Origin: Thermoflexus hugenholtzii JAD2 | Lineage (GTDB): Bacteria > Chloroflexota > UBA11872 > UBA12225 | DNA: 35,200 nucleotides | Reading direction: 5' to 3' | Assembly: GCA_945907765.1 (NCBI GenBank) | Contig: CAMDTO010000012.1 | Location: 1 to 35,200, forward strand | In this document: piece by piece, positions 1-35,200 of the stretch | Layout: every line of letters begins with the position of its first letter | Numbering within the stretch: the first letter of the stretch is position 1 | The notes under the pieces: generated by a model | Database searches by the model: none | The model's input: the letters and a program-made list of their open reading frames with translations, nothing else | Told to the model about the DNA's origin: nothing | Made by a program: the position numbers and the translations under genes

Positions 1-335
1 GAGGTCCATAATCCTCTCGTGCCAACCTGTACATTCAAAATCAAATCGCGCATGATAATAATTGTTTAATATATATAAATAACATATTTAAGATGTAATA
101 TAAATAGTGATAGCGAGCGTGACTGATGGTCAACTGTCTACCAGGCGGAGCGTGGCCAGCTGATCTTCCCAAGTTCTCGGCGCGCACCTGATGATGGATT
201 GACCAAGCTGGCACGCCCCCGCCGTGGACCCGGGTTTTGTCACCCAATTCTCACGTTTGTCTCTGTCTCCTGTACCGTGTTTCAAGGCCCGTCTCCGCAA
301 TGGGCGTTACTATTTCTTCCGAGGAAGAGTGCCCG
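1..335. other. Intergenic region with AT-rich patch
   Basis: No convincing gene is seen here. Bases about 52-113 are almost entirely A and T, in sharp contrast to the GC-rich remainder of the window. The patch holds promoter-like words, for example TTGTTT at 62-67 followed 17 bases later by TATTTA, but AT-rich DNA produces these by chance. A short - strand frame crossing this patch has no recognisable protein features. I found no tRNA-like T-arm and no terminator with a clear T-run. Confidence 0.5.
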
Positions 336-986
336 GTGCCACGTGTCCTGATCGCGACGACGAATGCCCATAAGATCGAGGAACTCGGGGCGCTGCTCAG
401 GCAGGTAGGCTGTGAATTTGTCGTGCCTGGTGACCTCGGTCTCGATGACTTCGATGTCGATGAGACCGGCTCAACGCTCCTTGAGAATGCGATCTTGAAG
501 GCGGTCACCTTTGCGCGCAAGGCCGGTATGCCTGCATTGGCCGATGATTCTGGCCTTGAGGTTGATGCGCTGGATGGCGAACCCGGGGTGCGAAGCAAGC
601 GCTATGCCGGACCCGATGCAACGGACGCCGACCGGGTAAGCCTGATAGTGTCAAAGCTGGCGGGCGTTGCCAACGGTGCCCGAACGGCACGGTTTAGGAC
701 TGTTCTGGCTTTGGCAACTCCGGATGCAGTGATCGGAACTGGTACCGGATCGGTTGAGGGGCGCATCGGTCTTGAACCGTTTGGTGCCCACGGGTTTGGC
801 TACGACCCGATCTTCCTGGTTGGCGGACATCGACCGACGATGGCGGAACTGACTCCCGACGAAAAGAATGCGATCAGCCACCGTAGTCGGGCGGTCCTGG
901 CGATCCTTCCGGTCCTTGACGCGTGGGTGGCGACGCAACCACCAACCGTGGCAGCCGACGGTTCCGAAGCTTCGCAAGGTGGGTAA
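336..986 (+). CDS. rdgB: XTP/dITP pyrophosphatase (RdgB/HAM1 family)
   Basis: The enzyme hydrolyses non-canonical purine triphosphates (XTP, dITP, ITP) to monophosphate and pyrophosphate, cleaning the nucleotide pool. The 216-residue product has the family landmarks in order: LIATTNAHKIEEL near the N-terminus, ADDSGLEVDAL at about 69-79, GFGYDPIF at about 152-159 and SHRSRA at about 181. I chose GTG at 336 because a strong GAGGAAG lies 8 bases before it and the protein then begins, as usual, a few residues before the first beta strand. An ATG at 300 would add 12 residues with a weaker ribosome site. The C-terminus runs about 20 residues past the usual end. The following dinG frame is already open across the stop codon. 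Confidence 0.93.
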   Translation: MPRVLIATTNAHKIEELGALLRQVGCEFVVPGDLGLDDFDVDETGSTLLENAILKAVTFARKAGMPALADDSGLEVDALDGEPGVRSKRYAGPDATDADRVSLIVSKLAGVANGARTARFRTVLALATPDAVIGTGTGSVEGRIGLEPFGAHGFGYDPIFLVGGHRPTMAELTPDEKNAISHRSRAVLAILPVLDAWVATQPPTVAADGSEASQGG

Positions 987-1017
987 CCGGGCAGGCGCCA
1001 ACCGCGGAGCTGGCGCG

Positions 1018-3612
1018 GTGCGCAGGATCGGTGGTGGTCCGCCAGTGGTCGAGGACCGCTTGACCGCCGCGATGCAACTTGCGTCGATTCTGGTCCTCGA
1101 TGTCGGTGCAAATGACCGTCTCGGTCTGGGGCGACGCCTTGGGGTACCGGGGCCTTTGACAGAGCCTCGTCAGGCAAGTGGGCGCGTCCGTGAGGCCGAA
1201 CTCTTTGAGAAGGCGTGTCGGGAACGCTTGGGGCGGCTTGAGCTGACCTTGCTGCAGCAATTGCACCGGCTCTTGTCGAATGGGGCGACGCCTCTCGGGC
1301 CAGTGGTTGACGAGGCGATGCAGGATCGCGTTCGCCTTGGACTTAGTGGCGAGGGAAGCGACGCTGCCGGGAGAACGGTGTCGGCGGCGGACGACCCCTC
1401 AGATGCAGCCCATTCACCGATCCAACCTTTTGCTTCGTCGGGTGCCTTGCAGAAGTCTCCCGAACGCGTGCGCATCAGCGAGGATCAGGTCATCGCTGCT
1501 CTCGGTCCGGGCGGGTCGGTCAATGAGGCAATGGCAGGGTACGAACCCCGGCCCGGTCAGGTTCGGATGGCGCGTGCAGTGACGCGGTCGCTCAACGACG
1601 GCTTGCGGTTGGTCATTGAGGCGGGCACCGGGACGGGGAAGAGCTTGGCGTACCTGGTCCCAGCGTCAATGTTCGCGGTCGCGAATGGCCGACGCGTCGT
1701 GATTTCCACGAACACGATCACGCTTCAGGAGCAGCTGTTCAACAAGGACATCCCCGTCCTCCGCAAGGCGCTTCCTCACGACGTGCAGGTTGCAGTCCTC
1801 AAGGGACGCACGCACTACCTGTGCCTCAGACGGTGGCGGCTCCTCCTTTCCAATGGGCTCGACGGTGCTCTCGAGCGAATCCTGGCGGCGCGGATTGCGA
1901 TCTGGGTGCGGAACACGGAGACTGGTGATCGCGGTGAACTCGCGATTTCCGAGGCCGAGACGGCGATCTGGACGAACCACCTCGCGGCGGATGTGATGCA
2001 CTGCACGTCACGACTTTGCCGGGACAATCGCTCTGGCCGATGCTTCCTGGCCCGTGCCCGGCGCCGGGCCGAGGGCGCCCACCTGCTCGTCGTGAACCAT
2101 GCGCTGCTGCTTACGGATCGCGCGATGGAAAACCCGGTCCTTCCCGAATATGACGATGTGATCCTGGATGAGGCGCATCATCTGGAGGCGGTTGCAACCG
2201 ATCAACTCGGAACGACGGTGAGTGCGCGCGAAATCGGGTTCGAACTGGCCACGCTGAGCCAACCGCAGGGCGGGACCCGATTTGGAGGCACGGTTGCCCG
2301 GATCGCAGCCGTATTTGTCGAAGCCGCCGGAGATCCCGGACGCGAACAGATTGCGTCGATCACAGCGCCCATCCATGAGGCGTGCGAGGTGGCCCGCGTG
2401 GCGGTGTCAGCGCTTTTCGAGGTCTCGACAGACCTGATGGACCGTGCCACGAGAGGAGGCCGTGGGGAGGCGGTCGACCGCGAGCTCAGGTTGACGGAAA
2501 GCCATCGCGAAAGTGATGCGTGGGGCCCGGTGGCGATGGCGTGGGATGAAGCATCGGCGGCTCTCGCGACGGTCGACCGTGGCTTGCAGGGCATGGTTGC
2601 GGCGTTTGACCCGTTCGTCGGGAGTTCGGAGACGGTCGATGATGCGGTAGCCGATCTGGCGGCATCGCGTCAGGCGATCGGAGAGGCCCGTGAAAGCCTG
2701 ACCCGCATCCTCTCGGCGCCTGATGACGCAGAGGTCTACTGGATTGCCGGTGCCGGCCACGAGATGACGATGCATGCCGCACCGCTTGCGGTTGACGCGC
2801 TGTTGCAGTCGAACCTGTACGAGCAGAAGTCGGCGATCATCATGACCTCGGCGACGATCCAGGTAGGCGGATCGTTCCGGCACTTCAGGCACCGCCTTGG
2901 ATTGCCGCAGGACACGATGGTGCTTGAAGTCGCTTCGCCGTTCGACTACCCCAACCAGGCGCTATTGCTGGTACCTCGTGACTTGCCTGATCCGACGTCG
3001 CCGGCCCACGGCACGGTGATCCAGGACATCCTCGCTGGTGTGGCCAGTGCCATGAATGGCCGCACACTGGTGCTGTTCACTTCGTATGCGTCACTCCGGG
3101 CGGCGCATGATCACCTCCGCGAGATGACGCCACACCTGACAATCCTGGGGCAGGGAATTGACGGGCCACGAAGCGTGATCCTTGACCGTTTCCGTGCCAC
3201 GCCCAACGTAATCCTGCTTGGCACGAACAGTTTCTGGGAGGGCATCGATGTCGTCGGTGACGCACTGTCGTGCCTGGTGATCGTCAAACTGCCGTTTACG
3301 GTCCCGAGTGACCCGGTATTCGCCGCGCGGAGCGAGTTGCTTGAGGATTCATTCATGCAACTGGCGGTGCCCCAAGCGGTCCTTCGCCTGAAACAGGGGT
3401 TCGGCAGATTGATCCGGAGCGGCACCGATCGGGGTGTCGTGGCCATTCTCGATTCTCGTCTGGTGACGCGCCGCTACGGTCAGACATTCCTCGATTCGCT
3501 ACCTCCCGCGACCATCGTCAATTGTGGAGCGCGCGAGGTTGCTGGCTTGGTTGGTGACTGGATCACGAGGGTTCCTGACACTCAGGTACCTGAGCCAGTT
3601 TCCGGATCCTGA
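1018..3612 (+). CDS. dinG: DinG-type Fe-S helicase with a degenerate N-terminal exonuclease-like remnant
   Basis: Superfamily 2, XPD-like 5'-3' DNA helicase of about 864 residues, probably acting in repair or on R-loops. Visible motifs are Walker A EAGTGTGKS (about 201-209), four Fe-S cluster cysteines (about 269, 329, 334, 342), Walker B box DEAH (about 384-387), TSATI, the segment GTNSFWEGID, and motif VI FGRLIRSGTDRG near 795. Residues about 18-90 (LASILVLD, LGLGRRLGVPG, AELFEKACRERL) resemble the last third of the DnaQ-type exonuclease domain found in many Gram-positive and Chloroflexota DinG proteins. The catalytic DxE part and the HRALAD motif are absent. The start is uncertain: the frame is open back to 868. 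GTG at 1018 has GGAG 8 bases upstream; GTG 979 and ATG 1072 are alternatives. Confidence 0.9.
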   Translation: MRRIGGGPPVVEDRLTAAMQLASILVLDVGANDRLGLGRRLGVPGPLTEPRQASGRVREAELFEKACRERLGRLELTLLQQLHRLLSNGATPLGPVVDEAMQDRVRLGLSGEGSDAAGRTVSAADDPSDAAHSPIQPFASSGALQKSPERVRISEDQVIAALGPGGSVNEAMAGYEPRPGQVRMARAVTRSLNDGLRLVIEAGTGTGKSLAYLVPASMFAVANGRRVVISTNTITLQEQLFNKDIPVLRKALPHDVQVAVLKGRTHYLCLRRWRLLLSNGLDGALERILAARIAIWVRNTETGDRGELAISEAETAIWTNHLAADVMHCTSRLCRDNRSGRCFLARARRRAEGAHLLVVNHALLLTDRAMENPVLPEYDDVILDEAHHLEAVATDQLGTTVSAREIGFELATLSQPQGGTRFGGTVARIAAVFVEAAGDPGREQIASITAPIHEACEVARVAVSALFEVSTDLMDRATRGGRGEAVDRELRLTESHRESDAWGPVAMAWDEASAALATVDRGLQGMVAAFDPFVGSSETVDDAVADLAASRQAIGEARESLTRILSAPDDAEVYWIAGAGHEMTMHAAPLAVDALLQSNLYEQKSAIIMTSATIQVGGSFRHFRHRLGLPQDTMVLEVASPFDYPNQALLLVPRDLPDPTSPAHGTVIQDILAGVASAMNGRTLVLFTSYASLRAAHDHLREMTPHLTILGQGIDGPRSVILDRFRATPNVILLGTNSFWEGIDVVGDALSCLVIVKLPFTVPSDPVFAARSELLEDSFMQLAVPQAVLRLKQGFGRLIRSGTDRGVVAILDSRLVTRRYGQTFLDSLPPATIVNCGAREVAGLVGDWITRVPDTQVPEPVSGS

Positions 3613-3684
3613 CCTGGAACCGGACGGGGGTGACGCGCGGAACGGGTGCCGGGGGTGATCGCGCCAACCCGGACCTGGATGCGC

Positions 3685-3714
3685 TTGACAGTCGCAACGA
3701 TGCCAACGTACAGT
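3685..3714 (+). promoter_or_regulatory. Predicted promoter of the aro leader/operon
   Basis: A perfect -35 TTGACA (3685-3690) is followed after 18 bases by TACAGT (3709-3714, four of six matches to TATAAT). The predicted start point, about 3721, lies only some three bases before the ATG of the leader ORF at 3724, so the transcript would be leaderless or nearly so. It is the best-matching promoter between dinG and aroF. Confidence 0.6.
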
Positions 3715-3723
3715 CGCCTTGGT

Positions 3724-3825
3724 ATGAAGGTGATCACTCCCCTTTGCGCTCCCGTTGGGACAATTGTCTCGGGCAGCGCTGCGCTTGGCGGATCTTCCTT
3801 CTATTTTTTTAGTACCCCGGTGTGA
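3724..3825 (+). CDS. Attenuator leader peptide rich in Phe/Tyr (FYFF) for the aro operon
   Basis: A 33-codon ORF starts with ATG at 3724 and ends with TGA at 3823. It begins MKVITPLCAPVG and ends with GGSSFYFFSTPV. Codons 26-29 (3799-3810) read TTC TAT TTT TTT, that is Phe-Tyr-Phe-Phe, six codons before the stop. A hairpin overlaps the stop codon and a strong intrinsic terminator follows 38 bases later, ahead of aroF, the first enzyme of aromatic synthesis. This is the layout of classical ribosome-stalling attenuation in pheA, pheST and trp leaders. No Shine-Dalgarno sequence precedes the ATG, but the promoter spacing suggests a leaderless start. There are no Trp codons, so the likely sensed amino acids are Phe and Tyr. 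Function is inferred from layout; translation is not demonstrated. Confidence 0.72.
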   Translation: MKVITPLCAPVGTIVSGSAALGGSSFYFFSTPV

Positions 3826-3860
3826 GTTGACGGCCACGATCAGGCCGGACGCGCACCGGG
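3816..3860 (+). promoter_or_regulatory. Leader hairpin overlapping the leader-peptide stop codon
   Basis: CCCGGTG (3816-3822) pairs perfectly with CACCGGG (3854-3860), and an inner stem CGGCC (3831-3835) pairs with GGCCG (3843-3847). The left arm includes the last sense codons of the leader ORF. A ribosome stalled at the Phe-Tyr-Phe-Phe codons would cover this arm, while one that finishes or leaves would let it fold. This is the expected behaviour of a pause or 1:2 hairpin in an attenuator. I could not find a classical 2:3 antiterminator. One alternative pairing is 3740-3747 with 3865-3872, eight pairs including one G-U, which would open the terminator stem. Confidence 0.5.
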
Positions 3861-3863
3861 AGA

Positions 3864-3891
3864 GGCAGAGGGCAAATCCTCTGCCTTTTTT
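3864..3891 (+). terminator. Intrinsic terminator (attenuator) upstream of aroF
   Basis: A perfect 8-bp stem GGCAGAGG (3864-3871) / CCTCTGCC (3878-3885) has a 6-base loop and six T residues directly after it. It lies between the leader ORF and aroF, about 100 bases before the aroF start, and about 250 bases beyond the dinG stop. A role as the attenuator of the aro operon is more likely than a simple dinG terminator, because the predicted promoter and leader ORF lie just upstream of it. Confidence 0.85.
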
Positions 3892-3992
3892 GTTGCCCGC
3901 CGGCATCCTTGACCGGCCCGGCTTGACACACGGGTGGGCGCAGCTGCCCGCGAACCACATGGGACGACCGCCAAGAGGAGACTGGAACCGAA

Positions 3993-5066
3993 ATGATCAT
4001 CAAGATGAAGCGTGGCGCGACCGATGCCCAGGTTGAGGAAGTCGAGAGGCGGATCATCGCGGAGGGGTATACGCCGAACACGATCCGTGGCGTCGAGATG
4101 GCGGTGATCGCAGTGATCGGGAAGCGTCCCGAATGGATGATTGACACGGTGGAGTCGATGGCAGGCGTGGAGCAGGCTATTCCGATCGAGAAGCCATACA
4201 AGCTCGCCGCCCGGGACTTCCAGGCGGCGACCACCGAGATCCGTCTCGGTGCGGCGACACTTGGCAGCAATGACGTCGTCATCATGGCCGGTCCTTGCAC
4301 GGTTGAGACGCGTGACCAGTTGCTTGCCACCGCGCGTGGCGTGAAGGAACACGGTGGTCACGTCCTGCGTGGTGGCGCGTACAAGCCGCGTTCGTCGCCG
4401 TACAGTTTCCAAGGATTGGGCGAGGACGGCCTGAAGCTGCTTCAGGAGGCCCGTGAACTCTCCGGTCTGCCCATCATCACCGAGGTGATGGAACCTGGCA
4501 CGCTTGACACGGTGGTGCGGTACGCGGACGTCCTCCAGATTGGTGCGCGGAACTGCCAGAACTATCCTCTTTTGCGGGAAGTCGGCCGTACCCGGACGCC
4601 GGTCATGCTGAAGCGAGGCCCGAGTGTGACGGTGGAAGAATGGATCATGGCTGCGGAGTACATCCTCCACGGCGGCAACATGCAGGTGATGATGTGCGAG
4701 CGTGGGATCAAGACGTTCGAGAACTACACCCGGAACACGCTTGACATCTCCGCGATCCCGGTCATCAAGCGCCTCACCCACCTTCCAGTGATCGTTGACC
4801 CGAGCCATGGAACTGGCAAGTGGCACTTGGTCAAGTCGATGTGCCTGGCATCGGTGGCCGCGGGTGCCGACGGTGTCCTCATCGAAGTGCATCCGACTCC
4901 GGATACGGCGTTGTGCGACGGCGCCCAGTCGCTGACGATCGAGAACTTTGCCGATGCCGCCCGGGCAATCGCCCAGGTCGCAGCGGCGGTCGGACGCTCA
5001 GTCCCCGGCTTCGAACCTGATGGGAGCCGCACCGGAGCAGCAGTAGCGAGGGTTGCCGTGGCATGA
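3993..5066 (+). CDS. aroF: 3-deoxy-7-phosphoheptulonate (DAHP) synthase, type Ibeta with N-terminal regulatory domain
   Basis: Condenses phosphoenolpyruvate and erythrose 4-phosphate, the first committed step to chorismate. The 357-residue protein matches the Thermotoga-type layout: a ferredoxin/ACT-like N-terminal domain (about 1-65), then KPYKL and the TIM barrel with AGPCTVE (about 99-105), KPRSSPYSFQGLG (about 131), LKRGPSVT, ERGIKTFE and the metal-site DPSHGTGK (about 269). In that family the N-terminal domain binds Tyr or Phe as feedback inhibitors, which agrees with the Phe/Tyr codons in the upstream leader. The ATG has AGAGGAG about 12 bases upstream. It is the first gene of the aro operon, and its stop overlaps the aroA start by four bases. 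Confidence 0.96.
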   Translation: MIIKMKRGATDAQVEEVERRIIAEGYTPNTIRGVEMAVIAVIGKRPEWMIDTVESMAGVEQAIPIEKPYKLAARDFQAATTEIRLGAATLGSNDVVIMAGPCTVETRDQLLATARGVKEHGGHVLRGGAYKPRSSPYSFQGLGEDGLKLLQEARELSGLPIITEVMEPGTLDTVVRYADVLQIGARNCQNYPLLREVGRTRTPVMLKRGPSVTVEEWIMAAEYILHGGNMQVMMCERGIKTFENYTRNTLDISAIPVIKRLTHLPVIVDPSHGTGKWHLVKSMCLASVAAGADGVLIEVHPTPDTALCDGAQSLTIENFADAARAIAQVAAAVGRSVPGFEPDGSRTGAAVARVAVA

Positions 5067-6556
5067 GTGGCGAACGTCGTACCCAGCATCCCGTGACCGC
5101 TGAACCATCGTTCGTTCGCAATCCAAGCGACGCGGGGCTGCATGGCGGCATGCGGGTAGTGCGTGCCGTCGGGCACTTGTCGGGGGCACTGACCGTGCCC
5201 GGTGACAAGAGCATCACGCATCGGGCGGTGATGCTCAACGCCATCGCAACTGGAACCGCGACCGTCACCGGTGCCGGTCTCGGTGGCGATTGCCTGTCGA
5301 CGGCCGGCGCGATGCGGATGCTGGGTGCGCGCGTGCGTCGTCGGTGGCCGTCGGGCGAACTGACTGACGACCTCCGCCGCGACCCCGTCACGGGCGCGGA
5401 CACCCGTGATGACGCGGTGCTGCTGGTGGAAGGCGCAGGCCTGAATGGGTTGCGGGAACCCGCGGACGTGATCGATGCCGGGAACTCGGGAACCACGGCC
5501 AGGCTGCTGACCGGCATTCTGGCGGGACAGCCCTTCTTTAGCGTGCTGTCTGGTGACGGTTCGCTTCGGGGACGACCGATGGGCCGGGTGATCGCACCGC
5601 TTGGGGTCATGGGTGCCCAGGTTCGCGGACGCGCTGGTTCAACGCTCTTGCCGCTGTCGATAGCTCCTGCCCAATTGCAGGGGACGACCATCGAGATTCC
5701 AGTGGCGAGTGCGCAACTCAAGTCGGCGCTGATCCTTGCCGGTCTGTACGCGTCTGGCGAGACGGTGGTCATTTCGCCTGAAGAGAGTCGTGATCACACC
5801 GAGCGGATGCTCACTGCGCAAGGGGCGGACGTGCGGACCCAGGGGATGGCGGTCCGGGTGCGCCGGCCGTCTGGCCTCCTGGCAATCGATGTTGATGTAC
5901 CGGGAGATATCTCCAGTGCGGCCTTCTGGCTCGTGGCGGCCTGCATTCACCCGGATGCGACCGTGACGGTGCGGAATGTCGGGGTGAACCCGACCAGGAC
6001 GGGCATCATCGATGCCTTGACCCTCATGGGCGCGACCATCACGGTGACGAACGAGAGGACGGTTGGAGGTGAGCCGGTCGCAGACCTGACGGCATCGTCG
6101 TGCCGGTTGCGTGGCGTGCACATCGGCGGACCGATCATCCCGCGGCTCATCGACGAGGTGCCAATCCTTGCGGTGGCGGCGTCGGTGGCTTCAGGCACCA
6201 CGACGATCCGGGACGCGGCGGAATTGCGGGTGAAGGAAAGTGACCGGCTGCATGCCGTTGCGACCCACCTCGCGACGTTGGGAGTGGCGGTCTCGGAACA
6301 TCCGGATGGGCTGACCATCACTGGTGGGCGCATCGTGGGTGGCGAGGTGGCAAGCGAGGGTGACCACCGCATCGCAATGGCGCTTGCCATTGGTGCGCTC
6401 GTCGCGACCGGGCCGGTGCACATCAGCGGAGCGGCGGCCGTGGATATCTCCTACCCGGCGTTCTGGCCGACGCTATTCCGGATTGCTCCCGGTTGTCTTG
6501 GCGATCCGGGTGCGGAGCAGAGTGATCGTGGGACGAAGGACGGGTCTCGGAAATGA
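5063..6556 (+). CDS. aroA: 3-phosphoshikimate 1-carboxyvinyltransferase (EPSP synthase)
   Basis: Transfers the enolpyruvyl group of PEP to shikimate 3-phosphate. Motifs: PGDKSITHRA (about 46-55), GNSGTTARLL (about 140), a conserved RG-rich segment with GRPMGR (about 170), VKESDRLHA (about 390) and the C-terminal segment DHRIAMALA. At 497 residues it is longer than the usual 430 or so. About 30 extra residues precede the first strand (an internal ATG at 5150 would give the normal length), and about 20 residues are inserted near position 95-115 (RRWPSGELTDDL). The ATG at 5063 overlaps the aroF stop as ATGA, which favours it as the true, translationally coupled start. aroE follows with the same overlap. 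Confidence 0.96.
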   Translation: MSGERRTQHPVTAEPSFVRNPSDAGLHGGMRVVRAVGHLSGALTVPGDKSITHRAVMLNAIATGTATVTGAGLGGDCLSTAGAMRMLGARVRRRWPSGELTDDLRRDPVTGADTRDDAVLLVEGAGLNGLREPADVIDAGNSGTTARLLTGILAGQPFFSVLSGDGSLRGRPMGRVIAPLGVMGAQVRGRAGSTLLPLSIAPAQLQGTTIEIPVASAQLKSALILAGLYASGETVVISPEESRDHTERMLTAQGADVRTQGMAVRVRRPSGLLAIDVDVPGDISSAAFWLVAACIHPDATVTVRNVGVNPTRTGIIDALTLMGATITVTNERTVGGEPVADLTASSCRLRGVHIGGPIIPRLIDEVPILAVAASVASGTTTIRDAAELRVKESDRLHAVATHLATLGVAVSEHPDGLTITGGRIVGGEVASEGDHRIAMALAIGALVATGPVHISGAAAVDISYPAFWPTLFRIAPGCLGDPGAEQSDRGTKDGSRK

Positions 6557-7452
6557 GCATGGATGCGGTCCACGGCACGCCGGGGAGGCTGGCAGGAGTG
6601 ATCGGCTGGCCGCTGGGGCATTCGATCAGCCCGGCATTCCAGCAACCGGCGTTCGACGCGTGTGGCCTTGCCGTTTCCTACCGCGCAGTGCCAGTGCCGC
6701 CAGAAGGTCTTGAGGAATTCATTGCCGGCTTGCGGACTTCGGATGCACCGGTCTGGCTTGGCGTGAATGTGACGATCCCTCACAAGGAGGCCGTCGCGAA
6801 GCTGGTTGATGACGTCACTGAGGAGGCGAGGCTCATCGGGGCCGTCAATACCGTGATCTGCAACGGTGGTCGGCTGACCGGTCACAACACCGACGCCGAG
6901 GGGTTCCTTCGCGGGCTGACCGTCGATGGCACGTTCGACCCGGCTGGGGCCAGGACGCTCGTGATCGGATCCGGAGGTGCGTCACGGGCGATCTGCGTCG
7001 CGCTTCTGCAAGCGGGTGTCCACAAGCTGTCCATTGCGAACCGGTCGCCAGAGCGTGCGGAGGCGCTGGTCTGGCACCTGCAAGGTGCGTTTCCGGGCCG
7101 GGAGATCGAACCATTGCCGTTTGATGCAGGGGTGTTCCGGGAACTGCTCCGGTCGACGGATCTGCTCGTGAACACGACGAGCATCGGGATGGCCCAGGGG
7201 CCGTCGCCGGATACCTCACCTGTGCCAGTGGATGCGATTGGTCCGGGGTTGGTTGTCTACGACCTTGTCTACAATCCGGCGGAAACACCGTTGCTCCGGG
7301 CGGCCCGGATGGCAGGCGCGATCCCGGTTGAGGGATTGCCGATGCTGATCTATCAGGGGGCGGCGAGTTTCAGGCGGTGGACGGGGGTTGTTGCGCCGGT
7401 GGATGTCATGTTCGCCCACGGTCGGCGTGCGTTGGCGGCAAGGAATTCGTAG
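6553..7452 (+). CDS. aroE: Shikimate dehydrogenase (NADP+)
   Basis: Reduces 3-dehydroshikimate to shikimate. The 299-residue product shows the family order: [13 protein letters not shown] (about 17-29) for substrate binding, NVTIPHKEA (about 72-80) with the catalytic Lys, GAVNT (about 97-101), HNTDAEG with the catalytic Asp, and the NADP-binding loop GSGGASRA (about 139-146) followed by NRSPERAE. The extra 20-30 residues over the family mean are spread through the NADP domain. The ATG overlaps the aroA stop as ATGA, so the gene is in the same transcript. A 113-base gap separates it from aroC. Confidence 0.95.
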
Positions 7453-7565
7453 GTCGCGGTTGGTCATTGCGAGAAAGGCGTTGGCACTCCCACTCCACTC
7501 CGCCCTTTTGCATACGCTTCACTTTTGGCGCTATCAGGTTGTGGGAACCGGCGAGAGGGGTCAAG

Positions 7566-8729
7566 ATGGGTAATAGTTTCGGCACGATCTTCCGTGTGAC
7601 GACATGGGGCGAGTCGCATGGACGGGCGATTGGTGCGGTCATCGATGGCTGTCCGTCACTGGTACCTCTTGATGAGACGGACATCCAGCCTGACCTTGAC
7701 CGGCGCGCGCCGGGGCAATCCCATCTGGTGACCCAGCGGAAGGAATCGGACACGGTCCAGATCCTTGCGGGAGTGTTCGAGGGACAGACCTTGGGTACCC
7801 CGATTAGTCTAATGATCCCGAACGAGGATCAACGCAGCGGCGACTACCGTGAGGTCGAGCTGAAGTACCGGCCGAGCCATGCTGACTACACCTACGACGC
7901 CAAGTACGGCATCCGGGATTGGCGTGGGGGCGGCCGAACCAGTGCGCGCGAAACGGCTGCCCGTGTCGCGGCGGGTGCCGTTGCCCGCAAGGTGTTGGTA
8001 CGCGGATTCGGTGTTGAGATTGTTGCGTGGGTCTCGGCGATTCACACCTACCAAGTGGAGTGTGATCCGCGGACCGTGACACGCGAACTGGTTGACCAGA
8101 CCCCGGTGCGCTGTCCAGATCTCGGGGTCGCTGCCGAGATGATTTCCGCAATTGAGCAGGCGCGGAAGAATGGTGATTCGCTCGGCGGTGTCGTGACGTG
8201 CGTGGTCCGCGGATGCCCTCCCGGTTGGGGCCAACCGGTCTTCGATCGTCTCGAAGCCGATCTTGCCCGCGCCATGCTTAGTCTGCCGGCGACGAAGGGT
8301 TTCGAAATCGGGTCCGGTTTCGGGGGCACGATGTTGTCTGGATTAGCGCATAACGATCCGTTCTACATGGATGGCGCCCGTGTACGTACCCGAACGAACC
8401 GGAGTGGCGGTGTCCAAGGTGGCATCACCAATGGTGAAGATGTGCTATTCCGGGTTGCGTTCAAGCCAACCGCGACGGTGATGCGTGAGCAGGAAACGGT
8501 GACGCGAACTCATGAGGCGTCGACGATTGCGGGTCGGGGACGCCACGACCCCTGTGTCCTGCCACGTGCGGTGGCATTGGTCGAGGCCATGACGGCTCTG
8601 GTGCTCGTCGATCACGCACTGAGGCACGAGGCGACGCGTCCCCGTCATCCCGATGAAGCCGGGTACTCGGTCCCCCCCGATGACTGGGGCGCAGTGTCTG
8701 ACGATGATGGTGCGAGACACGGGCTGTGA
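7566..8729 (+). CDS. aroC: Chorismate synthase
   Basis: Converts EPSP to chorismate using reduced FMN as cofactor, completing the shikimate pathway. The 387-residue protein begins [19 protein letters not shown], the standard N-terminus, followed by [34 protein letters not shown], and [14 protein letters not shown] near the C-terminus, all typical family signatures. The frame is open further upstream, but ATG 7566 has a clear GAGAGGGG 5-14 bases before it and fits family start sites. The 113-base gap after aroE is the largest inside the aro operon, yet I see no good promoter or terminator in it. The stop overlaps the aroK start. Confidence 0.96.
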
Positions 8730-9346
8730 ACTTCCACCATGTAGTGCTTGTCGGGTTGTCCGGGAGTGGAAAGTCGACGATCGGACCACGACTGGCTCGT
8801 CGCCTTGATTTGTTGTTCATCGACACCGACAAGACGGTCGTCGCGCGCGCCGGATGTCCGATTGACGAAATCTTTGCCACCCGCGGTGAGACGACGTTTC
8901 GCGCGTTCGAGCGTGAAGCGGTTCGCGAGGCCATCGCTGGTCCGAGATCGGTGATCGCCACCGGGGGAGGCGCGCCCGTCGACCCGGAGAACTTCCGTCA
9001 ACTTTGGGAAGGTAATGTGGTGATCTGGCTGGACGCGCCGATGGAGGTCCTGATCTCGCGGATGGAGGGATCGCAGCGGGCAGGGCGGGAAAAGCGTCCG
9101 CTTCTGGCCCATGGTGGTGCGAGGCTTCGACTGCCGGCACTTCTCGAGGCACGTGCGCCGATCTACTCGCAGGCGCACGTGAGGGTCGAGACCGGGGTTG
9201 TGCGTCCGGAAGTCGTGGTGACCGAGATCATCAGGCAGGTTCGTCCGGGCCAGGCACGCACGCGAAGTGCTGCGCGCGTGATCGCATCCCCATCTGCCTC
9301 GGCGCGTCGAGGGAAGGGTGGACAGGTCGGGAGGGCTCGCGATTGA
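8726..9346 (+). CDS. aroK: Shikimate kinase
   Basis: Phosphorylates shikimate at the 3-OH using ATP. It is a P-loop kinase of 206 residues with Walker [10 protein letters not shown] (about 10-18), the shikimate-binding DTDK (about 33-36), [10 protein letters not shown], the GGGAP segment (about 79-84) and a lid with REKRPLLA (about 121-128). The last 35 residues or so are basic and low in complexity (many Arg, Ser, Ala, Gly), extending past the usual 170-residue domain. The start is GTG, overlapping the aroC stop as GTGA, and the gene ends in a TTGA overlap with aroB, so translation is probably coupled along the run. Confidence 0.94.
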
Positions 9347-10452
9347 TCACCGAATACCGCCCTCCGGCACCTGTCCCTGAGGCCTTCGTTGGCATCCCGA
9401 CGCACCTTTCTTTCGGAAACGGAAGCGTCGCTGACCTTGGTCAACGGATCACTGAACTTGGCTTCCGGGGCCGGGTGTTTGTCATTACCGATGACAAGGT
9501 CGGCCCGGTTCACGGCCCCAAAGTTATGGAGTCGCTGGCCGATGCCGGGTTCGTGCCGGAATGCCACGCCGTGCCGGCGGGTGAGGCTTCGAAGTCCCTT
9601 GACCGCGCTGCCGAACTGTACGAGTGGCTTGCTGCACATCGGGCGGAGCGCCGTGACGTAGTCGTCGCGCTTGGAGGTGGTGTCGTTGGAGATCTGGCGG
9701 GATTCGTTGCCGCGACGTTCCTGCGAGGCATCACGTTGGTGCAGGTGCCAACGACGGTCCTGTCGATGGTTGACAGTTCTGTCGGTGGGAAGACGGCGGT
9801 CAACCTCCCAGCGGGAAAGAACCTCGTAGGCGCTTTCCATCCGCCTGCCCTCACGCTTGTCGATGTCGGCCTCATCACTGGGCTCCCCGTCCGCGAGGTG
9901 CGGGCCGGGTGGGCGGAGGTGATCAAGACCGCCGCGATTTTTGACCCGGCTCTTCTCGATGAACTCGATACGGTTCCCTTGGATCCAATGAAGCCAGACA
10001 GGATGGCGGACATCCTTGAACGGACGGTGCGCTGGAAGGAACGGGTCGTTCACGAGGACCCACGCGAGCGGGGCGTCAGGGTTGTGCTCAACTTCGGGCA
10101 CACGGTCGGGCACGCCATCGAGGCGACGACGGGTTATGGGACGTACTTGCACGGTGAGGCGGTGGCGATCGGTTTGGTAGCAGCGACACGGCTCAGCGTG
10201 CGTGCGGGATTCCTGCACGCCGGAGTGGCCGTCAGAATCGAGGCCATGCTGGAACGGACGGGGCTGCCGACGCGATATGACCCAGCGTTCACCAATGCAG
10301 GCGCTATCCTTGACCGCACGTTGACCGATAAGAAGGTCGAGTCGAACAAGGTTCGATGGGTTCTGTTGCGTGGCATCGGGCAGGTCGTGGTGACGGATGA
10401 GATCAGCGCTGACGTCATCAGGGACGTGGTCGAAGGATTGGTTCTTCGTTAG
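9343..10452 (+). CDS. aroB: 3-dehydroquinate synthase
   Basis: NAD- and metal-dependent cyclisation of DAHP to 3-dehydroquinate, the second step of the pathway. The 369-residue protein shows GGGVVGDLAGF (about 111-121), VPTTVLSMVDSSVGGKTAVN (about 135-154), AEVIKTA (about 192-198) and the metal-site segment NFGHTVGHAIE (about 250-260) with HGEAVAIG after it. The start is TTG at 9343, overlapping the aroK stop as TTGA. This is the last gene of the aro operon; 3-dehydroquinate dehydratase (aroD/aroQ), needed for the next step, is not in this window. Confidence 0.95.
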   Translation: MITEYRPPAPVPEAFVGIPTHLSFGNGSVADLGQRITELGFRGRVFVITDDKVGPVHGPKVMESLADAGFVPECHAVPAGEASKSLDRAAELYEWLAAHRAERRDVVVALGGGVVGDLAGFVAATFLRGITLVQVPTTVLSMVDSSVGGKTAVNLPAGKNLVGAFHPPALTLVDVGLITGLPVREVRAGWAEVIKTAAIFDPALLDELDTVPLDPMKPDRMADILERTVRWKERVVHEDPRERGVRVVLNFGHTVGHAIEATTGYGTYLHGEAVAIGLVAATRLSVRAGFLHAGVAVRIEAMLERTGLPTRYDPAFTNAGAILDRTLTDKKVESNKVRWVLLRGIGQVVVTDEISADVIRDVVEGLVLR

Positions 10453-10467
10453 CCAACGGGGTGCATC

Positions 10468-10496
10468 TTGACTGATCGGCAAATGGCGGCTACCTT
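10468..10496 (+). promoter_or_regulatory. Predicted promoter of the PilZ gene
   Basis: TTGACT (10468-10473) and TACCTT (10491-10496) are separated by 17 bases in the short gap after aroB. The predicted start, about 10503, gives a leader of about 20 bases before the PilZ ATG at 10522. This suggests that the PilZ gene can be transcribed on its own and not only by read-through from aroB. Confidence 0.5.
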
Positions 10497-10521
10497 CAAG
10501 TCAGACGGGAAGCAATGAACC

Positions 10522-11283
10522 ATGGTTGGAAATCTTCCGGGCATTCGCATCGGTGCAACGCTCAACATGGAGGCCGATGACCCAACGTTGGGTGCCGATA
10601 CGTACCGTTGTCGGATTGAGGACTTCACAGGAGACCGTCTGACGCTGACGTGGCCATCGAAGCGTGGTCAGAGCGTCAAGCTTGCGGTTGAGGACACCGT
10701 CTCGCTTGCCCTGTCGCAATCCGGTTCGGACGGGCAACCGACAGCAACGATCTATCTTGATTGTGTTGTTGTGGACCGGCTTCCCCCGTCTCCGGGCAAT
10801 CCCGTGGCGATGGTTGTCGTGCGTGTACTCGCTGCCGGTCGGCAGGCACCCCGGGGCTCGTACCGCCTTCCCGTGACTATCCCGTTGACCGAAGCCGCGG
10901 TCCGCGAGAGTAGTTTTGGGGCCGCGACGTGGAAGCCAGTGTGCGGCTTCGTCCATGACATCAGTGGCGGTGGCCTCGGCCTCACGTTGGACGAGGAAGT
11001 GGCGCCGGGCCTGAAGCTTCGGGTTCGTTTCCCGGTTCCCATGGGTTCTGGGGAGATGGCGGTAACCGTCGAAGTGATGAACGTGATTGACGTGAACCCG
11101 GGCGAACGCTTGTCGAAGTTCAAGGTCGGTGTCAAGTTCGACGACGCGACAGGCCTCCAGAGGGAACGCATGGCCCGGGCAGTTCATCGGTCACAGGTGG
11201 AGAACCGGCGACGTGACCAAGCGGCGGGGCGCCTGCATGTTGCGGCTATCGAAACCGCGGAGGATGAGGTCGCGGCCCCATAG
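10522..11283 (+). CDS. PilZ-domain cyclic-di-GMP-binding protein (YcgR-like layout)
   Basis: A 253-residue soluble protein. The N-terminal half (about 10-105) resembles the beta-barrel PilZN/YcgR-N domain. The PilZ domain follows with its two diagnostic motifs: RxxxR as RGSYR (about 111-115) and D-x-S-x-x-G as DISGGG (about 146-151). These residues bind cyclic di-GMP, so the protein should be an effector of that second messenger, typically acting on motility, pili or surface polysaccharide. No flagellar or pilus gene is nearby to say which. The C-terminal 30 residues are charged and probably disordered. No transmembrane segment is seen. Confidence 0.85.
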   Translation: MVGNLPGIRIGATLNMEADDPTLGADTYRCRIEDFTGDRLTLTWPSKRGQSVKLAVEDTVSLALSQSGSDGQPTATIYLDCVVVDRLPPSPGNPVAMVVVRVLAAGRQAPRGSYRLPVTIPLTEAAVRESSFGAATWKPVCGFVHDISGGGLGLTLDEEVAPGLKLRVRFPVPMGSGEMAVTVEVMNVIDVNPGERLSKFKVGVKFDDATGLQRERMARAVHRSQVENRRRDQAAGRLHVAAIETAEDEVAAP

Positions 11284-11345
11284 GGTCGCGACTTGCAGTA
11301 CACTGACGAGCCGTAGACGGTTCGTTGTCGTGAGGAGTTCGTAGC

Positions 11346-11570
11346 ATGGCTGGTAAGCCCAAGATGGTGTCTCTCGATGATTTTGGTAAGCCACCGCCAC
11401 CGCCACCCAAGACACCACCTAACTGGTCACAAATCATCGGTGGGTCGGCTGTAATATTAATCATTGTAGTGGGATTTTTCATTGCCATACCTTATATGGA
11501 ACAAGTTGGAATGGGGTACTGGTCGTCATCGAGTGACCTCGCAGACCCAGGCCGATTTGCGTCAAAGTAA
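11346..11570 (+). CDS. Small proline-rich single-pass membrane protein, function unknown
   Basis: A 74-residue protein with three parts: a basic, polar N-terminus with a proline run (KPPPPPPKTPP, about 15-25), one hydrophobic helix (about 31-49), and a short polar tail. The N-terminus is probably cytoplasmic. GAGGAG lies about 10 bases before the ATG, which supports translation. I recognise no domain. The DNA over the helix (about 11450-11510) is noticeably more AT-rich than its surroundings, partly explained by Ile/Val/Phe codons. A possible hairpin terminator follows, so it may be a single-gene unit. Confidence 0.7.
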   Translation: MAGKPKMVSLDDFGKPPPPPPKTPPNWSQIIGGSAVILIIVVGFFIAIPYMEQVGMGYWSSSSDLADPGRFASK

Positions 11571-11597
11571 TCCTCGGGCGTCGCCACATTTTTTGCC

Positions 11598-11637
11598 GGC
11601 CGGATGAAGGGTGACCTTCGTTCCGGCCTTGCTTGTT
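11598..11637 (+). terminator. Possible terminator after the small membrane protein gene
   Basis: A long stem GGCCGGA (11598-11604) / TCCGGCC (11622-11628) extends inward with GAAGG / CCTTC around a short loop. The following bases, TTGCTTGTTT, are T-rich but interrupted, so termination may be only partial. It lies between the small membrane protein gene and the greA-fusion promoter. Confidence 0.55.
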
Positions 11638-11701
11638 TATGTGGCCCTTGCAGCAAAGCGCTCTCCGGGAAATTGCATCCGGTGTGCTCGGGGGTGGCCG
11701 G

Positions 11702-11707
11702 TACAAT
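11702..11707 (+). promoter_or_regulatory. -10 box of a probably leaderless greA-fusion transcript
   Basis: TACAAT (five of six matches to TATAAT) ends six bases before the ATG at 11714, so a start point at the normal distance falls on or beside the ATG. No Shine-Dalgarno sequence is present. I see no good -35 at 16-18 bases; TTGCAT lies too far away (23-base gap). Confidence 0.45.
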
Positions 11708-11713
11708 CAACCC

Positions 11714-12598
11714 ATGACGTCATCCGTACCAACCGCACCAACCGCACCAACCCGGCTTGGCCAGGCTCTGGATGATTACCGGGCCCGGATCTCTCCTGAT
11801 GATCATGCGCGTCTACGCAAGTTTGTGACCTGGCTTGGCGTTAGCGTGACCGTGGAAGCAGTACAGGCGTACAAGATCGAGGAGTTCCTTGCCCAACAGG
11901 TCAAAACTTCGATGTCCCCCCGTGCGTACCTTGCTCCACTGAAGACGTTTTTTGCGTACGTCTTGGAGCAGCGCCTCATACCCAGTGACCCGATGAAAAA
12001 TGTCCGTTTGCCGAGGACTGGGGTCGCTGCGGTCAAGAAGAGCGCTGCGGCGGCTGCCGCAGCAGCGGCAGCGACAGGTTCACCAACGCACGTTGCAACG
12101 ACATCCGGGACGTCACGCATCGAAGACGTGGAATACGTCAGCCGGGCCCGGCACGAAGAGATGAAGAAGGAACTCGACCGGCTTCAAGTCGACGAGAGAC
12201 AGCGCATCAGCGCACTCCTCGAGGAGGCGATCAAGGACGGCGACCTTTCCGAGAATGCCGGATACGAGGACGCCAAGATGCGTCAGGGGTTGCTTGAGGC
12301 GAGAATTCGCGACCTTGAGAGCAAACTCAGGCACGTGGCGTTGATCGAGGATCAGGACAACGACGGCGCCACGATTGGTGTTGGAAGCCGTGTCAAGTTG
12401 CGTGAAGTTGCCACGGATGACGAAGTGGAATATCAGGTCGTTGGGCCGGAGGAGACCGACCCGCGGCTTGGAAAGATTTCCCATCGCTCACCGGTTGGCA
12501 AGGCCCTCATCGGCAAGACCGCCGGCGAGGAGACCGATGTGGTCACCCCTGGTGGCACCACCCGTTACCTGATCGTTTCGGTTGAACGGGGGGCGTGA
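11714..12598 (+). CDS. greA: GreA-type transcript cleavage factor fused to a recombinase-like SAM/core-binding N-terminal domain
   Basis: A 294-residue two-part protein. Residues about 150-294 are a complete GreA: the coiled coil with its acidic tip GDLSENAGYEDAK (about 176-188), whose Asp and Glu enter the RNA polymerase channel to stimulate RNA cleavage, then the FKBP-like domain ending GGTTRYLIVSVE. Residues about 12-105 look like the helical N-terminal SAM-like domain of tyrosine recombinases (FVTWLGV, IEEFLAQQV, SPRAYLAPLKTFFAYVLEQ, DPMKNVRLPR). No recombinase catalytic domain is present. A Lys-Lys-Ser and alanine run (about 107-121) links the two. Ordinary GreA has about 158 residues. 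ATG 11714 is chosen because a -10 box sits just before it; an upstream in-frame ATG at 11633 lies inside the preceding hairpin tail. Confidence 0.88.
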   Translation: MTSSVPTAPTAPTRLGQALDDYRARISPDDHARLRKFVTWLGVSVTVEAVQAYKIEEFLAQQVKTSMSPRAYLAPLKTFFAYVLEQRLIPSDPMKNVRLPRTGVAAVKKSAAAAAAAAAATGSPTHVATTSGTSRIEDVEYVSRARHEEMKKELDRLQVDERQRISALLEEAIKDGDLSENAGYEDAKMRQGLLEARIRDLESKLRHVALIEDQDNDGATIGVGSRVKLREVATDDEVEYQVVGPEETDPRLGKISHRSPVGKALIGKTAGEETDVVTPGGTTRYLIVSVERGA

Positions 12599-12694
12599 CC
12601 TCGGTGGCGGATGGTCGGGTTGAGAGGATTCCAGCGCGCCCGGCAAAGCAATTGATAGTGGACGCGCGCCGGATCGGGGCGTGGGAGTAATCAG

Positions 12695-13255
12695 ATGCCA
12701 CCTCTCGGCACCTTGGTTCAGCTCGTCGTTGCCTTTGGCGGCGCGTACCTCGTGGCATTGTGGTTCAGCACGATTGTCTGGACCTACTACGATATTCGTG
12801 CCCGCTCGGCGGACCTGTACGTCCACATCTTTGCCACGGCGTTGGTGCTGATGTTCAACGTCTTCGGGCTTCTGCTCTATTTCATCCTCCGGCCACGCGA
12901 GACTCTCGCCGAGGCGTATGAACGATCTCTTGAAGAGGAAAGCCTGCTTCAGGAACTCGAGGACAGGTTGCACTGCCCGAGTTGTCGACAGCGGATCCAT
13001 GCTGACTACGTCGTCTGTCCGAGTTGTCACGTGATTCTCAAGAACCGGTGCGGGGCATGCGATCACCTGGTCAATCCACGTTGGGAACTCTGTGCATATT
13101 GTGGTGCCCTGCAGGGTGCCGGTCATGACCATTCCGGTGGCGACCACCAACATGGTGTCCCTGCCCCTGGGTCGCCGACGGTCGTTGCCATGACGGTTGA
13201 AACATATGGCGTGGACGCGCCCGGGCCGGGTGGCAGTGTCGGCACCGTCGATTGA
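12695..13255 (+). CDS. Two-helix membrane protein with double zinc ribbon
   Basis: A 186-residue protein. Two hydrophobic helices (about 7-30 and 43-65) are followed by a charged, probably coiled segment (ETLAEAYERSLEEESLLQEL). A double zinc ribbon comes next: CPSC and CPSC (about 94-112) form one knuckle pair, CGAC and CAYC (about 119-137) the second. The C-terminal 45 residues include a His/Gly-rich stretch (GHDHSGGDHQH) and look disordered. The zinc domain is probably cytoplasmic. No enzymatic motif is visible; proteins of this layout are known without assigned function. The ATG has GGGAG seven bases upstream. maf follows closely. Confidence 0.75.
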   Translation: MPPLGTLVQLVVAFGGAYLVALWFSTIVWTYYDIRARSADLYVHIFATALVLMFNVFGLLLYFILRPRETLAEAYERSLEEESLLQELEDRLHCPSCRQRIHADYVVCPSCHVILKNRCGACDHLVNPRWELCAYCGALQGAGHDHSGGDHQHGVPAPGSPTVVAMTVETYGVDAPGPGGSVGTVD

Positions 13256-13273
13256 CCGGGTGGGCCACTCTTT

Positions 13274-13996
13274 GTGGGTGCCTCAGTGACCAGGAAAGCT
13301 GACCCGGCTCGCGTCTCAATCTGTCTTGCATCAAGGTCACCGCGTCGCCAGGATGCCTTGCGCGCTTTGGGTGTCGCGTTCCAAGTCCGGGTCTCGGACG
13401 TCGAGGATCGTCTCGACCCAGGACCAGACCCGATTGACCCGGTGCCGATTGCCATTGCAAAGGCACGCGACATCGTCGCCATCGGTGGTAATGGTTTGCC
13501 TGAGGTGGTGCTTGCAGCCGACACCATCGTCGCGCTCGGTGCGGAACCGTTGGGTAAGCCAATGACACCGGATGTCGCGGTCCGGATGTTGCAGCGGTTG
13601 CGCGGACAGTCTCATGCCGTTCGGACGGGTGTGGTGCTGGTTACCGGGAACCGGCTTGTGAGTGGTGAGGTATTCACACCGCTCGCGATGCGGGACTATT
13701 CCGATGACGACATCGTTGGCTATGTCGCCTCTGGCGAGGCACTTGATTGCGCAGGCAGCTATGACGCGCGTGGCGTTGGCGGAACACTCATCGCGTCAAT
13801 CTCGGGTTGCATCAGTTCGGTCGTTGGGTTCCCGATCCATGCGATCGCTGGAATGCTTGCTGATGCCGGTGTGGACGTGCCAGTGAACCCGGTCGAGGCG
13901 TGCACATCCCTCTACGGGCGGACATGCGTGGGTGCTGCGAACCCGGTGGCATGTGCGCTCTCCCGGGTTCGGCACGGAGGTGCCACCGACGCGTGA
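13274..13996 (+). CDS. maf: Maf-family nucleoside triphosphate pyrophosphatase
   Basis: A 240-residue Maf/HAM1-fold protein. Maf proteins hydrolyse dTTP/UTP or modified pyrimidine triphosphates to monophosphates and are linked to septum control. It carries the N-terminal signature LASRSPRRQDALRALG (about 17-32), the segment VLAADTIVALG with the catalytic Asp, LGKP, and GSYDARGVGG matching the usual GxYxxxGxGG region. It ends with an extra, poorly conserved tail of about 30 residues. The start is GTG at 13274; GTG 13286 is also possible. It is the last + strand gene before the convergent trp operon, and only 46 bases separate the two stops. Confidence 0.88.
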   Translation: MGASVTRKADPARVSICLASRSPRRQDALRALGVAFQVRVSDVEDRLDPGPDPIDPVPIAIAKARDIVAIGGNGLPEVVLAADTIVALGAEPLGKPMTPDVAVRMLQRLRGQSHAVRTGVVLVTGNRLVSGEVFTPLAMRDYSDDDIVGYVASGEALDCAGSYDARGVGGTLIASISGCISSVVGFPIHAIAGMLADAGVDVPVNPVEACTSLYGRTCVGAANPVACALSRVRHGGATDA

Positions 13997-14042
13997 GTCG
14001 ACACGGCGTCGCATGGATGGCACAAGGTTTCCGGCGATGGTC

Positions 14043-14870
14043 CTAGGACACTCCGTCGGCGGCATTCCTCAGGGATTTGGCGAAGGATCGTAGTTCCTGG
14101 ACGTGTGTCTCGGGTGGAGTGTGTTCCATCCGGTCGATGATGGCGCTGGCCACGATAGCCGCGTCGGCGATTCCCCGAAGGCTAGCCACATGCTCCGGGC
14201 GGGATACCCCGAACCCGACCGCCAATGGCAGGTTGGTGAAGCTGCGCACGCGGGCAAGGTATTCGGGCAGGTCAGATGGAAGTGCCTGCCTTGCGCCGGT
14301 GACACCGGTCAGGCTGACGCAATAGATGAAACCCCGCGCCCGGGCGGCGATTGCCCGGAGACGCGGTTGGGGCGTCGTGGGTGCAACGAGGAAGATCGTG
14401 TCGATTCCCACCCGGTCCAGGGCGTCAATGAGGGCGTCAGACTCTTCCGCAGGCAGGTCGGGAACGATCAGGCCATCGACCCCGGCTTCGCTGGCGTCGA
14501 TTGCGAAGCGTTCGAGCCCCCTGGAAAGGATTGGGTTGTAGTAACTCATGAAGATCAGCGGTGCGGTGATGCCGTCGCTGCGAAGTATTCGAACGGTATC
14601 GAGGGCGATCGAAAGTGTTGCGCCTTGGCGGAGGGCCTCGAATGAGGCCCTCTGGATGGTTGTGCCATCGGCTTGAGGATCAGAGAAGGGCACTCCGAGC
14701 TCGATGAGGTCGAATCCTCCGTCGATGAGGGCCGGGACGAGGGTCCGGGATGACTCGATTGTTGGAAACCCGATGGTTTGCCAGCCAACCAAGGCCATCG
14801 TGCCGGCTTCGCGGTGACGGGCCAGTGTTGCGCCAATTCGTGACTGATGTTGCGCGGGTTGGTTGTTCAC
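14043..14870 (-). CDS. trpA: Tryptophan synthase alpha subunit
   Basis: Cleaves indole-3-glycerol phosphate to indole and glyceraldehyde 3-phosphate, passing indole to TrpB. The 275-residue TIM barrel has the catalytic pair Glu57 in [11 protein letters not shown] and Asp68 in ADG, spaced 11 apart as in the Escherichia coli enzyme (49/60). It also shows [17 protein letters not shown] and the phosphate loop segment GFGVSRPEH. The start is GTG, overlapping the trpB stop as GTGA. Last gene of the trp operon; no clear T-run terminator is visible before the convergent maf gene. Confidence 0.95.
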
Positions 14871-16093
14871 AGGGTCACTCCCAACCGGGTCGCGACTGTA
14901 CTCAGGTCCTTGTCACCACGCCCCGAACAGTTGACCACGATGATTTCCGATGACGGCCGCGACGCGGCGTACTCGGCGGCGTATGCGATGGCGTGAGCGG
15001 TTTCCAGGGCGGGAATGATCCCCTCGGTCTGGCAGAGGAGTTCGAACCCGGCTAGCGCACCCGCATCATCGACGGCGACGTACGTGGCGCGACCCGAATC
15101 CTTGTACCAGGAGTGTTCGGGACCGACGCCGGGATAGTCGAGACCCGCTGAGATGCTGTGGGTTTCGATGACTTGACCGTCCCCGTCCTGCATCAGGTAC
15201 GAGAGTGCACCGTGCAGGACGCCGGGGCGACCCGCCGAAAGCGGTGCTGCATGGCGACCGGTGGAGACGCCATCGCCTCCGGCCTCGACACCGATCAGGC
15301 GCACCGACGGATCAGCGTGGAAGGGATGGAAGATGCCCATGGCATTGCTTCCTCCACCGACGCACGCGATCACGGCATCCGGCAGGCGACCAATCTGCGC
15401 GAGGGACTGTTCACGGGTCTCACGGCCGATGACACTTTGGAAGTCACGCACCATGGTGGGGTATGGGTGAGGCCCGACGACCGACCCGATAATGTAGAAG
15501 GTGTCATTGACGTTGGTGACCCAGTCGCGGATTGCCTCGTTGATCGCATCCTTCAGGGTGCGTGATCCCGACTTGACTGGCCGGACTTCGGCTCCGAGAA
15601 GTTTCATGCGGAACACATTTGGCGCCTGGCGGTGCACATCCTGCTCGCCCATGTAGACGATGCATTCGAGGCCGAGCATCGCGCAGACGGTGGCAGTGGC
15701 AACCCCATGCTGTCCGGCGCCGGTTTCCGCAATGATGCGCTCCTTGCCCATCCGCCGAGCAAGGAGCCCCTGACCAAGGGCATTGTTGATCTTGTGCGCA
15801 CCAGTGTGTGCGAGGTCCTCACGCTTGAAGTACACCTGCGCACCACCCGCGCGGGCGGTCAGCTTGGTTGCGTGGTAGAGGGGGGTGGGACGCCCGATGA
15901 AGTCTCGGGCGAGGGTGTCATAGGTCGCGGTGAAGGCCGGATCGTGACGGGCGACGTCGTATGCGTCGATGAGCTCCGCAAGGGCGGGCATGAGCGTCTC
16001 GGGCACGAACTGGCCACCGTACGGTCCAAACCGACCGGGACGCGTGGCTTCGGCAGGAGTGGCTGCTCGGGTGGATGGGCTGACGGTTGCCAT
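14867..16093 (-). CDS. trpB: Tryptophan synthase beta subunit
   Basis: PLP enzyme joining indole and serine to make tryptophan. The 408-residue protein has [15 protein letters not shown] near the start, the PLP lysine Lys101 in [24 protein letters not shown], the phosphate-binding GGGSNAMG (about 245) and [12 protein letters not shown]. This is the standard TrpB1 type that pairs with TrpA. ATG 16093 has AAAGGAAA about 10 bases upstream; the frame is open to 16240 but lacks a better start. A 97-base gap to trpS contains nested inverted repeats (CACCCCG/CGGGGTG enclosing CCGTT/AACGG) but no T-run. Confidence 0.97.
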
Positions 16094-16190
16094 CTGTTTC
16101 GATTTCCTTTCAAGTTGGCCCTCACCCCGATCCCCACACCCGTTTGCGAACGGAAAGAAGATGGCGGGGTGACCGTGATTATTCCTGGGT

Positions 16191-17198
16191 TTAGCGCAGT
16201 CCCATTGCGGTACAGACCCGGTTGAAGGTGCGGTCCGCAATCACTCGCGCGCGGTCGGCGCCGTCTCGGAGAAGGTCGTCGAGGTCTGAAGAGTTCAGGA
16301 GGGAGTTGCAACGCGCCTGGATTGGGGAGAGTGTGTCCAGAACCGCGTCAGCAAGGGTTTGCTTGAGGTCACCGTACCCCTTCCCTTCGAACCGTGTCTC
16401 AATCTGTTCCCTCGTCTCGCCGCTGAGCACCTGATAGATCGCGAGCAAGTTGTAGAGGCCCGGCCGATTGGTGTCGAAGACGATAGTGCGGTCACTATCG
16501 GTCGTGGCACGCATGATCGCCTTGCGGATGTCCTCGGGTTTGTCGAAGATGCCTATTGCCTGCCCGGGCAGGTTGTCCGACTTGCTCATCTTCTTGGAAG
16601 GGTCGGCGAGACCCATGATCCGCGCGCCAGTCTCGGCGATCAGCGGCTTCGGGACGACGAGGATGTCACCGTAGAGGCGGTTTACCCGCTCGGCGATGTC
16701 CCGTGTCAGTTCCACGTGTTGCTTCTGATCGTCCCCAACGGGGACGAGGTTTGCGTCGTACAAAAGGATGTCGGATGCCATCAGGACGGGATAGTCGAAC
16801 AAGCCGGTCGAGATGCGTTCCCGATTGTCGCCTTCCCGGGCCGCCTTGTCCTTGAACTGGGTCATGCGCTCAAGCCATCCCATGGGGGTGATGCAGTTGA
16901 GCACCCACCCGAGTTCGGCATGTGCGCTGACGTGGCTCTGGACGAAGACGATGGTCCGGGCAGGGTCAAGACCGGCCGCAATGTAGAAGGCCGCGACCTC
17001 GCGGGTCTGTTGGCGGAGGGCGACCGGATCCTGGGGCACGGTGATGGCGTGCAGGTCCACGATGCAGAAGACATTTTCGTACACGTCCTGATCATCGACC
17101 CATCGTTTGATCGCTCCGAGGTAGTTGCCCAGATGGAGCCCACCACTCGGCTTGACGCCTGAGAAGGTCTTCAGCCGCTTGGTCGTCGTGTCTGTCAT
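16191..17198 (-). CDS. trpS: Tryptophanyl-tRNA synthetase
   Basis: Class I aminoacyl-tRNA synthetase charging tRNA-Trp. The 335-residue protein shows the HIGH-type motif HLGNYLG (about 22-28) after SGVKPSGG, the DLHAIT segment, and KMSKS in [10 protein letters not shown] (about 203). Length is normal for bacterial TrpS. ATG 17198 is preceded by AGGAGA. It sits between trpF and trpB, on the same strand and with modest gaps (65 and 97 bases), so it should share the T-box control seen ahead of trpE. That makes the operon respond to uncharged tRNA-Trp with both more tryptophan and more charging enzyme. Confidence 0.97.
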
Positions 17199-17263
17199 GG
17201 TGAGTTCTCCTGATCGGGATATGCGGGATGAAAATCGTCTGTTTGAGGTGAGGAACCCATCCG

Positions 17264-18019
17264 CTACGCCTCCCCCGAGGTGACGGGAGCGAGAAGGACG
17301 GTTCGGACATTTCTGATGAAAGACTGCACACGGGCCGGGTCAGTCATGCCGTTGGTTTCAACACCACTGGCGACATCGACACCCCATGGACGCGCATGGT
17401 GGATCGCTAGTGCCACGGTTTCTGGGGTGAGGCCCCCGGCAACGAACAGGTGCGGTCTTGTTCGAGCGGCAAGGTTCCGGACGGTTGCGTAGTCCCATGG
17501 TTCGCCAGTCCCCCCCCATGTGCCGGGTGTGTCGGCGAGGAATGCGAAGAGGTTTGGCACTGACCCATAGGAGTTGATGGGCTCATGGTCGGACGCGGAC
17601 GAGAGTCGGACGGCTTTGATGACGGGAAGGCCAGTGTTCTCCGCGATCGCCGCGCATTCGTCTGGCGTTTCGGTCCCACTCAATTGCACGATGTCGAGTC
17701 GGCATTCGCGTACGATGGCGTCGATTTCTCGTGCTGACTGGTTCACGAATATGCCGACAGCGGCGGGGGACACGATGCTTTCGGGTCCAGCCCATTGCCC
17801 CTGAGCGAGAGACGCTTCGGCTGCCAATCCACGCGCGACACCGCCCTTGAGTGCCTCGATGGCGCGGGATGCGGTTGCCGTGTCAGTCCGTCGTCGGCTG
17901 ATGGGGGCAAAGTTGTACCCGAGGAAATCCGCACCGGCTCTGGCGCAGGCAACTGCCACGTCGACGGAACGGATCCCGCAGATTTTTACTCGAATGTGGA
18001 CGGCACCGGATGCGATCAC
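17264..18019 (-). CDS. trpF: Phosphoribosylanthranilate isomerase
   Basis: Amadori isomerisation of N-(5'-phosphoribosyl)anthranilate. The 251-residue protein has KICGI with the catalytic Cys (about 14), a basic segment at FAPISRRR, DIVQLSGTE where most relatives have VQLHG, the phosphate-binding LFVAGGLTPETV, and GVDVASGVETNG near the end with the catalytic Asp. It is longer than the usual 200-220 because of an insert around 65-85. The start is GTG, overlapping the trpC stop as GTGA. Confidence 0.93.
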   Translation of the reverse strand: MIASGAVHIRVKICGIRSVDVAVACARAGADFLGYNFAPISRRRTDTATASRAIEALKGGVARGLAAEASLAQGQWAGPESIVSPAAVGIFVNQSAREIDAIVRECRLDIVQLSGTETPDECAAIAENTGLPVIKAVRLSSASDHEPINSYGSVPNLFAFLADTPGTWGGTGEPWDYATVRNLAARTRPHLFVAGGLTPETVALAIHHARPWGVDVASGVETNGMTDPARVQSFIRNVRTVLLAPVTSGEA

Positions 18020-18957
18020 GCTGGACTCCCCCGGGCCGCCTCTCCGGAGTGATCTCCGCTTGGCGTGTGTGTCGCGCCCTGTGCCAAGACGGCTCCGCTC
18101 ATCTCGCGCACTTTGACACCGATGTCTGGTGCACGTACCAGGGCTTCGCCGACGAGGATGGCGTGGGCACCGGCGGCGCGAACCCGATCCACGGCGGCAC
18201 GGTCGTGAAGTCCACTCTCACTGACGATCACGGGGCCGTTGGTGCCTCGTGGGAGGTGCAGGGCCACACGTTCGGTTGCGTCGAGCGTGGTGATGAAGGT
18301 GCGGAGGTCACGGTTGTTGATGCCGATCACCGCGGCGTTGACAGAAAGCGCGACGGCGGCTTCGGCCTCATCGTGCACCTCAACCAGAATTTCCAGTCCT
18401 GCGGACCTGGCAACGCCAAGTAGGTGGGCAAGACGGTCTCTGGCAACCTCGAGGTCTGGATTGCCGGCTTCGAGAGGGTGGTCGAGTTCATCGGCGTTGC
18501 CGGGAGTTGCGAGCGGCGACGCGAGGGCCGCGACGATCAAGAGTGCGGCGTCGGCACCGGCGGCGCGCGCTTCCCACAGTTGGTAGTCAGTGAACAGGAA
18601 GTCCTTGCGTAGGACCGGGATGGAGACGGCCTGGCTGACTGCACTGAGGTCTTCCAGGCTGCCCCCGAAGAAGTGGCCGTCGGTCAGTGTGGAAATTGCA
18701 CTCGCGCCATTCGCCTCGTAGGTCCGGGCAAGCACGACTGGGTCTGGCACCTCGGCCATCGCTCCGGCGGACGGTGACCGGCGCTTTATTTCCGCGATCA
18801 GTCGCGCAGGGGTGTCCGCGGGGGCGCGGAGATTGGCGCCGAAAGGCCGTGGGGTCGGCTGGCGGAATGCCTCGGAGCGGACCGAGTTGAGGGAGCGCCG
18901 GCGCATCGACGCGGCGACTTCGAGGCGCTTATGGGCGAGGATGTCATCAAGGATCAT
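18016..18957 (-). CDS. trpC: Indole-3-glycerol phosphate synthase
   Basis: Closes the indole ring from CdRP. The 313-residue TIM-barrel protein has the catalytic Lys in EIKRRSPSAG (about 56-65), VLRKDFL (about 125), ILVEVHDEAE, GINNRDLRTF and ESGLHDRA. A tail of about 30 residues and an insert around 150-170 make it longer than the usual 260. I use ATG 18957; a TTG at 18978 would add seven residues but lacks a ribosome site. The gap from trpD is 24 bases. Confidence 0.95.
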   Translation of the reverse strand: MILDDILAHKRLEVAASMRRRSLNSVRSEAFRQPTPRPFGANLRAPADTPARLIAEIKRRSPSAGAMAEVPDPVVLARTYEANGASAISTLTDGHFFGGSLEDLSAVSQAVSIPVLRKDFLFTDYQLWEARAAGADAALLIVAALASPLATPGNADELDHPLEAGNPDLEVARDRLAHLLGVARSAGLEILVEVHDEAEAAVALSVNAAVIGINNRDLRTFITTLDATERVALHLPRGTNGPVIVSESGLHDRAAVDRVRAAGAHAILVGEALVRAPDIGVKVREMSGAVLAQGATHTPSGDHSGEAARGSPA

Positions 18958-18981
18958 CGTCTTGCTACTTTCCCGCAAATC

Positions 18982-20016
18982 TCAGGCGAGGGCCTGGCTG
19001 ACGCGGATGAGGGTCTCCAAGCGTTGACGCGCTGCTCCTGACGCGATCAGGTCGCGTGCACGTGCGACGCCGTCCGCGAGCGACGTGACCCTTCCGGAGG
19101 CGACGAGTGCGGCGCCGGCATTGAGGCATACGATGTCGTGACGCGCGCGCGACGCATCGTCCACGGTGGGCGTGCTGAACAGCGCGGTGATCATTTGGGC
19201 ATTCTCAGGTGCCGTCCCGCCAGCGATGGCCGAACGTGGCGCCGTCGCGATGTCGTGGTCGGAGGGATGGATTGAGTAGGTTGACGATGTTGTGCCGTCG
19301 ACGTCGTGAACGACTGTCGCGCCACTGATGCTGATCTCATCAAGATTTCCGTCACCGTGGACGACCAGGGTCCGCACGGCGCCGAGGATGATGAGTGCGC
19401 CGGCGATCACTGGCATGACCGTTGGTAACGCGACACCGATGACTTGCCTCGTCGCACCCGCGGGGTTTGTGAGTGGACCCAAGATATTGAAAATGGTGCG
19501 GATGCCGAGTTCGCGGCGCAGCGGAGCCGCGAACTTCATTGCGGGGTGGTAGGCGGGGGCGAACATGAAGGCCAGACCGGCTTGATCGATGCATCGTGAG
19601 ACAGCATCGGGTCCGAGGGAGATCGAGACACCCAAGGCTTCCAGGACATCCGCTGAACCACATTTGCTGGTCATGCCCCGGTTGCCATGCTTGGCGACGG
19701 GAACGCCGGCCGCGGCGACCACGAAGGCCGATGCCGTTGAGACATTGAAACTGCCGCTGGCATCGCCTCCGGTGCCACAGGTGTCGACGAGCTCGCCTTG
19801 GCGGTCAGAGGTGACGCGAACGGCTTTCTCGCGCATTACCTGTGCCATGCCGGCCAGTTCGGCGGATGTTTCGCCTTTCAAGCGCAATGCTGTCACGAAC
19901 GCACCGAACTGGGCGGGCGACGCGCGATCCTCCATGATGTCCGCCATCACGGCGGTGGCTTCGGCGACCGTAAGGTCATGTCCATCGACAACCTTGGCGA
20001 GTGCTTCGACGATCAT
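18982..20016 (-). CDS. trpD: Anthranilate phosphoribosyltransferase
   Basis: Transfers phosphoribose from PRPP to anthranilate. The 344-residue protein is full length with the PRPP-binding DTCGTGGD (about 78-85), NVST (about 91-94), KHGNRG (about 109-114) and the segment CGSADVLEALG. The usual SSKSG is TSKCG here, a mild variant. GGAGGA lies about ten bases before the ATG. A 91-base gap separates it from trpG, without an obvious promoter. Confidence 0.97.
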   Translation of the reverse strand: MIVEALAKVVDGHDLTVAEATAVMADIMEDRASPAQFGAFVTALRLKGETSAELAGMAQVMREKAVRVTSDRQGELVDTCGTGGDASGSFNVSTASAFVVAAAGVPVAKHGNRGMTSKCGSADVLEALGVSISLGPDAVSRCIDQAGLAFMFAPAYHPAMKFAAPLRRELGIRTIFNILGPLTNPAGATRQVIGVALPTVMPVIAGALIILGAVRTLVVHGDGNLDEISISGATVVHDVDGTTSSTYSIHPSDHDIATAPRSAIAGGTAPENAQMITALFSTPTVDDASRARHDIVCLNAGAALVASGRVTSLADGVARARDLIASGAARQRLETLIRVSQALA

Positions 20017-20107
20017 CTTGGTAGTTCTCCTCCGACTTCGTCGAGACGGGGCCCGCGCCCCCTACCCCTTCCCCATTGCGACGGCAGTGCGCACCGTGGC
20101 CACATCA

Positions 20108-20719
20108 TCAGGAGACAGTCCCCGGTCGGCGTTCATGCGACGCGTTCCAGGCGGCGGCGAGATTGAGGAAGTTCCTGAGAAGGTCCTTTCCCGACTCGGT
20201 CTTGATGGACTCGGGGTGGAACTGCACGCCTTCGATCGGATGAACGCGGTGGCGGAGTCCCATGATGAGCCCAGTGTCCGTCTGTGCGGTCGGGACAAGA
20301 GTGTCTGGCAGGCCCTGCCGATCCACCATCAGTGAGTGGTAGCGGATAGCTTGGAAGTCCTGGGGCAGGCCCGCGAAGACGCCGAGGCCATCGTGATGGA
20401 TACGCGAGGTCTTGCCGTGGACGATTTCTGGCGCGCGGATGACCCGGCCCCCAAATGCTTCACCCATCGACTGGTGACCCAGGCACACACCCAACGTCGG
20501 GATCAGTGGTCCGAGGGTGCGGATGATCTCGACGGAAATGCCTGCTTCTCCAGGCGTGCATGGACCAGGAGACACGACGATCGCGCTGGGTGCCATTTCA
20601 CGCACATGCTCGACGGTGACGGCATCGTTGCGGAAGATCTCCAGCTCCGCGCCGAGTTCGGCCAAGTACTGGACGAGGTTGTACGTGAACGAGTCGTAGT
20701 TGTCGATCATCACGATCAT
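20108..20719 (-). CDS. trpG: Anthranilate synthase component II (glutamine amidotransferase)
   Basis: Supplies ammonia from glutamine to TrpE. The 203-residue class I amidotransferase has IDNYDSFTYNLVQYL at the start, PGPCTPGEAG, the catalytic Cys79 in GVCLGHQ, and the His/Glu of QFHPES. It starts with ATG overlapping the trpE stop as ATGA, consistent with a 1:1 partner made by coupled translation. In some bacteria this subunit is shared with p-aminobenzoate synthesis (pabA); no pabB is seen here. Confidence 0.96.
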   Translation of the reverse strand: MIVMIDNYDSFTYNLVQYLAELGAELEIFRNDAVTVEHVREMAPSAIVVSPGPCTPGEAGISVEIIRTLGPLIPTLGVCLGHQSMGEAFGGRVIRAPEIVHGKTSRIHHDGLGVFAGLPQDFQAIRYHSLMVDRQGLPDTLVPTAQTDTGLIMGLRHRVHPIEGVQFHPESIKTESGKDLLRNFLNLAAAWNASHERRPGTVS

Positions 20720-22338
20720 CGGTGGTTCCTCTCCCCGATTGACCCCTCGCCATCACGGCCCGCACCTGCAAAGGCATCGCTATCGGTAATGGTGTCGGCC
20801 TCGACGGTCTCGGCGAGGTCAAGGGCGCGCAACAGCGCAGCAGCCTTGTTGAGGGTCTCCTGGAACTCAGCCTCCGGTGAAGAGTCGTAGACGACACCTC
20901 CGCCGGCTTGCACGTGGGCAGCACCGTCCTTGATGACGAGGGTCCGGATCGTGATGGCGGTGTCCAGGTTGCCATCGAACGAGAAGTAGCCGACTGCGCC
21001 CGCGTACGTGCCACGTCGGCAGGGTTCCATTTCGGCGATGATCTCCATCGCGCGGATTTTCGGGGCGCCAGAGACGGTTCCGGCGGGGAAACACGAACGC
21101 AGCGCATCGAAGGCATCCGCGCCGTCCTTCAGGCGACCCTCGACCTGACTGACAATATGCATGACGTGCGAATACCGTTCGACGATCATGAGATCGGTCA
21201 CCTGTACGGATCCGGGCTTTGCGACGCGTCCGACATCGTTCCGTCCGAGATCGACGAGCATGATGTGTTCGGCGCGTTCTTTCTCGTCGGCGAGGAGGTC
21301 GGCGGCGTTTGCGTCGTCGTCCTCGGGGTCTGCGCCACGCGGACGGGTCCCAGCAATTGGCCGGGTGCGGATCACACCGTCCTCGACCTGGACAAGCATC
21401 TCGGGAGATGCTCCGGCAATCTGCATGTCGCCGAGATTCAGGTAGTACATGTACGGCGACGGATTGATGGCCCGAAGCGCACGGTAGATCGTAAATGGCC
21501 GGGCAGCCACCTCCCGACTGAGCCGTTGGCTGGGAACGACCTGGATGATGTCACCCCTTGCCACGTACTCGCGTGCCTTGCGCACTGCATCCTGGTAGGC
21601 GTTTCGGGTGAAGGTGCTAGCGACGTTTGCAGGGACGTCGTCGACACGCCCGCGAGGGACGGTCAGCGGGGCGCGTCCGGGGGTCAGTGTTCCCGGAGAC
21701 CCGAGGCGCTTGCTGATGGCCTCGATCCGGTGCAGGGCGTCGCGGTAGGCCTCGTCGACGTCGCCGCCATGTGCGGTCAGGTCGGCGTGGGCGAGGACAC
21801 GCATGCGGTGCTTGACGTGATCGAAGACGACCAGCGTGTCCGCAAGCATCAGGACCGCGTCCGGGAGTTGGAGGTCGTCACGCGCGGGGACAGGCAGGTC
21901 TTCGAAGTAGCGGGCGCATTCGTACGCGAGGTAGCCAACAACACCGCCGACAAACCGTGGCATGTCTGGCAGGGCGACGGGCTTGTAGGGTGCGATCAGG
22001 TCCCTGATGAAGGCAAGTGGGTCGCTGAATGGTTCGGTTCTTGTCGCACTACCGGCGGCGTGGATGGTTGCGATCCCGTCACGGAGGCGAGCGACGATGC
22101 GTGGTTCAGTGCCGATGAATGAATAGCGCGCCAGGCGTTCGCCACCCTCCACGCTTTCAAGCAGAAAACTGTACGGACCGGTAGTTACCTTGTCATACAC
22201 CGAGACGGGGGTCTCCATGTCCGCGAGGAAATCGCGATAGACAGGGATCAGGTTTCCGTGACTTGAGAGTTCCCGGGCGTCCTCGAGGGTTGGCGTGATG
22301 CCGGAGGCGCTTGTTCGAGGCTGCAGCAGAACGGTCAT
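20716..22338 (-). CDS. trpE: Anthranilate synthase component I
   Basis: Converts chorismate plus ammonia to anthranilate, the first tryptophan-specific step. The 540-residue protein has the feedback tryptophan-site motif SFLLESVEGGERLARYSF near residues 53-70, and the chorismate-binding half with PSQRLSRE, ASPEMLV, TRPIAGTRPRG, DEKERAEHIMLVDLGRND and GTVSGAPKIRAMEI (about 415-428). The ATG at 22338 lacks a strong Shine-Dalgarno sequence but overlaps the stop of an 18-codon upstream ORF. Transcription should be gated by the T-box upstream. The C-terminus runs about 30 residues past the domain. Confidence 0.96.
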   Translation of the reverse strand: MTVLLQPRTSASGITPTLEDARELSSHGNLIPVYRDFLADMETPVSVYDKVTTGPYSFLLESVEGGERLARYSFIGTEPRIVARLRDGIATIHAAGSATRTEPFSDPLAFIRDLIAPYKPVALPDMPRFVGGVVGYLAYECARYFEDLPVPARDDLQLPDAVLMLADTLVVFDHVKHRMRVLAHADLTAHGGDVDEAYRDALHRIEAISKRLGSPGTLTPGRAPLTVPRGRVDDVPANVASTFTRNAYQDAVRKAREYVARGDIIQVVPSQRLSREVAARPFTIYRALRAINPSPYMYYLNLGDMQIAGASPEMLVQVEDGVIRTRPIAGTRPRGADPEDDDANAADLLADEKERAEHIMLVDLGRNDVGRVAKPGSVQVTDLMIVERYSHVMHIVSQVEGRLKDGADAFDALRSCFPAGTVSGAPKIRAMEIIAEMEPCRRGTYAGAVGYFSFDGNLDTAITIRTLVIKDGAAHVQAGGGVVYDSSPEAEFQETLNKAAALLRALDLAETVEADTITDSDAFAGAGRDGEGSIGERNHR

Positions 22339-22391
22339 GGTCGCACCCCGTTGCGGAGTTCCTGCAGCAGGTCTGCTTGGGTGGCTTCCAT
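22335..22391 (-). CDS. 18-residue upstream ORF overlapping the trpE start
   Basis: ATG at 22391 opens an 18-codon frame, MEATQADLLQELRNGVRP, whose TGA overlaps the trpE ATG as ATGA. A GGAG lies about ten bases before this ATG, better than anything in front of trpE. It begins just after the T-box terminator, so it is transcribed only when the T-box reads through. It contains no Trp codon. The likely role is to deliver ribosomes to trpE by coupling; this is inference. Confidence 0.5.
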   Translation of the reverse strand: MEATQADLLQELRNGVRP

Positions 22392-22420
22392 CACGTGCAC
22401 TCTCCGTCGTCAGTGGGCAA

Positions 22421-22454
22421 CAAAAAACCTCGCGTCCCTTGGGGACGAGAGGTT
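22421..22454 (-). terminator. T-box intrinsic terminator of the trp operon
   Basis: On the - strand AACCTC-T-CGTCCC pairs with GGGACG-C-GAGGTT (12 pairs, one mismatch) around a three-base loop, ending in a T-run at 22427-22422. The 5' arm follows directly after the T-box sequence, as expected for the mutually exclusive terminator/antiterminator of a T-box. Confidence 0.93.
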
Positions 22455-22659
22455 GCTTCCAACGACCCGCGGTGCCACCCCGCTTAGTGCCACTGTTTTC
22501 AGACGCACCCGGAAGTGCGCAATGGAAAGGTGTCACTCACTCTTGTCAGATACAGGTGAACGGTTTCAAAAAACCGGCAACGATACCTGCCACTAGGGTA
22601 ACGGGTGTGGTTCCCGGATTGGCTACTTGCGCGTTGATACGACGCAGGTTCACCGTTCA
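22421..22659 (-). ncRNA. T-box riboswitch (tRNA-Trp sensing) of the trp operon
   Basis: The T-box core reads GGGGTGGCACCGCGGG on the - strand (about 22482-22467), preceded by AAGC. Its TGGC bulge is complementary to GCCA, the 3' end expected for tRNA-Trp with discriminator G. Stem I is closed by TGAACGGT (22659-22652) pairing perfectly with ACCGTTCA (22564-22557), a span of 103 bases as is normal. TGG, the Trp codon, sits at 22592-22590 on the 3' side of stem I, where the specifier is expected. A short Stem III (CGCAC/GTGCG) lies before the core and the terminator follows. Uncharged tRNA-Trp should favour the antiterminator and read-through into trpE. The specifier is assigned by position only, not by a full fold. 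Confidence 0.93.
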
Positions 22660-22661
22660 GC

Positions 22662-22784
22662 TCACTGGTCCATTCCGTCCCGCGAACCCCGACAGGCTTC
22701 CACCGTTGCCTGCTTCTCTGGGGAGGTGCGTCCTGCGACGTACTCGTCCGGATCGTTGCTGGTCACTATGGCGTCCCGGCGCAT
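22662..22784 (-). CDS. Possible 40-codon ORF between the trp promoter and the T-box
   Basis: ATG at 22784 opens a 40-codon frame (starts MRRDAIVTSNDPDEY, ends SRDGMDQ) that stops two bases before T-box stem I. The predicted transcription start lies about 17 bases upstream of the ATG. It lacks a clear Shine-Dalgarno sequence, contains no Trp codon and resembles nothing I know. The frame is open further upstream, so the fit may be chance. Confidence 0.22.
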   Translation of the reverse strand: MRRDAIVTSNDPDEYVAGRTSPEKQATVEACRGSRDGMDQ

Positions 22785-22807
22785 TGCGTCGAGACGAAAC
22801 TGACACG

Positions 22808-22837
22808 AGTATGGGGTCGGGCAATCCGAACTGTCAA
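22808..22837 (-). promoter_or_regulatory. Predicted promoter of the trp operon
   Basis: A perfect TTGACA (22837-22832) is followed after 18 bases by CATACT (22813-22808). The start would be near 22801, about 140 bases before T-box stem I, which is longer than usual. I found no better promoter nearer to the T-box. It is divergent from the yibE/F-like gene at 22912. Confidence 0.55.
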
Positions 22838-22911
22838 GCGATGCGCTCCCAGCTGGGTCTAGGTGCACCGCGCACACTCGCCCTCTCCGGTGCGCGTTCG
22901 TTGAGACCGTC

Positions 22912-24324
22912 ATGGTGACCGACGGTCCTCCCGAACGGGACACATCACAGAGCGTACGCCCGCCTGCGAAGGGAAGTCGGACACTCGCCGTCCTCCGTGG
23001 AGAGGCACCGGACGGCGCGCCCCACCGGACACCTGCGTTTCCGCCATCGGATCGAACGGCGCTGCAACCCACGGGAGATGAGTTGGAGAAGCGCCCCCAC
23101 CCCCGGCGGGAGACCGGCCCGAACCTTGCGGTTCGAAGCCTGCGCGTGGTCATCGGTTCACTGGCCTTGATCGTCTTCCTGTTCGCGGTGTGGGTCACTT
23201 CTCCCACTTTCGGGATTCCGACACGTGGCTCACTGCCCGATGAACCAGTCTTTGAGGCGTGCGAAGGGGTAATAGAAACATCGATCCAGAATCCGCCCGG
23301 ACTACCTGGAGGCTCGCGCCACACCATCCGCGTTGTCACCGGTTCGCAGTCCGGGCGAGTGGCGGTGGTCACCCTCGGCGCGCCAAGCATCGTCGTTCGG
23401 GCGGGCACGATCCCTGTGTACGCGCCTGGCGACCGGGTTGTCATCCAGTACCGCTCGACCCTGCCGGATGGCGCTGGTGCGCTGAATGGTTCGCCGGGTA
23501 TTTCAAGCGGGGATGCCGTCGATGCGCAGAGTGAAAGTTTCCAGATCACTGACCGCGTCCGCCGTCCGTGGCTCTACGCCGGGATTGGGCTGATTGCGGT
23601 GGCATCCGCGGCCGTGGCCGGATGGCGAGGGCTGCGCGCGATGGTCGGGCTTGGCGCCGCGGCGTGGATTATCTGGTGGTTTGTCGTTGCCCGTCTGCTT
23701 GCAGGCCAGTCGCCGGTACCCGTGGCGATCGTGGGTTGTGCCCTCATCGCCGTGACTGCACTTGTCCTGACCCATGGGTTCACGCGCGAGGCTGGGGTGC
23801 CGCTGGCCGGCATGGCGGTAAGCCTTGCGGTCGCAGGCGTCGTGTCAGTGGTTGCGGTCCGGTCTGCCAGCCTATCTGGGCTTGGCTCAAATGAGGAGAT
23901 CCATCTCGTCCACGCTGCGCTTCGGGGGGAGATCGACACCCAGGGACTGCTCCTGGCCGGGATGTTGCTCGGGGCGGTCGGAGGGCTCATCGATGTCACT
24001 GTCGCGCAGACCGCGGCCGTGTTCGAATTCGCGGTCACGTCACCGCTCATGTCGCGCGCGGAATTGTTCTGGCGCGGGATGAGTGTTGGACGGGCGCATG
24101 TGGTCGCCGCGGTTCACACCCTTGTACTGGCTTATGCCGGGGCGTCATTGCCAATCCTGCTGCTGTTCGCCCTCTATGCCGCCGACCTCGGTGACATCTG
24201 GAACCGCGAATTAATCGCCGCCGAGCTGCTTCGGGCCGTGACCGGAATCGTCAGCCTCAGCATCGCAATGCCGCTCACGACCTGGATCGCTGCCCGTGCG
24301 GTGCCCCGGTTGGGCAGTGCGTGA
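22912..24324 (+). CDS. YibE/F-family integral membrane protein
   Basis: A 470-residue protein. A polar N-terminus (about 1-75) precedes one membrane helix (about 77-97), then an extracytoplasmic beta-rich region (about 100-215), then seven or so hydrophobic helices. The C-terminal part carries features of the YibE/F family: LLLAGMLLGAVGGLIDVTVAQTAA and the late motif VVAAVHTLVLAYAGASLP, close to the usual NTLxLAYxGxxLP with His replacing Asn. The family is a poorly understood multipass protein; transport or signalling has not been settled. The start is uncertain: ATG 22912 and GTG 22915 are adjacent and neither has a good ribosome site. It is divergent from the trp operon. Confidence 0.8.
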   Translation: MVTDGPPERDTSQSVRPPAKGSRTLAVLRGEAPDGAPHRTPAFPPSDRTALQPTGDELEKRPHPRRETGPNLAVRSLRVVIGSLALIVFLFAVWVTSPTFGIPTRGSLPDEPVFEACEGVIETSIQNPPGLPGGSRHTIRVVTGSQSGRVAVVTLGAPSIVVRAGTIPVYAPGDRVVIQYRSTLPDGAGALNGSPGISSGDAVDAQSESFQITDRVRRPWLYAGIGLIAVASAAVAGWRGLRAMVGLGAAAWIIWWFVVARLLAGQSPVPVAIVGCALIAVTALVLTHGFTREAGVPLAGMAVSLAVAGVVSVVAVRSASLSGLGSNEEIHLVHAALRGEIDTQGLLLAGMLLGAVGGLIDVTVAQTAAVFEFAVTSPLMSRAELFWRGMSVGRAHVVAAVHTLVLAYAGASLPILLLFALYAADLGDIWNRELIAAELLRAVTGIVSLSIAMPLTTWIAARAVPRLGSA

Positions 24325-24342
24325 TCGGTCGTCGCGGACCGA
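24325..24342. other. Hairpin in the convergent gap after the yibE/F-like gene
   Basis: TCGGTC (24325-24330) pairs perfectly with GACCGA (24337-24342) across a six-base loop. It overlaps or directly follows the stop of the + strand gene and lies 13 bases beyond the end of the convergent - strand gene. No T-run follows on either strand, so it is at best a weak or RNA-end-forming structure. Confidence 0.3.
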
Positions 24343-24354
24343 CGCCCGGCTCAC

Positions 24355-24663
24355 TCAGGATTTCGCGGAACCATCGCCCTCCGCGTTAGGTGCCGAAGGA
24401 GTCTGAGCCGGGGCTCTTGGTGTGCGATCAAGTGGCGGCGCGACCGGTGCCGGTTCGTCCTCGTCATTGACAAGGCGGTACAGGGCATACCCGGCGATGC
24501 CGAGCGTGGCAAACGTCAGAAGTCGTCCGATTCCGAAAAAGGAAAGGATGCTCCAAACGATTCGGAAGGGCAGGGCTACGACCCAAAAGGCCAAGCCGAC
24601 CATCCAGACGACAAGCCTGAACGGCAAAGAGACGATCCACAGGAGACCATTAAGCACGAACAT
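24355..24663 (-). CDS. Small two-helix membrane protein, function unknown
   Basis: A 102-residue protein. It opens with a long hydrophobic stretch (about 1-60) containing two repeats of a similar element, SLPFRLVVWMVGLAFWVV and ALPFRIVWSILSF, then a second helical region and ALYRLVNDEDE. The last 35 residues are rich in Pro, Ala, Thr and Asp and probably disordered. I recognise no family. ATG 24663 is chosen because TACACT lies seven bases upstream, suggesting a leaderless message; the frame is open to 24906 but the upstream part is polar, unlike a membrane-protein start. Confidence 0.6.
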   Translation of the reverse strand: MFVLNGLLWIVSLPFRLVVWMVGLAFWVVALPFRIVWSILSFFGIGRLLTFATLGIAGYALYRLVNDEDEPAPVAPPLDRTPRAPAQTPSAPNAEGDGSAKS

Positions 24664-24670
24664 TGCAGAG

Positions 24671-24676
24671 AGTGTA
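24671..24676 (-). promoter_or_regulatory. -10 box for the small membrane protein gene
   Basis: On the - strand TACACT (24676-24671) ends seven bases before the ATG at 24663, so transcription would begin at or beside the start codon. No good -35 is seen. The 163-base gap from the response regulator gene supports an independent start. Confidence 0.4.
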
Positions 24677-24826
24677 GCGCGTCCGTCAGTCGGTGAGACC
24701 CGTGTGCGGAGGTACTGGGTATCGTCCCAGTGGCGATTATCCGTTTGCCCCAGTGCCAGGCCTCGCATTGGATCCTCCGCAATCACTAGGTGGTCAGGAC
24801 GTGACTGGGATCTTGGCTGCGAATAC

Positions 24827-25516
24827 CTAGCCACGGCCATGACGGGACACGACGAGTGTTGGGGCAGCCGGATCACTCTCGACTTTCTGTCGCAATCGCC
24901 GACCATAGATCTTTAGGTATGGCCCGAGTCTCGCACCGTCATTGGCCCACAGGTGGGTGATCAGTTCGTTGTGTGACACGACCCTCCCGCGGTTCGTGGC
25001 CAGATATGAAAGCAATCGGAACTCTCCAGGACGCAGACGGATCTCTGTCCTACCGCGAGTGACCGTGCAAGCGTCACGATCAATTGATTGGTCATCGGTG
25101 GCAATATGCACTCGTTGCCGGTTCACATCGTGCCGGTGGACCCGTCGCAATTGCGCGCTGACCCGTGCGATGAGTTCGCTGATGATGAATGGCTTGGTGA
25201 CATAGCCATTAGCGCCCGCATCGAGAGCTTGGACGATTTCAACCACGTTACGAAGGGCGGGAAGCATGGTGATCGGCACATCGGAGATGTCGCGGATGCG
25301 CGCGCAGAACTCGTAGCCGTCCATTTCTGGAGTAAGGACTTCGAGAATGACCGCGGCGGTCTTGCTTTCGATCAACATCGTAATCGCCGAAGCACTAGAT
25401 GTCGCGACAAGTGTCGCGAACCCGCCGGTTTCGAGGGCATTGGCAACCATCTTCGCGTAGAAGTCGGTGTCGTACACAACCGGCACAACGGTCCGGGGCT
25501 TGTCAATTGAACCCAT
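24827..25516 (-). CDS. Atypical OmpR-family response regulator lacking the phospho-acceptor Asp
   Basis: A 229-residue protein with an N-terminal receiver-like domain (about 8-120) and a C-terminal OmpR/PhoB winged helix (about 140-229; RLRPGEFRLLSYLATNRGRV). Aligning LEVLTPEMDG with the usual LDLMLPGMDG puts Glu59 where the phosphorylated Asp should be. The first acidic-pocket residue is Tyr (VVYDTD), and the conserved Thr/Ser of LTA is Pro86 (MLPAL). The late Lys of VTKPF is kept. It therefore probably works without phosphorylation. The protein ends at GRG-TAG where relatives continue G-Y-x-F/L; the next codons read Val-Phe. No histidine kinase gene lies nearby. It is in the same direction as its neighbours but has its own 42-base upstream gap. 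Confidence 0.85.
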   Translation of the reverse strand: MGSIDKPRTVVPVVYDTDFYAKMVANALETGGFATLVATSSASAITMLIESKTAAVILEVLTPEMDGYEFCARIRDISDVPITMLPALRNVVEIVQALDAGANGYVTKPFIISELIARVSAQLRRVHRHDVNRQRVHIATDDQSIDRDACTVTRGRTEIRLRPGEFRLLSYLATNRGRVVSHNELITHLWANDGARLGPYLKIYGRRLRQKVESDPAAPTLVVSRHGRG

Positions 25517-25558
25517 TATGCAGACGCATCCCTGTGTCTCCGGAATATCGGTCAGCGG

Positions 25559-26101
25559 TCACGCACTAGATGCGATGGGGGCAGTCTCTGCCTCGACGGG
25601 TGCTTCAAGTCGCACATAGTCGCGTCGGCCCCGGATCAGGCCTCGAAGGCTCAGCAAGTGTGATAGCCACCACACGATTACCTCGACCTTGATGGCACCT
25701 TCCGTAAGCACGCCTGGAACGCCTCCCCAACCTTCCTGCAGTCCCATTGCGTGACTGGCGGGAATGATGACCCACTGCCAGATCACGAGCGAGGCCGGCG
25801 CGAAAATCAGGACGGCCCAACTGCTCCACGAAGAGAGCGTGAACGCATCATCCCAAGATGCCTTGCCAAGCAGGATTGCAAGGCGCGTGGTGTACGCAAG
25901 CCAGCAACCGATTCCCGCGATCACGGCAAAAAACAGGAGGCCGAGGGGTGGCACGAGGGCGCGGAACGTGTCTTGGCCCGAGTAGAGGAAGATGGCCCAG
26001 TAAAGGACCGTAGTCATCAGGAACAGGGCCGCCCACAGGCCGTGGTACATCAAGGTGTAAGTAAGGGGCTTCGGCACCTGATCGTTCAAGAGAGATGGCA
26101 T
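25559..26101 (-). CDS. Integral membrane protein, about four helices, function unknown
   Basis: A 180-residue protein with four hydrophobic helices (about 20-42, 48-72, 92-115 and a weaker one near 135-155), then a basic tail LIRGRRDYVRLEAP and an acidic-alanine end. Aromatic residues are frequent in and near the helices. No catalytic motif or known domain is recognised. It starts 15 bases after the stop of the glycosyltransferase gene and is probably co-transcribed with it, so a role at the cell envelope is possible but unproven. Confidence 0.65.
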   Translation of the reverse strand: MPSLLNDQVPKPLTYTLMYHGLWAALFLMTTVLYWAIFLYSGQDTFRALVPPLGLLFFAVIAGIGCWLAYTTRLAILLGKASWDDAFTLSSWSSWAVLIFAPASLVIWQWVIIPASHAMGLQEGWGGVPGVLTEGAIKVEVIVWWLSHLLSLRGLIRGRRDYVRLEAPVEAETAPIASSA

Positions 26102-26116
26102 GTCAGTTGAGTAAGT

Positions 26117-27328
26117 CTACCCCGAGGCTAGCCGGTCAGTGCGCGAGCGGATACCCCTTGTCAAGACCGACTCGTAGGTGCGTTCCAGGACTCCGGCAGC
26201 ATCGTCCCATGAGAACTGGGTGCGGACGTGTGCCTGCAATGCCGGACCGAGGACTGCACGACGGCTGGCGTCGCCCAGTAAGTTGATAATTGAACCTGCC
26301 AAGGCGCTTATGTCGCCCATCGGGACATACACCCCCAGGTCGCCGAGGAGCTCGCGCGAAACCGGGCTGTCGTAGACGACGGTTGGCAGGCCCACCTGCA
26401 TGTAGTTGAGCAGCTTCCCGTTTGCCTCGGTTGTTGAGCGCTTGGCAGACACGCCGATATCGGCAAGGCTCAGGTGCAGGGGGGCATCTTCGTACGGCAC
26501 GCGCCCGGTAAAGGTGACATTGTCCAGGATCTGAAGGTCATGGGCCTGACGCTGGTACTGTTCCAAACCCGGATATCCCATGATGAGGAAATGCGTCTCA
26601 GGCCGACGTTCGATGACCTGTCGCGCCGCGTAGAGAAGGTGGTCGACGCCTTGGTAGTCAACCAAGAGACCCAAATAGGCGACGATCTGTCGGCCCGGAG
26701 GCAATCCGAGGCGTTTGCGAAGGTCAGCGGCCGTGGCGGAGTTGATGACTGGCGCGATGGTGGCAATGCCGTCCGGTACAACCGCGACGTTCTGCAGGGG
26801 TGTCCGGTGCCCGCTTGCAAGGTGCGTCGCGCCGTGCGTGGAACTGGTCACGATTGCATCGGCGTTCCGCTCAATTGTTCGCTCAAGCCATTCCAGTGGG
26901 CGAAGCAACGCACTTTTCGGTGTCAGGAACCGATGGTCAAGCATTTCCAGGGTCATGCTGCCCTGGTAGTCGAAGACAAGGGGGACGCCGCGAAGGCGCG
27001 CGACGGCGAGACCGATTGCCGCACCCTCATGGAGGTGGGCGTGAACGAGGTCTATGCGCCCAACCGATGAAACAAGCGCCCGGGCGCCGAGAAGAAGGTC
27101 AAAGTACAGTTTGTGCAGGTGTGATCCCACGCGGACCGTCGAAGCCCAAGGCACACGGGGCATCCGGACGACTTCGACACCCTGCGGGGTGCGTCCGGAG
27201 TGGTAGGTGCACAGCGTGATCCGGTGGCCTCGATCTTGAAGGGCGCGAATTTCCTCAAGGATCCGGACATGGCATCCGTAGTCCGCAAAGAAACTTGTCG
27301 GCGCGATCGCGAGGATCCGAAGGCCCAT
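26117..27328 (-). CDS. Family GT4 glycosyltransferase
   Basis: A 403-residue GT-B fold enzyme, transferring a sugar from a nucleotide sugar to an unknown acceptor, probably for an envelope glycan or glycolipid. N-terminal domain: ILAIAPTSFFADYGCHVRI, with the acceptor-side VHAHLHEGAAIG. C-terminal domain: PDGI, VAYLGLLVDYQGVDHLL, FTGRVPYEDAPLHL and TEANGKLLNYMQVGLPTV. In that last motif the first Glu of the usual EX7E pair is present but the second position is Tyr, as in a GT4 subgroup with the EANGKLLNYM signature. ATG 27328 is used; a TTG lies just before it. No clear ribosome site precedes it. Divergent from tsaE. Confidence 0.88.
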   Translation of the reverse strand: MGLRILAIAPTSFFADYGCHVRILEEIRALQDRGHRITLCTYHSGRTPQGVEVVRMPRVPWASTVRVGSHLHKLYFDLLLGARALVSSVGRIDLVHAHLHEGAAIGLAVARLRGVPLVFDYQGSMTLEMLDHRFLTPKSALLRPLEWLERTIERNADAIVTSSTHGATHLASGHRTPLQNVAVVPDGIATIAPVINSATAADLRKRLGLPPGRQIVAYLGLLVDYQGVDHLLYAARQVIERRPETHFLIMGYPGLEQYQRQAHDLQILDNVTFTGRVPYEDAPLHLSLADIGVSAKRSTTEANGKLLNYMQVGLPTVVYDSPVSRELLGDLGVYVPMGDISALAGSIINLLGDASRRAVLGPALQAHVRTQFSWDDAAGVLERTYESVLTRGIRSRTDRLASG

Positions 27329-27556
27329 CAACTCAGTCCGGAGTTCTTGTCAGGTGTACGCGAAGTGTGTCGACATCCGAGGCGGTGGGGTGCAACCGGA
27401 TAGCAATTGGCGCGCACGAGAACGCAATACGACACAAGCATCGTCGCCACGTTCAGAACGGACGAAACTGTTGCGAGGCGAGAATCGTGCGCTCCGGCTA
27501 AGCATTGCACGTGGTGAGAGACTGGCGGCGTGACGATAGTTTTCCAAGGAGAGACG

Positions 27557-28054
27557 ATGCCATCGATGACAAGTGCCAATGGCGAACTGGACATCGTCAG
27601 CCACAGTGCGGCTCAGACCCACCGGATCGGCCTACGGATGGGTTCGATGTTTACCGGGGGCGAGATCGTCCTGCTTGACGGGGATTTGGGGGCCGGGAAG
27701 ACGGTCCTCGCGCGAGGCATTGCTGAGGGCCTTGGCGTGAGTGACCCGGTGACGAGTCCGACCTTCACGATCATTCACGAGTACGAGGGCAGATTGCCGC
27801 TGGCGCACATCGACCTGTATCGCCTCTTTGGTGACGGGGATATTTCACCAACCGGCATCGACGACTATCTTCGGGGCGATGGTGTCACGGTAGTTGAGTG
27901 GCCCGGGCGGGCACCGGACTACTTTCCCGAGGATCACTTGCTCATCGCAGTGCGGCATCTTTCGGAAAGCAAGCGGGGCCTTCGGTTTGTCCCTCGTGGG
28001 CAGAAGTGGCGCGACTACGTTGCGAGGCTTGCCCACGAGGCGGTTGGCGGATGA
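27557..28054 (+). CDS. tsaE: tRNA t6A biosynthesis ATPase TsaE
   Basis: ATPase that works with TsaB and TsaD to put threonylcarbamoyl on A37 of ANN-decoding tRNAs. The 165-residue protein has Walker A GDLGAGKT (about 42-49), VTSPTFTIIHEY, HIDLYRL and VVEWPGRAPDYF, all family marks. ATG 27557 has AAGGAGAG directly upstream; an in-frame GTG at 27530 is less likely. First gene of a cluster that also holds tsaB, rimI and tsaD. Its stop overlaps the next frame as ATGA. Confidence 0.93.
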   Translation: MPSMTSANGELDIVSHSAAQTHRIGLRMGSMFTGGEIVLLDGDLGAGKTVLARGIAEGLGVSDPVTSPTFTIIHEYEGRLPLAHIDLYRLFGDGDISPTGIDDYLRGDGVTVVEWPGRAPDYFPEDHLLIAVRHLSESKRGLRFVPRGQKWRDYVARLAHEAVGG

Positions 28055-29046
28055 CCGTCTGGTTACGCCTACGGGAATGGGCGGTGGGCACCCGTCCGTA
28101 TCGCAAAGGTGGACCTCGATGGTTTGGTGCTTGCGTGGTCTGTGGGGCCATGTTGCCAGGGGATGGACGTACCATCTCCCCGAAGATGTCCACCTCAAAT
28201 GACGGTCCATCGAACCCTGAACAGCTAGCCCTGGACAGTGATTTTGGTGCGGATTCTTTGGGCGACGGGTCGCTCCCTGAACGTGCTTCAGCGTGGTGGG
28301 ATGACGAAGCGGGGACCGAACTTTTACTCGCAGTAGATTCCTCCTCGCGGACCGGAAGCCTCGCGGTACTCAGGGGCCAATTTGTCCTGGCTGAGGCATC
28401 GTGGACCGCGACAGGTCCAGGGGGTGCGCTTCACCTTGGCTACGCGGAACTCCTTTTACAGAACCACGGCTATCGGCTGACAGATTTGAAGGCAGTTGCC
28501 GTGGCCGTTGGTCCGGGTTCATTCACTGGGATCCGGGCGGGATTGAGCCTTGGGCAGGGTCTGGCAAGTGCACTTGACGTGCCTATCGTCGGGGTTTCCA
28601 CTCTCGAGGCGCTTGCCTGGCAATTGGGGTGCACTGCCAGGACTGGGGACCTCATATGCGCAGTGGTCGGCGCCGGGCGAGGTCTGCTACATCTCGGAAT
28701 GTCCGAGATTGTTGGATCCGGATCACTCGTCCACGGTCCTCCCATGACCGTGACCGCCGATGAGTTGTGCATCGCAGTCGCAGCCACGTCGAACCATTGT
28801 GTGTTCGTCGGAGGCGAGATTGACCAGGACCTTGCCCGCCAACTCGTGCGTTCCCGTCCCGGAGTGACCGTCGCAAACCCGGTGACCGGGCAACGGCGGG
28901 CAGCGTACGTGGCCATGGCTGGATTGGTCTCGCTACGGTCTCGCGTTGGAACCGAAAATCCCCGCCCAGAGAAGGTGCAGCCCGTCTACCTGAACCGTGA
29001 GAATCCAGTACGGGGGTCGTCTTCCGGGTGGTCTGGCGAACGGTAA
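28051..29046 (+). CDS. tsaB: tRNA t6A biosynthesis protein TsaB with N-terminal extension
   Basis: Inactive ASKHA-fold partner of TsaD in t6A synthesis. The core begins near residue 90 with LLLAVDSSSRTGSLAVL and continues with AVAVGPGSFTGIRAGLSLGQGLA and GVSTLEALAWQ, as in normal TsaB of about 220-230 residues. About 90 residues of unrelated sequence come first, including basic, aromatic segments (WLRLREW, CVVCGAML) and an acidic linker. ATG 28051 overlaps the tsaE stop as ATGA, the style of this genome, so I accept it. ATG at 28186 would give a shorter 45-residue extension, and translation from a site near the core cannot be excluded. Confidence 0.85.
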   Translation: MTVWLRLREWAVGTRPYRKGGPRWFGACVVCGAMLPGDGRTISPKMSTSNDGPSNPEQLALDSDFGADSLGDGSLPERASAWWDDEAGTELLLAVDSSSRTGSLAVLRGQFVLAEASWTATGPGGALHLGYAELLLQNHGYRLTDLKAVAVAVGPGSFTGIRAGLSLGQGLASALDVPIVGVSTLEALAWQLGCTARTGDLICAVVGAGRGLLHLGMSEIVGSGSLVHGPPMTVTADELCIAVAATSNHCVFVGGEIDQDLARQLVRSRPGVTVANPVTGQRRAAYVAMAGLVSLRSRVGTENPRPEKVQPVYLNRENPVRGSSSGWSGER

Positions 29047-29191
29047 TGGGGCTGATCATCCAGACATGCATGCGGGCTGTCTACCCCTCCCGCGCCGGAT
29101 GGCTCGAGCAAATGAAGACTTGACTGATCCGTAAGTGTGTGGAGGGTAGAGGAATGGAGACCGAGCTCTGCGGCCATCATGTATTTCTTGC

Positions 29192-29512
29192 ATGTTGTGT
29201 CTTATGGCAGGCATCGCTTCGGCCTCAGGGATCCTTGAACGACGCGCTCACGCACAGGGGATCGTCATGCCCATCAAAGGCTTTGCGTTCCGGTTGATCG
29301 GGATTGCCCAGGTTGCCGGGTCGATTGGGGTCGTCGCGCCGGTCGCAACCGGAACAGTTTCGGTTCTTACCTCTCTGGCCGCGGCTGGATTGGCCGTGGT
29401 CATGGCCGGGGCAACGACCCTAAACCTGCGAGAGGGCAGGCGGATCACTGCCTTCGTGAACCTCGGACTGATGGCCATGTGCGCCGTGGTGTTCAACGCG
29501 TTCTGGTCCTGA
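29192..29512 (+). CDS. DoxX-like small membrane protein
   Basis: A 106-residue protein with about three to four hydrophobic helices. The stretch from FRLIGIAQVAGSIGVVAP through LTSLAAAGLAVVMAGATTLNLREGR to FVNLGLMAMCAVVF follows the DoxX-like (DoxX_2) pattern of Gly-rich helix pairs and a His/Asn-Leu-Arg turn. The first helix is shorter than usual, with an in-frame stop at 29147, so the N-terminus is either short or mis-started. No ribosome site is clear before ATG 29192. It lies between tsaB and rimI, an unusual insertion in an otherwise conserved cluster. Function is not known; DoxX proteins are linked to redox or envelope processes. Confidence 0.65.
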   Translation: MLCLMAGIASASGILERRAHAQGIVMPIKGFAFRLIGIAQVAGSIGVVAPVATGTVSVLTSLAAAGLAVVMAGATTLNLREGRRITAFVNLGLMAMCAVVFNAFWS

Positions 29513-29775
29513 TGCCCGGAAACACGTTGCCCAAGCCAGCATTGTTCCTTGCGTATTGGCATCCGGGGCTACCGTTTCTTCGAGCGGAAATGGACGCCGG
29601 TGGTCCCGGTATCACGGGTTTTTGGTGTTGGGGGTTGTATTTTCGAATCATCCGCCGGGCACCAACTTTTTCGTACGTGACAGATTGTGGTGTAGGAACG
29701 ACCGTCAACGCGAGAGGCATTGACGTACCATCACGCTTCACCCCGGCAACTGACCGGGACCGGAGCGTGACACCC

Positions 29776-30396
29776 GTGCAGTACCGCCTCGACCCCATGC
29801 AAGTGCGGGATATCCCGGCGGTCATCGAGGTGGAACGGTCGTCGTTCTCGGTTCCGTGGCCAGCCGATGCCTATCGCCGCGAACTTGAGGACAACGTCCT
29901 CGCTCGGTATCTGGTTCTGCGGGGAACTCCGGACATCGACCAAGGATCAACCGATGCCGAGGGGGCAAATTCGCGCCCGTTTCCCTTTTCGCTATTTGGC
30001 CGTCCCGCCCCGGTCAAGGTTGAGCCTGAAACGGTTGGGTACGCTGGGTTGTGGCTGATGATCGATGAAGCGCACGTCACCTCTGTCGCGGTTCGCCCGA
30101 GTTACCGGGGGCGGGGTCTGGGACGTCTCCTGATGTGGGGGATGTTTGAGATCGCAAGCAATCTCGGGGCAAGGTGGGTGACCCTTGAGGTGCGCATGTC
30201 GAATACGGTCGCGCGCCAGATGTATGAGGCTCTTGGGTTCAAGGACGCCGGGGTAAGGCCTCGGTACTACACAGACAATAATGAGGACGCCCTCATCATG
30301 TGGAGTGAGGACCTCCAGACTGAGTCGTTCCAGGATCGAATGGACGCTCTGAAGGCCGATCTCGACCGCCGGTTTGCTTGGCAGAGTTCGGGCTGA
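29776..30396 (+). CDS. rimI: Ribosomal protein S18-alanine N-acetyltransferase-like GNAT (RimI)
   Basis: GNAT-fold acetyltransferase. The cluster context (tsaE-tsaB-rimI-tsaD) and sequence indicate RimI. Motifs: FSVPWPADAYRRELEDN (about 33-49), VTSVAVRPSYRGRGLGRLLM with the acetyl-CoA-binding RGRGLG (about 113-118), LEVRMSNTVARQMYEALGF and RPRYYTDNNEDALIM at the end of the domain. An insert of about 35 low-complexity residues (about 58-92) and a 25-residue tail make it about 206 instead of 150. I use GTG 29776 with GGAG ten bases upstream; the frame is open to 29479, but the upstream part is not GNAT-like. Confidence 0.85.
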   Translation: MQYRLDPMQVRDIPAVIEVERSSFSVPWPADAYRRELEDNVLARYLVLRGTPDIDQGSTDAEGANSRPFPFSLFGRPAPVKVEPETVGYAGLWLMIDEAHVTSVAVRPSYRGRGLGRLLMWGMFEIASNLGARWVTLEVRMSNTVARQMYEALGFKDAGVRPRYYTDNNEDALIMWSEDLQTESFQDRMDALKADLDRRFAWQSSG

Positions 30397-30531
30397 GCCT
30401 TCGGATCGGTAAGGCAGAGGGTCAAGTCGATTGTCAGGGTTGGCATCACGAACCCCCGATGGACGCTTCGGCTCACGTCGGTCCCATCTTCCGCTGGAGA
30501 AAGCCGCTTCGCTGCCGAAAGGTTGCCCGCA

Positions 30532-31656
30532 TTGACGACGATTCTTGCAATCGAGACCAGTTGTGACGAGACCGCTGCCGCGGTCGTCGAGAACGGCATG
30601 ACGGTTCGGAGTTCGATTGTTGTCAGCCAAGAGGCCCTGCACCGGCGATGGGGCGGCGTGGTGCCCGAGTTGGCGTCGCGTGAGCACTCGCTGCATATTG
30701 CACCGGCGGTGCGTCAGGCACTGGAGGTTGCAGGGATCTCGTGGGCGGGGATTGATGCCGTCGCAGTGACCCACGGGCCTGGTCTGGCAGGTGCGCTGGT
30801 CGTTGGCGTGAACTTCGCCAAGGCCGTCGCGGCCGCGCGGTCGGTTCCGCTCGTGCCAGTGAACCACCTGGAGGGCCACTTGTATGCCAACTGGCTCGGA
30901 ATCCCCGGCGCACCCGATACTGGCTGGGAGCATCGCGGGCCTGAGTTCCCGGTTCTCTGCCTCGTCGTTTCTGGAGGGCATACCGAGTTGGTTGTCGTCC
31001 GCGGGCATGGTGATCTTTCGGTTGTCGGGCGAACGAGGGATGATGCCGCCGGTGAGGCGTTCGACAAGGTCGCCCGGATCCTTGGTCTTGGGTATCCCGG
31101 CGGTCCGGCAATCCAAGCCGCTGCCATGCTGGCGCCTGGTGAAGCGGCCACTGACGCAGCGGATGCATTGACCCGCCCGTGGATGCGAGGAACGCTTGAC
31201 TTCAGTTTCAGTGGTTTGAAGACCGCGATGCTCCGTCAGGTTGAAGGAGATGCCTCAAACGGCGGGCGCCCAGTGGGCAACCCCTCGAGGATGGCAGGCG
31301 TTGCCAGGTCAATCGCTGGCGTGTCGGGTGAAGTCCCAGAACGCACAGCCCGTCTGGCCCGGGCGTTCCAGGAGGCCGTTGTCGATGTCCTTGTCTCGAA
31401 GACCTGTGACGCCGCTGAACGCTTTGACGCAAGGGAGGTGGTGATCGCCGGCGGCGTTGCCGCTAACCTTCGGCTGCGTGAAGCCTTAGTTGCGCGGTCC
31501 AAGGTGCCTGTGCGGGTACCACCGCTGGTCTATTGCACGGACAATGCCGCGATGATAGGCGCGGCTGGGTACTTTCGTCTGCAACTCGGCCACGTCGCCA
31601 CGTCGTCCCTGGATATTCGTCCGGGACTACGTCTTGACGACGCTAACGGGGCGTAG
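30532..31656 (+). CDS. tsaD: tRNA N6-adenosine threonylcarbamoyltransferase TsaD
   Basis: Catalytic ASKHA-fold, metal-dependent enzyme of t6A synthesis. The 374-residue protein starts ILAIETSCDETAAAVVENG, then SREHSLHIAP with the metal-binding His pair, VTHGPGLAGALVVG, VSGGHTELV, RDDAAGEAFDKVARILGLGYPGGP, DFSFSGLKTA, VIAGGVAANLRLR and CTDNAAMIGAAG with the last metal ligand. An insert around 255-285 is unusual but typical domains flank it. I chose TTG 30532 because GAAAGG lies about ten bases before it and family members start with a few residues before this strand; TTG 30523 is also possible. Confidence 0.96.
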   Translation: MTTILAIETSCDETAAAVVENGMTVRSSIVVSQEALHRRWGGVVPELASREHSLHIAPAVRQALEVAGISWAGIDAVAVTHGPGLAGALVVGVNFAKAVAAARSVPLVPVNHLEGHLYANWLGIPGAPDTGWEHRGPEFPVLCLVVSGGHTELVVVRGHGDLSVVGRTRDDAAGEAFDKVARILGLGYPGGPAIQAAAMLAPGEAATDAADALTRPWMRGTLDFSFSGLKTAMLRQVEGDASNGGRPVGNPSRMAGVARSIAGVSGEVPERTARLARAFQEAVVDVLVSKTCDAAERFDAREVVIAGGVAANLRLREALVARSKVPVRVPPLVYCTDNAAMIGAAGYFRLQLGHVATSSLDIRPGLRLDDANGA

Positions 31657-31668
31657 CGTCTCTGCAGG

Positions 31669-32313
31669 TCAGCGGGGCGCTCGTTCCATCAATCGGTCAA
31701 GCCGTGCCCGCATGGCCTTGGGCTTCAGGCCACCGATCGCGAAGTCTTTGAGATGCCCATCCGGCCCGATGAAGAAGTGGGTTGGAAGGCCCGAAACCCG
31801 GTAATTCTCGGTAATGCGGTATTCCTGGTCGACGATTACCGGCAATTGGATCTTGGTGGTCTCCACATACCTGCGCACCGTCTCTGCGGCCTCACCGATG
31901 CTGATCAGGATGATCGCGAGGCCGGAATTTGCGGCGGTTTCGGCGGGGGTCACGTATTCGCGCGACACCGCCACGATGTCTGGCAGTTCAGCGCGACAGG
32001 GTGGGCACCACGACGCCCAGACGTTGATCCAAACCGGGCGTCCAAGGTAGTCGGACAACTTGATTGTCGATCCATCAAGGGACGGAAGGTTGAAATCCGG
32101 CGCAGTCGAACCGGCGGCGAGGGCCTTGCCCCCGCGTCCCGCGTACGTGATTGACACTGGCGCATCGACGTCTTCGACACGCGATGCCATAACCGCCGCG
32201 TAGCCGGCCGTGCCTGCGATTGTCAGGACACTGATCCCAGTCAGCACGGCGCGCCGTGTTCGCAGCCCGCCAGCCGTCTTGGGATTAGAATCCGGAGTAG
32301 GTGTGGAGGCCAC
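31669..32313 (-). CDS. resA: Membrane-anchored thioredoxin-like protein (ResA/CcmG type)
   Basis: A 214-residue protein with a basic N-terminal segment (RTRRAVL), one membrane helix (about 20-42), then an extracytoplasmic thioredoxin domain: PDFNLPSLDGSTIKLSDYLG, active site WASWCPPCRAELP, and cis-Pro region SGLPTHFFIG. It probably reduces apocytochrome c cysteines for haem attachment, in line with its neighbours ccsA and resB. The start is uncertain and overlaps the ccsA end: GTG 32313 (GGAAA 11 bases upstream) gives a 29-base overlap; TTG 32331 gives 47. Convergent with tsaD, 12 bases between stops. Confidence 0.88.
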   Translation of the reverse strand: MASTPTPDSNPKTAGGLRTRRAVLTGISVLTIAGTAGYAAVMASRVEDVDAPVSITYAGRGGKALAAGSTAPDFNLPSLDGSTIKLSDYLGRPVWINVWASWCPPCRAELPDIVAVSREYVTPAETAANSGLAIILISIGEAAETVRRYVETTKIQLPVIVDQEYRITENYRVSGLPTHFFIGPDGHLKDFAIGGLKPKAMRARLDRLMERAPR

Positions 32314-33091
32314 CAAGGAAGTAGTTTCCAAAGAAGGTAAACATGACTGCGCCGAACCCGACGATCAGGAGTGAAGCCGCCCTGACGCCACGCCAATGAC
32401 GCTGGGCACGGGCGTGTAGGTATACACCGTAGATGAGCCATGTGAAGAGCGCTGCGGTCTCCTTCGGATCCCAACTCCAATAGGCACCCCAGGCAACGTT
32501 GGCCCAGAGTGAGCCGAGGATCAGCAGCAACGCCTGTGCCGGAAATCCGATCATCACCGCCTTGTGACCGATCTCGTCCAGGACCTCGGGAGCGGGCAGG
32601 AAACTCACTGTGCCGTTCCGGTTTACGAGGTAAAGGACCCCGGCAGCGAACCCGCACGCGAATGTCCCGTACGAGATGATCGCCATCGCGACGTGTGTCG
32701 TCAGCATGGCGTTGTTCTGCAACGCGGAGATCAAAGGGTCAATTCGGGACGGCAACGTGCTGGCGTAGGCAAGCAGGCCGAACGCAATCGTGACCGCAAT
32801 GAACCCAAGACTTCGCAGACGGAACCGATGTTCGAGGTAGAGATAGCTGGCAATCGTACCCCAAGCGAAACTCAGGGAAAACTCGAACTGGTTTGAGTAG
32901 GGTGCGTGCCCGGACGCAACCCATCGCAAGCCGAGGGAGGTGGTCAGGAGCAATGCGCCGTTGACGGTGAAGAAGGTCCCGTAGCGCCCGGCGCCGCGTC
33001 GTTGGCCAATCGTGTACCAGAGGTACGCAAGAAGGGCGATACCGAGCGTGATGAACGAGGCAGTGAAGGTGTAGTACGACGCCTTTGCCAT
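32285..33091 (-). CDS. ccsA: Cytochrome c biogenesis protein CcsA/CcsB (haem exporter, System II)
   Basis: Multipass membrane protein of 268 residues that, with Ccs1/ResB, carries haem across the membrane and attaches it to apocytochrome c. The tryptophan-rich WWD-type segment GSLWANVAWGAYWSWDPKET is followed by LFTWLIYGVYLHAR, with conserved His residues nearby (HVAMAIISYG and others). About eight hydrophobic helices are visible, as expected. GAGGAAG lies three bases before the ATG, an unusually close but clear site. It is 161 bases downstream of the resB stop. Confidence 0.94.
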   Translation of the reverse strand: MAKASYYTFTASFITLGIALLAYLWYTIGQRRGAGRYGTFFTVNGALLLTTSLGLRWVASGHAPYSNQFEFSLSFAWGTIASYLYLEHRFRLRSLGFIAVTIAFGLLAYASTLPSRIDPLISALQNNAMLTTHVAMAIISYGTFACGFAAGVLYLVNRNGTVSFLPAPEVLDEIGHKAVMIGFPAQALLLILGSLWANVAWGAYWSWDPKETAALFTWLIYGVYLHARAQRHWRGVRAASLLIVGFGAVMFTFFGNYFLGGLHTYSGF

Positions 33092-33223
33092 TGCTTCCTC
33101 ACCTCACTGTCTGTACGGGCATCTGGGCAAGCCTCACCACCATCCCATCGGCGCGGGACCCCTCAAGTGTAGGGGTTTGAAAAACGTGACCGAGGAGCGT
33201 GCCGGCGTGACGGTCCGCATGGA

Positions 33224-33261
33224 CGCGGAATGTACGCGGAATGTACTCCGGTTCACATTCC
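33224..33261. repeat. 11-bp tandem duplication and inverted repeat at the resB end
   Basis: CGCGGAATGTA occurs twice in immediate tandem (33224-33234 and 33235-33245). GGAATGT (33238-33244) is also inverted as ACATTCC (33255-33261), overlapping the resB stop codon. The inverted pair could form an RNA hairpin in the resB-ccsA message, with no T-run beside it. The next 100 bases to ccsA also contain ACCCCT/AGGGGT. Confidence 0.55.
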
Positions 33262-34812
33262 GGCCTCAATCCGGTCTCCCATCGCACTTGGTTGAACGGA
33301 CGCCACAACCGTCCCGCCAACTTGTCTCGCAAGGTGTGCACCCAAGTCGGTGAATTCGTGCGCGAAAAGGACTTCATTCACGTGGGCCGACGCAAACGTC
33401 ACCAGCGACCCACCGTCGGGTGCATCTTCGATCCGGGCCCAGATGCGACGCAGAGGCAGGTAAAAGACCGTCATTGAACCGAGCACCATGAGGGCGGCGC
33501 CGATCCAGATGACATTCACGACTGGGTTGTCCACGACCTGCAACCCTGAGAACTGGGTCTCGCGGACAAACTCGAAGGTGAAACCGACAATCTCACGCTT
33601 TTCGCCCTGCGCAAGAGTCTCGACCGCGACGGGTCGAGGCTGCTTCGGGGCGAAGATTTCCAACCGGACACTCCCCGCGGGGATTACCGGATCCGGAGCT
33701 TGCAACGAGGCAGACGGAACGAGGACGAAGACGGCAAATTGACGGTTCCCTAATACGAAGTTCCCGCCGTTTCTTGTCACGCCATCGCCGTCATATTTGA
33801 AACCAAGCGCGGTGCTGTCTTCATAGATGATGGCACCTTCGGCATTTCTCACGCGCATTGCCACGGCCGGACCGAAGAAGGCCTGGTGGAAGCGGACGGT
33901 CCCCACGTCCAAGGGTTCATTGACCCTGATGGTTCCGCGGGAGGCTTCCTTGCCGTCCTTGAGGACCACTACCTCGGACCGGAAGTCGGAGGCAGTCCCA
34001 TTCGGGAAGTATTCCTCGACGAACGCCTCATTACGGAGCACGAGACCGGTGTCGTGACCGACCGCTCGGGTGGTGCCTTCAGGGACCATGAAGGCGTCTT
34101 CGCGCCAACCGGTTACGTTCCCAAGCACCCCGGCACCGAGAATGATGATGAGGCCGAGGTGGTTGGCAAAGGTGCCGTACTTCCCGTAACGGTTCCGATC
34201 GGCATAGATTGCGAGGGTAGCGCCGTCATTCCAATCGATGGTCCGGTAGCCACGTCGACGCATGACCGTCGAAAGACGTGGCCGGAGTTCGGCCGGCTGA
34301 TCGTTGACGGAGATCCTGATTTGCAGCGGCGCCCTGCTGAAGAAGCGTGTGGATACCTTGACGGGCGGTCGCCTGACAACGGCGATGATCCCGGGGGTGC
34401 GCGACGCCACATTGACCATGATGGAGAGCGAGAGGAGCGCAAGGAGCCCGCGGAACCAGAGGCTCTGGAACACGCGGTAGAACTCCAATGCCTCGAAGAT
34501 GGACGCCCAAGGTTCGCCGTACCGCCCGCGTGGACCCGCGAGCCATGCGTCGAACAGTTCCGGGGATGCCTGAACGTCCCCTGGCGCCTGCATGATGACC
34601 GTGCCAATGAACACGCTGATGGCAGTCAGTGCGATCAGGACCACCCCAAAGCGGATTGAGACGAGCACATTCCAGATGTGGTCGAACCAGTCGCGACTGT
34701 GCGTCCCGGCGCGGGGTGCAGGTGCCATGCCGTCCGCCATTGGCTTCGGAGCCAATGGTTTAACTTCGGTGTCGGCCCGTTTGTCCGGCGTGAGCGTTCC
34801 CGTCGCGGTCAT
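33253..34812 (-). CDS. resB: Cytochrome c biogenesis protein ResB/Ccs1 (System II)
   Basis: Haem-binding partner of CcsA. The 519-residue protein has a polar N-terminus, then three membrane helices (about 60-80 FGVVLIALTAISVFIGTVI; about 125-145 SLWFRGLLALLSLSIMVNVA; about 215-235 FANHLGLIIILGAGVLG). A large extracytoplasmic domain follows (about 240-450), then a final helix (VVNVIWIGAALMVLGSMTVF). The His in FANHLGLI matches the ResB haem ligand region. GGAGGGG precedes ATG 34812; the frame extends to 34854, but ATG 34812 has the ribosome site. It is the first gene of resB-ccsA-resA and is divergent from groES. Confidence 0.93.
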   Translation of the reverse strand: MTATGTLTPDKRADTEVKPLAPKPMADGMAPAPRAGTHSRDWFDHIWNVLVSIRFGVVLIALTAISVFIGTVIMQAPGDVQASPELFDAWLAGPRGRYGEPWASIFEALEFYRVFQSLWFRGLLALLSLSIMVNVASRTPGIIAVVRRPPVKVSTRFFSRAPLQIRISVNDQPAELRPRLSTVMRRRGYRTIDWNDGATLAIYADRNRYGKYGTFANHLGLIIILGAGVLGNVTGWREDAFMVPEGTTRAVGHDTGLVLRNEAFVEEYFPNGTASDFRSEVVVLKDGKEASRGTIRVNEPLDVGTVRFHQAFFGPAVAMRVRNAEGAIIYEDSTALGFKYDGDGVTRNGGNFVLGNRQFAVFVLVPSASLQAPDPVIPAGSVRLEIFAPKQPRPVAVETLAQGEKREIVGFTFEFVRETQFSGLQVVDNPVVNVIWIGAALMVLGSMTVFYLPLRRIWARIEDAPDGGSLVTFASAHVNEVLFAHEFTDLGAHLARQVGGTVVASVQPSAMGDRIEAGM

Positions 34813-34872
34813 CTCGGTATCCCCTCCTAGTCTACCGATGAAACCGTCGCCCACGGTTGTCGCGCGGGGCGA

Positions 34873-34899
34873 TTAGCAGTCTTCCGCGGAGAGTGCTAG
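34873..34899 (+). promoter_or_regulatory. CIRCE operator (HrcA binding site)
   Basis: TTAGCAGTC - nine bases - GAGTGCTAG, against the consensus TTAGCACTC-N9-GAGTGCTAA: one mismatch in each arm. It lies about 205 bases upstream of groES. HrcA represses groESL and dnaK operons through this element in many bacteria. hrcA itself is not in the window. Confidence 0.9.
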
Positions 34900-34901
34900 A
34901 C
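34873..34901 (+). promoter_or_regulatory. Predicted groES promoter embedded in CIRCE
   Basis: TTAGCA (34873-34878) and TAGACT (34896-34901) are exactly 17 bases apart, and both are formed largely by the CIRCE arms. HrcA bound there would cover the whole promoter core. Each hexamer matches the consensus at four positions. The start would fall near 34908, next to an ATG. Confidence 0.45.
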
Positions 34902-34906
34902 TCACC

Positions 34907-34966
34907 ATGCCAACGTTCCGCACAGGCGATGTCGTTCGGATGCGCCTCTTCGATCGCAGTAATTGA
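34907..34966 (+). CDS. Possible 19-codon leader ORF in the groES 5' region
   Basis: ATG at 34907 opens a frame MPTFRTGDVVRMRLFDRSN ended by TGA at 34964. It begins five bases after the predicted -10 box, so its message would be leaderless, as also inferred elsewhere in the window. No ribosome site or homologue is recognised. It may be chance. Confidence 0.25.
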   Translation: MPTFRTGDVVRMRLFDRSN

Positions 34967-35064
34967 TTGGATTGGGGTGTCCGGAGGTGATTGCCTGAGC
35001 CTTGTCCGATTCCGTGGCCGCGAGCATGCGCGAGCGTGTGCGACGGCGAATGATTCCGATGCGA

Positions 35065-35079
35065 GCCGGGTGACCCGGC
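35065..35079 (+). other. Hairpin just upstream of the groES ribosome site
   Basis: GCCGGG (35065-35070) and CCCGGC (35074-35079) form a perfect six-pair stem with a three-base loop, ending 11 bases before the GGGAGG of groES. It could shape access to the ribosome site or protect the RNA. No T-run follows. Confidence 0.4.
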
Positions 35080-35105
35080 GTGACCGATTAGGGAGGTCAG
35101 ACCAC

Positions 35106-35200
35106 ATGTCTACGGCAACCGCGACTCGGCTTAAGCCACTGGGTGACAAAGTGGTAGTGCGGCCGACGCAGCGCGAAGAAACGACTAAGAGCGGAATCGT
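35106..35200 (+). CDS. groES: GroES co-chaperonin (partial, 3' end beyond window)
   Basis: The first 31 codons are visible. After a short leader MSTATATR the sequence LKPLGDKVVVRPTQREETTKSG matches the GroES start (RPLGDRVVV, then the EEKT-GG mobile loop region). GroES caps GroEL and is normally followed by groEL. ATG 35106 has GGGAGG nine bases upstream. The CIRCE element upstream indicates heat-shock control by HrcA. The six or so extra residues before the usual start are a small variation. Confidence 0.93.
   Translation, partial: MSTATATRLKPLGDKVVVRPTQREETTKSGI

Follow-up and report, generated by a model that had tools for sequence, protein, structure and literature searches.

The window analysed here, a stretch of 35,200 nucleotides from Thermoflexus hugenholtzii JAD2, carries a group of shikimate-pathway genes on its plus strand. 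The first of them (3993–5066) encodes a type I-beta DAHP synthase with an N-terminal ferredoxin-like domain (PRK08673, TIGR01361, PF18152), and it is followed by aroA (5063–6556), aroE (6553–7452), aroC (within 7377–8729), aroK (8726–9346), and aroB (9343–10452). The genes stand in the order aroF-A-E-C-K-B in tight succession with overlapping ends, and they probably form a single transcript, as far as can be inferred from the sequence alone. The DAHP synthase gene is inferred to be the first gene of the regulated operon described below. The earlier note, made without database searches, had assigned this enzyme to the Tyr/Phe-regulated type; the only basis for that assignment is the N-terminal ferredoxin-like regulatory domain PF18152. 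Farther downstream on the same strand, a GreA/GreB protein (11633–12598) has a 160-residue N-terminal extension joined to it by a poly-Ala linker. The Gre domains are the only ones recognized by Pfam, and by eye the extension resembles an integrase core-binding domain.

A compact leader element precedes aroF on the plus strand. Its promoter (3685–3714) consists of a −35 box, TTGACA (3685–3690), and a −10 box, TACAGT (3709–3714), which are separated by an 18-nt spacer and match the consensus at 10 of 12 positions. A leader-peptide ORF of 33 codons (3724–3825) extends from the ATG at 3724 to the TGA at 3823–3825 and encodes the peptide MKVITPLCAPVGTIVSGSAALGGSSFYFFSTPV; its frame and its aromatic run are kept in relatives. 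The AUG lies 9 nt downstream of the end of the −10 box; therefore, a nearly leaderless mRNA is probable, with a transcript start at the AUG or a few nucleotides away, which again is inferred from sequence alone. The regulatory codons Phe-Tyr-Phe-Phe (TTC TAT TTT TTT, 3799–3810) begin 17, 14, 11, and 8 nt 5′ of a long helix, helix A (3816–3860). The 5′ arm of helix A (CCCGGTGTG, 3816–3824) includes the start of the stop codon, and its 3′ arm (CGCACCGGG, 3852–3860) is supported by folding and by helix covariation. Three nucleotides separate the last base of helix A from the first core base of an intrinsic terminator, terminator B (3864–3891), in which GGCAGAGG (3864–3871) and CCTCTGCC (3878–3885) flank a loop and are followed by a U tract; the sequence reads GGCAGAGG-GCAAAT-CCTCTGCC-TTTTTTG. 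The RNA from 3811 to 3892 folded into two hairpins, 3816–3860 and 3861–3888, with an energy of −49.2 kcal/mol (z = −6.5; none of 200 shuffled sequences folded equally well). A simple terminator scan overlooked terminator B, and the sole site that it gave, a weaker one, was located at 3777–3790. The components that the earlier note had described upstream of aroF, namely the 33-codon ORF with its TTC TAT TTT TTT run, the promoter, the hairpin, and the terminator, all held at these positions.

To survey the element in relatives, upstream regions were gathered via the DAHP synthase at ranks ranging from genus to phylum, and 175 regions were examined. An intrinsic terminator was present in 85 of them, and in 75 of these 85 loci a strong helix ends 0–5 nt 5′ of the terminator (the count permitted a gap of up to 8 nt). 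The stop codon of an ORF falls inside helix A in all 75 loci. At least two aromatic codons occur in the 30 nt preceding the helix in 74 of the 75, and 60 of these 74 have the start of the last aromatic codon 6–9 nt from the helix (mode 8). Over the final eight codons upstream of helix A, Phe, Tyr, or Trp accounts for 49% of the residues. A −35/−10 pair, mostly strong, was found upstream of the leader ORF in 71 of the 75 loci, and roughly two thirds of the loci have the AUG 5–13 nt past the −10 box. The 75 DAHP-synthase loci come from several Chloroflexota classes and have an identical order of parts, which places the element far beyond chance. Many Chloroflexota DAHP-synthase loci lack the element, and within the 175 regions no terminator is present in the Anaerolineae and certain other groups.

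The leader peptides are otherwise very divergent; examples, each read up to the stop codon, are FFSTPV, YYYFSRPV, YYYLFTKPEGPA, YTFAFTRPARLGAHVM, MTTYRYFRSPV, and FSFYFYYWFSPPA, the last two being from lake Chloroflexi (records named Candidatus Limnocylindrus and the like) and from Ktedonosporobacter. An alignment upstream of aroF, proposed in the earlier note as a check, was passed: the Phe/Tyr run, the frame, the position of the stop codon relative to the helix, and the terminator are kept in relatives and the rest drifts. Such an element in Chloroflexota, which had been new to the earlier reader, is not confined to this locus and occurs in several classes of the phylum. Two smaller observations concern the leaders themselves. 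In lake Chloroflexi (L068–L103), the leaders have 11 residues (MTTYRYFRSPV, MANRFYFRYPA) with the AUG 6–7 nt past the −10 box. CTTTAG or CTTTCG frequently follows the aromatic codons, even across classes (for example in L001, L012, L067, and L083), with Phe-Ser or Phe-Arg as the last codons, and this recurrent sequence may conceivably do more than code.

An ordinary terminator of the neighboring helicase gene, combined with a chance ORF and an aroF promoter located further downstream, could be proposed instead, and a helicase gene on the same strand does end at 3612. However, the promoter sits between the helicase gene and the terminator. The genes upstream of the leader vary by lineage, while the leader and the terminator remain with the DAHP synthase, and the same element occurs upstream of tyrS elsewhere in the genome. 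This explanation can be all but excluded. The sequence GCAGAGG was considered separately as a stock terminator and was rejected, with a single match in the genome of the window.

Helix A was evaluated by covariation. In a structure-blind alignment, double compensatory changes were found at 5 of its 9 pairs. Its covariation score of 0.266 was above those of all 500 shuffles (mean 0.141), and slid versions of the helix reached at most 0.142. In the alignment, 97.6% of the cells of A and B pair. This value is biased because the loci were picked for a good helix; the shuffle result is not explained by that alone. The helices were located by a pairing-maximising search; therefore, the covariation test and the duplex-partner tests described below are partly biased towards A. 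Helix A exceeded the 95th percentile of dinucleotide-shuffled controls in 73% of the terminator-bearing loci, and 38 of the 47 non-redundant loci have a best upstream helix that ends 1–5 nt before the core of B. Upstream of trpE in the same class, most terminators are not abutted by a comparable helix (scores mostly 11–19, versus a median of 27). RNAalifold gave no consensus over all 47 loci because the loops are too unlike; a 20-locus subset gave one.

A covariance model built on A and B was run on 400 sampled Chloroflexota genomes and matched 140 of them, with the weaker matches inspected only in part. In one relative (G007, C170), a similar plain terminator behind a gene was among the matches; therefore, a match is not always an attenuator. 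Besides the I-beta enzymes, matches were found upstream of E. coli-type (AroFGH) DAHP synthases (L303 and L313), a chorismate mutase (L393), a chorismate mutase-prephenate dehydrogenase fusion (TyrA, L316), tyrS, and pheS. The genome of the window contains a second copy outside the window, upstream of tyrS (contig 2, 24054–24153; G000, L300), whose leader has Tyr as its only aromatic residue and terminates in GLYSYRIPV before the stop codon. The tyrS leaders finish with YSYRIPV or YPYLIPV directly before the stop codon, or contain YCYYY or YYYY. Phe codons are present in 46 of 47 DAHP-synthase leaders versus 1 of 12 tyrS/chorismate-mutase leaders; the tyrS and chorismate mutase/TyrA leaders use almost exclusively Tyr codons, whereas the DAHP-synthase leaders use both Phe and Tyr. 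Codon identity therefore tracks the regulated gene, as ribosome-mediated attenuation predicts. Few independent lineages contribute the tyrS and chorismate-mutase loci, and the Fisher p values are therefore over-optimistic; the direction is clear. The pheS leaders, which have one Phe plus Trp or His, show a poor codon-target fit, and no attenuator of this type was found upstream of PheA/PDT genes. Within these sets, L316, L317, and L393 have Tyr-rich leaders upstream of chorismate mutase, with the prephenate dehydrogenase fusion only in L316. The pheS loci L350–L355, all from a single genus, carry WAWQF or a similar run with Trp and one Phe, for which there is no simple codon-target match.

In a different explanation, the ORF would be a bystander, and the RNA itself would detect Phe, Tyr, or their tRNAs as a ligand-binding riboswitch or T-box; aromatic genes of this phylum do use T-boxes, as at trpE in the same window. 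However, no conserved loop or aptamer sequence was found across the loci, and the reading frame and codon identity are kept and track the target gene. No Rfam family exceeded the threshold in the window, 3600–4000 gave only chance-level matches, and a match to the T-box (RF00230) or to a known riboswitch was absent in the leader. Direct sensing by RNA is thus close to being ruled out. The T-box leader upstream of trpE lies on the minus strand (22438–22765; RF00230, 71 bits, E = 2.3e-15, under the gathering score of 93), and the terminator behind it is conserved in the class. Therefore, Trp synthesis uses a T-box, and the common pathway uses a leader peptide.

The behavior of the two hairpins was modeled by folding with ribosome masks at two positions, in line with a folding check that the earlier note had suggested. 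In the 47 non-redundant loci, the probability of helix A, P(A), fell from 0.98 for a ribosome stalled on the first aromatic codon to 0.00 for a ribosome on the stop codon, and P(B) was 1.00 in both states. The model thus predicts that the ribosome position is sensed by A and that A and B are not mutually exclusive by base pairing. B is thermodynamically stable beside A at every locus; therefore, equilibrium folding does nothing against termination during stalling. The layout of ribosome-mediated attenuation claimed by the earlier note accordingly held for its logic but failed as a base-pairing switch, with no overlapping antiterminator.

The classical four-segment attenuator, as in E. coli trp, thr, and his, is the obvious model for such a locus. 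In that model, the antiterminator shares bases of the terminator 5′ arm, and the two structures exclude each other. The parts and their order are alike: a leader ORF with regulatory codons, a helix, and a terminator. However, a helix scan that allowed overlap showed no enrichment at B-overlapping positions in the 47 non-redundant loci, where the 3′ ends of upstream helices peak just before B, while the same scan recovered the overlaps of approximately 8, 4, and 13 nt in E. coli thr, trp, and his. For the E. coli pheL leader, the scan yields the hairpin holding its Phe codons instead. The pairing of helix A is not continued into B (3.9 of 10 pairs, versus 4.5 in mixed loci), and the 5′ arm of B has no locus-specific partner, either in helix A (−8.5 kcal/mol) or in the coding region (−8.6 kcal/mol), compared with −8.6 kcal/mol. 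Likewise, no protector segment that pairs with the 5′ arm of A was detected (−10.9 kcal/mol for the own upstream sequence, −11.4 kcal/mol for those of other loci). The arms of A served as a positive control for the duplex test and gave −21.0 kcal/mol versus −10.7 kcal/mol for mixed loci. The cross-locus control is blind to a partner kept in all loci; the masked folds, in which B is fully formed in either ribosome state, cover that case. A pairing between CUUCUAC in the aromatic codons and GCAGAGG, matching at 6 of 7 positions by eye, was dropped, as many lineages lack it and its logic is reversed. The four-segment model is thus largely refuted and very unlikely to apply. The element fulfills the broad-sense definition of a leader-peptide attenuator in four respects (codon run, codon-target match, intrinsic terminator, and, in silico, ribosome-dependent structure), whereas increased read-through under amino acid shortage is a prediction. 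It does not fulfill the classical four-segment definition (trp/his/thr), for which neither an antiterminator sharing terminator bases nor a protector segment was found.

We therefore consider it likely that the element controls the shikimate operon by ribosome-mediated transcription attenuation in response to charged tRNA-Phe and tRNA-Tyr, with A acting on B by adjacency. Ribosome-mediated attenuation as such is strongly supported and very likely; the direction of regulation is inferred from the logic, without support from transcripts, ribosome profiling, or reporters. With ample Phe and Tyr, the ribosome would proceed to the stop codon and mask the 5′ arm of A, so that A would fail to form, B would form, and transcription would end upstream of aroF. 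When Phe or Tyr is short, the ribosome would stall on the aromatic codons with its leading edge at the base of A. Helix A would then form, B would be blocked by adjacency, and the polymerase would continue into aroF. A and B share no bases; therefore, A must act through adjacency. In the likeliest route, A would sequester 45–76 nt and bring the stalled ribosome near B, so that closure of the terminator stem at the RNA polymerase would be hindered, as in pyrBI-type attenuation. In a second route, the rigid helix A would itself be unable to fit into the RNA exit channel next to the base of B. Both routes are physical hypotheses and are inferred. An untranslated leader would also form A; therefore, a pure helix version predicts read-through without translation.

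The distances between the ribosome and B could be computed for the 47 loci. When A is closed, the RNA from the stalled A site to B shortens from a median of 73 nt to 18 nt; the distance from the stalled ribosome to B is then 11–29 nt (typically 18) and is below 27 nt in 45 of the 47 loci. The distance from the stop codon to B is 23–61 nt, being at least 27 nt in 39 loci and 23–26 nt, slightly within the E. coli threshold, in the remaining 8. In E. coli, a terminator is repressed by a ribosome nearer than about 27–30 nt; for tR2, repression by a close ribosome is nearly complete and termination is at its maximum beyond ~27–30 nt, and pyrBI behaves alike (PMC4824070). The computed distances are compatible with a role of A in carrying the stalled ribosome to the terminator, which is an inference without experiment.

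Helix A could also be a pause or synchronising hairpin that holds the polymerase in the terminator until the ribosome arrives, in which case the outcome would be decided by timing rather than by adjacency. A ends ~10–30 nt before the U tract, a spacing from which RNA hairpins are able to stabilise pausing. In the masked folds, moreover, a ribosome that reaches the stop codon disrupts A. However, pausing alone gives no account of read-through with a ribosome stalled upstream, and we regard this alternative as unlikely.

The adjacency model has relatives among known systems. Leader-peptide attenuation is a textbook mechanism that is known mainly from Proteobacteria and Actinobacteria. The trp, his, thr, and phe attenuators of Proteobacteria likewise have codons for the product amino acid in a leader ORF and a terminator before the first gene, and the ribosome sets the RNA structure. 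However, the antiterminator overlaps a terminator arm by about 4, 13, and 8 nt in trp, his, and thr, respectively, whereas the Chloroflexota helix A only abuts it, and the Chloroflexota leader mRNA is near-leaderless, unlike the proteobacterial trp, his, thr, and phe leaders. In pyrBI-type attenuation, a ribosome near the terminator stops hairpin closure and a competing antiterminator is unnecessary (PMC4824070). That system responds to UTP via polymerase pausing, and its ribosome approaches by translating, whereas the Chloroflexota ribosome would be stalled upstream and brought near by the helix.

Outside the Proteobacteria, the DAHP synthase gene aroF of Acholeplasma is preceded by the uORFC-13-1 motif, which combines a uORF containing one or more Phe codons with an additional stem and a neighboring terminator (PMC8632094). 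Attenuation was proposed for this motif on the basis of 24 sequences from one genus and environmental DNA, with at least one Phe codon (PMC8632094). No phylum-wide set, Tyr codons, or tyrS or TyrA members were reported for it (PMC8632094), and homology to the Chloroflexota element is not implied. The leader ORFs of mycobacterial cys operons are also short, with a run of the relevant (Cys) codons near the stop, in high-GC bacteria (PMC1262725); however, they lack a conserved terminator hairpin, whereas the Chloroflexota terminator and abutting helix are conserved. The leader-peptide attenuators of Actinobacteria and those of hisS/hisZ in bacilli are ribosome-mediated as well (PMC1262725, PMC2965389), and actinobacterial trp attenuators differ from the present element in their conserved terminator/antiterminator complementarity. 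A study from 2010 stated that such systems were known only from Proteobacteria, Actinobacteria, and its own bacilli and did not mention Chloroflexi (PMC2965389). We found no leader-peptide attenuator in Chloroflexota in the literature searched; subscription papers were mostly not covered, and a prior mention cannot be excluded. The attenuation logic is already known; what appears to be new is the abutting arrangement, the near-leaderless mRNA, and the distribution across the phylum.

A bolder reading goes beyond the single operon. The elements would form an attenuator class without any mutually exclusive antiterminator, in which a stall-dependent abutting helix delivers the ribosome, or itself, to the exit channel and an intact terminator fails. 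Such a class would control a codon-matched regulon (DAHP synthases of two types, chorismate mutase/TyrA, tyrS, and pheS) across Chloroflexota. We would not place this reading on either side of the balance at present. The many lineages, with spacings of 0–5 nt, provide a natural series for testing a stalled ribosome and an adjacent helix against an intrinsic terminator, and the leader peptides of ~11 residues in some lineages offer a compact switch. If the proposed mechanism is true, leader-peptide attenuation would be far more widespread than previously recognized, and base-pair exclusion between antiterminator and terminator would not be required for it.
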